Shown: positions 1-64,000 of the stretch, one piece after another
Position numbering within the stretch: the stretch's first letter is position 1
Layout of the letters: the number at the start of each line of letters is the position of its first letter
Assembly: GCA_021604505.1 (NCBI GenBank)
Contig: BQJC01000002.1
Location: forward strand, 434,001-498,000
DNA length: 64,000 nucleotides
Origin: Nitrospinaceae bacterium
GTDB taxonomy: Bacteria > Nitrospinota > Nitrospinia > Nitrospinales > VA-1
Reading direction: 5' to 3'
Made by a program: the position numbers and the translations under genes
Notes under the pieces: generated by a model
Told to the model about the DNA's origin: nothing
The model's database searches: none
The model's input: only the letters and a program-made list of their open reading frames with translations

Positions 1-78
1 TTATAGAAAGCGCTTAAAAATAGTTTCACCCCAAAATGGCTGGGTTTTAATCCACCCGCTAAACGGATGAGTTAAAAT

Positions 79-1758
79 ATGTCGTCCAATATTTTCAGCA
101 TTTTAAATACCGCCAAGCTCGGGCTTTTATCTCAACAGTTGGCCATCGAGGTGACCGGCAATAATATCGCCAACGTCGAGACAGACGGTTATTCCCGTCA
201 GGACGTGATCCTGGAATCCAACACGCCGCGGTCGGTCGCTCAGGGGCAGTTGGGAACGGGGGTGCGCGTCAGTGGAATCGAGCGTGTGTTCGATCAGTTC
301 CTGTTTCAGCAGATACTGTCGGAAGGCGACCCGACGGGGGACTTCAAGGTGCGCAAAGATGTGTTCGAGCAACTTGAAGTGCTCTTCAATGAAAACCAGG
401 GCCGCAGTTTGAACAGCGAGCTGAGCGGATTTTTTGGCGCCTTGCAGGATCTTTCGTCGAATCCCAATGGATTGCCTGAACGGGCGGAAGTGATAAACCG
501 GGCGCAGTCCGTTGCCGCGGTTTTCAATACCCTTGGCGAAGGTTTATTTCAAATTCAGAGAAATATAGACGCCATCATAGCGGACGAAGTGGCTGGCATC
601 AACACGCTTGCAGACGAGATCGGCAAGTTGAACAAAGCGATCTTCGCCAACGAACCGGGCGAGTTCAGCGCCAACGACCTCAGGGATCAGCGCGACCGCC
701 TGGTCACGCAACTTTCAGAGAAAATCGATATCACCTATGTCAATGAATCCGACGGGCAGATCAGCCTGACTTTAAAAGACGGAACGCCTCTGGTGTTAAA
801 AGACGTCACCTTTGATTTGAGCACAGGATTGAATGGCAATAACAAATCGTTCCTGGATGTGTTCATCAGCAATGGCGCAGGCGGCACGACCAACGTCACC
901 TCCGCGATTCAAGGCGGCGGTCTCAAGGGTTATCTGGACATGCGGGACACCGAAGTCGCCGCGATCCAGGGAAAACTCAATCGTCTTGCCGCCGGATTTG
1001 TTCAGGAGTTCAACCGGGTCCATCAAGGGGGATTTGGGTTGGACGGCAGTACGGGGGTCAATTTTTTCACCCCCCTCGATCCAACGGTGTTCACCAACGT
1101 TCAAAACACCGGGTCCGCCCTGGTTTCGGTGCAGAATGCCAGCCCAACCACGGTGTCGGTGGATGATTATGAAATCACATTTACCGGAGCGAATTCATTT
1201 TCCCTGAACAATCTGACGACCGGAGCTTCTTCCGGAACGTTCACGTTCACACCCGGGTCCACCTTCAATCTGGCGGGCGGGTTTGCCGTCAATATTACGG
1301 GGACGGCGGCGGTGGGCGATCGTTTCAAGTTCTCGGTTTCGGAAAACGCGGCCAAATTCGTGGAGGTCTCCAATGCAGTGGTTTCCAATTCGCAAAAAAT
1401 TGCGGCGGGAAATTCCACGGCCGGCGACGGGAGCAACGCCGGGGATCTGGCGGATCTGCAAAGCGACCTGACGTTTAACAGCGTCACCTTGCAGTCCGGT
1501 TCGGGGGCGTTTACGTTTGACGAGTTTTATAACGCACTGGTCAGCGCCATCGGCATTCAATCAGCATCTGCCCAGGCGGGCGTGCGCCAGCAGGAAGGCG
1601 TTCTGCTGCAATTGAACAACCGCCGGCAAAGCATATCTGGAGTCTCCATCGATGAGGAGTTGATCAACCTGATCCAATTCCAGCAGGCGTTCAACGCGTC
1701 TGCGAGAATGATCAGTTTAGTCGAGGAATTATTTGATACGCTCATTAATCGAATCTAA
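79..1758 (+). CDS. flgK: Flagellar hook-associated protein 1 (FlgK)
   Basis: The 559-residue product forms the first part of the junction between flagellar hook and filament, exported by the flagellar type III system. The N-terminus has the rod/hook-protein pattern (S-N-I-F-S-I-L-N, then NNIANVETDGYSRQ at about 28-41), and the C-terminus has the matching amphipathic helix (EELINLIQFQQAFNASA, about residue 530 on) that coils with it. The middle (about 340-430) is a variable Thr/Ser/Gly-rich insert. Length is typical for FlgK. flgL follows after 54 nt on the same strand, the standard pairing. The ATG is the natural start because it begins the conserved N-terminal helix; no strong Shine-Dalgarno is visible. 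Identification is firm. Confidence 0.95.
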   Translation: MSSNIFSILNTAKLGLLSQQLAIEVTGNNIANVETDGYSRQDVILESNTPRSVAQGQLGTGVRVSGIERVFDQFLFQQILSEGDPTGDFKVRKDVFEQLEVLFNENQGRSLNSELSGFFGALQDLSSNPNGLPERAEVINRAQSVAAVFNTLGEGLFQIQRNIDAIIADEVAGINTLADEIGKLNKAIFANEPGEFSANDLRDQRDRLVTQLSEKIDITYVNESDGQISLTLKDGTPLVLKDVTFDLSTGLNGNNKSFLDVFISNGAGGTTNVTSAIQGGGLKGYLDMRDTEVAAIQGKLNRLAAGFVQEFNRVHQGGFGLDGSTGVNFFTPLDPTVFTNVQNTGSALVSVQNASPTTVSVDDYEITFTGANSFSLNNLTTGASSGTFTFTPGSTFNLAGGFAVNITGTAAVGDRFKFSVSENAAKFVEVSNAVVSNSQKIAAGNSTAGDGSNAGDLADLQSDLTFNSVTLQSGSGAFTFDEFYNALVSAIGIQSASAQAGVRQQEGVLLQLNNRRQSISGVSIDEELINLIQFQQAFNASARMISLVEELFDTLINRI

Positions 1759-1812
1759 TCATTCAAAGCCATACAGGGTGAAATATTTTCCGGCCAAACC
1801 AGGAGCACGTAT

Positions 1813-3333
1813 ATGGTAGAGCGCGTCACCAGCCAGGCGATTCAGAACACCGTCCTGAACAATATTTTCCGTATCACGGAGGATTTGGCCAAGGCGCAGG
1901 CTGAGATCTCCTCGGGGAAACGAATTCTCAAGCCTTCCGACGATCCGGCCGGATTGCGTACCAGTCTCTCGTTACGCACCAGCATCAGCGAGTCGAGGCA
2001 GTTCATCCGCAATATCGATAACAATAAAATATTTATCCAAAGCGCGGACACCGCCCTGCAATCGGTCGGGTTAGGGCTGACGCGGGCGAAAGAGCTTGCC
2101 ATCGCCGAACTTGGCGGTGCGTCCACTCCGGAAACCCGCGGATTCGCGGCGTTGGAAATCGGGCAAATCATTTCCCAAGTGCTGGAAGCGGCCAATACCG
2201 AGGTGAAAAATCAGCACATATTCGCCGGCACGAAAACCCGGACCGCTCCCTTTCAAGTCAGCGCTTCCGGCGCGATATATCAGGGCAATACCGAGAGTTT
2301 TAAAGTCGAGATTGCCGAGAACATCCGAATCGGCCTCACGCTCCCAGGCTCCGATGTGCTGGGCACGGATCTCAATCCGGATCTCACCCAGTCAACACCG
2401 CTTTCGGTTTTAAATGGCGGTGGCGGCGTGCCTTCGGGGCAGTTCGCGATCAGCGACCGCAGCGGCAACAGCGCCACCATCACCGTTTCTTCAGGGGCGA
2501 CCCTGGGTACGGTGATTTCCGCGATCAATTCGGCAGGTGTGAATGTCAGCGCCTCTTTAAACAGCAGTGCGAATGGGATCACTTTAACGGATACCAGTTC
2601 AGTGATCACCCAGGCCTTGACCGTGACGGAAGTGTCCGGCGGGACAACCGCTTCCGGGCTGGGAATTTTAGGTCAACGCAACGGAAACCTGGAAGGCCGT
2701 GATTTGAATGGATTGGTGACGGCGGCCACCGCGGTTTCCGAATTGAACGGCGGCAACGGGCTGACACTGGGAGATATCAGTATCACCAACGGAGCGGCTT
2801 CGGGAACCGTCAGTTTGAGCAGCGCAACGACAGTCGGGGATGTACTCAGCCTGATCAACGGATCTGGCTTTAATGTCACCGCCAGCATCAACAGCGCCGG
2901 GAATGGTCTCAGGATTGTTTCCAACGACCCGGCAACGGTGGCGGTGGTCAACGATATCGGGGTCGGGACCACCGGCGAGAGTCTTGGCCTGGGAGGCGGG
3001 CGGAACGTTCTCGACACGCTGGTTCAATTAAAACTGGCTCTGGAAAAAGATGATCCCGCCGGGATCATTGCCTCTCTGCAAAATCTGGACAAGGGCTTGG
3101 ATTCGATCAATGAATCGCGGGCCTTCGTGGGGGCGAGTTTAAGACGGATCGAATCGACGGATTTTATCCTTGACCAGGATATTGTCGATCAAACCGGGCA
3201 ATTGTCCAATACGGAGGACGCCGACGCCATCCAGCGGGCATCCGATCTCGCTTCGTTGGAAGTGGCCTTGAACGCTACACTGAGCACCACTGCACGCATC
3301 CTGCAACCGTCTTTGCTTGATTTTCTGCGGTGA
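1813..3333 (+). CDS. flgL: Flagellar hook-associated protein 3 (FlgL), enlarged
   Basis: This 506-residue product is the second hook-filament junction protein, placed directly behind flgK. The flagellin-like N-terminal helix (MVERVTSQAIQNTVLNNI, with SSGKRILKPSDDPAG at about 33-47) and the C-terminal helix (residues about 440-506) are both present. FlgL proteins are usually nearer 300 residues. The extra length is a central insert with two related modules of about 75 residues. Each starts with (S)xLNGGxG, runs through a TITVSSGATLGTV- or TVSLSSATTVGDV-like stretch, then I-N-x-(A/G)-G-x-N-V-(S/T)-A-S and an N-G-(I/L) strand. These look like flagellin IN motifs, normally seen in flagellins and FliD. 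The call rests on both terminal helices and the context. Confidence 0.9.
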   Translation: MVERVTSQAIQNTVLNNIFRITEDLAKAQAEISSGKRILKPSDDPAGLRTSLSLRTSISESRQFIRNIDNNKIFIQSADTALQSVGLGLTRAKELAIAELGGASTPETRGFAALEIGQIISQVLEAANTEVKNQHIFAGTKTRTAPFQVSASGAIYQGNTESFKVEIAENIRIGLTLPGSDVLGTDLNPDLTQSTPLSVLNGGGGVPSGQFAISDRSGNSATITVSSGATLGTVISAINSAGVNVSASLNSSANGITLTDTSSVITQALTVTEVSGGTTASGLGILGQRNGNLEGRDLNGLVTAATAVSELNGGNGLTLGDISITNGAASGTVSLSSATTVGDVLSLINGSGFNVTASINSAGNGLRIVSNDPATVAVVNDIGVGTTGESLGLGGGRNVLDTLVQLKLALEKDDPAGIIASLQNLDKGLDSINESRAFVGASLRRIESTDFILDQDIVDQTGQLSNTEDADAIQRASDLASLEVALNATLSTTARILQPSLLDFLR

Positions 3334-3387
3334 GCCGCTGTCTTAAAAATGTTTTGGTTTTTCCGAGAGGAATAAGACGCCTGCGTT

Positions 3388-4692
3388 TCACTCGAAACGG
3401 CGCATGAATTCGCTTTCACTCGCGTTGGATGGGAAAGATTCAACATCTAAATTTTGATTGACAGGCAGATCGATAAAAAAGGTTGCCCCTTTCTTGCCAT
3501 CGCTTTCAACTTCCAGGAAGCCCCCGTGTTTTTCCACGATGGAATAACAAACCGATAAGCCCAGCCCGGTTCCTTTGTCTTCAGGCTTGGTGGTGAAAAA
3601 GGGGTCGAAAATCTGCCCCAGGTTTTCTTTCGCGATTCCGGGTCCGGTATCGCGGAAACTGATTCTCAGGGTCCCATCCTTTCCCGGATTGGTTGCAGGT
3701 TTCCCGTTTTCAGTTTTAGGATAATTCTTGCCTTTAAGAATCCGGGTTTGAACGGTCAATGTGCCGCCTCCAGACATGGCGTATTTAGCGTTGTTGATGA
3801 TATTTAGATAGACTTGCCGCATCCGGTCACTGTCTAAAAGGAGTTCCGGCAGATCGGCGTCAAAATCCCGGACCACTTCAATGGCTTCGTGGCTCATCTC
3901 ACCCTGCATAATGGATAGGACCGACTCCAGTTCTTTGTTGATGTCCGTGTATTTTAATTCGACATCGCCTTTGCGCGAAAACTTTAGAAGCCCGCTGATG
4001 ATTTTTTCGATGCGGTGAATCTCTTCGGTGATGGAACCGAGGTCCTCTAATAGATATTGATCCTCTTGCCGTTCCATCTGCAATGCTTGCGTGTGCCCGG
4101 ATATGATATTTAGGGGATTCAGAATTTCATGACAGACCCCGGCGGCTAAACGGCCAATGCCGGCAAGCTTCTCTGAGCGTAAAATTTGATTCTGCGCCGT
4201 TTGAAGTTTATTAAGAGAAGACTGCAATTCTTGGTGGGCCACGGTCAGTTCATGGTGAGATTTCTTCAACATTTCTTCCGTTTGTTTTCTCCGTTCGGCT
4301 TCGTTGTGAAGTCGAATGGCGTGCCGTATGGATTTGGTCAGTGACTCGCAGGATAAATTTCCTTTGACGAGATAGTCGGTGGCGCCGGATTTCATGGCCT
4401 CCACGGCAATTTCCTGGTCTCCCTGTCCGGTGAGAAGAATAATGGGCGTGGTGATATTTTTGGATCGAATGGTCTTGAGCAGCCCGATTCCATTTCCTTC
4501 TCCCAGGCGGTAATCAAACATGCACAGGCCGTAGGTGGTTTCCTCCAAACACTTGAGACCCTCCTGATGAGATTGGGCGCGGTCGATGTCTGGAGAAAGA
4601 TCAACCAAACCTTCTTTGATCAGATCTTCGATCAAAAATGCATCGTCGTCGTCATCATCGACGATTAAGATTTTAAGAGCTTGTTCTTCCAT
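3388..4692 (-). CDS. Receiver-histidine kinase hybrid (REC-HisKA-HATPase_c)
   Basis: The 434-residue cytoplasmic sensor kinase begins with a receiver domain (about 6-125) having the acidic cluster VDDDDDD, phospho-acceptor Asp60 and the conserved Lys near 110. A coiled-coil linker follows (about 128-172), then an NtrB-like HisKA domain with His188 in GVCHEILNPLN, and a HATPase_c domain with N box (NIINNAKYAM), G1 (DTGPGIA) and G2 (GTGLGLS). There is no membrane segment, so input probably comes through the receiver. It lies 9 nt downstream of a single-domain response regulator on the same strand, so the two are probably co-transcribed and part of one phosphorelay. The ATG is preferred because it sits just before the receiver fold. 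The signal is not inferable. Confidence 0.9.
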   Translation of the reverse strand: MEEQALKILIVDDDDDDAFLIEDLIKEGLVDLSPDIDRAQSHQEGLKCLEETTYGLCMFDYRLGEGNGIGLLKTIRSKNITTPIILLTGQGDQEIAVEAMKSGATDYLVKGNLSCESLTKSIRHAIRLHNEAERRKQTEEMLKKSHHELTVAHQELQSSLNKLQTAQNQILRSEKLAGIGRLAAGVCHEILNPLNIISGHTQALQMERQEDQYLLEDLGSITEEIHRIEKIISGLLKFSRKGDVELKYTDINKELESVLSIMQGEMSHEAIEVVRDFDADLPELLLDSDRMRQVYLNIINNAKYAMSGGGTLTVQTRILKGKNYPKTENGKPATNPGKDGTLRISFRDTGPGIAKENLGQIFDPFFTTKPEDKGTGLGLSVCYSIVEKHGGFLEVESDGKKGATFFIDLPVNQNLDVESFPSNASESEFMRRFE

Positions 4693-4701
4693 TGCAGATT
4701 T

Positions 4702-5157
4702 TCAATTTGGCAGTTTTACGGTCCCAATCCAATAGCTGGATAATACCTTAGCCGTCGTCACCAGATCGTCGAACCTTACAGGTTTCTGGATAAAAGAATT
4801 AACACCTAAATCGTAGGATTTCGCGATATCGGTTTCGGCGGATGAAGTGGTCATCACGATCACTGGAATTTTGCGGAATTTCGGGTTGGATTTTATCTCG
4901 GCGAGGGCTTCCCTTCCATCCTTCTTGGGCATATTAAGATCAAGCAGGATCAATCCCGGCAAATGACCGGTACTTCCATTGTTTCCGTTGGTCCCGTTCG
5001 AACCGGATTTTAAAAATTCCATCACCTCATCGCCGTCTTTCACCCAATGAACCTCGCTATTGACCCCGGCTTCTTTTAACGCCTCCAGAATCAACAAATA
5101 GTCGTCTTCATCGTCTTCAGCGATCAGTATGGAAAATGGTTTGGGAGGTTGGTTCAT
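4702..5157 (-). CDS. Single-domain response regulator (Rcp1/CheY type)
   Basis: A 151-residue stand-alone receiver domain. The acidic pair lies in AEDDEDD (about 14-19), the phospho-acceptor is Asp73 in LILLDLNMP, and the Thr/Ser and Lys positions of the fold are in MTTSS and IQKPV. A short Asn/Gly/Thr/Ser-rich insertion (about 51-64) sits just before the phospho-Asp strand, which is where Rcp1-like regulators of phytochrome-type kinases often carry a variable loop. There is no output domain, so it acts by protein-protein contact or as a phosphate shuttle. It is the first gene of the minus-strand pair and its likely partner is the receiver-kinase 9 nt downstream. Confidence 0.9.
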   Translation of the reverse strand: MNQPPKPFSILIAEDDEDDYLLILEALKEAGVNSEVHWVKDGDEVMEFLKSGSNGTNGNNGSTGHLPGLILLDLNMPKKDGREALAEIKSNPKFRKIPVIVMTTSSAETDIAKSYDLGVNSFIQKPVRFDDLVTTAKVLSSYWIGTVKLPN

Positions 5158-5600
5158 TTTTTTATTTCAGGACAATGTTCCGGTCTTCAAATGGTTGGCA
5201 ACCATTTGAAATAAATAGCCGATAACTCTATCTTAATATAGCATAATAGCACTTATTTTTACAGTAATCGTAACAACGACAAACCCTTTATTGACCTGGA
5301 TGCACCTGTCTTTGACATTCCCCTGTATTTTCCCAATATTTGACGTTTGTGGGCAGAAGTCCAATAACTGTATATTTTATAAAGGGTAAATCAGAACGGT
5401 CCTCTTAATTGATATCGGATTTCCAGCGATTTCCTTTAGTGCCTGTGGGGTTTAAATTATTTTGGAATTTTTTAGTTTTGCTGTAACAAAACGGCAACGT
5501 TCAAATGCAACGGTTTCAGGGGAGAAATTTTACGGTTGGAAACGTGGAAGGCTGTATGAACCCAACGCAGAGGTAATTGCCAAAACGGCTGACTGGCGAT
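5158..5600. other. Intergenic region without a supported gene
   Basis: About 440 bp between the response regulator start and the end of the next minus-strand gene. It is AT-rich in the first half, consistent with a promoter for the minus-strand regulator pair. A 65-codon plus-strand frame (5462-5659) runs into the 3' end of the opposite gene, and its product shows no recognisable fold, so it is not called. No RNA gene or strong hairpin was seen. Confidence 0.5.
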
Positions 5601-6032
5601 TCAGTTTCCTTTTAAACTCCGAATCATCTGTTCGCGCTCCAGCCGCAGTTTTTCCTTAAATTTGTCAACACCGCCGTATTTTTTTTCGTAACGTTTGCGG
5701 ATTTGGTCCACAGTCCGGACTTTCGTGGCCTGATCGCCCACCAGGCAATTTCCGGAAACATCGCATGCCCAGATAGGTAGGTCTTTTTCGACCTGCTGAC
5801 GCAGATCTTCCGGAATATTGTTGTTGTGCGGCAGACCGGCATAATTGGGATCCTGGCTTTCCTCGATCCGTTCCAGTTCTTTAATCAAGTCTTCGATGTT
5901 TTGCCCATCCCAGGTGCCGACCTCGTCTTCTCCGTCGGCGGACATGATGCGATTTTTTAAAGCCGGGTCGATCTGGGCTTTATCCAGGGAAAACCGTCTT
6001 TTGATTTCAGAAGCCACGCTGTTATCTCCCAA
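5601..6032 (-). CDS. Conserved-looking hypothetical protein, 143 aa
   Basis: No family is recognised. The 143-residue product is soluble, highly charged and without a signal peptide. The N-terminal part has a basic/helical stretch (EIKRRFSLDKAQIDPAL). The middle has two cysteines in CDVSGNC (about 89-95), followed by a Lys/Arg/Glu-rich helical C-terminus (about 105-143). The cysteine pair could bind a metal or form a disulfide, but nothing else supports that. Codon use looks like its neighbours and the frame is open throughout. It stands alone between two intergenic spaces. Confidence 0.6.
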   Translation of the reverse strand: MGDNSVASEIKRRFSLDKAQIDPALKNRIMSADGEDEVGTWDGQNIEDLIKELERIEESQDPNYAGLPHNNNIPEDLRQQVEKDLPIWACDVSGNCLVGDQATKVRTVDQIRKRYEKKYGGVDKFKEKLRLEREQMIRSLKGN

Positions 6033-6209
6033 TAGGCTGGAATGAAAGTTTTTATTTTGAACCCTTACATTACAACAATGTGAGTCATACGGGAATTAAA
6101 AATTCCAGGTTTGGAGTAAGTACAAACCTAAATTTCCATTTTTCTTATCAACACATTGATATATTAGAGTTAAAAAATTATTTGACGGTCAAGGCAGGGG
6201 AAGGAAAGC

Positions 6210-7244
6210 TCACCAGCGGTAGGATACATTGATGGAGCCGAATTCATCCTCTTCCGGTTGGCCGTCGAATTCCTTGGTTCGAAACACGTTGGTGAAACCC
6301 GCCCGGAAATTGTGAAAGAGGGTCACGACGAACCCCACCTGCAAATCCCCGACCAGGGTTTTCTTGTCCACACTGTGGCTATCCTGATAGCTGTTTCCGT
6401 CGAGGAAAATATTCCTTCCCACGGCACGGCCTTCCACGCCGGCAAAAACGTACCAGGTGAAACGGCTTTTCGGAGTAAAAAAACCGGAGCCTGAAAGCCC
6501 CGGACGGATACGCGGCGGTCCGTAGTCGTTGGGAATATTGTAACCGATGCGCAGAGTGAGTCCGGCGGCAAAATAAGTCGCAACATTTCCCAGCGCAAAC
6601 CCGGCACTGGGTGTGAAGTCAATCAGCTTGTTCCAGTTTTTCGAACGGGGTCTGAGCGGTAACTTGCGCTCATAGAAAAGGATGAGACCCGGCTCGTTTT
6701 TCAATTGATTGTCCCAGCCTTTAGGGCGCTTCACATCGATCAACCGGTGCCACTCGGTTTGTATCTCCTCCCCTAAGGCGGCGGGTCCGACCACACCCAG
6801 GTTGATCTCCAGGTTCTCCATGAATTTAACATTCTCTCCGCCCTCCGTAACAAACCCCGCTCCCAAATACAGCCATCCCGCATAGGGGCGGTCATTTTCG
6901 ATCAGATCGCTTCGCGCGATATCATCAGGAGTGAAAATGTTTTGGCCAAGAATGAAACTGATGCGCCGGGTTTTTGGAATAAAAAATTTCGGGATCGGCG
7001 CAAGAACAGTGGATTTTATTTTTTCTTCAAAGTGGGTGGGTTGTTCGCTGGTCAGATAGGAAAGTCGCGAGCCGTGAGTGTAGTGGCTGTCTTCCCCGCT
7101 TCCGAACAGGTCGTTTTCAAACTGAATATTGAAGTATTGACTTTGGTCCAGTCTGGAGGGTTCGGCGACTCCATCACCCGCGGAAACCCAAACCGGAGTG
7201 AAAAACCAGACCACCACAAGCAAACCCAAAAGTCGTTCCGTCAT
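6210..7244 (-). CDS. lpxR: LpxR-like outer-membrane lipid A deacylase (DUF2219 family)
   Basis: The 344-residue product has a cleavable signal peptide (hydrophobic core about 5-20, ending VSAG). The conserved N-terminal LpxR signature follows: FNIQFENDLFGSGEDSHYTHG at about 38-58, containing the Asn-Asp pair implicated in catalysis and calcium binding. Then comes a beta-barrel pattern with alternating aromatic residues, PDD-(I)-AR, RPYAGWLYLG and a terminal aromatic/Trp residue typical of outer-membrane proteins. In characterised homologues the enzyme removes the 3'-acyloxyacyl chain of lipid A. Length is close to the family norm. It is a single-gene unit with gaps on both sides. Family assignment is strong; substrate is by homology. 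Confidence 0.85.
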   Translation of the reverse strand: MTERLLGLLVVVWFFTPVWVSAGDGVAEPSRLDQSQYFNIQFENDLFGSGEDSHYTHGSRLSYLTSEQPTHFEEKIKSTVLAPIPKFFIPKTRRISFILGQNIFTPDDIARSDLIENDRPYAGWLYLGAGFVTEGGENVKFMENLEINLGVVGPAALGEEIQTEWHRLIDVKRPKGWDNQLKNEPGLILFYERKLPLRPRSKNWNKLIDFTPSAGFALGNVATYFAAGLTLRIGYNIPNDYGPPRIRPGLSGSGFFTPKSRFTWYVFAGVEGRAVGRNIFLDGNSYQDSHSVDKKTLVGDLQVGFVVTLFHNFRAGFTNVFRTKEFDGQPEEDEFGSINVSYRW

Positions 7245-7634
7245 CAGGGGAAAATTCTATACCGAAAGAAATTTGAAAATAAGGATTCTAATAACATAAC
7301 AAAAAAAATAAAAAGTTGAAGAAATTTGCAAAAAAAGGGAACCGGGTTTTTTGAGAAGATATATTGGAATTAAACAAGAATTCCGCGGGAATTTTAATGC
7401 TGATTGGCGGCATATGGCGGAGGGGCGCAAGTAAATAACAGAATATGCAAAACACCACTGGAAAATCCCCCTGAGTTTTTGGTATCCTTGCAGAAATCAT
7501 ACATTTAAAAGCAAAGATTTCCGTTAGGTTGAGGGCTCCATTGCAATTTTCTTTATTTTTCCGTCGCGACGAATACGCGAGGAGCGCAGGATCTTACAGG
7601 AATATTTCCATACAACTCGCTCAAATTAAAGCCA
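7245..7634. other. Intergenic region
   Basis: About 390 bp between the divergent lpxR-like and Pal-like genes. It is AT-rich with poly-A/T tracts near 7285-7320 and must carry promoters for both directions. Short frames on both strands give low-complexity Phe/Lys-rich peptides and are not supported. No RNA structure was recognised. Confidence 0.5.
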
Positions 7635-8711
7635 ATGAAAATATCCAAACTGATTTTCCCGATAACGTCGATTTTATTAATCCTTTTTGCTTCCGGGTGT
7701 TCAAAAAGTCTTCTTGAGCGCGATAAACTCGAAGCCGACTCTGGGCTGCCCGGAGTGGAAAGCAATCTCGAAGGAGTCGAAGAAAAATCCGCCTCCGGCC
7801 TCAAGTTGGACGCAGTCGAACCGGGCATGCCGGGCGACGGTTCCACAGGGTCTTTCAGTGCGGATTCTTTTGAGGGAGACCAGAGTCAGGCGGGAAGCGG
7901 TTTGCTCGACGGCTCAGGCGATGCAGCCAAAGAGGGAGGCTTGCAGGGAGCGGATTCTTCTGCCGGTGGGTATGAAAAACCCGATCCCAGGGAATTTGGA
8001 TCTGCGGTGCAGGGCATGCCGGGCGACGGTTCCACAGGGTCCTTCAGCGCCGGACCGCTTGATGGATCCGGGTTTAAAGAGGAAAATATAGATGAAAATG
8101 GCGATTCTGCCGGTGGGTATGAGAAACCCGCTCCCCGGAGTTTTGGTTCTGCGGAACAAGGCATGCCAGGCAATGGGTCTGCCGGTTCTTTCAGTGCCGA
8201 GCCTTTTACTGGGGATCGCGATCAAGCGGGAGAGGATTTTCCCGGCGAAGGGAGCGATGAGGGTAAAACCCCTGGATTTGCCGAGGAGCCGTTTCTACCC
8301 GAGGAAAAAGCGGATGAAGTTGCTTCTTTGCCCAAAGAGCGGGAAGTTCGCAGCCGGTTATTGCCCTATTTAGCCTCGACCCGCATGGCGGACATACACT
8401 TTGCTTTCGATAAGCATGACCTGGATGATAAGTCAAAGGCCATTCTTCGGGAAAACGCGGCGTATCTGAAATCCCATTTGAATTCGAAAATCGAAATACA
8501 AGGGCATTGTGATGAGCGGGGGAGCAACCGTTATAACATCAGTCTTGGCGAGAGGCGCGCGCAGTCGACCAAGTCCTACATCGTTTCCCTGGGAATCGAC
8601 AAAAGCCGGATACGCACCGTCAGTTACGGAGAAGAAAAACCTTTCTGCCTGGAAAGCAATGAGCAATGCTGGTTTCAAAACCGTCGGGCACACTTCCTTG
8701 TAGCCGAGTGA
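7635..8711 (+). CDS. Pal-like OmpA-family lipoprotein with tandem repeat linker
   Basis: The 358-residue product starts with a lipoprotein signal (hydrophobic core, lipobox FASGC with Cys at about 22), predicting lipid anchoring. The C-terminal ~110 residues form an OmpA/Pal peptidoglycan-binding domain: VxFAFDKHDL-like strand, then IQGHCDERGSNRYNISLGERRA and a terminal NRRAHF motif. The CDERG loop is typical of Pal. Between them lies a Gly/Ser/Asp-rich linker with three copies of a 13-residue unit (GMPGDGSTGSFSA and variants at about 59, 124 and 178) alternating with (S)AGGYEKPxPRxFGSA. Pal is normally about 170 residues, so the linker doubles it. No tolB or ybgF is adjacent, so this may be a paralogue. 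It probably tethers outer membrane to peptidoglycan. Confidence 0.85.
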   Translation: MKISKLIFPITSILLILFASGCSKSLLERDKLEADSGLPGVESNLEGVEEKSASGLKLDAVEPGMPGDGSTGSFSADSFEGDQSQAGSGLLDGSGDAAKEGGLQGADSSAGGYEKPDPREFGSAVQGMPGDGSTGSFSAGPLDGSGFKEENIDENGDSAGGYEKPAPRSFGSAEQGMPGNGSAGSFSAEPFTGDRDQAGEDFPGEGSDEGKTPGFAEEPFLPEEKADEVASLPKEREVRSRLLPYLASTRMADIHFAFDKHDLDDKSKAILRENAAYLKSHLNSKIEIQGHCDERGSNRYNISLGERRAQSTKSYIVSLGIDKSRIRTVSYGEEKPFCLESNEQCWFQNRRAHFLVAE

Positions 8712-8789
8712 GCGGCGAATGCCAATCCTCCTTTAAATTGCTTTTCAAGCAATTTCTTCCCTTGCAAAAGGCTTTTCGGAAATAGAATC

Positions 8790-9062
8790 TTACTGGTTAG
8801 AGATGAGTTTTTGGAATTCCACGGTTGCCAGCAGGAGTCCCCCATTAAATTTCCCGCGATTTATTTTCACTGAACAGAGAACCTCCACTCTTTCGATCAT
8901 GGTAAATAGCCTGATATCTGAAACGGGTAAGCAAACATCGTCTATATCATGGGTTACAAACCCCCAAAGCTGATTCAAATCAATATTCCGTGGGGTTTCC
9001 CGATCGAGGAACGACCCAATGCAGAAGGTCTGGTGAACACGGCCAATATTTTCCGCTATCAT
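8790..9062 (-). CDS. Hypothetical protein, 90 aa (doubtful)
   Basis: An open frame of 90 codons with ATG start. The product (MIAENIGRVHQTFCIGSF...) has no signal peptide, membrane segment or recognised motif. It lies just left of the accessory region at 9.2-22.7 kb, on sequence with poor coding signals on either side. It may be a degraded or horizontally acquired fragment, or not a gene. Confidence 0.3.
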   Translation of the reverse strand: MIAENIGRVHQTFCIGSFLDRETPRNIDLNQLWGFVTHDIDDVCLPVSDIRLFTMIERVEVLCSVKINRGKFNGGLLLATVEFQKLISNQ

Positions 9063-9100
9063 TTTAACGAAAAAAAGGGAGGGAAGACGATAAAGCTTAG

Positions 9101-9232
9101 GTGAATATCCGGTTGAATGAAAACACGATTCTGGTATTCCGGGAGGAAGACAGCAAAGGCCGAATGGTACGGGTGACGATGACGAATCATCCGATCAATA
9201 CCGAGGGAGAGGATTTATTGAAGGCTCAATAA
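9101..9232 (+). CDS. Short ORF or gene remnant, 43 aa
   Basis: A GTG-initiated frame with a purine-rich stretch (GGGAGGGAAG) about 11-20 nt upstream. The peptide (VNIRLNENTILVFREEDSKG...) ends in EDLLKAQ and looks protein-like with balanced charge, but no family is recognised. Its stop codon is at the left boundary of the first ssrA-like att core, so it may be the chromosomal side of an insertion junction or the remains of a disrupted gene. Confidence 0.3.
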   Translation: MNIRLNENTILVFREEDSKGRMVRVTMTNHPINTEGEDLLKAQ

Positions 9233-9411
9233 AAATGGTGCGGGCGGAGGGAAAAAGTTCGGAACAAAATCAAGAAATTCTGCGCGACGTGAGCAAACTC
9301 GCCCCACGTGGTGGGGCGGTGCTACCGAATAGTTCTTGCAACTCATTATAAATAAACAGATTTTTTGGATATAGCATTCTATAATAGCCCAAAGATACCC
9401 CCATGACTATT
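9232..9411. repeat. Island-end repeat copy A (att-like core plus conserved terminal segment)
   Basis: Positions 9232-9251 match the ssrA 3' end on the plus strand (22706-22725) at 17 of 20 bases. They are followed by an 80-bp block (9252-9331) nearly 90 percent identical to 13392-13470, and by a 21-bp block (9391-9411, containing TACCCCCATGACTATT) with one mismatch to 13531-13551. The spacing between blocks is the same in both copies within 1 bp. The 80-bp block has an open frame encoding QNQEILRDVSKLAPRGG, also kept in copy B with mostly conservative changes. I read this as the distal end of the left-hand integrated element. Confidence 0.65.
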
Positions 9412-9465
9412 CATAAGGCGTTCCCGCTAATTTCGCCACTATCCAGCAAAGATTGTCTGTACCTC

Positions 9466-10320
9466 CTACCTGAATAATAACAACGGTACTTTACAAGACT
9501 TGATCAATGACGCAGTTGTGCTTCCAAGCAACAGGCTGTGCATCCGCGAATGGCTGTACGCACCTGTGATAAGGAGGTCAATTTTATTTTCCACCACGTA
9601 AGAGGATATCACTTGGTCGGCGTGATGGTTTTGTTCCGTTTTGAGTATGACAGTGAACCCGGCAGTGCGCAGTTTTCGTTCGGCTCCGGACGTTTCGATA
9701 TCGCCTTTGGCGCGTTCCACCGCCAGCAAGTGACATTCCAGTCCCTTTTTGAGTAAAGGGTGTTTGGTAATATAGTCGATGGCTTTACGCACACTGTCTT
9801 TACCATCATAGGCAATCAGGAAGCGTTTGATTGGGCGTACCACAGAAGACACGATAAAGAGGGGTTTGTGGATCGCACGGGCCACCTTTTCCAGGTTGGC
9901 TCCTAGAAAAGCAGAAGCCATGTCAGCATGCTCGCCACGCTTGCCCATGAAAACCATATCCACAGAGTCTTCAAACTCTTGAATGGTTTCAACCAGACTG
10001 CCGCGCCGGTGGATAAGGTTTATTGTTTCGACGCCTGCTTCTTTCAGCATTTTGGCGCCATGCTCAAGAATGATTTTGCCCTTTTTTTGATCCAAACGGC
10101 CGCGCTCTTCGTCCACTCGTGTTAATTCTTCCAGGAGATCGCTGCGTGCATCAAGGCCAATCAAGCCAGTATGATCTGTCGGCGCTTGATAATCTGAAGG
10201 GCGGCGCAAAACATGAAGAAGATCAATTTCGGCGTTTATTTGTTTGGCAACCCAGGCGGCATTGGCACAGAGATTATCTGCATAAGCCGACCCATCGATA
10301 CATACTAGTAATCTGGTCAT
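9466..10320 (-). CDS. Universal stress protein, tandem UspA domains
   Basis: The 284-residue product contains two UspA folds. The first starts MTRLLVCIDGSAYAD and contains VFMGKRGEHADMASAFLGANLEKV. The second starts at about 166 (FLIAYDGKDS) and ends with the ATP-binding signature GAYSHSRMHSLLLGSTT (G-x2-x-G-x9-G-S/T pattern), followed by CKVPLLLFR. Tandem Usps are typically cytosolic nucleotide-binding stress proteins. The gene starts 12 nt downstream of the SulP transporter on the same strand, so the pair is an operon. SulP-Usp pairing recurs in bacteria and suggests the Usp modulates the transporter, but the function here is inferred. Confidence 0.9.
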   Translation of the reverse strand: MTRLLVCIDGSAYADNLCANAAWVAKQINAEIDLLHVLRRPSDYQAPTDHTGLIGLDARSDLLEELTRVDEERGRLDQKKGKIILEHGAKMLKEAGVETINLIHRRGSLVETIQEFEDSVDMVFMGKRGEHADMASAFLGANLEKVARAIHKPLFIVSSVVRPIKRFLIAYDGKDSVRKAIDYITKHPLLKKGLECHLLAVERAKGDIETSGAERKLRTAGFTVILKTEQNHHADQVISSYVVENKIDLLITGAYSHSRMHSLLLGSTTASLIKSCKVPLLLFR

Positions 10321-10332
10321 CCTTCCAGCCCC

Positions 10333-11823
10333 TTAATGTTTAAGCATGAGTTCAAGCGCATTTGGCTTATCGTACACTGCCAGACGATCCACAATTGTAG
10401 CGCTGGCTTCATTCAAGCCAACCAGATCAACCGCGGTTCCTTCACGACGGAGTTTCATGACAACTTTATCCAACGCACCAACTGCGGACAAGTCCCAGAA
10501 ATGAGCGGCGCTGACATCAATGGTGACATGTTGAACGACTTCTTTGAAATCGATGGAATTAGAAAATATTTCCGCCGAAGCAAAAAATACTTGTCCGTAG
10601 ACTTTATAGGTACGTTCCTCTTTATCCTTAGATAAATGAGATTCAATTTTTAGAAATCGCGATACTCTACGGGCAAAAAACAGCGCACTGGTCAAAACGC
10701 CAACAAAGACCCCAATGGCCAAATCATGGGTGAAAACGACAACCACTACAGTGGTTATCATGACAAGACTGGAGCTTTTGGGATGCGTTTTCAGATTTTT
10801 AAATGACGACCAACTGAATGTCCCGATCGACACCATTATCATGACGGCAACGAGAGCGGCCATCGGAATCTGGCGGACCCAATCCCCTGCAACCAAAAGC
10901 AGGAACAAAAGAAAAAGCCCAGCGAAAAGTGTTGACAGACGGCCACGGCCACCCGATTTGATATTGATCACCGATTGTCCGATCATCGCACAGCCCGCCA
11001 TGCCCCCAAAAAAACCAGACACAATATTGGCAATGCCTTGCCCGGCACACTCGCGATTTTTATTACTGGATGTATCCGTCAAATCATCGATTATAGTTGC
11101 GGTCATGAGTGACTCCAGCAGACCAACAGCCGCCAACGTCAGTGAGTAGGGCAAAATAATCCGCAAGGTGTCCACATTGAACGGAATGTCGGGTAACAGA
11201 AAAATCGGAAACGTCGAAGGAAGTTCGCCCATATCGCCCACGGTGCGTAAATCGATTCCGAAATACACACTGATTGCCGTAAGCGTGATGATGCTAACCA
11301 GCGGTGACGGCACAGCCTTTGTGAACCGTGGAAAGATGTAAATTATCGCCAACCCCAAAGCAACCATGCCGTACATCTGGATGCCCGCTCCTTTAAATTC
11401 GGGAAGCTGTGCCATAAAAATGAGAATGGCCAGAGCATTCACAAAGCCCGTCACCACGGAACGCGATACAAACCGCATCAGGGAACCCAACCGGAAAAAC
11501 CCCGCGAGAATCTGCAGGAATCCTGTCAGGATGGTTGCCGCAAGAAGGTATTCAAGGCCATGCTCTTTCACAAGGGTGACCATGACTAAGGCCATGGCCC
11601 CGGTTGCGGCGGAAATCATGCCGGAACGGCCACCTACAAAAGCAATGACAATCGCCATACAGAAGGAAGCGTACAATCCTACTTTGGGATCGACACCGGC
11701 AATGATGGAGAATGCAATAGCCTCAGGAATCAGAGCCAGAGCGACAACCATGCCCGCAAGCACGTCATTGCGTATATTGCCAAGCCAGTTAAATTTTATA
11801 TATGAGAGCGATAGAGAAACCAT
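10333..11823 (-). CDS. SulP-family anion transporter with STAS domain
   Basis: The 496-residue inner-membrane transporter begins [29 protein letters not shown], the usual SulP entry, and has about 10-12 hydrophobic segments to about residue 385. SulP landmarks are [19 protein letters not shown] and a [15 protein letters not shown] motif near 265. A C-terminal STAS domain (about 400-496) contains [22 protein letters not shown]. Family members import sulfate or bicarbonate (BicA) or exchange dicarboxylates; sequence alone does not settle the substrate. The UspA gene follows at 12 nt. Both lie inside the left-hand accessory element, so this may be transferred cargo. Confidence 0.9.
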
Positions 11824-11873
11824 AAAATAAATTATTTAAATTCTATACGTAAGGTAGGTTATTCAAAGAAAGG

Positions 11874-11904
11874 AAAAGGGCCCGGCCAATTGGCCAAGCC
11901 CTTT
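11874..11904 (-). terminator. Hairpin terminator downstream of cspA
   Basis: On the minus strand, AAAGGGCTTGGCC pairs with GGCCGGGCCCTTT around an AATT loop (two G-T wobbles) and is followed by TTTTCCTTTCTTT. It lies 66 nt beyond the cspA stop codon and before the SulP start, so it probably separates the two transcripts. Confidence 0.6.
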
Positions 11905-11970
11905 CACACTTAAGATGCAACTGAGAGGAATCCGGCAGAGTCAAAGCTCTACCGGAGATGCTCTGAGGTT

Positions 11971-12171
11971 TTATTTGGATACTACCTTGGTGGCGCAGGG
12001 GCCTTTTTGGCCCACACCCTCTTCAAACTCGACCGACTGGCCCTCTGCAAGCGTCTTAAAACCGTCCCCTTGAATTTCCGAAAAATGAACAAAGAGATCT
12101 TTGCCGCTCTCGGACTCAATGAATCCAAAACCCTTGCTTTCGTTAAACCATTTTACTGTTCCTGATGCCAT
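11971..12171 (-). CDS. cspA: Cold-shock-domain protein (CspA family)
   Basis: The 66-residue single cold-shock domain ([18 protein letters not shown]...) has both RNA-binding motifs: RNP1 KGFGFI and RNP2 LFVHF. It acts as a nucleic-acid chaperone or antiterminator. A longer 108-codon reading exists, but the ATG at 12171 is preceded by AGGAGAA 9 nt upstream, and the domain starts exactly there. The roughly 150-bp upstream region could form the long structured 5' leader common for csp genes. It sits in the left accessory element next to the broken integrase. Confidence 0.93.
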
Positions 12172-12443
12172 AATAAATATTCTCCTGCAATTGTGCGGGA
12201 ACGCATCTCCAGAAAACCTGAATAATGTCTTCCCAGTTTTTAAATTGGATTGGATTGGTGCAAGAACTCTTAGAGAACCACTTGGAGAGAAAACCAAACT
12301 TCCTTTGGTCTAGTAGACCAAATTGCTTTTGTAGACTTACCTAGGCGAGAAACTAGAAGGAATCAATGTACACTGCGAATCAGCAACCCCTGTTATTTAT
12401 CCTTATAATAGCATGCATATCGGAAATCGCCTAGTTTTATGTT

Positions 12444-12692
12444 TTAATTAGAAACCAACCCCATAGACGCCTCTTTAGAAATGCCAGATTCTTGCAATAT
12501 TGAGTGTTCAACCCTGAAATCCATCAAGTTGTCATCAGATAAGGACAGATTATCGAGTTTAAACTCGGCATATGCAGCTTCTTTCTTGCGCATCAGGTCG
12601 CGAGATACAATCTCAAGTTGAGCAAGAATCTCTGTAATTTTTTCAACAGTCAGTGGGGTTTTGATATGACCTTCCCCTTTAATCCAACGGCT
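12444..12692 (-). pseudogene. Open-frame remnant behind the integrase fragment
   Basis: A frame without a usable start codon is open from 12692 to a TAA at 12444 and overlaps the 3' end of the integrase fragment in another phase. It encodes an 82-residue helical, charged peptide (IKTPLTVEKITEILAQLE near the start, SILQESGISKEASMGLVSN at the end). It looks like the C-terminal part of a protein joined out of frame, possibly from the second integrase type contributing to the neighbouring pseudogene. No family is recognised. Confidence 0.35.
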
Positions 12693-13145
12693 TCAAATTG
12701 TTGTTTGGCTCCGACCTTCACCAGCGTGGCAGGAAACAGGGGATCGTTATCGCTCATCGGCCGTCCGTTACCCCGTGCACTTGGAAACACAAAATGCCCG
12801 TACCCAGACCCAGTGAGGGGTTGTAACTCCTTTATTATAGCGATTCCTTCCCGGGTTGGAGGCACAATGTGCTGGGTGTCGGTCTTGGTCACCGTATAGC
12901 GCCATTTCGCTTTATCGAAATCAGTATCCGCCCATTCGGCTTGGCACAGTTCACCGGGCCTTACAAACATCAGCGGGGCCAGACGCAGAGCACAGCCAAC
13001 GATGAGAGAGCCTTTATAACCATCGATGGCCTGTAATATTTCTGCCATTTGGCTCAACCAGTAGGAATAGTCCACGTTCATCGAACAATTTTCGCGGTTT
13101 TGCTTCGGGTTTGGCTTTACGGATTGCGGTATCGGTTAGAGGCAT
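12650..13145 (-). pseudogene. Tyrosine integrase pseudogene, probably chimeric
   Basis: An ATG at 13145, with AAGGAG 6 nt upstream, opens a P4-type integrase N-terminus (MPLTDTAIRKAKPEAKPRKL, then FDERGLFLLVEPNG). After about 35 codons the homology jumps, out of frame, to the catalytic-core region (ILQAIDGYKG, FVRPGELCQAEW with the first catalytic Arg, and FVFPSARGNGRPMSDN). Some 100-plus residues in between are missing. After MSDN the reading switches to DPLFPATLVKVG, which resembles a different integrase family. It then stops with no H-x-x-R or Tyr box. It cannot encode an active recombinase. It lies next to att-like copy B, as expected for an element integrated at ssrA. Confidence 0.75.
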
Positions 13146-13318
13146 GGATTCTCCTTGGGGATAACAGCGCTAGTGGCACCGGGAAAGGAGCGAAGTTCGA
13201 CAGTCTCAGCGGGGGTTAAGGCCAGACATCGGTTGCCCAGAATAAAGGAAAGTGAGCCTTCACTGCTTAGGCTGAATCGGGTTGCCGCCCGTTCTGCTTG
13301 TCGGACCTTAAACAACAA
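13136..13318 (-). CDS. Small ORF overlapping the integrase start
   Basis: A 60-codon frame (MLFKVRQAERAATRFSLSSE...) whose TAA overlaps the integrase ATG (ATGCCTCTAA arrangement), and whose last codons contain the integrase Shine-Dalgarno. This layout suggests translational coupling in the original element. The product has LTPAETVELRSF and no recognised domain. It may be an element-borne accessory gene; coding status is uncertain. Confidence 0.35.
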   Translation of the reverse strand: MLFKVRQAERAATRFSLSSEGSLSFILGNRCLALTPAETVELRSFPGATSAVIPKENPCL

Positions 13319-13342
13319 AAAAGCCCTATTTTATTAGGGCTT
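13316..13342 (-). terminator. Rho-independent terminator, possibly the displaced ssrA terminator
   Basis: On the minus strand AAGCCCTA...TAGGGCTT forms an 8-bp stem with a 6-nt loop, followed by TTTTTTG. It lies 13 nt beyond the att-like copy B core, in the position a terminator would have after the 3' end of ssrA. This fits a later insertion having separated it from the gene. Confidence 0.65.
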
Positions 13343-13354
13343 ATGGACTTCTTT

Positions 13355-13551
13355 GGATTTTGTTGAATATGCAAATGGTGGAGGCTTGGCAAAAAAGTTC
13401 GAACCAAAATCAAGAAATTCTGCGCGACCTGAGCAAACTCGCCCCACGCGGAGGCGGGGACTACCGAATAAAATCCATATCCTATTATATTATAAGGAAT
13501 ATCTTGGTTGACTATTATCAAGATACCCCCAAAGTTACCCCCATGACTATT
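13355..13551. repeat. Island-end repeat copy B (att-like core plus conserved terminal segment)
   Basis: Positions 13355-13385 match the ssrA 3' flank and end (22689-22719) at 26 of 31 bases, including the identical AAATGGTGGAGGC. They are followed by a 79-bp block (13392-13470) nearly 90 percent identical to 9252-9331, and a 21-bp block (13531-13551) with one mismatch to 9391-9411. This marks the junction between the integrase-bearing element on its left and the copper-efflux element on its right. Confidence 0.7.
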
Positions 13552-13603
13552 TATTATCCCTTCTATCTAGTATAAAAACTTAGGTGGAGTTTTTCTAATT
13601 TCT

Positions 13604-15654
13604 CTATTTCAATTTCAGCATTTTGGCATTTATGGCACAGATCACCGTACTGGCAGACATGAAGATGGCCCCAATAGCCGGACTGAGAACGATGCTCCAT
13701 GGGTAAAGCGCCCCTGCTGCTGCAGGAATTGCAAACGCGTTATAACCGGTAGCCCATATCAGGTTCTGAATCATTTTGCCATAGGTTGCCTTGGCCAGTT
13801 GCATGATGGCGGCAACATCGTTTGGATTGCTTTTAACCAGAATGATATCGGCGGTCTCAATGGCCACATCCGTTCCTGCACCGACGGCAATCCCAACGTC
13901 AGCCTGCGCCAGTGCCGGGGCATCGTTCACCCCATCGCCGGTCATTGCGGTGACAAGGCCCCGGCTCTGTACTTCCTTTATCTTGGCGGCTTTCTGATCG
14001 GGAAGCACCTCGGCGATGACTTCATCCAGCCCGATTTGCTGGGCCACATATTCGGCCACTTCCTTCTTATCCCCAGTCAGCATGATACAGCGGATACCCA
14101 TACCTTTGAGCTTGGCCACTGCCTCTTTCGATTCCGGGCGGATAACATCTGCCAGGGCTATCGCCCCTTTAAGATGGTCGTCTATCAGAACAAAGATCAC
14201 CGTTTTGCCCTGCCTGCTCAGTTCCAAAATGCGCGAGTCATTCTGAGTGATATTATTTTCCTGTAAATAACCAGGGCTGACGGCTTTGACGTTTTTGCCC
14301 TTGACCGTGCCTTCCGCGCCTTTGCCGGGAATCGCTTTAAAGTTATCGACCTCCCACTTTTCCTTGGCGTCGTTCACAATGCCTTTGGCAATGGGATGTT
14401 CTGAATGCTGCTCAATGGATGCGGTATAGGCAACCAACTCGTTTTCCTCCATGCCCTCCTCAAAATCCAAGACATCGGTGATACCGAACTCACCCTTCGT
14501 CAGAGTTCCGGTCTTGTCGAAAACGATCACCTGCGTTTGCGCGCTTCCTCGAAGGCGGTGCGGTTACGAATTAAAAGACCGTTGCGGGCGGCAATGGCCG
14601 TTGACACCGCCACCACCAGCGGCACAGCCAGCCCCAGTGCATGCGGGCAGGTGATGACCATGACCGTTACGGTTCGCTCCATGGCAAAGGCCAGGCTTTG
14701 TTCCGTAAATGCCAGCCAGACAAACAAGGTCAGCGACCCCAATCCGAGAGCAGTCACAGTGAGCCAGAATGCAGCGCGGTTGGCAATGTCCTGTGTTTTC
14801 GATTTGCTGGCCTGCGCTTCCTGAACCAGCTTGATCACACCGGACAGAAAGCTCTCCTCACCTGTATGCTGGACTTCAATGGTGATGGCCCCTTCCCCGT
14901 TGATTGCACCACCAATCACCGTATCGCCTTCCGCTTTTTCAACGGGTTTGGATTCCCCCGTCAGCATCGATTCGTCGGCGGAGGTATGGCCCTTGAGGAT
15001 CACAGCGTCCGCCGGGATTTTCTCTCCGGGTTTCACCAGCAGTTTGTCGTTCCCCTTGAGTTCGGAAACCGGCACATCTTCGACGCTGCCATCCTCTTTC
15101 AGACGATGCGCTGTATCCGGCATCAACGCTGCAAGCTGTTCCAGCGCCTTGCCGGCACCCATCACGGATTTCATTTCAATCCAGTGACCCAGCAGCATGA
15201 TATCGATCAGCGTCACCAACTCCCAGAAAAACATCTTGCCGGCAAGCCCGAACACAACAGCGCTCGAATAGGCATAGGCCGCCGTGATGGCAACTCCGAT
15301 CAGTGTCATCATGCCGGGATTTTTTTCGGAAATCTCTTCCCATAGACCTTTCAAAAACGGCCAGCCTCCATAGAAATAGACTGTCGAAGATAGGGCAAAC
15401 AGCAATAGGAAATGGCCGGGAAAATGCAGTTTTTCATGAAGCCCGAACAACTCCTGGACCATCGGCGAAAACAGGATGACCGGAACGGAAATAATCAGCG
15501 AAACCCAAAACCGTTTTTTAAAGTCCTCCATCATTGCGGAATGACCGGCATGGGCTCCACCGTGACCGCCGTGCCCATGAGAATGTTCATTATGGTCATG
15601 ATTCTCACCATGATGATTATGGTTATGCTGATGATTTTTTTCGCCTTGAGACAT
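13604..15654 (-). pseudogene. copB: CopB-type copper/silver P1B-ATPase, frameshifted
   Basis: Two consecutive frames together make one heavy-metal ATPase. The 375-residue first part (15654-14527) has a His-rich N-terminus (about 23 His in the first 40 residues), membrane helices, TGES at about 232 and the CPH motif (336-338) typical of CopB-like 1B-3 pumps. The 308-residue second part (14530-13604) begins at the phosphorylation site DKTGTLT and has the GDGVNDAPALAQADVG hinge and last two helices. They overlap by 4 nt (GTGA). One missing A in the AAA at the junction would restore [15 protein letters not shown]. It is either a real frameshift, a sequencing error, or a split pump. It is downstream of cusA, probably in the same operon. 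Confidence 0.85.
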
Positions 15655-15684
15655 TGGATTTTCCTTCCATTCAAGGTTTAAATC

Positions 15685-18600
15685 TCATTTCTGGAAATTT
15701 TCAGTTTTTTTAAATCGATGCTCCAATACAAATGCGTAAATGGCTGGAATGACGATCAGACATAACAAAGTGGCTGAGATCATTCCTCCAACCATGGGAG
15801 CGGCGATTCGTTTCATAACTTCAGAACCCGTACCACTACCCCACATGATGGGTAACAGACCGGCAAATGTTGCTGACACCGCCATTAGTATGGGACGTAT
15901 CCTTTCTGAGGTTCCCCTGAAAACAACATCTCTCAAATCCTGGAGATTGTTGATGCCGCCATTTTTCATTTTCCCTTGGAATTCATGGTCGATATAAACC
16001 AGGACCAACACACCGATTTCGGCGGCGAGACCTGCCACGGCAATGAATCCAACCACCACCGCAACGCTTAATTCATATTGCAGATAATAAATGTACCAGA
16101 TGCCTCCGACCAGGGAAAATGGCAGAGAGAGCATCACGATTAAGCTCTCGGTGATATTTTGAAAATTGAAATACAGTAAAAGAAAAATCAGGAGCAAGGT
16201 GAAGGGAATCACTAATTTCAACCTTATCTTTGCCCGTTCCAGATACTCGTATTGACCACTCCAAAACAGGCTGACCCCTGGCGGCAATGAAACCTCCTTT
16301 GCTAATACTTGCTTCGCATTCTCGACATACGTTCCAACATCGATATCTTTCAAATCAATATAAATCCATGCGTTTAAGCGGGCGTTTTCGGTTTTAATCG
16401 CCGGAGGCCCCTTCTTAATATTTATTTTCGCTACCTGGGCCATGGGAATTTGTTGTCCTAATGGCGTAGGAATCAGAACTCGTTGCAATTTATTTAAATC
16501 GTCGCGTAAGTCCCGGCTGTACCTCAGATTGACGGGATACCGTTCCAATCCTTCAATGGTGGTGGTGATGTTCATGCCACCGATGGCGGTTTGAATGACA
16601 TCTTGAACATCTCCCAGGGTCAATCCGTAACGGGCGGCTTCCTTGCGGTCGATTTCAAAATCCAAGTAATTTCCACCAACCACTCTTTCGGAAAATACAC
16701 TGAGGGTTCCTGGAATATTGCTGACAACCGACTCTATTTCCTCTCCCAGTTTCTGGAGTGTGTTCAAATCGTCTCCAGCGATTTTTATTCCGACGGGCGT
16801 CTTGATGCCGGTGGACAGCATATCGATGCGCGTCTTGATCGGCATGGTCCAGGCGTTCGTCACCCCTGGAAATTGAATCGCGGCATTCATTTCATCAATG
16901 AGCTTTTTGACCGTCATTCCGGACCGCCATTGATCTTCGGGTTTTAGCATGATCGTGGTCTCGATCATGCTCAGGGGAGCCGGGTCCGTGGCCGTTTCCG
17001 CCCGTCCAATTTTTCCAAACACATGATGGACTTCCGGAAATTTCCGGATGATCTTATCAGTTTGCTGGAGTAATTCCTTGGCTTTGGTGATCGAGATACC
17101 GGGCAGTGTGGTCGGCATATACAGGATGTCTCCCTCGTTCAAGGGAGGCATAAACTCTGTGCCAAGCTTTTTTAGGGGAATGATTGTTATCATGACAACC
17201 AAAATCGCTATTAAAATAATCCCCGCTTTCATTCTTAAGACCAGCCAGATAACAGGCTGGTATAAAAAGGTGAGTATCCAGATAACCGGATTCTTTTTTT
17301 CAGGCACAATCCTTCCGCGCACAAAATATCCCATGAGAACAGGGATGAGGGTGATGGAGAGAATGGCTCCTGCGGCCATGGCATAGGTTTTAGTAAAAGC
17401 AAGCGGAGAAAATAACCTTCCTTCCTGGGCTTGCAGGGTAAATACGGGAAGAAATGAGACCGTTATTATCAACAGACTGAAGAATATTGGCGGTCCTACC
17501 TCGGCGGCGGCTTCATAAATAATCTGCCAGTGGTCTTTTTTACCTCTAAACTGCTCCAGATGCTTGTGAGCATTTTCGACCATGACGAGAGCCCCGTCGA
17601 CCATGGCGCCAATGGCGATGGCGATGCCTCCCAGAGACATGATGTTGGAATTCAACCCTTGCAGTTTCATTACGATAAATGCCATCAATATTCCGATGGG
17701 AAGAGTCACGATGGCTGCCAGGCAAGAACGGACATGAAGAAGAAAAATGAAGCAGATGAGGGCAACGATCAAGCTTTCCTCGATCAACGTCTTTTTGAGG
17801 GTTTCAATGGCACGGTGGATCAAAGCGGAGCGGTCATAAACAGTCACAATTTCGACCCCTTCCGGGAGACCCGCCTTTAATGTTTCCAACTTTTGCTTTA
17901 CGCCATTGATGACATCCAAGGCATTTTCTCCATAGCGCATGATGACGACTCCGGCGGCTACCTCTCCCTCACCATTCAAATCCACCAGGCCTCGCCTCAA
18001 CTCAGGACCAAATTGCACATTGGCAATATCCCGTATTTTTAACGGAGTTCCCTTGTCATCAACCCCGATAGCAATCTCCTTAATATCCTCCAGATTTTTT
18101 ATGTAGCCCAAACCGCGCACCATGAACTCGGTTTCGGACATTTCAAGAAGCCTTCCACCGACGTCATTGTTGCTACGCTTTATCGCCATGATGATTTTGT
18201 GCAGAGGAATGTTATAGGCGATGAGTTTGTTGGGATCGACTTCCACCTGATACTGTTTCACGTACCCACCGATGCTGGCGACCTCTGATACTCCCGGCAC
18301 GGTCTGGAGTTCATAGCGCAGATACCAATCCTGAAGAGAACGTAATTGCGCCAGATCGTGTTTTCCCGACCTGTCCACCAAAGCATATTCATAGACCCAC
18401 CCAACCCCTGTGGCATCGGGTCCGAGAGAAGGGTTAACGCCCGATGGCAGTCGGCCTGTAACAAAATTCAATTGTTCCAATACCCTGCTTCTGGCCCAGT
18501 ACATATCTGTCCCATCATCAAAAATGATGTAGACAAAAGAGAGTCCGAAAAAAGAATACCCTCGCACCACCTTTGCAAATGGAACGGAGAGCATGGCTGT

Positions 18601-18810
18601 AGTCAGAGGATACGTGATTTGATCTTCCACGATTTGCGGGGCCTGCCCAGGATATTTGGTGAATATAATGACCTGCACATCGCTCAAATCGGGGATTGCA
18701 TCTAAAGGAGTTTTCAGCATGGAATAGGTTCCCCAGGCAATGACAAAAAGAGTGCCCAAAATAACCAGGAATCTATTTTTTAAAGACAGGGCTATGATTT
18801 TTTTTAACAT
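15685..18810 (-). CDS. cusA: CusA-type heavy-metal RND efflux pump
   Basis: The 1041-residue inner-membrane RND transporter has the family's two sets of hydrophobic segments and large periplasmic loops. The proton-relay motif GAMVDGALVMVEN places its Asp at residue 405, as in E. coli CusA. MPIKTRIDMLSTGIKTP carries the methionine region that distinguishes CusA-like Cu(I)/Ag(I) pumps from CzcA. Length is normal. It forms the trans-envelope pump with the CusB-like adaptor starting upstream (12 nt gap) and the TolC-like channel. The order on the minus strand is channel, adaptor, pump, CopB-type ATPase. Substrate Cu(I)/Ag(I) is inferred from motifs and context. Confidence 0.93.
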   Translation of the reverse strand: MLKKIIALSLKNRFLVILGTLFVIAWGTYSMLKTPLDAIPDLSDVQVIIFTKYPGQAPQIVEDQITYPLTTAMLSVPFAKVVRGYSFFGLSFVYIIFDDGTDMYWARSRVLEQLNFVTGRLPSGVNPSLGPDATGVGWVYEYALVDRSGKHDLAQLRSLQDWYLRYELQTVPGVSEVASIGGYVKQYQVEVDPNKLIAYNIPLHKIIMAIKRSNNDVGGRLLEMSETEFMVRGLGYIKNLEDIKEIAIGVDDKGTPLKIRDIANVQFGPELRRGLVDLNGEGEVAAGVVIMRYGENALDVINGVKQKLETLKAGLPEGVEIVTVYDRSALIHRAIETLKKTLIEESLIVALICFIFLLHVRSCLAAIVTLPIGILMAFIVMKLQGLNSNIMSLGGIAIAIGAMVDGALVMVENAHKHLEQFRGKKDHWQIIYEAAAEVGPPIFFSLLIITVSFLPVFTLQAQEGRLFSPLAFTKTYAMAAGAILSITLIPVLMGYFVRGRIVPEKKNPVIWILTFLYQPVIWLVLRMKAGIILIAILVVMITIIPLKKLGTEFMPPLNEGDILYMPTTLPGISITKAKELLQQTDKIIRKFPEVHHVFGKIGRAETATDPAPLSMIETTIMLKPEDQWRSGMTVKKLIDEMNAAIQFPGVTNAWTMPIKTRIDMLSTGIKTPVGIKIAGDDLNTLQKLGEEIESVVSNIPGTLSVFSERVVGGNYLDFEIDRKEAARYGLTLGDVQDVIQTAIGGMNITTTIEGLERYPVNLRYSRDLRDDLNKLQRVLIPTPLGQQIPMAQVAKINIKKGPPAIKTENARLNAWIYIDLKDIDVGTYVENAKQVLAKEVSLPPGVSLFWSGQYEYLERAKIRLKLVIPFTLLLIFLLLYFNFQNITESLIVMLSLPFSLVGGIWYIYYLQYELSVAVVVGFIAVAGLAAEIGVLVLVYIDHEFQGKMKNGGINNLQDLRDVVFRGTSERIRPILMAVSATFAGLLPIMWGSGTGSEVMKRIAAPMVGGMISATLLCLIVIPAIYAFVLEHRFKKTENFQK

Positions 18811-18822
18811 AAAAAACTCACT

Positions 18823-20739
18823 TTAATGACCCGGTTTTTGTATATCCAATGATTCAGGGTGAACCTCAATAACGCCTGGAACTTTTTTTTCCATTTCCTC
18901 GTGACCTGTTTTGGACATATCCATAGTTTTGCTCTTGCCCGTAGCTTTTATGCTTTTATCTTTTTTTTCAGCTTGTAGTTTGCTTAAAGCATCTTTGAGT
19001 CTGCTTTCCGAATCGAGCAGGAAACTTGAAGAGGTGACCACGTTTTCTCCGGCTTTGAGCCCTTTAATAACTTGATAATATCCATTGGCCTGTGCTCCCA
19101 AAGTGAGGACTCGGGAATCAAAACCTCCAGAGGAATTCTGAACGATCACAGTTTCCTTTTCACCCGAATGGATGACCGCCTCTTCAGGAACGGCGATCGA
19201 TTTTTTTGCAATGGCGGATTTAAGAGTGACATTGGCGTACATATTGGGTTTGAGTTTCCATGCGGGATTATCAAATTCCATCCTCACCTTTAAAGTGCGG
19301 GTTTTGGAATCCATGAAGGGATCAATATAAGTCACCTTCCCTTGGAACTTTTTGCCAGGAAAGTAGGAGAGATTCATTTCCGCTTTTTGGCCAATTTTAA
19401 TCCAGGGCAATTCATATTCGTAAACATCCGCCAGCACCCAGATATTTGTAAGATCGGCAATGGTATATAGGCTTGTTCCCGGTTGGATAAACATCCCCTG
19501 CGATGCCTCTTTTTTAACGACGAACCCTCTAAAGGGAGAATGAATGTGCAGGGTTTTGGTAATTTTTTTATCGCGGATCAATTGCTCGATTTGATGCTCG
19601 GGGACATCAAACAATTCCAGGCGACGTTTTGTGGATTCAAAAAGCCGTTCGGCTCCCTTGCCTATTTCAGTAAATGGGCTGTCCTTTAAAGACTGGTTGT
19701 ATTTCATGGCCACAAGCAACTCTTCCTGAGTAGAGACAAGCTCAGGACTGTAGACCTCAGCCAGAAGATCGTCTTTTTTCACCTCTTGCCCGGTAAAATC
19801 CACATATAATTTTTCCACCCACCCCTTGTATTTGGTGTGGATGTGAGTCACTTTTCTTTCGTCATAAGTCAGGATGCCCACCGTCCGGATTTCTCGGGTG
19901 AGGGTTCTTTTCTCAATTTTTTGGGTCTTCACTCCAATGTTCTGAACCACGATGGGGTTGATCAGAAAACCTTCGCCAAAATTTTTCTCATCCTCGTAAA
20001 CAGGGACCAAATCCATCCCCATCGGTGACTTCCCCGGTTTATCCGAAGTGAATCCAGGGGTCATGGGGGCCTTCCAATACAGAATTTTTCGTTGAACCTT
20101 TTCTTCCTCCTCGTAAACCGGAACCAGGTCCATTCCCATAGGAGATTTTCCGGGCTTATCGGAGGTGAAACTTGGATTCATTGGAGCTTGCCAGTATTTG
20201 ATTTTTCGCCCGAAATTTTCTGATCCCCCAGATTTTTTTTCGACGATTTCTGTGACTTTTTCTTCGACTTTTTCCTTCAAGGGTTCAGCCTTCTCAAGAG
20301 CGACTGAAGTCCACTCTTTGAGCTTACTCACAGTATTTTCGATCAATTCCGGTCGAGTTAAATGGCCCAGAGAAAAGACGAGGAGAAACAAGGCCGCCCA
20401 TCCAAGGGCTTTGGTCAATTTGGATGCTTTTCTCATCTTTTTTCTCGTCGCACTTTTTTTCTCCTGAGGAAAAATAACGTCTTCCTCTGAATGCTCAGAG
20501 GAATCAAGACCATCGGAAATTCCCGAACCTTGCGTATATTTCAGCTTACTCAGGGCTACTTTCATCCGTATTCCGGTCCTCTTGAGTCCCAAAAGGAAAC
20601 GCGAGGCGATGCTTCTTTTTTCAAAAGGGTTAAGGTTTTCCTCTTCATCCATCGGATCAATCATGGGCTCTTCCCTGCGGTTAGAGGAATTATTTCCCTC
20701 ATAATCTTTAGGTTTTGATAGATCTTCTATTTCTTTCAT
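18823..20739 (-). CDS. cusB: CusB-type periplasmic adaptor with two metal-binding repeats
   Basis: The 638-residue membrane-fusion protein is long for CusB (about 400). A charged cytoplasmic N-terminal stretch of about 125 residues precedes one membrane helix (about 126-145), unlike a normal cleavable signal. Two tandem copies of the heavy-metal-binding domain follow, each with Y-W-(Q/K)-A-P-M then SDKPGKSPMGMDLVPVYE (about 196-250), supplying methionines for Cu/Ag. After that come the adaptor barrel, hairpin and lipoyl-like regions (about 265-560). The C-terminus is Lys/Ser/Met-rich. It bridges CusA and the outer-membrane channel. The extra N-terminal region is the odd part. Confidence 0.9.
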   Translation of the reverse strand: MKEIEDLSKPKDYEGNNSSNRREEPMIDPMDEEENLNPFEKRSIASRFLLGLKRTGIRMKVALSKLKYTQGSGISDGLDSSEHSEEDVIFPQEKKSATRKKMRKASKLTKALGWAALFLLVFSLGHLTRPELIENTVSKLKEWTSVALEKAEPLKEKVEEKVTEIVEKKSGGSENFGRKIKYWQAPMNPSFTSDKPGKSPMGMDLVPVYEEEEKVQRKILYWKAPMTPGFTSDKPGKSPMGMDLVPVYEDEKNFGEGFLINPIVVQNIGVKTQKIEKRTLTREIRTVGILTYDERKVTHIHTKYKGWVEKLYVDFTGQEVKKDDLLAEVYSPELVSTQEELLVAMKYNQSLKDSPFTEIGKGAERLFESTKRRLELFDVPEHQIEQLIRDKKITKTLHIHSPFRGFVVKKEASQGMFIQPGTSLYTIADLTNIWVLADVYEYELPWIKIGQKAEMNLSYFPGKKFQGKVTYIDPFMDSKTRTLKVRMEFDNPAWKLKPNMYANVTLKSAIAKKSIAVPEEAVIHSGEKETVIVQNSSGGFDSRVLTLGAQANGYYQVIKGLKAGENVVTSSSFLLDSESRLKDALSKLQAEKKDKSIKATGKSKTMDMSKTGHEEMEKKVPGVIEVHPESLDIQKPGH

Positions 20740-20805
20740 ATTTCACCTTAATTTGATTGGCCCTGCTAATCTCAGGAGCTGAAAAATTGGTTTTTAGAAA
20801 GAACT

Positions 20806-22098
20806 TCAAAACAAACTTTTGCCGACCGTTTGTTCCAGTTCCGCCAAGGTTTGCTCGTAATCCGTTAACTCACGGTGATACTTTATTTCCCAGTCAAGAA
20901 GCGTCACTTGATTATTCAGCAGGGTCAGGAAATCCACCTTATCCACTCCATACCCGGCCAACGCCGATTCCAACGATTGCCGCGCCTGGGGTAGAATGGC
21001 TGTTTTTATGAGTTTCAGAGTCTCCGATGACTTGGCTTCCTGATCCATGAGTTTCTTGATACTGAGAAAAATCTGGTTTCGGGCTTTGTTGTAAGCCTCC
21101 TGAGCGACATCCATTTTGTAAGACTGTTCCGCCACTTTGCGGCTTTGTTTGGTCTTGTACCAAATGGGAATGTTGATCCCCACAAATGCAGAAACAAAAT
21201 CCGGACGGTCCTGGAAAGCTCCATTTCTACCGGCCCGCCCGTCCTCGCGCTGTCCGTATTTGAAACCAACATTAAAATTCGGGTAATAATCTTTTTTCGC
21301 CAATTTTCTGGCAACTTGATACCGCTCTTTTGTTAACCGTATTTGTTCAAGGACTGGGCGGTGTTCCTCTGCCAGCCCTTGAAGTTCTTCAATTTTGTAG
21401 TTAAATGACGATTGAGTGATCCCGTGCGGAATGTTCAATGGGGTTTGGGGCAACAGATTCATCAGGCTGTTTAATTTGCCCTGCTCCGTCTCTTTTCTTT
21501 TATTTAAAGCAATCAATTCATCCATGATTTTGGACAATTCCACCTGAGCCTTAATAACGTCTTGCTGAATGCCCTTTCCCACTGAATACTTGGTTTCCGC
21601 AATTGTGACGAACTGCTCCAAAAGCTTCTTGTTCTGCTCTGTGATTTCAATGGCTGCCAGAACAAAACATAATTCGTAATAGGATTGTTTGACATCGCGG
21701 GTGATTCTAAATCGCAAGTCATCGTAGCTTTGCTCCGCAACCCCTACGTTTTTATTCGCTATTTCGGTTCGAAGCCCCAATTTCCCTGGAAAGGGGAGCT
21801 TCTGAGAAAGCGTAATATCTTTTGTGGTTCCAACGTGCTCGTCAAATGCAAACGTATCCACGGGGAGGTTACTCAATCCAAACCTAAGAACAGGGTCATC
21901 CAGAGAACCCGCTTGAGGAGGGATTTCTTTGGAGACTTTGATTCTGTTATTCGCTTCCAAAAGTTCCGGATTATTCTTCAAAGCAATGGAAATAAATTCC
22001 TTTAACTTTCTCTGGAATTCAACTTCCTCGGCCCACACCTTGGAGCCGGAAATAGCTAACAGCAAAATTGCTGCTAGTAATAAAACTTTACTTTTCAT
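20806..22098 (-). CDS. cusC: TolC/CusC-like outer-membrane efflux channel
   Basis: The product is a 430-residue outer-membrane factor with a signal peptide (MKSKVLLLAAILLLAISGSKVWA) and two repeats of the TolC-like coiled-coil/strand pattern (about 40-220 and 240-425). These include NPELLEANNRIKVSKEIPPQAGSLDDPVLRFGLSNLP, characteristic of the metal-efflux subgroup. A longer reading begins at 22176, but the ATG at 22098 has GGGAGG just upstream and opens the signal peptide. It is followed by the CusB adaptor, completing a CusCBA system. Confidence 0.9.
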   Translation of the reverse strand: MKSKVLLLAAILLLAISGSKVWAEEVEFQRKLKEFISIALKNNPELLEANNRIKVSKEIPPQAGSLDDPVLRFGLSNLPVDTFAFDEHVGTTKDITLSQKLPFPGKLGLRTEIANKNVGVAEQSYDDLRFRITRDVKQSYYELCFVLAAIEITEQNKKLLEQFVTIAETKYSVGKGIQQDVIKAQVELSKIMDELIALNKRKETEQGKLNSLMNLLPQTPLNIPHGITQSSFNYKIEELQGLAEEHRPVLEQIRLTKERYQVARKLAKKDYYPNFNVGFKYGQREDGRAGRNGAFQDRPDFVSAFVGINIPIWYKTKQSRKVAEQSYKMDVAQEAYNKARNQIFLSIKKLMDQEAKSSETLKLIKTAILPQARQSLESALAGYGVDKVDFLTLLNNQVTLLDWEIKYHRELTDYEQTLAELEQTVGKSLF

Positions 22099-22232
22099 AG
22101 GTCCCTCCCGAAAATCTGTCGGAGTGAAGCCGCGGAGCCATGGAGGATTCCTCGGACAAACTCCAACGATCTTCAATAGTTAGCCAAAACAGGCTATATT
22201 GGCAATGCTAGGGTATTAAGGAAAAGAAAGTT

Positions 22233-22505
22233 TTATCTTGGAGGATGGTAAATAGAAATCCTAAGAGGGTCAGGAAGGCAGGGAGATTTTTCCTGGAGTA
22301 TTTCAAATTGGGTTAAAAAATTGCTCAAATCAGGAGAATCCGAGGTTACAGGGACGGGGCAGGCCGCGCAAAAGTTTTGCGCCTGGCAATCCATCCCATC
22401 CATGCTTGGGGGCATTACAGACGCATGGCACACGGAAAAGGAAAGAACCCCTATGAAAATAAATAGGGCAATAAAAGATTTATATTTTACGAGTAGTTTC
22501 TGCAT
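22233..22505 (-). CDS. Small secreted Cys/Met-containing protein of the copper cluster
   Basis: A 90-residue product with an N-terminal hydrophobic segment (FIALFIFIGVLSFSVCHA) followed by a short mature part containing MPPSMDGMDCQAQNFCAACP. The Met/Cys content and its place first in the minus-strand copper efflux run suggest a periplasmic copper-associated protein. No named family is recognised. The ATG at 22505 is preferred to a TTG two codons earlier; the ribosome-binding site is weak. Confidence 0.6.
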   Translation of the reverse strand: MQKLLVKYKSFIALFIFIGVLSFSVCHASVMPPSMDGMDCQAQNFCAACPVPVTSDSPDLSNFLTQFEILQEKSPCLPDPLRISIYHPPR

Positions 22506-22655
22506 GACCAATCTCTAAATATATCTATGTTTCAAATATATACCTTTTCCCTTTGCCGTCAATAGGAGATATTTATTCCTCAGGTTGGATTTAGAGCCGT
22601 AACGAGTTGACTCTTCTTTTCTGGCGGGTTTTCATTGGGAACCAAATCAATAAAA

Positions 22656-22675
22656 AGCCTGCTTTGACACAGACT
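22656..22675 (-). terminator. Terminator behind ssrA
   Basis: On the minus strand AGTCTG pairs with CAGGCT (one G-T) around an 8-nt loop, directly followed by TTTTTATT. It lies 35 nt past the ssrA CCA end. It is short, so confidence is moderate. Confidence 0.5.
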
Positions 22676-22688
22676 TATGAACCGTATT

Positions 22689-22725
22689 GTATTTTGTTGG
22701 ATCTTAAAATGGTGGAGGCGGGGGG
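22689..22725. other. Attachment-site-like 3' end of ssrA
   Basis: The ssrA acceptor arm and its 3' flank provide the core shared with att-like copies at 13355-13385 (26 of 31) and 9232-9251 (17 of 20). The common word is AAATGGTG, extended to AAATGGTGGAGGC in copy B. ssrA is a classic target of tyrosine integrases. This is the chromosome-side boundary of the accessory region. Confidence 0.65.
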
Positions 22726-23073
22726 AATTGAACCCCCGTCCGAAAGGTTTCAATCAAAGGCGTCTACATGCTTATCCTCTGTTTTAAATCTCGCCTCGAC
22801 CCTCTCCCAGAGGCAGGATGAGGTCAAAGCCAGTTTCTAAGAAATCTCGCCCCGTTCAGCCGAAACATCCGAACCGGACCAGTCCGCTAAATGACGTTCG
22901 ACCAACTCCCCGCAGACATGGGAGAAGCGAACGGTAGCTAACTTATTTTATTAAGCAGCTACTGCTACATCATAATCGTTGGCGATTATGTAAAAGCCGT
23001 TTTTTTACGGGCCAACGGCATCCCGTGCATGCAACCCTTGTCTCATTCCTCCCGTCGAATCCAGATCGCCCCC
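22710..23073 (-). ncRNA. ssrA: Transfer-messenger RNA
   Basis: The 364-nt tmRNA rescues stalled ribosomes together with SmpB. The 5' end GGGGGCGATCTGGATTCGAC and 3' end GGGGGTTCAATTCCCCCCGC then CTCCACCA form the tRNA-Ala-like domain, with a 7-bp acceptor stem and encoded CCA. The messenger part is at 22951-22983 (minus strand): resume codon GCC then AAC GAT TAT GAT GTA GCA GTA GCT GCT TAA, giving the tag ANDYDVAVAA, which ends in the usual small hydrophobic residues. Pseudoknot-like stems flank the tag. Identification is certain; ends are set by the acceptor stem. Confidence 0.97.
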
Positions 23074-23187
23074 AAAATGGGATGGCCAATTTCCGGTGGT
23101 GAGTATTGGTTACTTTTAATATAGCAAGTTTACACTCGTTTGAAAAGAGCCGGGCTCACCCTTTAAACAGCCCCCTCTACTTATTAG

Positions 23188-24504
23188 ATGGAATTGTTTC
23201 GTTTAAGATTCCAGCGCGGCCCAAACGGGTTGATTTATCCGTACTTTCTTCTTATGATAGCATCACTTATGGACCCTGCCCGAAAGATTCGCTGCCTCCT
23301 TTCCTTGCAATATCACAGCCTCCCGGATGCCCTGGGTGGGGCCTGGGGCTTGACTCAGGAAGTCAACAAGCGGCTGGTCGAGAGGGGGTGGGCGGTGCAC
23401 CTGATCACCTGCAAACCTGACGATACCCTGCCCGATCATGAGGTGATCGACGGCGTGCATTTTCACCGCATTCGGCTAAAAGACAGCAAGAACGTCGTCA
23501 GCCTTTGGCGGGCAATTAGAAAGCGCATCAGCCACATATGCCGGCAAACGTCCCTTTCTCTGGTCCACATTCACAACCCCCTGGTGGGATTTCTGGCTGT
23601 TTTGAGTCCCCGGTTGCGGGCCGTTCCCATCGTCACGCATTTTCACAGCTCCTGGCTGGATGAAGAAAGAATCAATCGTCAGGCTCAAAAGCCGTCTGGA
23701 TTTTTTTCTTCCTTGAAACTGGCATGCCTTCTCAGAGTCATTAAATTCATGGAAGGGCGGTGTTTCAAAATTTCAAAAAGCATATTGTTTTTGAGTGAAT
23801 ATTCGCGCCGGCATTTTTTAAACTATTACTCCAAAAAAAAAGCCCGGTTGCGGGTGATTCCAGGCGGGGTGGATGTGAACGCATTTTATCCTTTGCCGCC
23901 GGATCAGGATCGCTCCGCCTTGCGGGAGGCTTTGCAGTTGCCTGTCGATCGTCCGGTTCTGCTCACGGTCCGTCGCTTGGAGGCGCGCATGGGGTTGGAA
24001 AACTTGATCCTGGCCGCCGGGCAAATCGTGCGGCGCTCGCCGGAACTGGATTTTCTGATCGTCATGGGCGGCAAGGGATCGCTGTCAGAAACACTGGATG
24101 GCCTGGTGAAGCAAAATGATCTGCAAGACCGGGTACGGTTGGTCGGTCTGATTTCCAGGGAAAACCTTCCCGACTACTACCGGTCGGCGGATGTGTTTAT
24201 CCTCCCCACCCTTGCCATCGAAGGGTTCGGACTGGTCACGGTGGAGGCGCTGGCCAGCGGCTTGCCGGTTCTGGGAACCCCGGTCGGCGGGACTGTGGAA
24301 ATTTTAAAAAACATCGATGAAAACCTTTTGTTCCCAGGAACCACAACCGAAGCGCTTTCCCACCGCATCGAAAAGTTTTTAAGAGACCCCATTCCTTTCG
24401 AAGCCCTGAAAACGCGTTGCCGGGAGCAGGCGGTCAAGGAATATTCCTGGGAGAAAGTGGTGGACCTGATAGAGGATGAGTTTTCCCTGGTTCTGGGGAA
24501 ATAA
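23188..24504 (+). CDS. GT4-family glycosyltransferase
   Basis: The product is up to 438 residues with a GT-B fold. The N-terminal domain has the GG-loop (LPDALGGAWGLTQEV) and a VHIHNP/THFHSSW acceptor region. The C-terminal Rossmann domain has IPGGVDVNAFYP, a PVLLTVRRLEARMGLENLI core and the retaining E-x7-E motif EGFGLVTVEALASGLPV. It transfers a sugar from a nucleotide-sugar donor, probably onto an envelope glycan. The start is uncertain: the conserved fold begins near KIRCLLSL, so ATGs at 23254 or 23269 are equally possible and none has a good ribosome-binding site. A membrane TPR protein follows 28 nt after the stop. Confidence 0.85.
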   Translation: MELFRLRFQRGPNGLIYPYFLLMIASLMDPARKIRCLLSLQYHSLPDALGGAWGLTQEVNKRLVERGWAVHLITCKPDDTLPDHEVIDGVHFHRIRLKDSKNVVSLWRAIRKRISHICRQTSLSLVHIHNPLVGFLAVLSPRLRAVPIVTHFHSSWLDEERINRQAQKPSGFFSSLKLACLLRVIKFMEGRCFKISKSILFLSEYSRRHFLNYYSKKKARLRVIPGGVDVNAFYPLPPDQDRSALREALQLPVDRPVLLTVRRLEARMGLENLILAAGQIVRRSPELDFLIVMGGKGSLSETLDGLVKQNDLQDRVRLVGLISRENLPDYYRSADVFILPTLAIEGFGLVTVEALASGLPVLGTPVGGTVEILKNIDENLLFPGTTTEALSHRIEKFLRDPIPFEALKTRCREQAVKEYSWEKVVDLIEDEFSLVLGK

Positions 24505-24532
24505 AAATGAGTGAACAAAAATTATTTCAAAA

Positions 24533-26626
24533 ATGAAAAAACTCCTTCCTGCATTGGCGATAACGATGGCCGTTCTTCTGGTCTACGGCAACACCCTGTT
24601 TCATTCGTTTCATTTTGACGACATTCCCTCCATTCTGGAAAAACCCTGGATTCGCGGGCTCGATAAAATCCCCGAGTTTATTTTCAGTGTCTGGAACCGG
24701 CCGCTGGTGATTCTATCCTTAAACATCAACTATGCGATCAGCGGTTTCGACGTGTGGAGTTACCATGCGTTTAATATTTTGTTCCATCTGGCGGCGACCC
24801 TTCTGGTTTACCAACTGGCGGGATTGGCTGTGAGGTTGTTTGCCCACACCCATCCTTTCTCATCCTGGAAAGGGAATAATATGCCTTTCCTTTCCGCATT
24901 GTTGTTTGGCCTGCATCCGTTGAGCACGCAGTCGGTGACCTATATTTCCAGCCGCTCCTCCATTCTGGTTACCGTCTTTTACCTCGCCTCCCTCATATTT
25001 TTTTTCAAGGGTCTGCTAAAGATAAAAGAGGGCGTCTTAACGGGTTCCAGGCAGAAGATTTACACCACCGCACTTTGGGTGGCGTCGGGAATTTGTTTTT
25101 TTCTCGGCGTCGTCTCGAAACAGATCATCGTGACCCTCCCGGCCATGTTGTTTGTGTTTCATTTTTATTTTGTATCCTCCGAATCTTTTTTTAAATGGTT
25201 TGCCAGACAAGCGAAATGGATGGTTCTGATGGGCTTGCCTTTAATTTCGGCAATCGCATACAAACAATTTTTTGCTGGCGGAGTGGCGTCCGCTTCCCAG
25301 GCACCTTTTTCGGCATCCACGTATTTATTGACACAGACGTTTGTGGTCCCATTGGAGTATTTTCGAAAATTGTTGTTCCCGTTTAATTTAAATATTGATA
25401 TTGATTTTCCAATGATATCTGACTGGTCAAATTGGGCTAACTGGATGGGGGTCGCGGTTTTGCTGGTTTATGCAGGAGTATGTATTCTGGTTTCCGGAAA
25501 GAGAGATGCCTCCCTGACCCGGCGATTTGCCGGGTTTGGCATGGCCTGGGTATTGATCGCTTTTCTTCCGACCTCCAGTTTCGTGCCTTTATTGGATGTC
25601 GCGGTGGAGCACAGAACTTATTTGCCGATGGTGGGGTTTTCTCTTTTGCTTTCCGGATTGCTGGTTCACGTGGCGCATCAAATTAAAATGCCGGCAGGCG
25701 GCTCTTTTCTCTTCAGCGACAAAGGGCGTCTGGTCGTCTGGAGTGGTGCGGTCGTGGTCCTGGTTTGTTTCGCGGCGGGTGTTGTGAAACGCAATGCGGT
25801 GTGGAAGGATGAGGTCAGCCTGTGGACCGATGCGAAAAAAAAATCCCCCAACCTGGTTCGTCCATATAATAATCTTGGAGAAGCCTATGACCGCCAGGGG
25901 AAATACGATCTGGCGATTGCAGAATTTGAAACCGCGATTCAATTGAACCCCGGTTACTTTTTTGCCTTGAATAATCTTGGCAACGTCTACGGCAAAAACA
26001 AAAATTACTCAAAAGCGATTCAATACTTTGAGAAAGCCCTGGTGCAAAAACCGGATTATGCCCCGGCGCATTATAATCTGGCGCGTGCTCAGCACCTGAT
26101 AGGAAAACCCCAGAATGCCCTTGAATCCTATCGCCAGGCCATCCGCTTCAATCCTTACTTCGAGCAGGCATTTTATAATCTCGCCAACCTGGCCCTGCAG
26201 TCCGGCCGGATCGACGAATCCATAAAAAACTTTCTCAGTTTTCTAAAAATGCAACCCGGCCACGCCAGAGCCCGGTTTGGGCTGGGCAATGCGTATGCCA
26301 TGCAGGGTCAGTTTGACAAAGCCTATGCTGAGTTTCAAAAGTCAGCTTCCCTGGAGCCGACGTTTATTTTTGCGCATGTCAGCATGGCCAATATCCAGGT
26401 GCAAAAGGGCAATGTCGATCAAGCGATCGAAATCTATAACGCCGTGCTGTCGAACCAGCCCAGGTTGGCCGGCATTCATAAGAATCTTGGAATGATTTAT
26501 TTTCAGTTTAAAAAAGATTTAGATAAGGCGGACTTTCATTTCCGGGAGTCCTTGAGGTTGGAGCCCAACCAACCCCAAGCGCCGATCATTCAGGGCATCG
26601 TGGCTGATTTGAGGGTGAAAGGATAG
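24533..26626 (+). CDS. TMTC-like polytopic membrane protein with C-terminal TPR repeats
   Basis: The 697-residue product has about ten hydrophobic segments in the first ~425 residues. The N-terminal loop (NTLFHSFHFDDIPSI) has the Asp pair and WRPL-like NRPLVILSLNINY region of the C-type/O-mannosyltransferase fold found in TMTC proteins. Residues about 435-690 are seven or so TPR units (NLGEAYDRQGKYDLAIAEFE, NLGNVYGKNKNYSKAIQYFE and so on). It may glycosylate envelope proteins or help assemble a polysaccharide; the glycosyltransferase ending 28 nt upstream supports a surface-glycan role. Substrate is unknown. Confidence 0.8.
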   Translation: MKKLLPALAITMAVLLVYGNTLFHSFHFDDIPSILEKPWIRGLDKIPEFIFSVWNRPLVILSLNINYAISGFDVWSYHAFNILFHLAATLLVYQLAGLAVRLFAHTHPFSSWKGNNMPFLSALLFGLHPLSTQSVTYISSRSSILVTVFYLASLIFFFKGLLKIKEGVLTGSRQKIYTTALWVASGICFFLGVVSKQIIVTLPAMLFVFHFYFVSSESFFKWFARQAKWMVLMGLPLISAIAYKQFFAGGVASASQAPFSASTYLLTQTFVVPLEYFRKLLFPFNLNIDIDFPMISDWSNWANWMGVAVLLVYAGVCILVSGKRDASLTRRFAGFGMAWVLIAFLPTSSFVPLLDVAVEHRTYLPMVGFSLLLSGLLVHVAHQIKMPAGGSFLFSDKGRLVVWSGAVVVLVCFAAGVVKRNAVWKDEVSLWTDAKKKSPNLVRPYNNLGEAYDRQGKYDLAIAEFETAIQLNPGYFFALNNLGNVYGKNKNYSKAIQYFEKALVQKPDYAPAHYNLARAQHLIGKPQNALESYRQAIRFNPYFEQAFYNLANLALQSGRIDESIKNFLSFLKMQPGHARARFGLGNAYAMQGQFDKAYAEFQKSASLEPTFIFAHVSMANIQVQKGNVDQAIEIYNAVLSNQPRLAGIHKNLGMIYFQFKKDLDKADFHFRESLRLEPNQPQAPIIQGIVADLRVKG

Positions 26627-26678
26627 AGGGGGACGACCCCTTCTGTTGAAGCCGTTGCGCTCAGCACAGCCTTTCCCG

Positions 26679-26987
26679 TCAGGGAAACAGGATGCGGGAT
26701 TTTAGGACGCGGGGGGTGGTGAACCTGAAATGAATGAATTCTATTTTCATGTCGCCCTTGTCGACTTCTGAAAAGGTGCCGTAGGTGGCTTTATCAAAAT
26801 ATTTCAAGGCATCTCCTCCATCTTTAAACCGTTTGATTCCCCGGTCCTCCTCAATCTCGACCGAATGATCCTGCTCTTTGGCGTCCCACAGCCGTCCCCG
26901 GACAGCAAAATAATTGTCGAGATCAAAATCTGCTTTCTCAGGGTTCAGCCCTGTATCCAAACCTCTACCAATGATTGCGGTCGTCAT
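26679..26987 (-). CDS. Hypothetical protein, 102 aa
   Basis: A soluble, acidic 102-residue product (MTTAIIGRGLDTGLNPEKAD...) without signal peptide. Alternating hydrophobic and charged residues suggest a small beta-rich domain. No family is recognised. It converges on the TPR gene and has a short AT-rich promoter region upstream (26990-27165) shared with a divergent membrane gene. Confidence 0.55.
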   Translation of the reverse strand: MTTAIIGRGLDTGLNPEKADFDLDNYFAVRGRLWDAKEQDHSVEIEEDRGIKRFKDGGDALKYFDKATYGTFSEVDKGDMKIEFIHFRFTTPRVLKSRILFP

Positions 26988-27168
26988 GATGGATCGTTCC
27001 TTTCTTGCAGGTCATTCTTTGCCCTCCAATTGGATTATAAGGGCTTCGCCGTCATTTTTCATTTTTTGCTCACATTAACCGAAAAAATTTGTAAGGGAAA
27101 GTAATTTTTTCCGACCCGGACCGGAATGGAAAAATTGAGTTTATATTTCCCTGGGTGGAGAGAATATA

Positions 27169-27573
27169 ATGAAAACCATGCTCAGCTTTTTTAAGGCCGT
27201 GCTTCGCATGGCAAAACCCTGGGTGGCGTGGGTGGCATTGATGATGACCACAAATATGGTCACCCCGATATTTTTCATCGACCGGGTGGAAGCTCAGGTG
27301 GTGTTGATCACTACGATGGCAAGCGCCGCTCTCATGGTGTTGATTTTTGCAAAAAAAGGCTTTGTTCGTCTCCTGGGCCTGGGCCACGTTCTTTGGGTGC
27401 CGATGATTTTTTGGCTGCTGACAAGGGTCGGCCTGGCATCTCCGGTGACGTGGTTTGAAAAGTGGATTGTTGCTGTCATCGTTGTCAGCGGATTGTCGGT
27501 GATCATCGATGCGGTTGATGTCATCCGCTACGCAAGAGGCGAACGGGCGCCTACAGTGCCCTTCCACTCGTAA
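27169..27573 (+). CDS. Small four-helix membrane protein
   Basis: The 134-residue product has four hydrophobic segments (about 15-35, 42-62, 70-90 and 100-120) and a basic C-terminal tail (DVIRYARGERAPT). A purine-rich stretch (GGGTGGAGAG) precedes the ATG. The opposite-strand frame at 27070-27567 is His/Gln-rich and typical of an antisense shadow. No named family is assigned; integral membrane placement is clear. Confidence 0.7.
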   Translation: MKTMLSFFKAVLRMAKPWVAWVALMMTTNMVTPIFFIDRVEAQVVLITTMASAALMVLIFAKKGFVRLLGLGHVLWVPMIFWLLTRVGLASPVTWFEKWIVAVIVVSGLSVIIDAVDVIRYARGERAPTVPFHS

Positions 27574-27582
27574 CCGAAAGAA

Positions 27583-28377
27583 TCACCGAAAGCGCATCCT
27601 GCTTTCAAGGGTGAGCACCCCCCGCGACATCAGCAGAGTGAGGATCAAGTAGGTCAAGGCCACATAGGTGTAAGTCTCAAAATAGTTGAAATGCCGGGTG
27701 GCGTATTCGTTCCCGATGCGCAAAATATCGGTGATGGCGAGGACGGAAACCAGACTGGTGTCTTTTAACATCCCAAGCGTCTGATTGCCGATGGCAGGCA
27801 CGATGGTGCGCATCGCCTGCGGCAGAATGATCTGGAACATGGCCTGTCGTTCGGTCATTCCCAGACTGCGAGCGGCTTCGCCCTGCTCTTTGGGAATGGA
27901 CTCGATACCGGCCCGGAACACATCCGCCATATAAGCCCCGTAACACAGCCCGAATCCAAGAACCGCGGCGGCGAATGCCGGGATGTGAAGATATTGTCCA
28001 AGAGCGTAATAGACATAAAACAGCAGAACCAGCAAAGGAATGCCGCGCAGAATCTCGGTGTAGAACGATGCCGCGATTTGAATTCCCCGGTAACGGGAAA
28101 GTTTTCCAAACGCTACCAGGAGCCCCGCGAAAATGGCGGACGCACTGCCTAACAAAGTAACTGCAAGAGTGTATAAGATTCCCTGCGGAAGGAGAGGGAG
28201 CAGTTTCAGATAATCTTTCGCTGCGCTTTCGGGGAGAAACGTATCCCTGGCCGGTAGATATACCAGGAATAAAATACTTCCTGCAACGGCGATGTTCCAC
28301 GCCCAGTGCTGGGGGCTTGTGGAAAGGGTTGAAGGTTTCTTTCGACTCGCTTTAATTTTTTGCAGATCGAGATCCAT
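27583..28377 (-). CDS. Amino-acid ABC transporter permease (HisM/GlnP family)
   Basis: The 264-residue inner-membrane permease has about five helices after a 35-residue charged N-terminus. The EAA loop that docks to the ATPase is present (EAARSLGMTERQAMFQIILPQAMRTIVPA), as is the family's ILRGIPLLVLLFYVYYAL segment. It is the last gene of a three-gene operon: ATPase, binding protein, permease. Only 3 nt separate it from the binding-protein stop. With no second permease present it probably works as a homodimer. Polar amino acids are the likely substrate. Confidence 0.9.
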   Translation of the reverse strand: MDLDLQKIKASRKKPSTLSTSPQHWAWNIAVAGSILFLVYLPARDTFLPESAAKDYLKLLPLLPQGILYTLAVTLLGSASAIFAGLLVAFGKLSRYRGIQIAASFYTEILRGIPLLVLLFYVYYALGQYLHIPAFAAAVLGFGLCYGAYMADVFRAGIESIPKEQGEAARSLGMTERQAMFQIILPQAMRTIVPAIGNQTLGMLKDTSLVSVLAITDILRIGNEYATRHFNYFETYTYVALTYLILTLLMSRGVLTLESRMRFR

Positions 28378-28380
28378 ACG

Positions 28381-29223
28381 CTACGGCCCCGTATGAGTGG
28401 AGTTTAACTCTGGCACCTGCGCGGCGGCTCCCAGGTCCCATTTGGCGTGCAGTTTTTCCACGGTGCCGTCTTTTAGAAGATCCGTCAACGCCGCATTGAC
28501 CTTGGCCAGCAGTTTTGTGTCTTCTTTTCGAAAAACGATTCCGTAATGTTCCTCAGTGAGAATTTCTCCCACCATCTTGATCTTCTTGAAGTAATCCTTC
28601 TGCTGATTTTTGTAATACAGCGTTCCGGTGCTCTCACCCAAAACCGCATCGACTTCTCCATTGATGAGATCGGTCACCGCGTGGCCGTGGATGTCATAAC
28701 CCTTTTTCTTAAGAGCCGGGTATTTTTCTAGATAAAAATAGGCTGTCGTTCCTCGTTGCGCACCGGCGATGAGGTTTCGGTCGCTTAAGTCCTCAACCGA
28801 GCGGATGCCTTCCATGTCTTTCCGCACCACAAGCGCCAGACCGCTTTTAAGATAGGGAATGCTGAACGCCATCCTCTCCTTTCGTTCTTCGAGAATGGTG
28901 ATGGAACTCATCACCAGATCGAACTTGCCGGTGATCAGCCCGCCGAACAAACCCGGAAAGGCCACCGAGATGATCTCGACCTCAAACCCTGCCCGATCGG
29001 CAATGGCTTGTATGAGGTCCGGCTCGAATCCGGTCAATTGGTTCCGGTCGTTGATAAACGCCATGGGAATAAGATTGGTGTCTGTGGCCATGATGATTTT
29101 TTGTCTCGACGAGGATTCTTCGCTCTGCTTTTCTCCGCATCCTGGCCAGAAAAATGAAAAAGTCAGTAAGAAGAAAAGCGCAGGAATTTTTCCGGAACAA
29201 ACAGTCTTGATCAACTGGTTCAT
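28381..29223 (-). CDS. Amino-acid ABC transporter substrate-binding lipoprotein
   Basis: The 280-residue SBP_bac_3 protein has a signal sequence ending in a possible lipobox (FFWPGC, Cys at about 29), followed by the two-lobed binding fold. Landmarks are MAFINDRNQLTGFEPDLIQAIADRAG, FDLVMSSITILEERKERMAFSIPY and VGEILTEEHYGIVFRKEDTKL. Arg and Asp positions that hold the amino-acid backbone in this family (R-K near 130, D-A near 188) appear conserved. It delivers substrate to the permease encoded 3 nt downstream. Confidence 0.9.
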   Translation of the reverse strand: MNQLIKTVCSGKIPALFFLLTFSFFWPGCGEKQSEESSSRQKIIMATDTNLIPMAFINDRNQLTGFEPDLIQAIADRAGFEVEIISVAFPGLFGGLITGKFDLVMSSITILEERKERMAFSIPYLKSGLALVVRKDMEGIRSVEDLSDRNLIAGAQRGTTAYFYLEKYPALKKKGYDIHGHAVTDLINGEVDAVLGESTGTLYYKNQQKDYFKKIKMVGEILTEEHYGIVFRKEDTKLLAKVNAALTDLLKDGTVEKLHAKWDLGAAAQVPELNSTHTGP

Positions 29224-29244
29224 CTTGGGTCCTTTCGGGCGTAT

Positions 29245-30327
29245 TCAATCCTTGAATTGCATGACGTCTTTTGCCGAGAACAGGATTTCCACCCGGTCTC
29301 CAGTGTCCAATGGGGTAAATTTATCCTGCCCCGAATCGTGCGGGACGGATACAGTGCACATTTGCCGGTTTTCCAATTTGGTTTGATACTGGGTTTGGTT
29401 TCCCAGAAAAGTTTTTTCGGCGATGAGAGCCTTCACGCGGTTATACGATGGTCCCATTGTCCTTTCCGAATGAAAAAACATTTTCTCCGGCCGGATGAAA
29501 CAGGAAACCGCCTTGCCGGGCGGGTAATCTGACCTGGGTTCACAATTGATTTTGACGCCGCCTCCCAGTGCGACGACGGTATGATCGGCGTTTTGCCGTT
29601 CGACCTTGCCGGAAAACCGGTTCACAGCCCCTAAGAACCCGGCGACGAAGGGCGACTTTGGGTGATTATATAAATCGGCAGGGGCGCCCACCTGCAAAAG
29701 CCGGCCCTCCTCGAGGATACCCATGCGATGGGCTAGGCCCATTGCCTCTTCCTGATCGTGGGTGACGAACAGGAAGGTGATGCCGAGAGTTTTTTGCATT
29801 TCCCGCAATTCTTCACGCAAACTCTGCCGAAGACCGGCGTCCAAAGCGGAAAGCGGTTCATCCAGCAGAAGGATTTTAGGCCGGTTGATGATGGCGCGGG
29901 CGATGGCGACCCGCTGCGATTCTCCTCCGCTCAGCCGGCCCGGGTAAGCGTCGCGCAATGGAGTGAGACGGGTGATCTCCAGGATCTCAGCGATCCGTCG
30001 TGCGATTTCTGGTTCTGGCGTTTTGCGGATTCTTAATCCCACGGCGATGTTATCGTAAACCGACATGTGTGGAAACAGGGCGTGGTTTTGAAAAATGAAG
30101 CCCACCGGTCGTCGTTCTACGGGTAAGGGGACGACATCTTTACCGTCGATTAAAATGGCTCCGCGGTCCGGTTTCTCGAATCCGGCCAGCAGTCGAAGCA
30201 GGGTGGTTTTACCGCAACCACTTCGGCCCAGCAGGATGAATCGTTCGCCGGCTGAGATTTCAAGAGACACCTCCTCAATAACGGTGTTTCCGGAGAAAGA
30301 TTTTGAAAGAGACTTTAGATGAACCAT
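29245..30327 (-). CDS. ABC transporter ATPase with C-terminal TOBE region (PotA/FbpC-like)
   Basis: The 360-residue ATPase has Walker A GRSGCGKTT (34-42), Q-loop FQNHALFPHMSVYDN, signature LSGGESQRVAIARA, Walker B LLLDEPLSALDA and the switch His in VTHDQEEAM. Beyond about 235 there is a TOBE/OB-type regulatory region (GKVERQNADHTVV, SCFIRPEKMF). Amino-acid permeases normally use GlnQ/HisP ATPases of about 240 residues without this tail. The ATPase type (spermidine, iron or sugar class) therefore does not match the permease and binding protein it is co-transcribed with. Walker and signature residues are intact. Confidence 0.9.
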   Translation of the reverse strand: MVHLKSLSKSFSGNTVIEEVSLEISAGERFILLGRSGCGKTTLLRLLAGFEKPDRGAILIDGKDVVPLPVERRPVGFIFQNHALFPHMSVYDNIAVGLRIRKTPEPEIARRIAEILEITRLTPLRDAYPGRLSGGESQRVAIARAIINRPKILLLDEPLSALDAGLRQSLREELREMQKTLGITFLFVTHDQEEAMGLAHRMGILEEGRLLQVGAPADLYNHPKSPFVAGFLGAVNRFSGKVERQNADHTVVALGGGVKINCEPRSDYPPGKAVSCFIRPEKMFFHSERTMGPSYNRVKALIAEKTFLGNQTQYQTKLENRQMCTVSVPHDSGQDKFTPLDTGDRVEILFSAKDVMQFKD

Positions 30328-30519
30328 AATCCGCTTAAGTGAAAAAGGTGTTTGGGCTCATGGTCATCGTTTCGCCAAAAGGAGAAATGGTTTTCCGATG
30401 AACCCCGGCTAGCGATGTGAAATGTTAAAAGCTTGCAACCAGACGGCATTTTATATAAATTTGCCCCTCGATGACACCTCAAACGCTGGATAGCGGAAAA
30501 GCTTAATAAGGGAGAAGGA

Positions 30520-31785
30520 ATGCGAGTATTGATCATTGGCGGAGGAGGCCGGGAACACGCCCTGGCCTGGAAGATCGGACACAGTCCAAAGGTGGAAGAG
30601 GTCTTTTGTGCGCCGGGCAATGCCGGGACCACTGAGGTGGCGATTAATGTAGATATCCCTGCCGACGATATCGACCGCCTGCTCAAATTTGCTCTGGAAA
30701 AAAAAATCCACCTCACGGTGGTGGGGCCGGAACAACCGCTGGTGCTGGGAATTGTCGACCGGTTCCGGGAAAAGGGCTTACGAATTTTTGGTCCGACTGC
30801 CGAAGCTGCTGAACTGGAGGGCAGTAAAGTGTTCTCTAAAGATCTGATGAAAAAATACGGCATTCCCACCGCCAAATATCATGCTTCTACCTCCGCCGAA
30901 GAAGCGCTGGATTACGCGAAAAAAAGTGAAGGGCCGTGCGTGATTAAAGCAGACGGACTGGCGGCGGGCAAGGGCGTCATCATTTGCAAAACATCCGCCG
31001 ATGCGGTTAAAGCCATCACTTCCATCATGGTCGACAAAAACTTCGGCGAAGCCGGAGCCACCATTGTGAATGAAGAGTTTTTAGAAGGGCAGGAAGTCTC
31101 GTTGCTGGCGTTTACCGACGGTAAAACGGTGTTGCCGCTGGACTCGGCCCAGGATCACAAGGCTGCGTACGATGGAGATAAAGGGCCGAATACTGGAGGC
31201 ATGGGCGCTTATTCGCCCGCTCCAGTGTTCACCGAGGCTCTGCGCCGACAAGTCATGGAAACCATCATGATTCCGACAGTGGAAGCCATGCGAAAAGAAG
31301 GTCGACTTTATCAGGGCATCCTGTACGCAGGGCTGATGCTCACAGCAAGCGGACCCAGGGTGTTGGAATTTAACGCCCGATTTGGCGACCCAGAAACACA
31401 GCCGCTTCTCATGCGTATGGAGAGCGACATTGTTTCCCTCTTTGAAGCCTGCATCGACGGAACCCTGGATAAAGAGAAGGTGGAATGGAAACCGCAATCG
31501 GCGGTGTGCGTGGTGATGGCGGCTCACGGCTATCCCGGCTCCTACGAAAAAGGCAAAGCGATTCTCGGCTTGGAGGCGGCGGGGGAAATCCCCGATGTGG
31601 TGGTGTTTCACGCCGGGACAAAGTCGTCCGCAAAAGAAGTCCTCACCAACGGCGGCAGGGTTATAGGCGTTACCGCCCTGGGAAATGATACGAAATCCGC
31701 TATCGCCAGTGCTTATCGTGCGGTGGATAAAATTTCATGGGACGGGGTGCATTTTAGGAAGGATATCGGCGGGAAAGCGAAGTGA
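30520..31785 (+). CDS. purD: Phosphoribosylamine-glycine ligase
   Basis: The 421-residue ATP-grasp enzyme joins glycine to phosphoribosylamine, the second step of de novo purine synthesis. It starts MRVLIIGGGGREHALAWKI, has VVGPEQPLVLGIVDRF, KYGIPTAKY, the ATP-grasp core IKADGLAAGKGVIIC, the metal-binding FNARFGDPETQPLLMRM and a PurD C-domain ending VHFRKDIGGKAK. Length is typical. GGGAGAAGGA lies just upstream of the ATG. No other pur gene is adjacent. Confidence 0.97.
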   Translation: MRVLIIGGGGREHALAWKIGHSPKVEEVFCAPGNAGTTEVAINVDIPADDIDRLLKFALEKKIHLTVVGPEQPLVLGIVDRFREKGLRIFGPTAEAAELEGSKVFSKDLMKKYGIPTAKYHASTSAEEALDYAKKSEGPCVIKADGLAAGKGVIICKTSADAVKAITSIMVDKNFGEAGATIVNEEFLEGQEVSLLAFTDGKTVLPLDSAQDHKAAYDGDKGPNTGGMGAYSPAPVFTEALRRQVMETIMIPTVEAMRKEGRLYQGILYAGLMLTASGPRVLEFNARFGDPETQPLLMRMESDIVSLFEACIDGTLDKEKVEWKPQSAVCVVMAAHGYPGSYEKGKAILGLEAAGEIPDVVVFHAGTKSSAKEVLTNGGRVIGVTALGNDTKSAIASAYRAVDKISWDGVHFRKDIGGKAK

Positions 31786-31824
31786 TCTCCGTAAGATTAT
31801 AAATCATAAATAAGGAACCCGAAT

Positions 31825-31850
31825 TAAATATTCCCGCTCAGGAATATTTA
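31825..31850. promoter_or_regulatory. Operator-like inverted repeat 1 upstream of hipBA
   Basis: Perfect 10-bp arms TAAATATTCC and GGAATATTTA are separated by CGCTCA. The core ATTCCCG..C.GGAAT resembles repeat 2. Probable HipB site. Confidence 0.6.
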
Positions 31851-31875
31851 AAGGTGTATTGCGGTTAAATTACCA

Positions 31876-31899
31876 TATTATTCCCGATCGGGAATAATA
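31876..31899. promoter_or_regulatory. Operator-like inverted repeat 2 upstream of hipBA
   Basis: A perfect 24-bp palindrome centred on CCCGATCGGG with TATTATT/AATAATA flanks. It lies just upstream of the -35 hexamer, so a bound repressor could block polymerase. Confidence 0.65.
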
Positions 31900-31902
31900 A
31901 AC

Positions 31903-31931
31903 TTGATTTTTGCTTGGATCACCCTTAATAT
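31903..31931 (+). promoter_or_regulatory. Sigma70-type promoter for hipBA
   Basis: TTGATT (31903-31908) and TAATAT (31926-31931) are separated by 17 nt. The -10 lies inside the 40-bp palindrome. Confidence 0.5.
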
Positions 31932-31957
31932 TACCGTACGGTAATATTAAGGGTGAT
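31918..31957. promoter_or_regulatory. 40-bp perfect palindrome over the hipB translation start region
   Basis: Twenty bases on each side pair without mismatch around TACCGTACGGTA. The palindrome includes the -10 and the AAGGG ribosome-binding site of hipB. It may be a third HipB operator; as RNA it could also fold and hide the Shine-Dalgarno. Confidence 0.7.
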
Positions 31958-31961
31958 GATA

Positions 31962-32186
31962 ATGAAATCCACACCAGAACAAATTGGCAAGCTGATCAAG
32001 GAAACGCGCAAAAGCCTGAACCTGACTCAGAAGGATTTGGCACTTACGTCCGGGACGGGGTTGCGTTTCATCATTGACCTGGAAAAGGGCAAGCCCACCT
32101 GTCGGCTCGCAAAGGTGTTGACCGTTCTTCATACCCTGGGGATTCGCCTGACGTTCACTCCTCCACCCGTAGTCAGGCAGAAGTAA
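31962..32186 (+). CDS. hipB: HipB-type antitoxin, XRE-family regulator
   Basis: The 74-residue protein is a single XRE helix-turn-helix: GKLIKETRKSLNLTQKDLAL (helices 1-2) then TGLRFIIDLEKGKPTC and LAKVLTVLHTLGIRL. It ends with a short Pro-rich tail (TFTPPPVVRQK), similar in layout to HipB. GTG and ATG codons at 31953 and 31956 could also start, but AAGGG is best spaced (8 nt) for the ATG at 31962. hipA begins 3 nt after its stop. It is expected to neutralise HipA and repress the operon through the palindromes upstream. Confidence 0.9.
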   Translation: MKSTPEQIGKLIKETRKSLNLTQKDLALTSGTGLRFIIDLEKGKPTCRLAKVLTVLHTLGIRLTFTPPPVVRQK

Positions 32187-32189
32187 GTC

Positions 32190-33482
32190 ATGGCCAGCAC
32201 TCTTGATGTTTATCTCAACAATAAATTAGTTGGCCATCTTATTCAGGATGATGATGGTCAGATGGGTTTCGATTATTCGAAAAACTGGCTGAAAGATCCT
32301 TTGGCTGTTCCCATATCGCATTCGCTTCCACTGAGGGAGACGGCTTTCTCACGGAAAGAATGCAGAGGATTTTTTGCGGGCATTTTGCCTGAAGAGAATA
32401 AGCGGAAAATCATTGCCGGTAATCTCGGAATCAGCGCTCAAAACGATTATGCCCTGCTGGAACAGATTGGCGGAGAATGCGCCGGGGCTGTGACGTTTGT
32501 TCCGGCGGGAGAGCCACTCCCTGAAAAAAACTACAGCTACCGCAGTTTGAATGAAACGGAACTGGCAGATATACTCACAGCATTGCCACGCCGTCCGTTG
32601 ATGGCTGGTGATGAAGGGGTGCGCCTTTCTCTCGCTGGAGTCCAGGATAAAATTGCCGTTCATGTTAATGGCGATAAAATTTTCATACCCCTTGGCGGCG
32701 CTCCCAGCACTCATATTCTGAAACCTGCTATCGAACGTTTCGAAGGGGTCGTCTTTAACGAAGCTTATTGCATGAAATTGGCAACCAAGGTTGGTTTGTC
32801 TACTGCCAAGGTAGAAATACGTCACGTGGACGGGATTGATTACCTGTTGGTAAAACGCTATGATCGCAAACCGGTTCCTGTTCCGCCCCATTTAAGTGTA
32901 TGGCGTATTTTGATCAATTCTTATGCCAGGCGTCTGCATCAAGAGGATTTTTGTCAGGCTCTTTCCATTCCACCAGAAAAAAAATATCAGAGCGAAGGAG
33001 GGCCATCTTTAAAGCAGTGCTTTGAATTATTACGAGATGTTTCATCAGTTCCCGCGGTTGATCTTCGGTATTTTCTTGATGGAGTGATTTTTAATGTCTT
33101 GATAGGTAACAACGATGCCCATGGCAAGAATTTTTCGCTACTCTACCAGGAGAGGGAGACCTTGCTAACGGGAGGTGAGGGAATAAGATTAGCTCCGCTT
33201 TATGATTTGGTGAGCACTGTTTATTACCCTGATCTCACCAAAAAAATGGCTATGAAGATTGGTGGTGAATATGTATCAGATAAACTTGTCCCTAGGCATT
33301 TTGAAAAACTAGCGGAGGAAGCCGGTTTGGCCAAACCGATGGTTGTCAGGCGTGTACCGGAACTAGCGGAGGAAGTGCTTGCCGGTCTGGCGGAAATTGA
33401 AATTGATCATGAAGTGGTTTGCAAACTAATCACACTCATCAAGGAGCGATGTGAATTCTTTATCAATCGTTTCAAGGCATGA
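32190..33482 (+). CDS. hipA: HipA-type Ser/Thr kinase toxin
   Basis: The 430-residue protein kinase toxin is full length. The N-terminal subdomain has the usual GYDxxW-like entry (MGFDYSKNWL) and AFFAGLLPE-like GFFAGILPEENKR. The Gly-rich loop LSLAGVQDKIAV carries the autophosphorylatable Ser at 147, followed by HILKPA. The catalytic loop NNDAHGKNFSLLY has Asp309, and APLYDLVST supplies the Mg-binding Asp. In E. coli, HipA phosphorylates glutamyl-tRNA synthetase and promotes persistence; the target here is inferred only by homology. No active-site residue appears lost. Confidence 0.95.
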   Translation: MASTLDVYLNNKLVGHLIQDDDGQMGFDYSKNWLKDPLAVPISHSLPLRETAFSRKECRGFFAGILPEENKRKIIAGNLGISAQNDYALLEQIGGECAGAVTFVPAGEPLPEKNYSYRSLNETELADILTALPRRPLMAGDEGVRLSLAGVQDKIAVHVNGDKIFIPLGGAPSTHILKPAIERFEGVVFNEAYCMKLATKVGLSTAKVEIRHVDGIDYLLVKRYDRKPVPVPPHLSVWRILINSYARRLHQEDFCQALSIPPEKKYQSEGGPSLKQCFELLRDVSSVPAVDLRYFLDGVIFNVLIGNNDAHGKNFSLLYQERETLLTGGEGIRLAPLYDLVSTVYYPDLTKKMAMKIGGEYVSDKLVPRHFEKLAEEAGLAKPMVVRRVPELAEEVLAGLAEIEIDHEVVCKLITLIKERCEFFINRFKA

Positions 33483-33494
33483 GAAGGCAGTCTT

Positions 33495-33512
33495 GGGGGT
33501 GAAATTTCCCCC
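33495..33512. terminator. Possible hairpin after hipA
   Basis: GGGGG and CCCCC flank TGAAATTT 12 nt after the hipA stop, without a U-tract. It could end transcription from either side of this convergent junction. The next 30 bp contain degenerate GCCGT/GGTC/GACCGT repeats. Confidence 0.35.
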
Positions 33513-33538
33513 GGCCGTGAGCCGTCGGTCGTGGACCG

Positions 33539-33919
33539 TCAGTCCAATTGCGGTTCCTTGATGTCTTCGACCTTATCCATTTGTTTATCGAAGAGTTTGT
33601 GTGACAAAAACCACGACCCCCACGAGACGATCACTACCGTCGCGATGCCGATGGTACCCCACAGCCCGACATTCCCGGAGCTCGATATGCCCCTTAAAAA
33701 AACAAATGCGCCGAGCGGCAGAGCCATGATGAAGCCAAAGCAGGTGAGAAGCATGGAGCTTCGCGCGTAATACTTGGGCCTGACGTCAATATTGAGCTGG
33801 CCGAGGTATTTCTGATTTTCCGGTTCGGCGGCGTCTAAAAGCAGGACCTCCCCTTCGCATTTTGGACAATACTGTCCCCCCCAAAACGCGTTTTTGCATT
33901 GCAGACAAAATTTAACCAT
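33539..33919 (-). CDS. Zinc-ribbon membrane protein, 126 aa
   Basis: The N-terminus has a CxxC-x9-CxxC zinc ribbon (CLQCKNAFWGGQYCPKC, residues 5-21). Two hydrophobic segments follow (about 56-76 and 82-106), then an acidic tail. This architecture is common among small bacterial proteins of unknown role. It is convergent with hipA and divergent from the peptidase gene, with a 78-bp intergenic region. Confidence 0.7.
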   Translation of the reverse strand: MVKFCLQCKNAFWGGQYCPKCEGEVLLLDAAEPENQKYLGQLNIDVRPKYYARSSMLLTCFGFIMALPLGAFVFLRGISSSGNVGLWGTIGIATVVIVSWGSWFLSHKLFDKQMDKVEDIKEPQLD

Positions 33920-33997
33920 AATGATGATATTCCTTTTAAGGTGGATTTAGGATACCCTATTTCCACTCGCAGGATCAATTGAGATTCATTTTTACCT

Positions 33998-34804
33998 ATG
34001 CCCGAAAGTAAATACATATTGTTGACCCACGGGGGAGCGGGGTCAAAAGAAGAATATCAGGACGGCACCCTGCGCGCCGCTCAATTGGGTCTTGAGGTAT
34101 TGCAATCCGGCGCGACTCTTACGGATTCCCTGTGCCGGGCAGTGGCTGCGCTGGAGGACGATTCAAGGTTCAACGCCGGTGTGGGTTCGCACCCCCGCTC
34201 CGACGGGTCCGTGCAAATGGACGCGGCGGTGATGGACAGTCACGGTGAATTTGGCGCCGTTGCGGCGATGGAGGGGTTCAAAAACCCCATTCACGTGGCG
34301 CACGCCGTGACCCGTACCCAATACAAGGTTCTTGCAGACCGGGGAGCGGCGCAATTTGCGAAAAAAGCCGGGTTCGAAACCCTGTCACCAGATCAGGTCA
34401 TGGCCCGAGGCATGGATTTTTCGACCGGCGAGGGGACGACCGATACGGTCGGTTGCGTCGCCACCGATGGCAACAGCTTTGCCGCCGGGCTCAGTACCGG
34501 AGGCATTAGCGGCGCATCCCCCGGCAGGGTGGGCGATGTACCCCTGATCGGGTGTGGTTTGTACGCCGGATCGGCGGGAGCGGTTGCCGCCACGGGGGAC
34601 GGTGAGACCATCACCATGCATCTCACAGCGATTCGCGCCTACCAGATGTTGGAGCGGGGAGATCAGCCTGAAAAGGTCTTGGAAGAGGTGCTTCATTGGT
34701 TCCATCCGACCAAAGATGCGTTTGGATTGATTCTGATCAGTGACGATGGTTTTGCGGCAGGCAGTAACCGCACCATGGCCTGGTCCGTTTTAGAAGGAAA
34801 TTAA
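33998..34804 (+). CDS. Isoaspartyl peptidase/L-asparaginase family Ntn-hydrolase
   Basis: The 268-residue protein belongs to the plant-type asparaginase/isoaspartyl-dipeptidase family, which is made as a precursor and self-cleaves. Landmarks are THGGAGSKEEY, NAGVGSHPRSDGSVQMDAAVMD and the autocleavage site in TTDTVGCVATDG with nucleophile Thr150, then STGGISGASPGRVGDVPLIGCGLYA and GDGE. It is slightly shorter than the usual 300-320 residues, mainly at the linker. It degrades isoaspartyl dipeptides or asparagine. No obvious operon partner. Confidence 0.88.
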   Translation: MPESKYILLTHGGAGSKEEYQDGTLRAAQLGLEVLQSGATLTDSLCRAVAALEDDSRFNAGVGSHPRSDGSVQMDAAVMDSHGEFGAVAAMEGFKNPIHVAHAVTRTQYKVLADRGAAQFAKKAGFETLSPDQVMARGMDFSTGEGTTDTVGCVATDGNSFAAGLSTGGISGASPGRVGDVPLIGCGLYAGSAGAVAATGDGETITMHLTAIRAYQMLERGDQPEKVLEEVLHWFHPTKDAFGLILISDDGFAAGSNRTMAWSVLEGN

Positions 34805-34870
34805 CACGTTATCCAGTTGATCTTTTTCGGTAAAAGCGGTTAAATAACTCCCTTCCATCCCACCCAGAAA

Positions 34871-34945
<75 letters not shown>

Positions 34946-35009
34946 GTAAAACAAAGGGTTACCGGATTTCCTTCCTACCGATTTTCTTCAACTATGATAA
35001 TTTTTCTAG

Positions 35010-35147
35010 GACCGCTACTTTGAAGTACTCCCAAAAACCCCACTTTCTGAAGAGGTCTATTCTAAATACGATCCCTCGAAAGAACGTTTTCGTTCCCAAA
35101 ATTATCAAGATGATTTAAGATTGCAAAAATTGAAACGATCTCCGTGA
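35010..35147 (+). pseudogene. Coding remnant downstream of tRNA-Thr
   Basis: A frame of 45 codons directly after an in-frame TAG and lacking a start encodes DRYFEVLPKTPLSEEVYSKY followed by a charged tail. The residue balance looks like real protein. It lies 65 bp past the tRNA. It may be the 3' end of a lost gene, perhaps brought by an element that used the tRNA. No family is recognised. The rest of 34946-35226 holds nothing else. Confidence 0.3.
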
Positions 35148-35226
35148 ATCACACATATTGACCACAATCGCATGGCACATATTATTCGCTATAGATAGAA
35201 ATCCATAAACCGACAACCTCATTTGG

Positions 35227-35574
35227 TTATTGGCTTCGATAGGTATACAAAAAAATTACAGAACTAAAAACTATCAAACTCATGGAAGGCACCATTTTAT
35301 AAAAAGGGTTTTTTACTCTTAAATGGGTTAATACAGCCGCAACCATCAATACCGTTATCCCAGACGCACCTAAAAGGACAACATTTATGTCACTGCTGTA
35401 GAGCATCAAAGCGAAGGATAATTTTAATATCCCGACCAGATCCCTTAGCCAGGCAGGTAATTCATATAGCTTAAATTCCTCAATAATGTTCTGGTATCTT
35501 ACAACCCAAACAAAAAAAATAGAAGCAGCAATTAAAGCTTTAAGAGCATAAATAGCACTCGCTATATAAATCAC
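35227..35574 (-). CDS. DoxX-like small membrane protein
   Basis: The 115-residue product has four hydrophobic segments and the DoxX-like spacing: an F-x-x-x-(E) helix, LPAWLRDLVGILKLSFALML, then VLMVAAVLTHLRVKNP. A GTG start at 35574 follows AAGGAG by 7 nt. Members of this family are integral membrane proteins of unclear role. It is a single-gene unit. Confidence 0.65.
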   Translation of the reverse strand: MIYIASAIYALKALIAASIFFVWVVRYQNIIEEFKLYELPAWLRDLVGILKLSFALMLYSSDINVVLLGASGITVLMVAAVLTHLRVKNPFYKMVPSMSLIVFSSVIFLYTYRSQ

Positions 35575-35671
35575 GCTGATCTCCTTAATTAAAATTTTAA
35601 CTATCTGAAAACAGAAATGATGTGTTTGCAGATTTTCAATTAAAATTTGCTCGCTATAACGGGAAGATTAA

Positions 35672-36166
35672 TTAGACCCCTCTATATTCATTTGATGCGG
35701 CACTTTTTTTTTCACAGGGCACACCTGGGTTGAGCCCGCACTCATGCATTTTCAACAACTCCGATTCTAAAATCCTTTTATTTCCTTTGGCTAATCGCCG
35801 TGCCGAATAAAACTGTTTGGTGGCTTTCTCATGTTGCCCCGATTTATGAAAGCTTAAAGCCAGGTTGAAATATAAAATTCCCTGGCCCGGATCCCTTAAT
35901 TGCTGCGCCAAATTCAAAGCCTTTTTAAATTGTTCAATTGCTTTTTCGAAATGGCCCTGTTGATAAAGTTTGATACCCTGTCCATTGATTTGACCGATCT
36001 CAAGGTCAAAGCTCTTAGAGCCTTCCACTTTTGGAAGCTGGATTGGGATTTCATTTTCACCCCAGGCCGGTCCGATAAAAATCATCAACAAGCATCCAAA
36101 AATAAAAGTCACATTAAATAATTTTTTTAAACTTGGTATTTTCCTTATTACGTTATTTGTTTTCAT
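35672..36166 (-). CDS. Secreted TPR protein, 164 aa
   Basis: The product has an N-terminal hydrophobic segment (FNVTFIFGCLLMIFIGPAWG) predicting export, then two to three TPR helices (GQGIKLYQQGHFEKAIEQFKK, LYFNLALSFHKSGQHEKATK) and a Cys-containing tail (CGLNPGVPC). The ATG at 36166 overlaps the TGA of the preceding lipoprotein gene (ATGA), so translation is probably coupled. It may scaffold an envelope complex with that lipoprotein. No partner is known. Confidence 0.75.
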   Translation of the reverse strand: MKTNNVIRKIPSLKKLFNVTFIFGCLLMIFIGPAWGENEIPIQLPKVEGSKSFDLEIGQINGQGIKLYQQGHFEKAIEQFKKALNLAQQLRDPGQGILYFNLALSFHKSGQHEKATKQFYSARRLAKGNKRILESELLKMHECGLNPGVPCEKKSAASNEYRGV

Positions 36167-36426
36167 TGTTTCACCGTCCAATATTTACTTTCCATGCATA
36201 AACGGAGTAATGCTCTCTTTCGATTCAAAAATTCCCCAGCGCCTTCACTGCCCTCACTGCGTTTTTTGCTTTGATTCGTCAAATCTTTACAAGCCTGCAA
36301 GTCTTTAAGAAAGACCTGTTCCCCTTTTTTCTTTAGGTCCATATAGGCCTGGTAGTTTGATTCTGTCTGGCATCCTGAAACCCAAATTATAATGAATATG
36401 TGAAACATTATTTTTGGCAATGACAT
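36163..36426 (-). CDS. Small lipoprotein, 87 aa
   Basis: A short signal with lipobox WVSGC (Cys at about 19) is followed by a Lys/Glu-rich helical mature part with Cys residues (LQACKDLTN, LRLCMES). It is probably a lipid-anchored protein. It overlaps the secreted TPR gene by the 4-nt ATGA junction. No family is recognised. Confidence 0.7.
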   Translation of the reverse strand: MSLPKIMFHIFIIIWVSGCQTESNYQAYMDLKKKGEQVFLKDLQACKDLTNQSKKRSEGSEGAGEFLNRKRALLRLCMESKYWTVKQ

Positions 36427-36560
36427 TTTCTTAATTTAAATTGTTCGTTAAAAATATCAGCAGAATCCATATCCATAACTTGCCGCATGTCTTCCAGTGA
36501 AACCAGGAGACCTGTCAAATAAAATTTTGATAATCGAACATTATATGAATACGCCAAATA

Positions 36561-37028
36561 TCAGGCAGGTTCTTCCGATAAGGACCGAATATAATGAATC
36601 AGTTGCCAGATTTTTTTGTCCGACAGATAAGAATAAGCCGGCATGGAAGTTCCTTTAGAACCATTTTTAATGATCCAGAACAACTGTCCATCTGAAACTT
36701 GATCCATAATCGGTTTGCAGGTGAAATTTCTGGGTCTGGGATTCATATTAGGAGCCATGGCCCCCTTGCCATTTCCTGCCATGCCATGACAATGTTTGCA
36801 GGCAAGAGGTTTTGCCTTGATATGAGCAAGAACTTTACCTTTTTTCACAAAGCGCGGTTCTTTTCGCAGCGGGTTTACTTTTTCCAGATAGTCCTTGGGG
36901 GCGGTAACGGTTTTTCTTTTTTGCGGACAAACCCCCGAAGGTTCTTTATTCCCTGCCAAAGAATCACTCGTGAAATTGAGGAGGAGAGCTACTAAAACAA
37001 ATGCAATGAGCATTGAACCTATTTTCAT
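36561..37028 (-). CDS. Mono-haem c-type cytochrome
   Basis: The 155-residue exported cytochrome has a signal peptide (MKIGSMLIAFVLVALLLNFTSDSLAG) and one covalent haem site, CKHCH, at about 77-81. The probable distal Met ligand is in GTSMPAYSYLSDKKIWQLIHYIRSL, the class I cytochrome c ending. The ATG at 37028 opens the signal peptide and follows GGAAGG; an earlier in-frame start at 37061 is less likely. It is the terminal gene of the SUMF1 cluster, 19 nt after the preceding gene, so it is probably an electron carrier used with those proteins. Confidence 0.9.
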   Translation of the reverse strand: MKIGSMLIAFVLVALLLNFTSDSLAGNKEPSGVCPQKRKTVTAPKDYLEKVNPLRKEPRFVKKGKVLAHIKAKPLACKHCHGMAGNGKGAMAPNMNPRPRNFTCKPIMDQVSDGQLFWIIKNGSKGTSMPAYSYLSDKKIWQLIHYIRSLSEEPA

Positions 37029-37047
37029 AACGGCACCTTCCTGATTA

Positions 37048-38121
37048 TCATTTTCCTTCAATAGTATTTAGAAGACTGCGATACTCCCGATTGTCGGGAT
37101 CACCCTCAATCGCTTTTTTAATTTCGGCTCTGGCTTCTTTATATTTTTCCGCCCCTATTTGAATGAGTGCCTGCATATAAAATGCACGGGCCTGTATTTT
37201 GGAATCGCTTTCCACGTCACGCGCACATCGGAAACCCAATCCAACCCCATAGGAGTTATTCATCGGATCATTCCAGAAACGATGAGTCGTGGTGATGCTT
37301 TGTGACGGAGCGAACCAGGACCCTCCCCGGATGACTTTCTTTTTCCCGGATGCCCGTTGGTTTAAATAGGTTCCAGTGACGCCAAGTCCAGCGCCTATTT
37401 GCGGTCCTGCGGGGTTGCGAATGTCTTTCGAAGTTTTATAATAATTCGGGTCATACCAGTCCTGAACCCATTCGAAAACATTTCCGGCCATGTTATAGAC
37501 GCCATAATAACTTTTCCCTTCCGGGTGGGAATCAATGGGTGCCGTAATGTGCTTTTGACCCGTTTTACCTTTGGCAAAATTCGCCTTGCTGTAATCCAGT
37601 ACATTACCCCAGGGGTAGATGGAGCCCGCGGGTCCACGCGCTGCTTTCTCCCATTCCGCCTCCGTCGGCAGTCTTTTGTTAGCCCAGTGGCAATAGGCAT
37701 TGGCGTCGTACCAGTTCACTCCCGTTACCGGTTGGTTGGGTTGGTTTAATTGGCGGTGATCCCAATAGGCTGGGGCGGAATAATCTGTGGCTTGGATGAA
37801 TTCCGTGAACTGGGCATTTGAAACTTCATACTTGTCGATGTAATAGGCGCTTAGATAAATCATTTGTGCCGGACCTTCATCGTCGAAGGCATCTTTTGAT
37901 GCTTCATACCTGGTTTCTTTGGCCGGGGACGGTTGTTTGCTTTCGTCCCCGACAGGAGCTTTGTCGATCCCGCGCATAAAACCACCAGGATGGATCAGAA
38001 CCATGTTTTCTGGTGCAGAGGAATCCGCGGCCGCGGCAATGGGCAGGCAAGTGCCAATGAAGATCGCCGAGAGAATTGAAAAAAGAATTTTGGTTTTATA
38101 TATTGTTGAATGCCACTTCAT
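37048..38121 (-). CDS. Exported SUMF1-fold (FGE-sulfatase domain) protein A
   Basis: The 357-residue product has a signal peptide followed by a SUMF1/FGE-type domain: MVLIHPGGFMRGI, YYIDKYEVSNAQFTEF, PVTGVNWYDANAYCHWANKRLPTEAEWEKAARG, YGVYNMAGNVFEWVQDWYDP and VIRGGSWF ending GLGFRCARD. The two active-site cysteines of true formylglycine-generating enzyme, which lie shortly after GGS, are absent (FAPSQSITTTHR instead), so sulfatase activation is unlikely. The last 50 residues form a TPR-like helical pair. It closely resembles protein C (39444-40490). The start at 38121 follows AGGAGG. Confidence 0.88.
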   Translation of the reverse strand: MKWHSTIYKTKILFSILSAIFIGTCLPIAAAADSSAPENMVLIHPGGFMRGIDKAPVGDESKQPSPAKETRYEASKDAFDDEGPAQMIYLSAYYIDKYEVSNAQFTEFIQATDYSAPAYWDHRQLNQPNQPVTGVNWYDANAYCHWANKRLPTEAEWEKAARGPAGSIYPWGNVLDYSKANFAKGKTGQKHITAPIDSHPEGKSYYGVYNMAGNVFEWVQDWYDPNYYKTSKDIRNPAGPQIGAGLGVTGTYLNQRASGKKKVIRGGSWFAPSQSITTTHRFWNDPMNNSYGVGLGFRCARDVESDSKIQARAFYMQALIQIGAEKYKEARAEIKKAIEGDPDNREYRSLLNTIEGK

Positions 38122-38161
38122 GAGTGCCTCCTGAAGCCTGATTGGTTTAAAAGTATTTAAT

Positions 38162-38968
38162 CTACTTGGCACAACGAAAACCGATGCCATCGGTCTTAAG
38201 CGCGAATCCGCCTTTCCCTCTTGAAGCCGGTCGTACATCCCCTATGAAGCTGTGCCAGGAGCCCCCTTTGATGACTTTCAAAATTCCTGTGTCCGGGCCT
38301 TGCGGATTTTTATTGGAGGCCCTTGTGTAATAATCCGGGGCGTACCAGTCGCGCACCCATTCGCGAACGTTACCCGCCATGTCTTGAACTCCGTATGGAG
38401 AGGATGTTTCGGGAGTTGACCCGACCTGCCAAAGTGTCTGGGTTCCTTTCCAGTTTCGTAAAAAATTTACCGTTTCATTTGATGGAGGCTCAAAGCCCCA
38501 CGGGAAAATCAATCCTTGTTCTCCCCGCGCCGCTTTTTCCCATTCTGCTTCGGTAGGCAGTCGTTTTCCTGCCCAGCGGCAATAATCGACGGCGTCATAC
38601 CATGTCAGCTGAACCACCGGTAAATTGTCGACGCCTGATTCTTCCGAGAGTAATTTGTCCCCATATGGGTTCAGTGGTTCTTTACGGTCGGTGGCATGGA
38701 TGAATTTCAGATAACGTTTGTTGGTCACTTCATGGGCATCGATCGCGTAGGTATCGAGGTATACCTTTCTCTGAGGTCGCTCGTCAGGTCTTCCCTCCTC
38801 CTGTTTGCTGCCCATCAAAAACACCCCTGCCGGAACCGAGATCATTTCAACGGAATCATTCTGTAATGCGCCATTAGATTGGGCATAAACCGGGGCTTGG
38901 AAGTTGAAACCGGCCGAAATCAGGACTAGCAGAATGGTCAACTTTGAAACTCTTGTTGCGGATTTCAT
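38162..38968 (-). CDS. Exported SUMF1-fold protein B
   Basis: The 268-residue product has a signal peptide (cleavage near PVYAQS) and a complete, shorter SUMF1 domain: MISVPAGVFLMGSKQEEGRPDERP, TYAIDAHEVTNKRYLKFI, VVQLTWYDAVDYCRWAGKRLPTEAEWEKA, YGVQDMAGNVREWVRDWYAPD and VIKGGSWHSF ending GIGFRCAK. It lacks the FGE catalytic cysteines and the C-terminal helical tail of proteins A and C. Its ATG overlaps the stop of the 126-residue gene upstream by 4 nt. The binding partner or reaction is unknown. Confidence 0.88.
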   Translation of the reverse strand: MKSATRVSKLTILLVLISAGFNFQAPVYAQSNGALQNDSVEMISVPAGVFLMGSKQEEGRPDERPQRKVYLDTYAIDAHEVTNKRYLKFIHATDRKEPLNPYGDKLLSEESGVDNLPVVQLTWYDAVDYCRWAGKRLPTEAEWEKAARGEQGLIFPWGFEPPSNETVNFLRNWKGTQTLWQVGSTPETSSPYGVQDMAGNVREWVRDWYAPDYYTRASNKNPQGPDTGILKVIKGGSWHSFIGDVRPASRGKGGFALKTDGIGFRCAK

Positions 38969-39345
38969 TTTTTTGGCTCCTGACTTTCGGTGATGACTTT
39001 GCGGGAGATTTGTATGATTTGCTTGACCAGTTTGTCGGTATGTTTCCTATCCCCTCTTTCTTCCGCTTCATAAGCCTGGGCAAGAAGGGTGCGCGATTTA
39101 TGAAGGTTCATTTCTAATTCTGTCTGGATCGCGGGAGAAGCAAGGGTTCCACCCAATGCCCCATGATGATAGATTTCCCAAGCCTGCTCTACGGCCATCC
39201 GGGCCTCAGCTGTCCTGCTGACGGAGTTTTCTTTATTTAAATCTTTGGCGAACCCGGACACCGGAATGCTGAAAAATATAATTACCCAAAGAAGTAAACA
39301 TCCGGTTAAAGCTGATTTATTTGAATAATGAATGGTTTCTTTCAT
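38965..39345 (-). CDS. Secreted helical protein, 126 aa
   Basis: An N-terminal membrane-type signal (LTGCLLLWVIIFFSIPVSGFAKD) precedes a mature domain that is nearly all helix and charged (TAEARMAVEQAWEIYHHGALG, then LHKSRTLLAQAYEAEERGDRKHTDKL). It is probably periplasmic. Its stop codon overlaps the ATG of SUMF1 protein B (ATGA), so the two are translationally coupled. No family is recognised. Confidence 0.7.
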   Translation of the reverse strand: MKETIHYSNKSALTGCLLLWVIIFFSIPVSGFAKDLNKENSVSRTAEARMAVEQAWEIYHHGALGGTLASPAIQTELEMNLHKSRTLLAQAYEAEERGDRKHTDKLVKQIIQISRKVITESQEPKK

Positions 39346-39390
39346 GAGTCGTTTTCCCGCTAATATTTAATGTGACGTTGCTTTTTGGAT

Positions 39391-39422
39391 TAAAGAGGAG
39401 GGGGGGTATCCCCTCCTCTTTA
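39391..39422 (-). terminator. Strong hairpin between SUMF1 gene C and the downstream genes
   Basis: TAAAGAGGAGGGG and CCCCTCCTCTTTA form a perfect 13-bp stem with a 6-nt loop, 22 nt after the stop of SUMF1 gene C. On the minus strand it ends in CTTTAAT, a weak U-tract. It may terminate partially or stabilise the upstream mRNA, setting different levels for the two halves of the cluster. Confidence 0.6.
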
Positions 39423-39443
39423 ATAAAACTTAAAAAGTTATAG

Positions 39444-40490
39444 TTACCGAATCTGCTTTTGAATCATCTCTTTTACCTTCAGATATTCAGGATTCACGGT
39501 ATCCATGCTCAAGGCCTTAGAGATGGACTTCATCGCCTCGGAATACTTTTCTGCACCCATGTTGATGAGAGCGTCCATGTAATGAGTGCGTGCTTGAAGA
39601 CTGGGATCGTCTTCCACAGAACGCGCACAGCGAAAACCAAGACCAACCCCGTAGCTGTTGTTCATGGGGTCGTTCCAAAACCGATGGGTGTTGGTTACGC
39701 TTTCCGCCGGGGCATACCAGGAACCGCCGCGGATGACTCGTTTTTCACCCGTCGCATAACGGTCCACATAGGTCCCTGTCGCACTCAGGAAAACCCCTTC
39801 CCTGGGGCCCGTCGGATTAACCATCTCCTTGGTGGTTTTGTAATAGTTGGGGTCGTACCAATCCTGTACCCATTCAAAAACGTTTCCTGCCATGTTGTAA
39901 GCTCCATAAGGGCTTTTGCCCTCCGGGAAGGAACCAACATTGGCGGTGTACTCCTGCTTGCGGCCAAAGTTTGCTTTGGATGAGTCCAGGTCGTTTCCCC
40001 ACGGATACTTGTATCCTTCCGGACCGCGTGCCGCCTTTTCCCATTCCGCTTCCGTCGGCAGTCGTTTGTTGGCCCAACCACAATAAGCGGTGGCATCATG
40101 CCAATTGACTCCACTGACCGGTTGTTCGGGTTTGTTGCGACGATGATCGTCCCAATAGGCTGGAGCAGGGTGTCCCGTGGCTTTAATAAATTCTCCGTAC
40201 TGCTTATTGGACACTTCGTACTTGTCTAGGTGGAAAGCATCCAGTAAGACATGGCGTGCGGGGCCTTCGTCATGAAAAGCTTCACGGGAAACACGGTATT
40301 TGAGTTGTTGCTGTCTAGACATTTTTTCTGTTTTCGGTTTCACTTCTTTATCCACACCCATGAGAAATGATCCTCCAGGGACCAAGACCATATCTTCAGG
40401 GGATTCGCCCGCCCAGGTGGCCGAGGCGCCAATCATGGTTGTCACGGCCAATGCCCCTAAGGTTGTTTTAATAAATTGTTTTGTTTTCAT
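39444..40490 (-). CDS. Exported SUMF1-fold protein C
   Basis: The 348-residue product has a signal peptide (ending ASATWAGES) and a SUMF1 domain very like protein A: MVLVPGGSFLMGVDKEV, FHLDKYEVSNKQYGEF, PVSGVNWHDATAYCGWANKRLPTEAEWEKAARG, AYNMAGNVFEWVQDWYDPNYYK and VIRGGSWYAP ending GLGFRCARS. A C-terminal TPR-like tail (YMDALINMGAEKYSEAMKS) follows. The catalytic cysteines of FGE are missing. Proteins A and C share NDPMNNSYGVGLGF and look like a gene duplication. It starts 39 nt downstream of the DUF4399 gene. Confidence 0.88.
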   Translation of the reverse strand: MKTKQFIKTTLGALAVTTMIGASATWAGESPEDMVLVPGGSFLMGVDKEVKPKTEKMSRQQQLKYRVSREAFHDEGPARHVLLDAFHLDKYEVSNKQYGEFIKATGHPAPAYWDDHRRNKPEQPVSGVNWHDATAYCGWANKRLPTEAEWEKAARGPEGYKYPWGNDLDSSKANFGRKQEYTANVGSFPEGKSPYGAYNMAGNVFEWVQDWYDPNYYKTTKEMVNPTGPREGVFLSATGTYVDRYATGEKRVIRGGSWYAPAESVTNTHRFWNDPMNNSYGVGLGFRCARSVEDDPSLQARTHYMDALINMGAEKYSEAMKSISKALSMDTVNPEYLKVKEMIQKQIR

Positions 40491-40529
40491 TTTTAATACT
40501 CCCTAATTTTAGGATTAAAATTATTAAAC

Positions 40530-40976
40530 CTACTTTTTCACGTGCACCGTAATGGTGGCGCTGAGAGGTGGGTTGTAAGGCACATGGTTACCTTGAGCGA
40601 ATAAGGTGGTGATGGTGTGTTTGCCTGGCGAGAGAGTTAAGTCTTTGCAGGCTGATCCGTCCTCCATATGAATATGGTTTTCGTCTTTTTCGATGGGTTT
40701 ACTCAGATCGGAGGGCAGATCGACATCGATCAATAAATGATGATGACCTTTATTTTCGTTGATGCCATTTTTTGCAGGTTCCACCCAAACACCGAAAGGC
40801 TCCATACATACCTTGACGGGATTAGTTACGCTGGAATTATTGGCGGGTCTTACGATATCAACCGCTTTATATTGAATGGGAGCTCCGTAGTCGGCAAAGG
40901 AGCTGGAAGCCGGGGTGAGAAAAAGAAAAGCCATGAACCACTTGCCGATGTATGGGTTTAAATTTTTGTGTTTCAT
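40530..40976 (-). CDS. Exported DUF4399-like protein
   Basis: The 148-residue product has a signal peptide (cleavage near SSSFADY) and one DUF4399-type beta domain: DIVRPANNSSVTNPVKVCMEPFGVWVEPA, the histidine run NKGHHHLLIDVDLP, HIHMEDG and SPGKHTITTLFAQGNHVPYNPPL. The clustered His residues could bind a metal. It heads the minus-strand cluster and is the gene nearest the operator-like repeats in the divergent promoter region, so it is the best candidate target of the MerR-B12 regulator. Confidence 0.8.
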   Translation of the reverse strand: MKHKNLNPYIGKWFMAFLFLTPASSSFADYGAPIQYKAVDIVRPANNSSVTNPVKVCMEPFGVWVEPAKNGINENKGHHHLLIDVDLPSDLSKPIEKDENHIHMEDGSACKDLTLSPGKHTITTLFAQGNHVPYNPPLSATITVHVKK

Positions 40977-41060
40977 ATTGTTGTCTCCGAAAATATTTGA
41001 TTTTTTGTTGTCAGCATTCTCATGCCCTCACCTCTTCTGTATAATGCTTGTTTAATGTTT

Positions 41061-41133
41061 TGTTCATAGTTTTGCGCATCTGTTTATAGTTTGTCAACTA
41101 TTTTATTTAAAAACATTTTACAAACTATAAACA
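41061..41133. promoter_or_regulatory. Divergent promoter region with three repeated operator-like elements
   Basis: TGTTTATAGTTTGT (41081-41094) and its exact complement ACAAACTATAAACA (41120-41133) form a perfect inverted repeat. A third, variant copy TGTTCATAGTTTTG (41061-41074) lies exactly 20 bp before the second, about two helical turns. A TTGACA hexamer on the minus strand overlaps the middle element. The region lies between the divergent DUF4399/SUMF1 cluster and the MerR-B12 gene, so it is probably the regulator's operator for both directions. Confidence 0.7.
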
Positions 41134-41152
41134 TTTGGTTAGTATTGCATCT

Positions 41153-42064
41153 ATGAAAACGTTCAGAATCAATCAGGTGGCAAGAATCACGGGTCTTTCA
41201 AAGGAAGTTCTTCGGGTGTGGGAAAAACGGTACCGGTTGCTGTCCCCGGAAAGGGGCCCGAACCGCTACCGTCTCTACAATGAGCAAGATATTGATTTGT
41301 TGAAGTTTTTGGTTGAGGAAATTAAACAGGGCCAATCGATTGGCGAACTGGCCTCGTTGGGGAAAGATGAAATTCTGGCTCGTGTGAGGGAGAAGGGGAA
41401 AAAAGAACCGGAATCATTGCCCAGGGATCAAATATTGGTGGAGCTGGAAAAATATTTATTGCCGCTGGACCCATTAGCTTTTGAAAAAAGACTTAATGAC
41501 TTAATGGTCTTATCGCCTTTTGAGGAGGTCTTTAAAAGGATTCTCGTGCCCCTACAAATCCGGGTGGGGGAACTCTGGTTTGAGGACAAGCTGGATATTT
41601 CGATCGAGCACTATGTTACGGCGCAGGTAAAACAAAAACTTTTTACCGCCATTAATATGATTGGTATCGAGCAACATGGGCCGAAAGTTTTGATTGCCTG
41701 TCCACCCTGGGAGCTCCATGAAATAGGAGCTCAAATGATTGCCTATTTTTGCGCAACTCGAAAGGGTCGGGTGATTTTTCTTGGTGCTAATTTACCCTTG
41801 GCAAATTTAATTCATTTTTGCTCCCAGACAAAACCGGATGTTGTCATATTATCCTGCACTTCAGACATCAGCGAAAATAAAGCCAGGGCTTTTTTTACGG
41901 AGTTATCCCATAAAATTTCGACCCACAAATGCCCGGTTTGGGTTGGAGGACAGGGAATAAGGAGCGTGGAGCCGGCTTTCGAAAAAGCAAAAATCAAAAT
42001 CGTAAACGGCTTAGAGGATCTGGAGAAACTACTAGGTGAACTGGCATCCCGGCAATTATTCTAG
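41153..42064 (+). CDS. MerR-family regulator with CarH/LitR-type cobalamin-binding domain
   Basis: The 303-residue product has a MerR winged helix (about 1-70; FRINQVARITGLSKEVLRVWEKRY then NRYRLY), a four-helix B12-binding linker (about 92-170) and a Rossmann B12 domain (about 177-300). Trp142, followed by nine residues and Glu152-His153, matches the W-x9-EH motif that caps adenosylcobalamin in CarH. ELHEIG (187-192) matches E-x-H-x-x-G, with His189 as the expected cobalt ligand. Such proteins repress in the dark with AdoCbl and release DNA in light; others only sense B12. The ATG at 41153 opens the MerR fold; a TTG six codons earlier is less likely. Confidence 0.88.
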   Translation: MKTFRINQVARITGLSKEVLRVWEKRYRLLSPERGPNRYRLYNEQDIDLLKFLVEEIKQGQSIGELASLGKDEILARVREKGKKEPESLPRDQILVELEKYLLPLDPLAFEKRLNDLMVLSPFEEVFKRILVPLQIRVGELWFEDKLDISIEHYVTAQVKQKLFTAINMIGIEQHGPKVLIACPPWELHEIGAQMIAYFCATRKGRVIFLGANLPLANLIHFCSQTKPDVVILSCTSDISENKARAFFTELSHKISTHKCPVWVGGQGIRSVEPAFEKAKIKIVNGLEDLEKLLGELASRQLF

Positions 42065-42127
42065 TATTGATTAAGAACCTGGTGGCTTCGAATTTTCAAA
42101 ATTTATATTGTTGTATAGGATCGTCTA

Positions 42128-43078
42128 ATGGACAAACTTTGGATAGGAATCAGCAGTTGCCTGCTGGGCGAAAAAGTCCGGTGGAACGGTGACCACAAAC
42201 AAAACTTGTATGCCAAGGAGGTATTGGGCAGGTTTTTTGACTATGTCCCGGTATGCCCTGAAGTTGAAGTCGGAATGGGAGTGCCGCGCGAGACGGTCCA
42301 TTTAGCGGGAGACAAGGATTCTCCAAGAATGATTGGAACGAAAACAGGAACCGACTGGACACAAAAAATGATCCGGTTCAGCGCCGGCAAGGTTCGAGAA
42401 CTTTCTTCTTATGGCTTGAGTGGTTTTATTTTCAAGAAAGGGTCCCCCTCCTGCGGCATCGAACGCGTATCGCTATATACTGAATCCGGGAATAAGGCAA
42501 ACTCCATGGGGCAGGGGCTGTTTGCCAGATCATTTATAGAGAAATTCCCTTTGATTCCTGTGGAGGAAGAGGGTCGATTGAACGACTTCAAAATCCGGGA
42601 AAACTTTATCGTCCGTGTGTTCAGTTATCACCGCCTGCAAAAATTATTTAAAGAAGGGTATTCGAGAGGGGCACTGGTAAACTTTCATACCCGACACAAG
42701 TTTTTGCTTTTATCCCATAGTAGAAAGCATTACGACACATTGGGCCGGCTGGTCGCCGAGGCCAAAAAGTTGAGCCCAGGGGAGATAAGATCTCGTTATA
42801 GCGAAATTTTTATGGAAGCGCTGACTTTTCGGTCAACGGCGAAAAAAAATACAGATGCACTGAAGCACATTCTGGGATTTTTAAAAAAGAACCTGACAAA
42901 AGAAGAAAAAAGGGACATCCTCTCGAATATCGAAGACTACCGGAACGAATTAGTCCCTTTGATCGTTCCCATCACTTTGCTTCGACATCATGTAAAAAAG
43001 TACGACATCACTTATCTTCTCGACCAGGTATATCTGAATCCACATCCCAGGGAACTGATGCTCAGGAATCATGTTTAA
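42128..43078 (+). CDS. DUF523-DUF1722 fusion protein (TudS-YbgA type)
   Basis: The 316-residue product has an N-terminal DUF523 domain (about 1-150) with the three cysteines of the TudS 4Fe-4S site: SSCLLG (Cys11), VCPEVEVGMGVPR (Cys43) and GSPSCG (Cys109). DUF1722/YbgA follows (about 180-310; FHTRHKFLLLSHSRKHYDTLGRLVA and LRHHVKKY). TudS proteins desulfurate thiouracil-type compounds. YbgA-like genes are often next to photolyase genes and under light-responsive MerR regulators. It lies 63 nt after the MerR-B12 gene on the same strand, so co-regulation is likely; no photolyase gene is present here. Confidence 0.85.
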   Translation: MDKLWIGISSCLLGEKVRWNGDHKQNLYAKEVLGRFFDYVPVCPEVEVGMGVPRETVHLAGDKDSPRMIGTKTGTDWTQKMIRFSAGKVRELSSYGLSGFIFKKGSPSCGIERVSLYTESGNKANSMGQGLFARSFIEKFPLIPVEEEGRLNDFKIRENFIVRVFSYHRLQKLFKEGYSRGALVNFHTRHKFLLLSHSRKHYDTLGRLVAEAKKLSPGEIRSRYSEIFMEALTFRSTAKKNTDALKHILGFLKKNLTKEEKRDILSNIEDYRNELVPLIVPITLLRHHVKKYDITYLLDQVYLNPHPRELMLRNHV

Positions 43079-43719
43079 AATATTTTAAAGTCCATCCTGG
43101 CTAAACGGTAGCGCAAATCTTCAGGTTGCGATTTCAGCTACGATAAAACCACGTGCTTATCTTTAGTAAAATGAAGTGATTGAGAAAATTTTGTGATTTT
43201 TCTGCGCCTGATTCTTTTAATCAAATTTCCATAATTTTTTAACTCATCCATTCGACGCCAAATAATTAAGACCAGCCACACACTCCTGGCAGGATATTTG
43301 AGGGTTCTCGATTAAAAACTTGCAGGCCTTCAGCCATTATCCGCAACTTCCATTCCCTCGACAAATTTCTCAATATTTCAACATTTCTTAAAGGGGAAGT
43401 TCCGCTAAAAGAGTTTATTTCCCGAACATCGAAAACCCTTGAAAATCCCCCCCTTTTTATCGGAATTGTTACAAAACAACCTGTCGACCGGCATTTATCC
43501 AATTGATTTTTTGGGGTTTATCGCTTATCTTGAAAATATCCCTATATCTGAATATATCCTCTAATTTTGAAAAAATTAGTTTGCGAGCTTTGTCTTGAGG
43601 TTTCAGGGAGGGGAACAAAGGACTTCACGGGAATTCGCTGAAAAGAAAGCTTTTTCAATGAAAAGTTGATTCTTTGGCCAAAGTGTTTTCAATCCAACTT
43701 TTTTAAAAGACAAAAGAAA
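43079..43719. other. Intergenic region
   Basis: About 640 bp before the large kinase. A minus-strand 78-codon frame (43266-43502) has a GTG-type origin and no recognisable features, so it is not called. The final 150 bp are A/T-rich and may hold the kinase promoter. No tRNA, repeat or strong hairpin was found. Confidence 0.45.
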
Positions 43720-46700
43720 ATGGCGTTTTCTAAATTTAAAATAACAGTATTTATTGTTGTCCTTATTCTTTCTGCAGTGGTTTTCAAGTTGACCTATGGG
43801 TATCAAAAAAACCTCTGGGAAAAAGAATTTATCAATCAAGCCGAAAAAACGACTCTGACTTTAAAAAATAAAATAGAGGTCAATGAAAGAATCCTTTTGA
43901 ATATCGTTTCATTTTATGGGGCCTCCGAAGAAGTCAACCGCGAAGAATTTAATGCATTTGTTTCCCCTATTTTTGAAAAAAATAAGTTCATTCAAGCCCT
44001 GGAATGGATACCCCGTGTTTTTGACAACCAACGAATAAAATTTGAAAACCAGGTAAAAAAAGAAGGCTTCCCGAACTTTCAAATAACCGAACGTTTTAAG
44101 GAAGGATCCATAACACGGGCAGACTCTCGCCCTGAATACTACCCGGTAAATTTTGTAGAACCTTTTATGGGTAATGAAGCGGTTCTGGGTTTTGATTTGG
44201 CAAGCAACCCGAAACGTCTGGAAACGCTCATTGCTTCGAGAGACTCAGGTAAGATTTTAGCCACGAAAAAAGTCCGGTTGGTTCAGGAAGAAAAAGAACA
44301 GTCAGGGGTTTTGATTTTTGCTCCCTTCTATGGAAGCCCCAAGATACCAAAAACCACCGAGGAAAGAAGGGAAAAAATATCAGGGTTTGTTTTAGGTGTG
44401 TACCGCCTTGGAGATATGTTTAATAACATAATCTCTCCCTATCTTGATAAAGGAATGAATCTGCTCGTTTTCGAAGAAAAGGGAATGTCCGGCAAGAATA
44501 TAATTTTCGGGCAACACAACGCAAACAGCTTTTTAGAACTAAAAAAGGAAATAGAATTTTCCGGCCGCAATTGGACGGTCGTTTTACAGGCAGACGCCAG
44601 TTTTGGAAAAGGAATCGATAAAAGTCTACCCATGATAAGCTCCGCGGCGATTATTTTTCTATCGGTATTTGTTTTCATAATTTTAGAATTGAATCGCTCC
44701 CAGACTGAAAAAATTGAGAGTGAAGTTCTCTTACAAGCCCAGGACCTCACAGAAAATAAAGCAAGGTTGAAAGAGGCTGTCGATCCCGCCAATGATGCGA
44801 TGTTCACTTTTGACGAAACAGGCGGTATTAAGTCTTTCAATCCCGCAGCAGAACGCCTCTTTGGATATCAACCATCGGAGGTCCTGAACCGGAACTTCAA
44901 CACGTTGATGCCGGAACCATACAGCAGTGAACACGACCAATACTTGAAAGATCATATTGAGACGGGAGTTTCCAGGTTCCTTGGGGTTGGCCGCGAAGCA
45001 ATGGGTTTACGCAAAGACGGATCGACCTTTCCGCTGGATATAGAGATCAGTGAGAAAAATGTGGGCAAGAAGAAAATGTTTGCCGGTTTCGTCCGCCATA
45101 GTAAAGAACGTAAAAAAGCGGAGAGAGGAAAAAGGTTCAGTTTTTTTCTTGCGGCCGGGAGCGTTGTTTTGGCACTGGCGATTTTTGCCATCGATCTGAG
45201 CCTTCCCCTCGGAATTGCGAGCGGCGTACCCTATGTTGCTGTCGTTCTGTTCGGCGTATGGTCGACTCAAAAAAGATTTATTTTGATAAGTGCCACCCTG
45301 TGTACGGGTTTGGTGATGCTGGGTTTATATTTTTCGCCGCCGGGAGGTGAGCTTTGGCAAGTTCTGGTCAACCGTTGTCTCGCCGTATTTGCCATTTGGA
45401 TCACCGCTGTTCTTTGTATTATAGAAAAAAATCTTAACGCAAAATTAGTCGAAGCAAAAAGTTACCTGGAAGCACGGACCAACTCCGTATTGGACAACAT
45501 CCCCGATGGAATCATCACCATTGGCGAAACAGGCAGTATTAATACTTTCAACCCCGCCGCAGAACGCCTCTTTGGATACCGGTCATCAGAGGTTCTGGGC
45601 CGGAATGTCAACATGTTGATGCCGGACCCTTACAGCAGTGAACACGACCAATACTTGAAAAATTATATCGAAACAGGCAAATCCAAGGTTATCGGTATTG
45701 GCCGCGAGGTAGTGGGTCTACGCAAAGACGGATCGACCTTTCCGGTGGATTTAGGGATCAGCGAGATGTATATGGGCGAGAAAAGAATGTTCACCGGTAT
45801 CGTCCGAAATATTACAGAGCGTAAAAAGGCGGAGGAATTGTCCCTCAGGTTTGGCCGGATTCTCGATAATTCTTTCAACGAGATTTTCATCTTCGATGCG
45901 GACACGTTGAGATTTGTGCAGGTGAATCAAGGGGCTCTGCAAAACATCGGCTACAGCATGGAAGAATTAAGTCAGTTGACCTTTGTGGATATCAGTCCGA
46001 GTTTTTATGAAAGTGACTTCGCTGAGTTTGTATTTCCTCTGGTCACCAGGAAAGAGTCGGTTACGGTTTTTGAAACGGCGTACCAAAGGAAGGACGGGAG
46101 CCTGTATGACGTGGAGATTCGGCTGCAACTCATGCACGACGAAAATCCTCCGGTGTATGTGGCCATCATCGAAGATGTGACTCAACGTAAAGAACAAACG
46201 TTGAAAGTGGAGCAGTTGACTCATCGCAATAAATTGATATTAGAGTCTGCGGGGGAGGGTATTTTTGGCCTGGATCTGGATGGAAAAACGACTTTTGCCA
46301 ACCCCGCCGCTGAAATCATGCTGGGGTACTCTGAGGAAGAACTCCTGGGTCAACTTCAACACGCTCTGATACATCATACCAGAACGGACGGTTCTCCCTA
46401 TCCGCGTGATGACTGCCATATTTATGCCGCTTTTAAGGACGGCAGGGTGCATTGCGAATCAGAAGAAGTATTCTGGCGAAAAGATGGCACTCCGTTACCC
46501 GTGGAGTATGTAGCCACCCCCATTAAAGAACATGGAAAAATTACCGGCGCTGTTGTGACCTTTCGAGACGTCACGGAAAAAAAGCAGGAGGAACAAAACA
46601 ATATCTTACGGTATGAATTGACCAAAATTTTAGCCGAGGCACAAACTCTCGATGAAGGGGTTGTTAAAATTCTGCAAACGTTTGTGGAACATCCAGCATG

Positions 46701-48564
46701 GGATATGGCGTTTTACTGGTATACGGACTCAGATTCCAATGTATTGTCCAGCGAAAATGGAGCTTATTCAAACAAATTAGGTTTAGAAGCTTATAAGGTT
46801 TTTTCAGATCAAACTTTTATTCAAAAAATTGAAAAAGGGACAGGGCTGCCGGGACGGGTTTGGGAAAGTAAAAAACCGGCCTGGATCAATGATGTGGTAG
46901 ACGACCCTAATTTCCCCAGATCTCCCTGGGCGGCAAAAATTGGAATTCATACGGGGTTTGGATTTCCAGTTTTCTCGGGAGAAAGATTCTGGGGAGTGTT
47001 TGAGGTTTTTACAATAGATAAATTAAACCTTGACCAGGATTTGATCGACCATTTCAACAACATGGGCAGTCAAATAGGGCAATACATGCAACGTGTAGAG
47101 AGCGAATTTGAATTGGCGGAAACTATGCTAATGGCGGAAGAAGCGAAGCACCAGGCGGAATCGGCTAACCGCGCAAAAAGCTCCTTCCTCGCCAATATGA
47201 GTCACGAGATCCGCACGCCCATGAACGCGATTCTGGGGTACGCCCAGATCATGCTGCGCGATGACTCTCTTCCGGAAAATAAGAAGGAATCGGTCGCGAC
47301 GATCGAGAGAAGCGGCCACCATCTGCTGACCTTGATCAACGATATTCTCGATATTTCCAAGATTGAAGCGGGGCACATTGAACTGAATCCCGTCGACTTT
47401 AACCTGAACGATCTGGTTCAGGGACTCGGAGTCATGTTCAGTACCCGGTGTGAAGAAAAACATTTGGGGTTTTGGGTGGAAGGACTGAATACGCACTCCT
47501 TCAATGTAAACGGCGACGAGGGAAAACTGCGGCAAATATTGATCAACCTTTTAGGAAATGCGGTGAAATTCACGGACAAGGGTGAGATCACAGTGAATAT
47601 CACATGCGATGAAGAGGATCGTTATAAATTTTCGGTGACCGATACCGGGAAAGGGATCTCTCCGGAAGGTCAAGTTAAAATTTTCGAGCCTTTCCAGCAG
47701 GCGGAAGAGGGTGTGGAAAAAGGCGGAACCGGACTGGGCCTGGCGATTGCCACGAAGCAGGTAGAACTGATGGGCGGGAAACTGGAACTTGAGTCCGAGG
47801 AGGGTCAGGGTTCGTGCTTTTTCTTTACGTTGCATCTGCCCAGGTCCGAGGCTGAGGTTCTACCATTATCCGAATGTCAAAGCGACAAGGTCATCGGCCT
47901 GGCGCCGGGTTTCAGTGTCAAGGCTCTGGTGGTGGACGACAAGGACATCAACCGGGATGTATTGTCCAAGCTCCTCAAGGATATCGGTGTTGAAGTGATG
48001 GAGGCGGAAAACGGAAAAGTTGCTCTGGATAAAATAGCATTGTTCGATCCCGACATCATCTTCATGGACATGCGCATGCCGGTGATGGGCGGAAAAGAGG
48101 CGATACAGGAGATCGTCAAGCGGTATGGAAAGGATCGGTTCAAGGTGGTGAGCATCACCGCATCGGCTTTTGCACATCAACGGAAGGAATATTTCAAAAT
48201 CGGATGTCATGAATTCATCGCCAAGCCCTTTAGAGCCGGGCAGATTTTCGAGTGTATGGCGAAACTGCTGGGCGTGGAGTTTGAATATAAAATTTCGAAC
48301 AAAGACCAGGAAATAACCAAAGAAAACGTTTTTTCTCACTCAGTGGATTTTTCAAAATTCAGTATTCCCGAAAAGTTATTCATGAGTTTTAAGGATGCGG
48401 TTGAAGAAGGCAACATCACTCAACTGGAGAAGCAACTGGCCCGTTTGCATCAATTGGGTGAGGAAGGCGAACTTCTTGGCAGTCATTTATCTAAATTTGT
48501 GGATTCGTATAATTTCGACGAAGTGTTGAGTATTTTAGAAAAAGTAGAAACCTGTGAAGATTGA
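43720..48564 (+). CDS. Hybrid sensor kinase: CHASE, multiple PAS, integral membrane module, GAF, HisKA, HATPase_c, REC
   Basis: The 1614-residue protein has a first helix (about 8-26), a CHASE-type periplasmic domain (about 60-275), a second helix (about 303-325) and PAS1 (about 354-466). An unusual internal block of about four helices follows (470-567), then PAS2 (590-704), PAS3 (707-823), PAS4 (836-952) and GAF (960-1120). The kinase core has His1162 in MSHEIRTPM and an ATPase domain to about 1375. A receiver has Asp1450 in FMDMRMP, and a helical tail lacks an Hpt motif. PAS1 and PAS2 are near duplicates. The ATG at 43720 opens the first helix; an in-frame TTG at 43666 is less likely. Confidence 0.9.
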   Translation: MAFSKFKITVFIVVLILSAVVFKLTYGYQKNLWEKEFINQAEKTTLTLKNKIEVNERILLNIVSFYGASEEVNREEFNAFVSPIFEKNKFIQALEWIPRVFDNQRIKFENQVKKEGFPNFQITERFKEGSITRADSRPEYYPVNFVEPFMGNEAVLGFDLASNPKRLETLIASRDSGKILATKKVRLVQEEKEQSGVLIFAPFYGSPKIPKTTEERREKISGFVLGVYRLGDMFNNIISPYLDKGMNLLVFEEKGMSGKNIIFGQHNANSFLELKKEIEFSGRNWTVVLQADASFGKGIDKSLPMISSAAIIFLSVFVFIILELNRSQTEKIESEVLLQAQDLTENKARLKEAVDPANDAMFTFDETGGIKSFNPAAERLFGYQPSEVLNRNFNTLMPEPYSSEHDQYLKDHIETGVSRFLGVGREAMGLRKDGSTFPLDIEISEKNVGKKKMFAGFVRHSKERKKAERGKRFSFFLAAGSVVLALAIFAIDLSLPLGIASGVPYVAVVLFGVWSTQKRFILISATLCTGLVMLGLYFSPPGGELWQVLVNRCLAVFAIWITAVLCIIEKNLNAKLVEAKSYLEARTNSVLDNIPDGIITIGETGSINTFNPAAERLFGYRSSEVLGRNVNMLMPDPYSSEHDQYLKNYIETGKSKVIGIGREVVGLRKDGSTFPVDLGISEMYMGEKRMFTGIVRNITERKKAEELSLRFGRILDNSFNEIFIFDADTLRFVQVNQGALQNIGYSMEELSQLTFVDISPSFYESDFAEFVFPLVTRKESVTVFETAYQRKDGSLYDVEIRLQLMHDENPPVYVAIIEDVTQRKEQTLKVEQLTHRNKLILESAGEGIFGLDLDGKTTFANPAAEIMLGYSEEELLGQLQHALIHHTRTDGSPYPRDDCHIYAAFKDGRVHCESEEVFWRKDGTPLPVEYVATPIKEHGKITGAVVTFRDVTEKKQEEQNNILRYELTKILAEAQTLDEGVVKILQTFVEHPAWDMAFYWYTDSDSNVLSSENGAYSNKLGLEAYKVFSDQTFIQKIEKGTGLPGRVWESKKPAWINDVVDDPNFPRSPWAAKIGIHTGFGFPVFSGERFWGVFEVFTIDKLNLDQDLIDHFNNMGSQIGQYMQRVESEFELAETMLMAEEAKHQAESANRAKSSFLANMSHEIRTPMNAILGYAQIMLRDDSLPENKKESVATIERSGHHLLTLINDILDISKIEAGHIELNPVDFNLNDLVQGLGVMFSTRCEEKHLGFWVEGLNTHSFNVNGDEGKLRQILINLLGNAVKFTDKGEITVNITCDEEDRYKFSVTDTGKGISPEGQVKIFEPFQQAEEGVEKGGTGLGLAIATKQVELMGGKLELESEEGQGSCFFFTLHLPRSEAEVLPLSECQSDKVIGLAPGFSVKALVVDDKDINRDVLSKLLKDIGVEVMEAENGKVALDKIALFDPDIIFMDMRMPVMGGKEAIQEIVKRYGKDRFKVVSITASAFAHQRKEYFKIGCHEFIAKPFRAGQIFECMAKLLGVEFEYKISNKDQEITKENVFSHSVDFSKFSIPEKLFMSFKDAVEEGNITQLEKQLARLHQLGEEGELLGSHLSKFVDSYNFDEVLSILEKVETCED

Positions 48565-48565
48565 G

Positions 48566-49726
48566 ATGAACCAAGATACTGAGGCCAGAAACAGTGTGTT
48601 AGGGAACAAGGTCCTCATCGTGGATGACACTCCCGCTAATATCGATGTATTGCGTAAAACGTTGGAGCCGGAAGGTTATGAACTTTCAGTGGCGACAAGT
48701 GGAGAGTCGGCGCTTAAAATTGCTTCTCATTTTAAACCGGATCTCATTTTGCTCGATATCATGATGCCTGGAATAGACGGTTACGAAACCTGCCGGAGGC
48801 TTAAGAGAGATGCAGGCAATAAGGACATAGTGGTTATTTTCATATCCGCAAAAAATGAGACCAAAGATGTGGTTAAGGGGTTTTCCATGGGTGCGGTGGA
48901 TTATATCAACAAACCCTTTCACCACGAAGAGGTATGCGCCCGGGTTCGGACGCACATCAATTTGCGGTCCTTGACCGAGTTGCGGGAAAAATTATTTTCG
49001 AAATTAGAAAATAATGTAAACCGGCTCACCGAGTTGGGCGAGCTTAAAAATAAGTTTCTGGGCATGGCGGCGCATGATCTGCGCAATCCATTAGTTTCTA
49101 TTCGCGGCCTTTCAGACCTGCTGCTTGATAAAAATAATCAATTCTCCGATGAACAGGTAAGGGAATTTATCACAACCATGCATGATGCCAGCCAGCACAT
49201 GCTCTGCCTGGTGAATGATCTCCTGGACACATCGGTCATTGAAAGCGGGAAATTGTCGCTGAGTCTTAAAAAATGCTCGCTTCATGGATTAATCGAAAAG
49301 GTGGTCCGGGCCAACAGGCGGCTGGCGGAAAAAAAGCAAATGGAAATCCAGCTGTCGCTGGCGGATCTTCCAGATCTGTATTTAGACCCAAACCGAATCA
49401 CCCAAGTCCTGGAAAATTTGATCAGCAATGCGGTCAAATTTTCCTCTCCGGGGTCCAACATATTTGTCTCGATTGAAAGCGCGAACGAAGATGTGAAAGT
49501 GAGCGTTCGGGATGAAGGACCGGGAATTTCTGAGGAGGATCAAAAGAAACTTTTTAAAGGATTTCAAAAGTTAAGTGCCCGTCCAACAGGCGGCGAATCG
49601 AGTACCGGTTTGGGGCTGGCCATCGTAAAAAAAATGGTCGAAGCGCACGGGGGAACGCTTGATGTTGAAAGCCGGCTGGGAGTTGGGTCCACCTTTTCTT
49701 TCACAATTTCGAAAAACTTGATATGA
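48566..49726 (+). CDS. Receiver-histidine kinase (REC-HisKA-HATPase_c)
   Basis: The 386-residue soluble protein has an N-terminal receiver (about 14-130) with VDDTPAN and phospho-acceptor Asp64 in LILLDIMMPG. A coiled-coil linker follows, then HisKA with His170 in MAAHDLRNPL and HATPase_c with NLISNAVKFSSPG, DEGPGIS and GLGLAIVKKM. The ATG is 1 nt after the large hybrid kinase's stop; an in-frame GTG at 48554 would overlap it. This layout suggests phosphate passes from the upstream kinase to this receiver. Its own kinase probably feeds the small receivers downstream. Confidence 0.9.
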   Translation: MNQDTEARNSVLGNKVLIVDDTPANIDVLRKTLEPEGYELSVATSGESALKIASHFKPDLILLDIMMPGIDGYETCRRLKRDAGNKDIVVIFISAKNETKDVVKGFSMGAVDYINKPFHHEEVCARVRTHINLRSLTELREKLFSKLENNVNRLTELGELKNKFLGMAAHDLRNPLVSIRGLSDLLLDKNNQFSDEQVREFITTMHDASQHMLCLVNDLLDTSVIESGKLSLSLKKCSLHGLIEKVVRANRRLAEKKQMEIQLSLADLPDLYLDPNRITQVLENLISNAVKFSSPGSNIFVSIESANEDVKVSVRDEGPGISEEDQKKLFKGFQKLSARPTGGESSTGLGLAIVKKMVEAHGGTLDVESRLGVGSTFSFTISKNLI

Positions 49727-50118
49727 ACGCTGAAAGCAAAAAACATAAATTGTTGCTGGTGGATGATGAGGCCCATATCAGGACCTTGATAAAAACGCTT
49801 GCCCAATCTTTGGACTTTGAGGTGATTGCGGAGGCGGAAAATGGGCAGGAAGCCGTAGAACGGTTCCAGTCCGAATCTCCTGATATGACGATCCTCGATA
49901 TAAATATGCCGGTTAAAACAGGAATTGAAGCCTTAAGAGAAATAAAAAAGATCGATCCCGGTGCGCTGGTGATCATGATGACGTCTCGTAATGATCTGGA
50001 AACCGTAACAACAGCCATCAAACTTGGCGCCCGCGGCTACATCCTTAAAGACAACCCGAATGATAAAATAAAATCCAGGATTGAAAAAGCCTGGCAGGAA
50101 TTTGGTGTGAGTGAATGA
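49723..50118 (+). CDS. CheY-like response regulator
   Basis: A 131-residue lone receiver domain with LVDDEAHIRTLIKTL, phospho-acceptor Asp59 in TILDINMPVKTG, MMTSR and the conserved Lys in ILKDNP. The ATG overlaps the kinase stop (ATGA), so translation is coupled and the pair is functional. It has no output domain. It is a close paralogue of the next gene. Confidence 0.9.
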   Translation: MNAESKKHKLLLVDDEAHIRTLIKTLAQSLDFEVIAEAENGQEAVERFQSESPDMTILDINMPVKTGIEALREIKKIDPGALVIMMTSRNDLETVTTAIKLGARGYILKDNPNDKIKSRIEKAWQEFGVSE

Positions 50119-50216
50119 GTTCAAAAAGGATCAAACCCAAAAAGGGATTCCTGATGTTGAAAGCCTGCGATTTTGGCAATCTTTTCTTTGATAATTTCTA
50201 ACAATCTGAGGTAATC

Positions 50217-50609
50217 ATGCAGAATAATAAACAAAAATTGTTGCTGGCAGATGATGATGCCCATATCAGGACCTTGATGAAAACGGTTATGCAGTCCTTG
50301 GGGTTTGAAGTGATTGTGGAGGCGGAAAACGGCCAGGAAGCCGTAGAACGGTTCCAGTACGAATCTCCTGACGTCACCCTCCTCGACATAAATATGCCTG
50401 TGAAAACTGGAATTGAAGCCCTTGCGGAGATTAAAAAGATAAACCCGGGTGCCTTTGTGATCATGTTGACGTCCCTTACGGACATAAATAGTATCGAACA
50501 ATGCCTTGAACTCGGCGCCAGTAGTTATATTCGCAAGGATAACCCGGTCGTTGAAATTAAATCTCTGGTCCAGGAAGCTTGGCAGGACTTTGAAAACGCT
50601 GGGCGGTAG
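50217..50609 (+). CDS. CheY-like response regulator, paralogue
   Basis: A 130-residue lone receiver with LADDDAHIRTLMKTV, Asp57 in TLLDINMPVKTG, MLTSL and IRKDNP. It matches the preceding receiver over most of its length (for example EAENGQEAVERFQ and KTGIEAL), so a tandem duplication is evident. A weak ribosome-binding site (GAGGT) is upstream. The two may serve as separate targets or phosphate sinks of one kinase. Confidence 0.9.
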   Translation: MQNNKQKLLLADDDAHIRTLMKTVMQSLGFEVIVEAENGQEAVERFQYESPDVTLLDINMPVKTGIEALAEIKKINPGAFVIMLTSLTDINSIEQCLELGASSYIRKDNPVVEIKSLVQEAWQDFENAGR

Positions 50610-50613
50610 ACCA

Positions 50614-50775
50614 ATGAATAAAAAAATTGATCTCAATAAAATGTTGGAAGAAATAGAACTGGAGAAAGAGAAAGACAAAGGTGGGCTCATATCAGAAAAG
50701 TTATCTCAAAAAGAAATCAAGGAAAAGCTGAAGCAAAAAAATGAAGAAAGGAAAAAAATAAGTGCTTATCATTAA
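50614..50775 (+). CDS. Small charged helical protein, 53 aa
   Basis: The product (MNKKIDLNKMLEEIELEKEKDKG...) is almost entirely Lys/Glu-rich helix, likely a coiled coil. It starts 4 nt after the second receiver stop, so it is part of the signalling operon. A longer upstream extension in the same frame overlaps the receiver and is unlikely. It could be an adaptor or anti-kinase peptide. No family is recognised. Confidence 0.55.
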   Translation: MNKKIDLNKMLEEIELEKEKDKGGLISEKLSQKEIKEKLKQKNEERKKISAYH

Positions 50776-50965
50776 AAACGAATAGTTCTTAGAGATACGG
50801 ATCGAAAAAGATCTCCTGAGCGAAGAGGACGTTTTTAAACTGAATAAGGTTTACAAGGGGGATTCATTTGCGATCTTTAAGCGTTTATGTAAAGGATTTC
50901 GCGGAGGCGGGGCCAACAAATCGGAACTGGGAAAAATTTGGGGGGATTCTATAGGAATTTCCTTT

Positions 50966-52501
50966 GTGGAGCTTGAAAAAACCCTTTTTCAAGCGGAAGT
51001 GGTTCAACAGCTCCCGGAAAACTTTGCCAGAGAAAATATAATCCTCCCCATTTATCAACTTGGGGATGTTGTCACTATGGCAACGGTAAATCCTAAAAAT
51101 ACGGCTATCCTGGCCAAAGCTGAGGCATTGATAAACAAAAAAGTCAGCCCCGTGTTTGCTTTGCAGGAGGAAATCGAGGATGCGATAGAAGTTCACTATC
51201 AATCCGCGGGGATTTTGCAAAATCTCACCAATGACCTTTTGAATAAAGATGGAATCAATGACTTCATAGAGTTCGGTCAGGAATTATCCAATGAACAATT
51301 GAAAGAAATCGCTGGAACCGAAGCTATCGTTCAGCTGGTTCGCAGTCTATTGCTTTTAGCGGTAAAGGAACGCGCGAGTGATATTCATTTGGAACCCTTT
51401 GAAACCCATGTTCAGGTGCGATTCCGCGTTGATGGATGTCTTCAGGTGAAACTGAACTTGGAAAAAGCGATTCACCTGCCTTTGATATCCAGGTTGAAAA
51501 TTCTTGCTAAACTGGATATTACAGAAAGACGAAAACCCCAGGATGGAAGACTCAACCTTACCTTGGCCAATCGTTCGATTGACTTCAGGTTTTCCACCAT
51601 TCCCACGATTCACGGGGAAAAAGTAGTCCTGCGGATATTGGGGCATGTCGTAGACCAACCCATTCCTGACCTTAAGGACCTGGGTTTTTCTTATGAAAAT
51701 CTAAGTAAAGTGGAAGAACTGATTAAAACCCCCAACGGAGTTATTTTTGTTACCGGTCCAACGGGTTCAGGGAAAACCACAACTCTCTTTGCGGTCTTAA
51801 AACATTTAAACAGACCCGGTATCAACATCCTGACCATTGAAGACCCCGTGGAGTACAAAATGGCGGGGATCAATCAGGTTCAAGCCAATCCTCAAATCGG
51901 ATTGGATTTTTCCACTGCCTTGAGGTCATTTTTGCGCCAGGATCCTGATGTGATTTTACTGGGGGAAGTCAGGGATGTTGAGACTGCAAAAATTGCTTCC
52001 CAGGCCGCTTTGACAGGTCATTTGGTTCTGACAACGATGCATACGAATAATTCGTTTCAAGCCGTGACCCGTCTCGTAGAAATCGGAGTGGAACCTTTTT
52101 TGGTGGCGCCCTCTGTTATTGGAGTCATGGCGCAAAGGTTGGTTCGGAAATTATGCGGCAGCTGTAAAGAAAAATATGCGTTGACTCCCGAAGAAATTGA
52201 TAGGTATTTTATCTGGGATGGTGAAAAAGAAGTCCATTTTTATCGCGCCAAGGGCTGCCGGGAATGCAATCAAACAGGGTATAAAGGCCGCCTCGCTCTT
52301 CAAGAGATGTTTGTTCTGGATGAGAAAATGCGGGAATTGATCGCCAAGAATTCTTCCATACTTGATATTCAAAGATTGGCGATGGAAAGAGGGTTTAAGA
52401 ATCTCCGGTATGATGGCATTAAAAAGATCCTCGAGGGTTTAACGGATATTGACGAAGTTGATCTGGTGACAGAAAGAAGGAATGAGCTTTTCGAATATTG
52501 A
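50966..52501 (+). CDS. PilB/GspE-type secretion ATPase with disrupted N-terminus
   Basis: The 511-residue product from the GTG at 50966 is a type II secretion/type IV pilus assembly ATPase. It has the end of an MshEN-type N-domain (VELEKTLFQAEVVQQLPENF), the N2 domain, Walker A GPTGSGKTT (264-272), Asp box EDPVEYKM, Walker B DPDVILLGEVRD, His box TGHLVLTTMHTNNS and a CxxC zinc site at 397-400 with a second pair in CREC. In-frame coding continues upstream for 60 codons (LLSEEDVFKLNKVYKG, SELGKIWGDSIGISF) to a TAG at 50783. No ATG, GTG or TTG lies in that stretch. The true start is therefore unresolved. Confidence 0.85.
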   Translation: MELEKTLFQAEVVQQLPENFARENIILPIYQLGDVVTMATVNPKNTAILAKAEALINKKVSPVFALQEEIEDAIEVHYQSAGILQNLTNDLLNKDGINDFIEFGQELSNEQLKEIAGTEAIVQLVRSLLLLAVKERASDIHLEPFETHVQVRFRVDGCLQVKLNLEKAIHLPLISRLKILAKLDITERRKPQDGRLNLTLANRSIDFRFSTIPTIHGEKVVLRILGHVVDQPIPDLKDLGFSYENLSKVEELIKTPNGVIFVTGPTGSGKTTTLFAVLKHLNRPGINILTIEDPVEYKMAGINQVQANPQIGLDFSTALRSFLRQDPDVILLGEVRDVETAKIASQAALTGHLVLTTMHTNNSFQAVTRLVEIGVEPFLVAPSVIGVMAQRLVRKLCGSCKEKYALTPEEIDRYFIWDGEKEVHFYRAKGCRECNQTGYKGRLALQEMFVLDEKMRELIAKNSSILDIQRLAMERGFKNLRYDGIKKILEGLTDIDEVDLVTERRNELFEY

Positions 52502-52622
52502 CCTGTGAAAAGGATAAGTTCAACTTCCTGGAAATCCCGTTTTTCCACCTGAATCCGGATTGGACGGACCAGGGAAATTTCCCCGGCACCGATCAAATCA
52601 AACTTATTGCCTGCGGAATACC

Positions 52623-52657
52623 CCAATGCCCCAGGGATCGTTTCCCTGGGGCATTGG
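52623..52657. terminator. Bidirectional hairpin between converging genes
   Basis: CCAATGCCCCAGGG and CCCTGGGGCATTGG form a perfect 14-bp stem with a 7-nt loop in the gap between the ATPase gene and the di-haem oxidoreductase gene. No U-tract follows on either side. It probably acts as a shared terminator or barrier. Confidence 0.65.
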
Positions 52658-52660
52658 AAC

Positions 52661-54274
52661 TCACTCAGGGCCTGGTGTTTGAAAAAGGGCTCCAAGATTG
52701 ATACTGCCGTGACCCACCTGCGGATATCCCGGAGTGTTCGGGTCCCCTGGATTCAGGTTAGAAGCAGTGCTGTCGGGAGGAAACAGGATCAAAGTCTCCA
52801 GAAACTCTATGATCTCCTCCTGCTTTTTCTTGTTCAACCGCTTAAACCCGTTTCGGGATTGTAGAGCCTCCCCGCCGTGGCGCAGAATCACCTCTTTCAA
52901 ATTGATGCTGCGGGCGTCATGACCGTAAGGAGCCGTGGAACCCACCCCCCAGAGCGGTTCGGTCATCATTTCTGTTTGTACGGTTCCATCGTAATTGATC
53001 TCGTGGAAATTGGGGCCCAGATCATGCCGTTTAAAATCGGTGAAAATATATTTCACAACGAAGGGTTCCTTTTTGGGCAATAACTGCGGCAGAGGCTGGC
53101 CATCGTCCACTTCTTCAATTAAGGTCCTGGCTTCTGCGAACAAGCGGTTGAACTCCGTGCTGCCAGGATCGAAACGGGTTTCCACATCCGCGATTCGTCG
53201 ATCGGCGTTGATGGTCAGGTTTTGCTTATGGCATGTAAGGCAACCGACCCGTTTCATATGCTTTAATCCTTTTTTGGTCGACTTTGTTTGCTCAGCCAAT
53301 CCAGGCTTAAAGTAGTTCAACAGATAAAACTCCAGAAAATCGACCAGAGCGGGATCAATTTCCTCAGTCACGCCATCCAGATCGCCGTCATCGGACCCCA
53401 CATCAATGGGCGGAGCTTCAATGGTATCCAAAGATCCATCCAAAACCATTCCGGCGGGGGTGGTGCAAACGCCTCCATTAAAAGCGGTTAAGAGACAAGG
53501 GTCGGCGGCTTCCAACCCCATTTCCGCTTTTAGGGCGCCAACGATAAATTCGCGCATCGAAATCGTTCCCCCTTGCGCAAAAAACGGTCGAACGCGAAGA
53601 TCCGGGTCTACACCTTGAACCTGGGATGTGTCGACGGAGCCATCAGGAAGCCCTGTGATCTTGCCATAGTAAATTCCTTTACTGATTAGCTTTCTTTGTG
53701 TCGCCTGGCCTGTATCCACGGAAGTGGCAATGGCTTCCGCCCGGAGAGCGCGAAGCTCTTGAGTGATTTCATCAGCTAACTGTTCCTGCAACCCCAGCCC
53801 AAATAAATGCGGTGCATTGCGCCCATCTGGGCGGGTAACCACGTCCCCGCCAAAACCTGCGCTGCCGCGCGGCTGCCCGTGACAAAGTGCGCAAGAGTCC
53901 GCCAAACCGGCCCCAAGAGCCCCGTTATTAGCGATGCTGTTTGGGTCGCCGATGGGTCCACCGATACCATCCGTGACTGTTCTCGGCCCTTGTCCTTGAG
54001 CTTTGGTGAACTTTCGTTGGAACAATTGTCTGCCCCTGCGAACGGCCCGGGCCGGATCTCGCTTGATAATATATAAGGATGAATCGGGAGTGGTCAAATC
54101 TCCTTGTCCCGCTCCAATTTGCTCTTCAAGGGACAAAGCGATCCCCCGGCCCGCCGCGTTTGGTGTTTGGGTTTGATCGGTGAGTTGCGCCTGGGCATCT
54201 CCTGCCCCGACCATTGTGGCGATGGAAAAAAGCGCAACAAATATAGACGTTTGCTTAAAATTCTGAAATTTCAT
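52661..54274 (-). CDS. Di-haem oxidoreductase (DHOR/DUF1111-like)
   Basis: The 537-residue exported protein has a signal peptide (cleavage near DAQAQ) and two covalent haem sites: CALCH (128-132) and CLTCH (345-349). Family features include RGRQLFQRKFT near 80-90, GLGLQEQL, FAQGGTISMREFIVGALKAEMG, TEPLWGVGSTAPYGHDARS and LKEVILRHGGEA. DHOR proteins resemble di-haem cytochrome c peroxidases and are periplasmic; their substrate is often unknown. Predicted location is periplasm. Length is normal. It is a single-gene unit. Confidence 0.85.
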   Translation of the reverse strand: MKFQNFKQTSIFVALFSIATMVGAGDAQAQLTDQTQTPNAAGRGIALSLEEQIGAGQGDLTTPDSSLYIIKRDPARAVRRGRQLFQRKFTKAQGQGPRTVTDGIGGPIGDPNSIANNGALGAGLADSCALCHGQPRGSAGFGGDVVTRPDGRNAPHLFGLGLQEQLADEITQELRALRAEAIATSVDTGQATQRKLISKGIYYGKITGLPDGSVDTSQVQGVDPDLRVRPFFAQGGTISMREFIVGALKAEMGLEAADPCLLTAFNGGVCTTPAGMVLDGSLDTIEAPPIDVGSDDGDLDGVTEEIDPALVDFLEFYLLNYFKPGLAEQTKSTKKGLKHMKRVGCLTCHKQNLTINADRRIADVETRFDPGSTEFNRLFAEARTLIEEVDDGQPLPQLLPKKEPFVVKYIFTDFKRHDLGPNFHEINYDGTVQTEMMTEPLWGVGSTAPYGHDARSINLKEVILRHGGEALQSRNGFKRLNKKKQEEIIEFLETLILFPPDSTASNLNPGDPNTPGYPQVGHGSINLGALFQTPGPE

Positions 54275-54500
54275 AAAGACCCCTTCTTTAAAAATAGTGT
54301 TAGGCCGAAAACTTTTCTAACATACCGCACGCAATTGGAAGCGTGTGTGACAGGAATCACATTTCCTAATAAATTTATGATATTTTTAATTAATAGGTTA
54401 GGCTTATACATTGTTTATAAAAAATTCCAATATAAATCCGCTATCTTTATAGTTTTTTGTTTATATTACGTGGTTTTTCAAGAGTTAATTTTTATAGAAA

Positions 54501-55205
54501 ATGCGCGCAATTTTCCTTCATTCATTCCTTAAATCGTTTGGTTGTTCCCTGCTGATTTTTTATTTTGGTTGGGTTTCTCCCTCTCATTCCCAGGTTATCT
54601 CTCAGCCAACCATCAGCCAGGGGGTATTGGGCTCCGGCGAATACGGTGTCATCGTGAAGGCAAACGATATTCCCTTGGCCGACTTAATTCAGGAAATCCA
54701 AAATCAAAGCGGGATTGAGTTTAAGGTCACGCTTGAAATGAAAAATGAACCGTTCAGCGTAAACCTGGAAGCCAGCAGCTGGACTGAAGCCGTGCTGGAA
54801 ATTATCGAGGACTTTAATCATTTGCAGGTTTGGGATAAGCACAAAAGACTCACGGAGATCCATTTGCTTTCCCTCACTGACCCGGAGGGTTCTCTGGATT
54901 CACTGCAGGGAAAATTTTCCGAGGCACAAAAACAGGGAAACGCAAACCCGGCCCCAGGTGCTGAAGTTGGGGAGATTTTCTTAAACGAAACTCAATTGGC
55001 CAGAATCGGAATGAGTCCCTATCGCAGCCCAATTTCCCCTAAACTTTTGGACGACCCGCAAATCCGAATGTTTCTGGAGAAATATGGTATTAAGGCAAGC
55101 GAGGACTTAAAAAATAGCAACAAAGCCATGAAGGTCCGAAAAGTAGCCCGGCGGCAATTACAGGAATTGCGTAAAAGAAGAGGTGAAAAAAGAGGACCAC
55201 GGTGA
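54501..55205 (+). CDS. Exported protein with STN/secretin-like domain
   Basis: The 234-residue product has a signal peptide (GCSLLIFYFGWVSPSHSQ) and a domain (about 50-115; IPLADLIQEIQNQSGIEFKVTLEMKNEPFSVNLEASSWTEAV) like the secretin/TonB short N-terminal STN fold. A strongly basic C-terminus follows (VRKVARRQLQELRKRRGEKRG). It may interact with a secretin, TonB receptor or PilB-type system in the envelope. Its partner is not clear. The 54275-54500 gap upstream is AT-rich and contains no gene. Confidence 0.65.
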   Translation: MRAIFLHSFLKSFGCSLLIFYFGWVSPSHSQVISQPTISQGVLGSGEYGVIVKANDIPLADLIQEIQNQSGIEFKVTLEMKNEPFSVNLEASSWTEAVLEIIEDFNHLQVWDKHKRLTEIHLLSLTDPEGSLDSLQGKFSEAQKQGNANPAPGAEVGEIFLNETQLARIGMSPYRSPISPKLLDDPQIRMFLEKYGIKASEDLKNSNKAMKVRKVARRQLQELRKRRGEKRGPR

Positions 55206-55703
55206 TGCTGCCGCAGTAAGGAGAAAGCAAATTCTTCAACGATACTTCAACTTTCCAGGTTCGGCCTCGAACAACGCATCTGCAGGTTCTCTTTGGCTCA
55301 TTTAGCAGGCCGTCCGTAAAGCCAAGAGAACAAGAGCGCAGGCGCCCCATTTATATTTTGAATAAAATTTGATGGTTTACCTGCATATGGCCCCTTTCAA
55401 CAAGCCTTATTTTTTTATCAGAAAAATCAAACATTCCCGCGAGCCGCAAGTTCCCCGCGCCCAAAAATTTTTTAATTTAAAAAAATACGGCGCACTTCAT
55501 CAGGGGGTTTAATTTTTCAATCATCCCTATTATTCAAATGGTTATAGGTTTTCTTCTTGTAGATTGATCCAGGATTTGGGTGTTGTCCCTAGAACCTAAG
55601 CGTTTCCCAGTTTCGGCAAACTTTCGGATTTTCGGGTCCTCAATAAAAGCGGTTGTTTTAAATAGCTCTTGATCTTAAGAGGTTATTTTATATAATTGAT
55701 TTT
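55206..55703. other. Intergenic region
   Basis: About 500 bp with poly-A/T tracts and no supported gene. A minus-strand 86-codon frame (55090-55350) overlaps the preceding gene and has no family features. The last 150 bp probably contain the promoter of the TonB locus. No riboswitch was recognised. Confidence 0.45.
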
Positions 55704-56105
55704 ATGCGATACACAGCCAGGGCAATTATTTTTGCGCTCCTGAGTTTAATATTTTGGACTTCAGGAGCAAGCGCATCTCCTTTTCATCACCATGAAAAGA
55801 AGAGCTCTGTTTTGGAAGATGAAAAGATGCAACACGCCTGCCCGCTAAACCATCACGAAAAGGGACTTCCCTGTCCGCATGCCGCACAGCACAAAAATGC
55901 CGGTAAATTCTTTTTGGGTTCTGATTGTGGTGGCGGATCTTCTGCGTCGATTCCTGCATCGCTTAATTTTTCAAAAAACTTTTTTTCTATCACCGATTTT
56001 TTGCTGATCGGCTTTAACGAAAACACCGAAGTTTTCGCCCCATCATCCACACACTACAAATTTTTGCTGGCTTTTCAATTAGAACATCCCCCGAAGTTTC
56101 TCTAA
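55704..56105 (+). CDS. Secreted His/Cys-rich small protein
   Basis: The 133-residue product has a signal peptide (FALLSLIFWTSGASAS) and a mature N-terminal part rich in likely metal ligands: PFHHHEKK, HACPLNHHEKGLPCPHAAQH and later DCGGG. It then becomes hydrophobic (ITDFLLIGFNENTEVFAP). This pattern occurs in small proteins encoded before TonB receptors for metal uptake. It lies 274 bp upstream of the receptor. Metal identity is unknown. Confidence 0.65.
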   Translation: MRYTARAIIFALLSLIFWTSGASASPFHHHEKKSSVLEDEKMQHACPLNHHEKGLPCPHAAQHKNAGKFFLGSDCGGGSSASIPASLNFSKNFFSITDFLLIGFNENTEVFAPSSTHYKFLLAFQLEHPPKFL

Positions 56106-56379
56106 CTTTTCTCGTTTTTAATTTCCCAAAAATTCATTAGGTGGTTTTTCATTCCATCCAAGGTGGTTCGGCTTTCTATTAGAGCGAACCTTAGAGCGAA
56201 CCTGGAAAGTTTGAGGCGTTGCCCCCTTTCCAAAGGACGGAAGTTGTAATGGTTCTAAATGGAACCTGGCCCGAAATTTTTTGGGAACCCCCCAAGCCTC
56301 TGACAAAAAGGGTGAAAGGGTGTCTTAAAAATCAAAATTTATTGTTCCCGCAATAAATAAGAAAGGTTGGCAACCAGCG
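56106..56379. promoter_or_regulatory. Leader region before the TonB-receptor gene
   Basis: The interval contains a GGTTCG (56165-56170)/CGAACC (56185-56190) stem, a direct repeat AGAGCGAACCT (56181-56191 and 56193-56203), and a GAGGC/GCCTC pair that could form a long-range stem. The GCGTTGCCCCC word resembles part of the cobalamin riboswitch consensus, but the other conserved boxes were not found. A structured regulatory leader is possible; class not determined. Confidence 0.3.
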
Positions 56380-58491
56380 ATGATTTTCCAGGAAAAAGTA
56401 TCTGTCAGGGCGTTCGTGGTTTACGCGATTTTAAATTTGATTTGTGTCCAGCCGGCACTCGCGGATGAGGGAGATAACGACCGCTTGGTAATGCCAGAAG
56501 TTCTCGTTGAGGCTCCGAAGGCAACGTTAAAAGAAACGACCCAGACATCCATTGGAACATTCGAATCCACGGTCGGAACGTTGACCGTTCCAAGCAATCT
56601 GGAAGCCGCGAAAATCATCCAGCGCACGCCCGGTGGCGTGGCGGTTGTCGATTCAAAAGCATTCGAAAACGATTTTTCCCTTAATTTTGAAGACACCCTG
56701 GCGTTTGTCCCCGGCGTGTTCGCCACAAAACGTTTTGCCGAAGAGGTGCGCATCTCAATCCGGGGTTCCGGCCTCGAACGCAACTTTCATCAGAAGGGGC
56801 TGGCGGCTCTTCAGGATGGCGTCCCCTTCAATGCGGCGGATGGCAGCGGCGATTTTCAGGAAATCGATAATCTCACCTTGCAGCGCATTGAAGTCTTTAA
56901 AGGGGGCAACTCCATGCAGTTTGGCGGTACGACGCTTGGCGGTTCCATAAATATGATCTCCAAGACGGGCCAGAGTCATCCGGGGCATCAACTGCGTTTG
57001 GAAGGGGGGTCGGACGATACCTTTCGCGGGAACTTTCAAACCGGCCAGCTGTTTGGAAATTCCGATTTGTTTCTCAGTTTCACGGGCTCTATGAGTGACG
57101 GGTTCCGCCAGCATGCGGACCAGGAAAGTTATAAGTTCAATTCGAATCTCGGGACCAGACTTTCCGAAACCGTTGAAACCCGTTTTTACTTCACCGCGAA
57201 CTACGTTGAACTGGAATTGCCCGGAACCGTCACTTTATCCAGTGCATTGAATAATCCGCGAGTGGCGAGAGATGCTGTGCTCGCCGCTGATGAACACCGA
57301 GACATCAATTCGGTTCGGGCGTCCAACAAGACCACCTTCGATCTTGGCGGCGGCAACTTGTTGGATGTGGGAGCTTTTTTCACTTACAAGGATTTGTTTC
57401 ACCCCATCACTCCCTTTGTCGGCGTCATCGATCAGGAAAGCCACAACTACGGCGTGTTTGCAAGAGGCACGGGCTCTTATAACGTCGGAGAATTTTTGAA
57501 CCGCTTCAGTTTGGGAGTCACCACGCATACCGGAAAAACGGATGCAAAAGTGTTTGCCAACGTGGGCGGACAACGCGGTGCCTTAACCAGAGACACCGAC
57601 CAATTGGCCAACAGCGTCGTGGTGTATGGCGAGAACAGTTTTTATATCACCCGCAATCTGGCTTTGATCACAGGTCTGCAATACGTTTGGGCGAACCGTG
57701 ATGTGGTGACCGCCAGCGACACCTATGAGTCGGTCAACCCTAAAGTGGGCGTGCTGTACGAGCCTTCAAAAACCATGCAGTTCTTCGCCAATGTCAGCAA
57801 AAGCTATGAGCCGCCGGATTTCAGTGATTTGACGCAGGGAGGCACCTCGGCTTTTGTTCCATTGGATGCGCAACGGGCATGGACGGCGGAGGTTGGAACC
57901 CGCGGCCAGCGGGGTCCCGTTGCCTGGGATGTCAGTGTGTACCGGGCCTGGATCTTTGACGAATTGCTGAAGTTTACGGTAGGAGGGGGAATTCCCGCTA
58001 CCACATTCAATGCAGATGAAACCATTCATCAGGGCGTGGAAGCGGGTTTGACCGTTCAACTGGCCGAAAATTTGATTGCCGGTGGAGACCGCCTGGGTTG
58101 GCGCAATTCATACACCTACAGTGATTTCCGATTTGATGGCGATGCTTTGTTTGGCAACAACACCATTCCCGGTCAGCCGCCTCACCTTTTTCAGACGGAG
58201 TTACGCTATGACCACCGCGAAGGTTGGTACGTGGCTGTGAACGCGGATAAGGCGAGTAAGGCGGAAGTTGATTTCACCAACACCTTCACCGCCCCCGGTT
58301 ATACGTTGATGGGTTTCGGCGCCGGATACGAGGTCAATAAGAACGTCAGCATGTTCGTCACCGGACGCAATCTTTTTGACACCAACTACATTTCCAACTT
58401 TTCAACGGCGGTCACCGCAGGAACCGGCTCGGCGCTTTTCTATCCCGGTGACGGCAGGCGTTTTTTTGGTGGCGTGACTTTAAGGTTTTAA
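56380..58491 (+). CDS. TonB-dependent outer-membrane receptor
   Basis: The 703-residue receptor has a signal peptide (cleavage near PALADEG), a TonB-box-like segment (PEVLVEAP at about 37-44) and a plug domain (about 75-195; FEDTLAFVPGVFA, SIRGSGLERNFHQKGLAALQDGVPFN, LQRIEVFKGGNSMQFGGTTLGGSINM). A beta-barrel follows to a terminal Phe (GGVTLRF). The barrel has the MFVTGRNLFDTNY motif near the end. The plug resembles FecA/metal-chelate receptors more than sugar receptors. It lies in a complete TonB locus; substrate is not inferable from sequence alone. A ribosome-binding site (AAAGG) is 15 nt upstream. Confidence 0.92.
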   Translation: MIFQEKVSVRAFVVYAILNLICVQPALADEGDNDRLVMPEVLVEAPKATLKETTQTSIGTFESTVGTLTVPSNLEAAKIIQRTPGGVAVVDSKAFENDFSLNFEDTLAFVPGVFATKRFAEEVRISIRGSGLERNFHQKGLAALQDGVPFNAADGSGDFQEIDNLTLQRIEVFKGGNSMQFGGTTLGGSINMISKTGQSHPGHQLRLEGGSDDTFRGNFQTGQLFGNSDLFLSFTGSMSDGFRQHADQESYKFNSNLGTRLSETVETRFYFTANYVELELPGTVTLSSALNNPRVARDAVLAADEHRDINSVRASNKTTFDLGGGNLLDVGAFFTYKDLFHPITPFVGVIDQESHNYGVFARGTGSYNVGEFLNRFSLGVTTHTGKTDAKVFANVGGQRGALTRDTDQLANSVVVYGENSFYITRNLALITGLQYVWANRDVVTASDTYESVNPKVGVLYEPSKTMQFFANVSKSYEPPDFSDLTQGGTSAFVPLDAQRAWTAEVGTRGQRGPVAWDVSVYRAWIFDELLKFTVGGGIPATTFNADETIHQGVEAGLTVQLAENLIAGGDRLGWRNSYTYSDFRFDGDALFGNNTIPGQPPHLFQTELRYDHREGWYVAVNADKASKAEVDFTNTFTAPGYTLMGFGAGYEVNKNVSMFVTGRNLFDTNYISNFSTAVTAGTGSALFYPGDGRRFFGGVTLRF

Positions 58492-58519
58492 TCTGAATCC
58501 ATTTAAAGGAAAAGTCGTG

Positions 58520-59809
58520 ATGATTGCTAAAAATATTAATTTATGCGTTGCCTTGTTTTTGCTGGTTTTTAATATTTCCTGCGCAGGAAATATTAAAAAC
58601 TCCCCCGAAACCGGGTCCTCAGCGGCGTTACCGCATAGCCCCATGGGGAAAAATGCGAATCTGGTGGATTGGGAATCCCAGCCTCAGATTGTCGGCCAGG
58701 GGAACGGACTTCAGCTGATGTTGAAAACTTCCGAAAGCATGAATTTCATTTATGCGGCGTATCAGGGAAAGGGAGGCCAGGATCTGTTGTATTTGAGTTC
58801 TCACAATGTGGGCGACACCTTTTCAAAACCCTATCCCATTAACAAGGTTCCAGGCGAGGTGAGCTCCCACGGCGAAAACAGTCCGTTGCTCAGAAAGGGT
58901 CCGGGGATTGAAATGTATGCGTTCTGGCAGGGAGGCAAAGATTTGAAATTTGCCAGATCGATGAACTTTGGAAGGAGTTTTACGCCTGCGGTGGTAGTGA
59001 ATGACAGCAAAGTCAAAGGCTATCACTCCTTTCAAACCATGGAAGTCGCACCCGATGGAACGATTTATGTCGCCTGGCTGGACGGCCGCGACAAGGAAAC
59101 CAACCCTCCGGGGACGGGGTCCCTTTATATCGCCAAATCCATCGATCAGGGAAAGTCGTTCGGCAAAAACATAAAAGTTTCCGGCGCTATTTGTCCCTGC
59201 TGCCGCCCAGCCATCGCGTTTGACGATTCCGGCAAAGTTTTTATTTCCTGGCGGCATGTCTATGAAGGGGATAACCGGGTCATGGTGGTGTCCACTTCTG
59301 AAGACAAAGGGGAAACCTGGTCCGACAAGGTCCGCGTTACGGAAGAAGGCTGGAAGATCAACGGATGCGCCCATTCTGGCCCGGCAATGAGTTATGCCAA
59401 TGGCAAGTTGTTCGTCGTTTGGTATAGCGGGGCAGGAAACAAGTCCAGCATGCGGGCGGCAATATCCTCCGACCGAGGCGCCAGTTTCAAATACCTGGGG
59501 GAAATTCAGGGAGAGGTGCTCGACGCCAACCATCCGGGCATACAGATCATCGAAAACGAGGCCTGGGTCATTTTTCAAGGACGGGAACCCGGCATTGACA
59601 ATGGATGGGGAAACATTCGTCCCTGGCTCATGAAAATTTCCGGAACCGGGACGCCGTCGAACCCGGAGATGATTCCTTTTCTCGGAGACAGCGTTTCCTA
59701 TCCGCTGTTGTTCGCAGGCAGTGGAGGAAGGGTTTACGCGACCTGGACGGAACTTGCTGAAGAGGGGCAGAAAGCCATTCTCTGCCGGGGCCGGTTGAGC
59801 AAAAGTTAA
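58520..59809 (+). CDS. Exported BNR/sialidase-fold protein with CPCC motif
   Basis: The 429-residue product has a lipoprotein-like signal (LVFNISCAG) and a six-bladed sialidase-like propeller with repeated Asp-box-type motifs (S-x-D-x-G-x-(T/S)-W/F, for example SIDQGKSF, SEDKGETWS and SSDRGASF). Residues about 219-224 are CPCCRP, a cysteine cluster absent from sialidases, and catalytic residues of sialidases are not evident. It probably binds a ligand outside the inner membrane rather than cutting sialic acid. It lies 28 nt after the TonB receptor, so it probably works with it. The ATG follows AAGGA by 9 nt. Confidence 0.75.
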   Translation: MIAKNINLCVALFLLVFNISCAGNIKNSPETGSSAALPHSPMGKNANLVDWESQPQIVGQGNGLQLMLKTSESMNFIYAAYQGKGGQDLLYLSSHNVGDTFSKPYPINKVPGEVSSHGENSPLLRKGPGIEMYAFWQGGKDLKFARSMNFGRSFTPAVVVNDSKVKGYHSFQTMEVAPDGTIYVAWLDGRDKETNPPGTGSLYIAKSIDQGKSFGKNIKVSGAICPCCRPAIAFDDSGKVFISWRHVYEGDNRVMVVSTSEDKGETWSDKVRVTEEGWKINGCAHSGPAMSYANGKLFVVWYSGAGNKSSMRAAISSDRGASFKYLGEIQGEVLDANHPGIQIIENEAWVIFQGREPGIDNGWGNIRPWLMKISGTGTPSNPEMIPFLGDSVSYPLLFAGSGGRVYATWTELAEEGQKAILCRGRLSKS

Positions 59810-59988
59810 ACGGATGTCGAAAGGATAAAAAATTTTTAAAAATATCGAAAACCGGGTTGCATCCACATGGCCGGAACAAATTCCTGTGACCTCCAATGAG
59901 GGGAGTGGGACCCGGCGGAACCTGGTTTTTCCGGTAATTTCATTTTGAGTTTGCTGTGACTTGAAGCTTTTTAATCAGGGAGTCAAAA

Positions 59989-60666
59989 ATGTTCGACTTT
60001 ATTCAATCTGCATTTAGTTTTGTCGGTAAGGGTGGGTTCGTCATGATTCCTATCCTGCTGTGTTCCGTGATTGCCCTGGCGATCGTTATCGAAAGGCTGG
60101 TTTTTACGTTAAGCACACAGCAGGATCCTGAAGCCACCCTGAATGATTTTAAAGAATCGCTGAAAAACAATAGACTGTCCGAAGATTGGTTAGACCATCA
60201 AAATTCTAAGGATTCTGTAAAGCGCATGATCGGTGCAGGACTACGTCTGAAGAGCTTGCCAAAATGGAAAATGGAAGAAGAATTGTCGGAAGTCGGGCAG
60301 GAAGAAATCAACAAGCACAATAGATACCTCCGCGGCCTGGAAGTCATCGCAAGCATCACACCCCTCATGGGGCTGTTGGGAACCGTGATCGGCATGGTCC
60401 AGGCTTTCAGCAAGGTGGCCGAGCACAAGGGGATCGTGGACCCCAGTTTACTGGCAGGCGGCATTTGGGAAGCGCTGTTGACGACAGCCGCCGGATTGTC
60501 CGTTGCCATCCCGACCATGGTCATGCTGCATTTCTTCAATCGCAGGACCGAAAACATTTCATTCACTTTGGAAAAATGCGGCCGCATCCTGATCCATCAC
60601 TTTTCCAGAGAAGGAAGTTCAAAGCCTTCGCCAAGTGATTGGGAAAATGAATTGATAAAAGCGTGA
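59989..60666 (+). CDS. exbB: ExbB/TolQ-type proton channel component
   Basis: The 225-residue inner-membrane protein has the ExbB layout: N-terminal helix (MIPILLCSVIALAIVIERLVF), a cytoplasmic loop, then the conserved paired helices LEVIASITPLMGLLGTVIGMVQAF and LLTTAAGLSVAIPTMVMLHFF, including the pore Thr. GGGAG is just upstream of the ATG. It powers the TonB receptor through ExbD and TonB encoded behind it. The preceding 180 bp contain no gene. Confidence 0.93.
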   Translation: MFDFIQSAFSFVGKGGFVMIPILLCSVIALAIVIERLVFTLSTQQDPEATLNDFKESLKNNRLSEDWLDHQNSKDSVKRMIGAGLRLKSLPKWKMEEELSEVGQEEINKHNRYLRGLEVIASITPLMGLLGTVIGMVQAFSKVAEHKGIVDPSLLAGGIWEALLTTAAGLSVAIPTMVMLHFFNRRTENISFTLEKCGRILIHHFSREGSSKPSPSDWENELIKA

Positions 60667-60703
60667 CGCGGATGGATTTCAAATTTTTTTACAGCGGACC
60701 CAT

Positions 60704-61090
60704 ATGAAACAGATAAGGAACAGGAAAAAGCCTTTTCGACTGGATATCACGCCGTTAATCGACGTGGTATTTTTGCTGCTTATTTTCTTCATGTTGACGT
60801 TTTCCGTCGAGGGCCAGGGGATCGATATCAATTTTCCAGGCCCCGGACCGGAGGTGAGTCATTTAACAACGCCACTGACCTTGACGGTGAACAAAGAAGG
60901 CTCGATTCTGATCGACGATGAAACAATTGATTTTGATTTTCTGGTTCCGGAACTTAAAGAAAAATTGATTCTTAGAAAAGATAAGAGCCTGACTGTGGAA
61001 ATTCATGAAAAGGTTCAATACGATCTGTTTGTTCGCGTTTTGGATTTAGCCAAAAAAGCGGGAGCGGAAAATTTCTCTATTATCAGATAG
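60704..61090 (+). CDS. exbD: ExbD/TolR family protein 1
   Basis: The 128-residue protein has an N-terminal cytoplasmic tail (RLDITPLIDVVFLLLIFFM, with the proton-carrying Asp in the membrane helix) and a periplasmic ExbD domain (LTVNKEGSILIDDETIDFDFLVPELK, ending GAENFSII). It lies 37 nt after exbB. Two ExbD genes in a row suggest a heteromeric complex or separate partners. Confidence 0.92.
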   Translation: MKQIRNRKKPFRLDITPLIDVVFLLLIFFMLTFSVEGQGIDINFPGPGPEVSHLTTPLTLTVNKEGSILIDDETIDFDFLVPELKEKLILRKDKSLTVEIHEKVQYDLFVRVLDLAKKAGAENFSIIR

Positions 61091-61098
61091 GGGAGACC

Positions 61099-61515
61099 AT
61101 GATTAAGTTACAGAAAGATTTAAAAGAAAAAGAATTTTTCAGGCTCGATCTGGCGCCTATGATCAATATCGTTTTTCTTTTATTGATTTTCTTTTTATTG
61201 ACTTCGACCGCCATCAAACAAGGAGAAAGCATCGACTTGCCTCAGGCGGAATCTTCGAAAAAAAACGAAGGTGAAAATATCGTTGTCAGCGTTGGAAACG
61301 ACCACAAACTGCAACTGGATCGACAGGGAATCCAGGTGCAGGATCTAAAAGATAAATTGACTGAAAGGCTAAAGGGGAGCGATCGCAAGGTAGTGGTCAT
61401 TGAAGGAGATAGAAAGATTGAGTTCGCATTGTTTGGCGAGATCATTGATATTGCAAAGCGGGCGGGAGCGGTCGATTTCATCCTTGCAACCGAACCGCTC
61501 GATTTTCAATCCTGA
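61099..61515 (+). CDS. exbD: ExbD/TolR family protein 2
   Basis: The 138-residue paralogue has FRLDLAPMINIVFLLLIFFLLTS as its membrane segment, with Asn where the first ExbD has the membrane Asp (LAPMINIVF against ITPLIDVVF). It then has the periplasmic domain (VSVGNDHKLQLDRQGIQVQDLKDKL, ending AVDFILATE). The Asp-to-Asn change would remove the proton-carrying acid. GGGGAG precedes the ATG 8 nt after exbD-1. It may be a non-conducting partner subunit. Confidence 0.92.
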   Translation: MIKLQKDLKEKEFFRLDLAPMINIVFLLLIFFLLTSTAIKQGESIDLPQAESSKKNEGENIVVSVGNDHKLQLDRQGIQVQDLKDKLTERLKGSDRKVVVIEGDRKIEFALFGEIIDIAKRAGAVDFILATEPLDFQS

Positions 61516-61531
61516 CTGGAAAGAATAAGTG

Positions 61532-62785
61532 ATGAAACCGGCTTTTTCATTTGTAACACCCATCAAGTATCCGTTGATCGGATCGTTTTTTCTGCACGTC
61601 ATTTTGGTCTTGGTGTATGGAAACCTTCTCACCGCCAAGGAGGTCAGCCCTCCCCCTCCGCCAAAAAAATTTAAAATTGAAATGGTAACCAAGAAGCCTT
61701 TACCTTTTCAAAAAGTTCAGAAAAAAGAAAACAAAATAACGACACCGAAAAAACTGGCTCCGGTAGCCATGAAAAGGCCGCTCACTTCCGTGTCTACTAA
61801 AAAAATAATAAATAAAAAAATCGCCATTCAACCGGCGTCTCATAGCGTTCCTAAACATCCAAATGAGGACATACAAAAAATAAACCCTTCCAAAAAACTT
61901 TATCAACAAGCCAGGGTGAGCATGCTTAACGATTGGTCGAAGCCAAACCCGCGAACCCTTGAAAGTTTGAAAGTCCACCCAAGGCAAGCACAAAACGTTC
62001 AATCATCTCAAATGAGAAAAGCAAAGCCGGCAGACTTTTCACCGTTGCCAAGACCGGTGGAAAACAATCGTTTTTTCCCCAGAATTGCCGGGAAAGAGGC
62101 GGGTTTTCGTAAAAGCCCTGCCGGTTTTGCTCCCTCACTGCCAAAACCCAAATCGGTTTCGCCATCCACGCTTTTACCTAATGAAGGTAAAGCCACAGCA
62201 CGGGTTCACAATGATCGGAAAATTATTCCTGCTAATTTACCCAGTCCTGGAAGGGTTGCAGTGACCCACCCGCAGGATGCAGATCTAACAAGGACGGTAG
62301 AGTTGAAAAGGGGAGTGCCGTCTCGTGCCCTGTTTTCTACCCCGGCACAAATACGTTCCGTATCGGCAAAAACAATCACTGGAGGAAACCCAAGGGCGGG
62401 AATCGTCCAAAAAGGAGAGCGAATGGCAATGGCCGCATTTCCCGCACCTCGCCCTGTGCCGGACATTGTCGACCCAAAGGTATTGCAAGGTTATCTTTCA
62501 ACATTGCAGAGGCTGATCGCGTCCGCCAAAAAATATCCAGAATCCGCACGTCAATCCGGGCAGGAGGGCAAAGTGACCGTTCAGTTTACGGTTATGAAAA
62601 ATGGAAATGTGAAAAATATCAAATTGCTGTCAAAAACCAATTACCCCGACCTGGATGACGAAGCCATCAAAGCGGTGAAACGGGCGGCTCCGTTTTCGAA
62701 TTTGCCTCGGGAAATTGACAAGCCTTTTTTAAAAATCGTTTTGCCGTTCAAGTTCCAGTTGAATGATAAACCAATAGTACGGTGA
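61532..62785 (+). CDS. tonB: TonB energy-transducing protein, long linker
   Basis: The 417-residue protein has an N-terminal helix (IGSFFLHVILVLVYGNLLTA), a Pro/Lys-rich periplasmic linker (PPPPPKKFKIEMVTKKPLP and following, about 35-325) and a TonB C-terminal domain (SARQSGQEGKVTVQFTVMKNG to PFKFQLN). TonB is commonly nearer 240-290 residues; the linker is long. The GTG three nt earlier could start too, but the ATG is favoured. It couples the ExbBD motor to the receptor encoded at the head of the locus. Confidence 0.88.
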   Translation: MKPAFSFVTPIKYPLIGSFFLHVILVLVYGNLLTAKEVSPPPPPKKFKIEMVTKKPLPFQKVQKKENKITTPKKLAPVAMKRPLTSVSTKKIINKKIAIQPASHSVPKHPNEDIQKINPSKKLYQQARVSMLNDWSKPNPRTLESLKVHPRQAQNVQSSQMRKAKPADFSPLPRPVENNRFFPRIAGKEAGFRKSPAGFAPSLPKPKSVSPSTLLPNEGKATARVHNDRKIIPANLPSPGRVAVTHPQDADLTRTVELKRGVPSRALFSTPAQIRSVSAKTITGGNPRAGIVQKGERMAMAAFPAPRPVPDIVDPKVLQGYLSTLQRLIASAKKYPESARQSGQEGKVTVQFTVMKNGNVKNIKLLSKTNYPDLDDEAIKAVKRAAPFSNLPREIDKPFLKIVLPFKFQLNDKPIVR

Positions 62786-62796
62786 GATAAAAAACA

Positions 62797-63576
62797 ATGA
62801 CTAAACTGCGGAATTTAAAAATGACGATGGAAAAAAAAGCACACTTGAAAACCAATAAACTCATAGCCGGCCTGTTGGCTGTTTATTTACTATTTTCCGT
62901 TGCACCGGGCTGGACCGAAGTCAACGAAATCGATTCTAATTTTGACGGAAAAATAGACCAGTGGCAGCATATCGCGGCCAATGGAGAAGTCGAAAAAATT
63001 GAACACGATTCCAACGCGGATGGGAAAGTGGATCAGGTGGATTATTACGGTAAAAATAAAAAAGTGATTCGGGTGGAGTTCGATAGGAACCACGATGGGA
63101 AAATGGATCATTTTCAGATTTACTCTGATGCAGGGAAGCTGGTCCGAGTGGAGAAGTCGAGCAAATTTAACGATTTGATCGATTGGAAGGAAGTTTATGG
63201 AGCCGATGAAAAACTGGTCAAGGTGGAAATCGATCAGGATCAGAATAAAAAGATGGATACCTGGCAGTTTTACGACGAACGGGAAAACTTAATCCGAGTG
63301 GAACGAGACACCGATGAAAACGGCAAGGTGGATCAGTGGAGCGTTTTTTCGTCCGGTGAAACCTTGGAGCATTCGGCGTTTGATACCTCAGGCGACGGAA
63401 AACCCGATCAGTGGCAATATTTCGATCCGTCCAAAAATCTGGTGAAAGTCGAGTACGACACCAACAAGGATGGCAAAGCCGACCGCTGGGAACATTTTGA
63501 CGGTTCCGGAAAACTGACGCGAGTGGAGCTCGATAGAAACTTCGACGGCAAAGTGGACATGACGCAAAAAAAATAA
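62797..63576 (+). CDS. Secreted acidic repeat protein (DxDxDG-type repeats)
   Basis: The 259-residue product has a signal peptide (AGLLAVYLLFSVAPGWTEV) followed by about eight or nine repeats of roughly 22-24 residues. Each contains D-x-(N/D)-x-D-G-K-x-D-x-W/F, as in DSNFDGKIDQW, DSNADGKVDQV, DRNHDGKMDHF and DTNKDGKADRW, then an aromatic-rich strand. The Asp-rich loops resemble calcium-binding EF-hand or dockerin loops. It lies 11 nt after tonB, suggesting a periplasmic or surface partner. An internal ATG nine codons on is an alternative start. Confidence 0.8.
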   Translation: MTKLRNLKMTMEKKAHLKTNKLIAGLLAVYLLFSVAPGWTEVNEIDSNFDGKIDQWQHIAANGEVEKIEHDSNADGKVDQVDYYGKNKKVIRVEFDRNHDGKMDHFQIYSDAGKLVRVEKSSKFNDLIDWKEVYGADEKLVKVEIDQDQNKKMDTWQFYDERENLIRVERDTDENGKVDQWSVFSSGETLEHSAFDTSGDGKPDQWQYFDPSKNLVKVEYDTNKDGKADRWEHFDGSGKLTRVELDRNFDGKVDMTQKK

Positions 63577-63656
63577 GTTTCGTTATTTTAAAACGCCAGG
63601 CGCCATTAAAACTGCCAATGATGGGTGTCGTATAACCTGCATATTTTTTGGAACAA

Positions 63657-64000
63657 ATGAAGAAAATCAAATCCTTCCTGCTGTTGATCCTGATAACTCT
63701 AGCGCCTTCTTTTACCGCCGCACAAGAAAAAATTCCTGAGTCCATTCTTCTGCATGCCGCCCGTGTTTTTGATGGCGACAAATTCAGAACCCATACTTCC
63801 GTTTTGGTGATCGATGGGAAAATTGCAAAAATTGAAAACCGCAAATCGCTTGAGCCTCAAAACGCGAAGATCATCGATCTGGGCGATGCAACCTTATTGC
63901 CGGGGTTTATCGAACTGCACGCGCATCTCGCCTTTCAAAATATTCCCGCGGGCATTGTCCTGAGACATGGGATCACGACGATTCGGGATGTAGGGGGGGC
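63657..64000 (+). CDS. Exported amidohydrolase, truncated by the window end
   Basis: The 114 visible residues have a signal peptide (SFLLLILITLAPSFTAAQ), a metal-dependent hydrolase N-terminal beta-sandwich (LHAARVFDGDKFRTHTSVLVIDGKIAKI), then LPGFIELHAHL, which contains the metal-binding H-x-H pair, and GITTIRDVGG. The match is to the cyclic imide/prolidase-like amidohydrolase family. The gene continues beyond the right edge. Confidence 0.85.
   Translation, partial: MKKIKSFLLLILITLAPSFTAAQEKIPESILLHAARVFDGDKFRTHTSVLVIDGKIAKIENRKSLEPQNAKIIDLGDATLLPGFIELHAHLAFQNIPAGIVLRHGITTIRDVGG

Follow-up and report, generated by a model that had tools for sequence, protein, structure and literature searches.

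A CarH-type regulator divergent from an exported SUMF1-cytochrome c cassette in Nitrospinota is a likely light-relieved repressor

A 64-kb stretch of the genome of a Nitrospinaceae bacterium (hereafter the window) encodes a CarH/LitR-type MerR regulator divergently arranged with a cassette of genes for exported SUMF1-like proteins and a cytochrome c (Table 1). The best reading of this locus, which we consider likely, is that in Nitrospinota the regulator, dependent on adenosylcobalamin (AdoCbl) and probably relieved by light, represses a photoprotection cassette at a single locus. In the dark, the AdoCbl-bound protein is predicted to assemble on 11-bp TnnACA repeats overlapping two divergent promoters. 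Two units would thereby be repressed: its own operon, composed of the carH-like gene and rudS, and the nine genes of the exported SUMF1-cytochrome c cassette. Breakage of the Co-C bond by light would relieve the repression; RudS would then remove 4-thiouridine, which is photosensitive, from tRNA, and the cassette would give photoprotection to the envelope, probably to periplasmic cytochrome or redox components. The predicted steps, namely AdoCbl binding, dark repression, light relief and RudS activity, build on what could be read directly in the genomes: the protein family and its motifs, the operator repeats and their uniqueness, the conserved arrangement, and the light/UV genes of relatives.

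Table 1. Features of the regulator locus and the divergent cassette (positions in the 64-kb window)
Feature	Position	Strand	Basis
CarH/LitR-type MerR regulator with B12-binding domains, 303 aa	41153..42064	+	Pfam, PDB sequence match, motifs, AlphaFold/Foldseek, tree
RudS: TudS desulfidase + DUF1722 fusion, predicted tRNA 4-thiouridine desulfidase	42128..43078	+	Pfam, TudS structure match, PMC11417400
CarH-type direct-repeat pair TTTACA-n5-TAAACA	41117..41133	+	Repeat scan
CarH-type direct-repeat pair TTGACA-n5-TAAACA, toward the SUMF1 cassette	41081..41097	-	Repeat scan
Further repeats TGAACA (41066-41061), TAAACA (41054-41049), TATACA (41043-41038)	41038..41066	-	Repeat scan
DUF4399 exported protein, cassette gene 1 in the window genome	40530..40976	-	Pfam
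SUMF1a, exported, FGE-sulfatase fold, without FGE active-site cysteine pair	39444..40490	-	Pfam, structure match, motif read
Conserved exported 126-aa helical protein, overlaps SUMF1b start	38965..39345	-	ORF, model
SUMF1b, FGE-sulfatase fold, without active-site cysteine pair	38162..38968	-	Pfam, motif read
SUMF1c, FGE-sulfatase fold, without active-site cysteine pair	37048..38238	-	Pfam, motif read
Exported single-haem cytochrome c (CKHCH)	36561..37061	-	Pfam, motif read
87-aa lipoprotein-like protein, conserved in cassettes	36163..36426	-	Cassette comparison
Exported TPR protein, conserved in cassettes	35672..36181	-	Pfam, cassette comparison
DoxX-like membrane protein, last cassette gene in the window	35227..35574	-	Pfam

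The genes lie at the positions given in the preliminary description. The regulator starts with the ATG at 41153, and Pfam recognized MerR_1, B12-binding_2 (four-helix) and B12-binding (Rossmann) domains in it, each with a score above cut-off. CarH and class I LitR proteins are defined by the cobalamin motif D/ExHx2G-x41-SxT-x22-27-GG. The sequence of the regulator carries the complete motif (E187-x-H189-x2-G192-x41-S234-C-T236...GG265), in which the last spacing is 28 versus the defining 22-27. The adenosyl-contact motif Wx9EH was likewise read directly as W142-x9-E152-H153, and Trp142, Glu152 and His153 are invariant across eight aligned orthologues. The AdoCbl signature of CarH that a preliminary description had recognized in this protein (Trp142-x9-Glu152-His153 and Glu187-x-His189-x-x-Gly192) was thus found in full, with CarH as the best match. 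The nearest solved structure by PDB sequence match was Thermus CarH/LitR (E about 1e-24), and every top Foldseek match of the AlphaFold model (pLDDT 78) was full-length CarH (TtCarH; E about 1e-17). The score of 120 bits against the NCBIfam equivalog TransRegCarH is far under the 400-bit cut-off; this is a narrow equivalog model, and the low score argues against the same protein but not against the family. In the tree, the paralogues encoded on contigs C1 and C3 of the window genome form a branch separate from the regulator. The motifs, fold, tree and operator support the assignment of the regulator to the CarH (class I LitR) type, and judging from its sequence the protein very likely binds AdoCbl. 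The window genome, which is 3.64 Mb and 96% complete, encodes a cobalamin adenosyltransferase, so AdoCbl should be makeable at least from imported B12.

Thermus and Bacillus CarH bind tandem 11-bp repeats, nnnnTnnACAn, and one of the Thermus repeats covers the -35 element (PMC9304148). The 176-bp intergenic region between the regulator and the divergent cassette (40977-41152) contains three exact TnnACA-n5-TnnACA pairs, against just one in the rest of the window. TTTACA of the pair proximal to the regulator is the candidate -35 element of its promoter, with the candidate -10 element TAGTAT at 41140-41145. Among the further repeats, which sit in the cassette promoter region, TAAACA and TATACA lie 11 bp apart to form the third exact pair (41054-41038, minus strand). 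The repeats point both ways, include candidate -35 boxes and cover both divergent promoters. The TnnACA scan of Thermus carH-crtB recovered its three repeats, TGTACA, TTGACA and TATACA, at 11-bp steps. In the intergenic regions of nine relatives, we found eight exact pairs versus 0.21 expected, a number reached by none of 1000 dinucleotide shuffles, and the commonest spacing of TnnACA repeats was 11; as these regions come from related genomes and are not independent, the count reflects conservation as well as enrichment. Five of the nine regions (G001, G042, G039, G037 and G006) gave no exact pair and keep single TTGACA-centred sites. The putative TnnACA operator as the DNA target and the predicted autoregulation are well supported by these repeats.

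We next consider the extent of the regulon. A pattern search of the 3.64-Mb genome for the two 17-mers of the window (41117-41133 and 41081-41097) gave no other match with fewer than three mismatches, and 3-mismatch matches were no commoner than in the control, i.e. at background level. Because of this uniqueness, the protein looks like a one-locus regulator. No strong operator site was found before the unlinked photolyase genes of six relatives (G037, G048, G038, G031, G035 and G029), and hence we claim no wider regulon. The candidate -10 element lies 7 bp before the regulator ATG, and the orthologues and Thermus carH look similar; this spacing suggests that the regulator transcript may be leaderless or nearly so, and that this property may be conserved among the orthologues and Thermus carH. 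In G001, the regulator gene (L034 3177-4143) lacks its first 19 codons, the promoter and one operator arm, owing to a deletion or an assembly error; the cassette left with one operator arm possibly reflects a recent loss of control.

The regulator was found in 9 of the 77 genomes of the phylum that were searched, distributed in three families. SUMF1a (E <= 1e-80) was detected in 11 of 60 genomes searched, including all nine with the regulator, and in the two others contigs end near SUMF1a. This co-occurrence of regulator and cassette has P = 4e-9 with relatedness and linkage ignored. In all nine genomes, the regulator and SUMF1a (or DUF4399-SUMF1a) are arranged divergently and the genes beyond vary; G025 has one small 86-aa ORF between the regulator and the cassette. 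The preliminary description had raised control of the SUMF1 cluster by the regulator and a search for the same divergent pair in related genomes. The pair is present in every regulator-bearing genome, and with CarH-type repeats over both promoters the regulator very probably controls the SUMF1-cytochrome cassette. If it instead controlled only itself and rudS, the cassette would be expressed independently, e.g. as a constitutive redox-assembly operon, and the pair would be a co-inherited island, which the patchy presence in 9 of 77 genomes would fit. This is very improbable given that two repeat pairs out of three are oriented towards the cassette, that the regulator-SUMF1 junction stays in G006 and G046 where RudS has left the locus, and that a second, unlinked SUMF1a-126aa-SUMF1b locus of G048, which has no regulator beside it, keeps a TAAACA-n5-TAGACA pair upstream.

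The gene downstream of the regulator, which is probably co-transcribed with it, encodes 2-thiour_desulf and DUF1722 domains (Pfam), and its product matches the TudS structure, including the SPSCG and CPE motifs. What had been described as a TudS-YbgA-like fusion of LitR regulons can accordingly be identified as RudS, which is known from photolyase/LitR light-responsive operons (PMC11417400). RudS is encoded beside the regulator in seven of the nine genomes, and G006 and G046 have its gene at another genomic site. G029 and G035 have RudS-photolyase gene pairs, likewise at other sites. Directly downstream of rudS (window 43666-50118) lies a gene for a large hybrid sensor kinase with multiple PAS domains, which is followed by a second kinase/response-regulator gene and by one for a response regulator. 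This block was not seen beside the regulator in relatives.

Photolyase (PF00875) is absent from the window, as noted in the preliminary description, and from the whole 96%-complete genome, which also has no BLUF gene. The cassette of the window is therefore a core without repair genes, and the light link in this genome rests on RudS and homology. The earlier view that the cluster is not a usual light target is true of the window genome only, for the operon of relatives has photolyase, dimer glycosylase, BLUF and CbiX. The G046 cassette runs on through CbiX, BLUF-PsiE, lipoprotein, TPR, Sel1, pyrimidine-dimer glycosylase (Pyr_excise), DoxX and photolyase genes; in G039, the DoxX gene is directly followed by photolyase; and the G048 cassette carries BLUF-PsiE and the dimer glycosylase with DoxX and a photolyase remnant further along. 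Photolyase is commoner in the genomes with the cassette (6/11 versus 4/49, P = 0.0014, relatedness ignored).

The combination of a LitR-type regulator with RudS, and with photolyase in the cassettes of some relatives, resembles the class II LitR-phrB-RudS operons of Pseudomonas. Class II LitR has no Rossmann B12 domain and has LOV proteins as its partners (PMC9758184), which sets a precedent for light being sensed by a separate flavin protein that antagonizes the regulator, as short LOV does with class II LitR. In relatives such a partner would be BLUF-PsiE, which is encoded inside the G046 and G048 cassettes. However, the B12-binding domain of the window regulator is complete, unlike that of class II LitR (PMC9758184), the association between BLUF and the cassette across genomes is weak (P = 0.09), and the window genome has no BLUF gene, making this explanation very improbable. 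By the same absence, BLUF is ruled out as the general light sensor for the window genome.

The regulator differs from Thermus CarH at one position of the light switch. The residue following Trp142 is Phe143, the counterpart of His132 in Thermus CarH; Phe occupies this position in the window protein and its five nearest orthologues, and His in the orthologues of G006, G037 and G039. Ligation of His132 to cobalt, giving the bis-His state in light, was reported to be critical for the light-driven disassembly of the Thermus CarH tetramer, and in this 2023 study the H132A protein kept AdoCbl binding and the dark tetramer and was mostly tetrameric after light (PMC10442372); an earlier report, as cited therein, found that H132A did disassemble. 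His132 is present in many, not all, CarH proteins (PMC9304148), is missing from many members of the family, and is semi-conserved rather than strictly defining for CarH/class I LitR. With Phe143 in place of His132, AdoCbl binding is likely while the efficiency of the light switch is less certain.

The regulator could then be a sensor of B12 status, in which an ample supply of coenzyme B12 leads the AdoCbl-loaded protein to repress the cassette, and the photolysed state dismantles the repressor inefficiently because of Phe143. The cassette would answer cobalamin supply, or light slowly via loss of the cofactor. The substitution in the window clade, the mostly tetrameric state of Thermus H132A in light (PMC10442372), and the occurrence of a CbiX-type gene within one cassette and next to a paralogue are in line with this. 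Against it, His132 is retained by orthologues that have the same cassette and a similar operator, other members of the family are also without this residue (PMC9304148), and the presence of RudS, photolyase, dimer glycosylase and BLUF argues for a light signal. We regard sensing of B12 status as unlikely, and a true light response of the regulator as probable on the sequence evidence. The natural His132-to-Phe clade offers a setting in which the debated contribution of the bis-His state could be examined.

The locus is similar to that of Thermus thermophilus CarH/LitR in domain order, Wx9EH, ExHxxG, fold, divergent layout and 11-bp TnnACA repeats including the -35 element. The Thermus protein is an AdoCbl photoreceptor-repressor divergent from crtB-phr and has carotenoid genes as its target, whereas the probable target in the window is the exported SUMF1-cytochrome cassette. 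The two regulators share about 25-31% identity and differ in having His132 or Phe, and the repeat blocks face both ways in the window but one way in Thermus carH. What the window encodes is a CarH system whose output is new and whose switch residue is altered.

FGE (SUMF1) has an active-site cysteine pair following RGGS[YW]. All three cassette SUMF1 proteins have the FGE-sulfatase fold of the SUMF1/FGE, EgtB, GldK and PvdO superfamily, although none of them reached the cut-off of any curated subfamily of this superfamily. Unlike FGE, the three paralogues are without the active-site cysteine pair after RGGSW at every locus examined, where their sole remaining cysteine is that of a distant GFRC. 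On account of these missing cysteines, the SUMF1 proteins are unlikely to act in sulfatase activation, and this function was rejected. The 126-aa protein is strongly conserved and has three long helices in its model; a plasmid search gave no match to it. The DUF4399 gene is also found in G001, and lies farther downstream in G048. Cassettes carry one or two single-haem cytochromes c (CxxCH), and the pairing of SUMF1 with cytochromes c and the DoxX-like protein suggests, speculatively, a role in envelope redox or cytochrome protection. We lean towards a photoprotective function of the cassette. It is possible, and we propose it only tentatively, that an undescribed envelope module for photoprotection, made up of three catalytically altered SUMF1 proteins and cytochromes c, is turned on by a B12 photoreceptor dedicated to this single locus, a CarH whose light switch works without the bis-His cobalt ligand.

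Nitrospinaceae are a lineage of nitrite oxidisers. In a check for nitrite oxidoreductase with TIGR03479, matches of about 1160 aa below the cut-off were obtained in G001, G006, G037 and G046, and only contig-end fragments or weak matches in G000. A search of a literature library found no paper naming both Nitrospin* and CarH. If true, the patchy light-regulated cassette would be a testable genetic marker of light exposure or tolerance in Nitrospinota, and the photoreceptor with its envelope module would be a genetic basis for the variation in light tolerance among nitrite oxidisers. An envelope SUMF1-cytochrome module would also be added to the known outputs of CarH regulators.

In G031 (L048 3255-7909), photolyase is embedded in a group of cytochrome c genes, at least four in number and related to that of the cassette, and no SUMF1 gene is nearby; this is an independent photolyase-cytochrome association. 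A second MerR-B12 family is widespread in the phylum, with Wx9EH, mostly D/ExHxxG and usually Glu after Trp (L043 6991-11151, L042 6866-11286, L047 6126-10728, L059, L061 and L062). Its genes are often located beside those for a small exported protein (HSxH near the start), an epimerase-like protein and a CbiX-like protein, and G038 has a co-oriented photolyase gene three genes away. On contig C1 of G048 (about 144-172 kb; L057 and L059), the cassette has as neighbours a photolyase remnant, a second MerR-B12 gene and genes resembling those for FAD oxidoreductase, DUF1365 and cyclopropane-fatty-acid synthase, types that also occur in the Azoarcus LitR cluster (L090); this region is apparently a light-response island.
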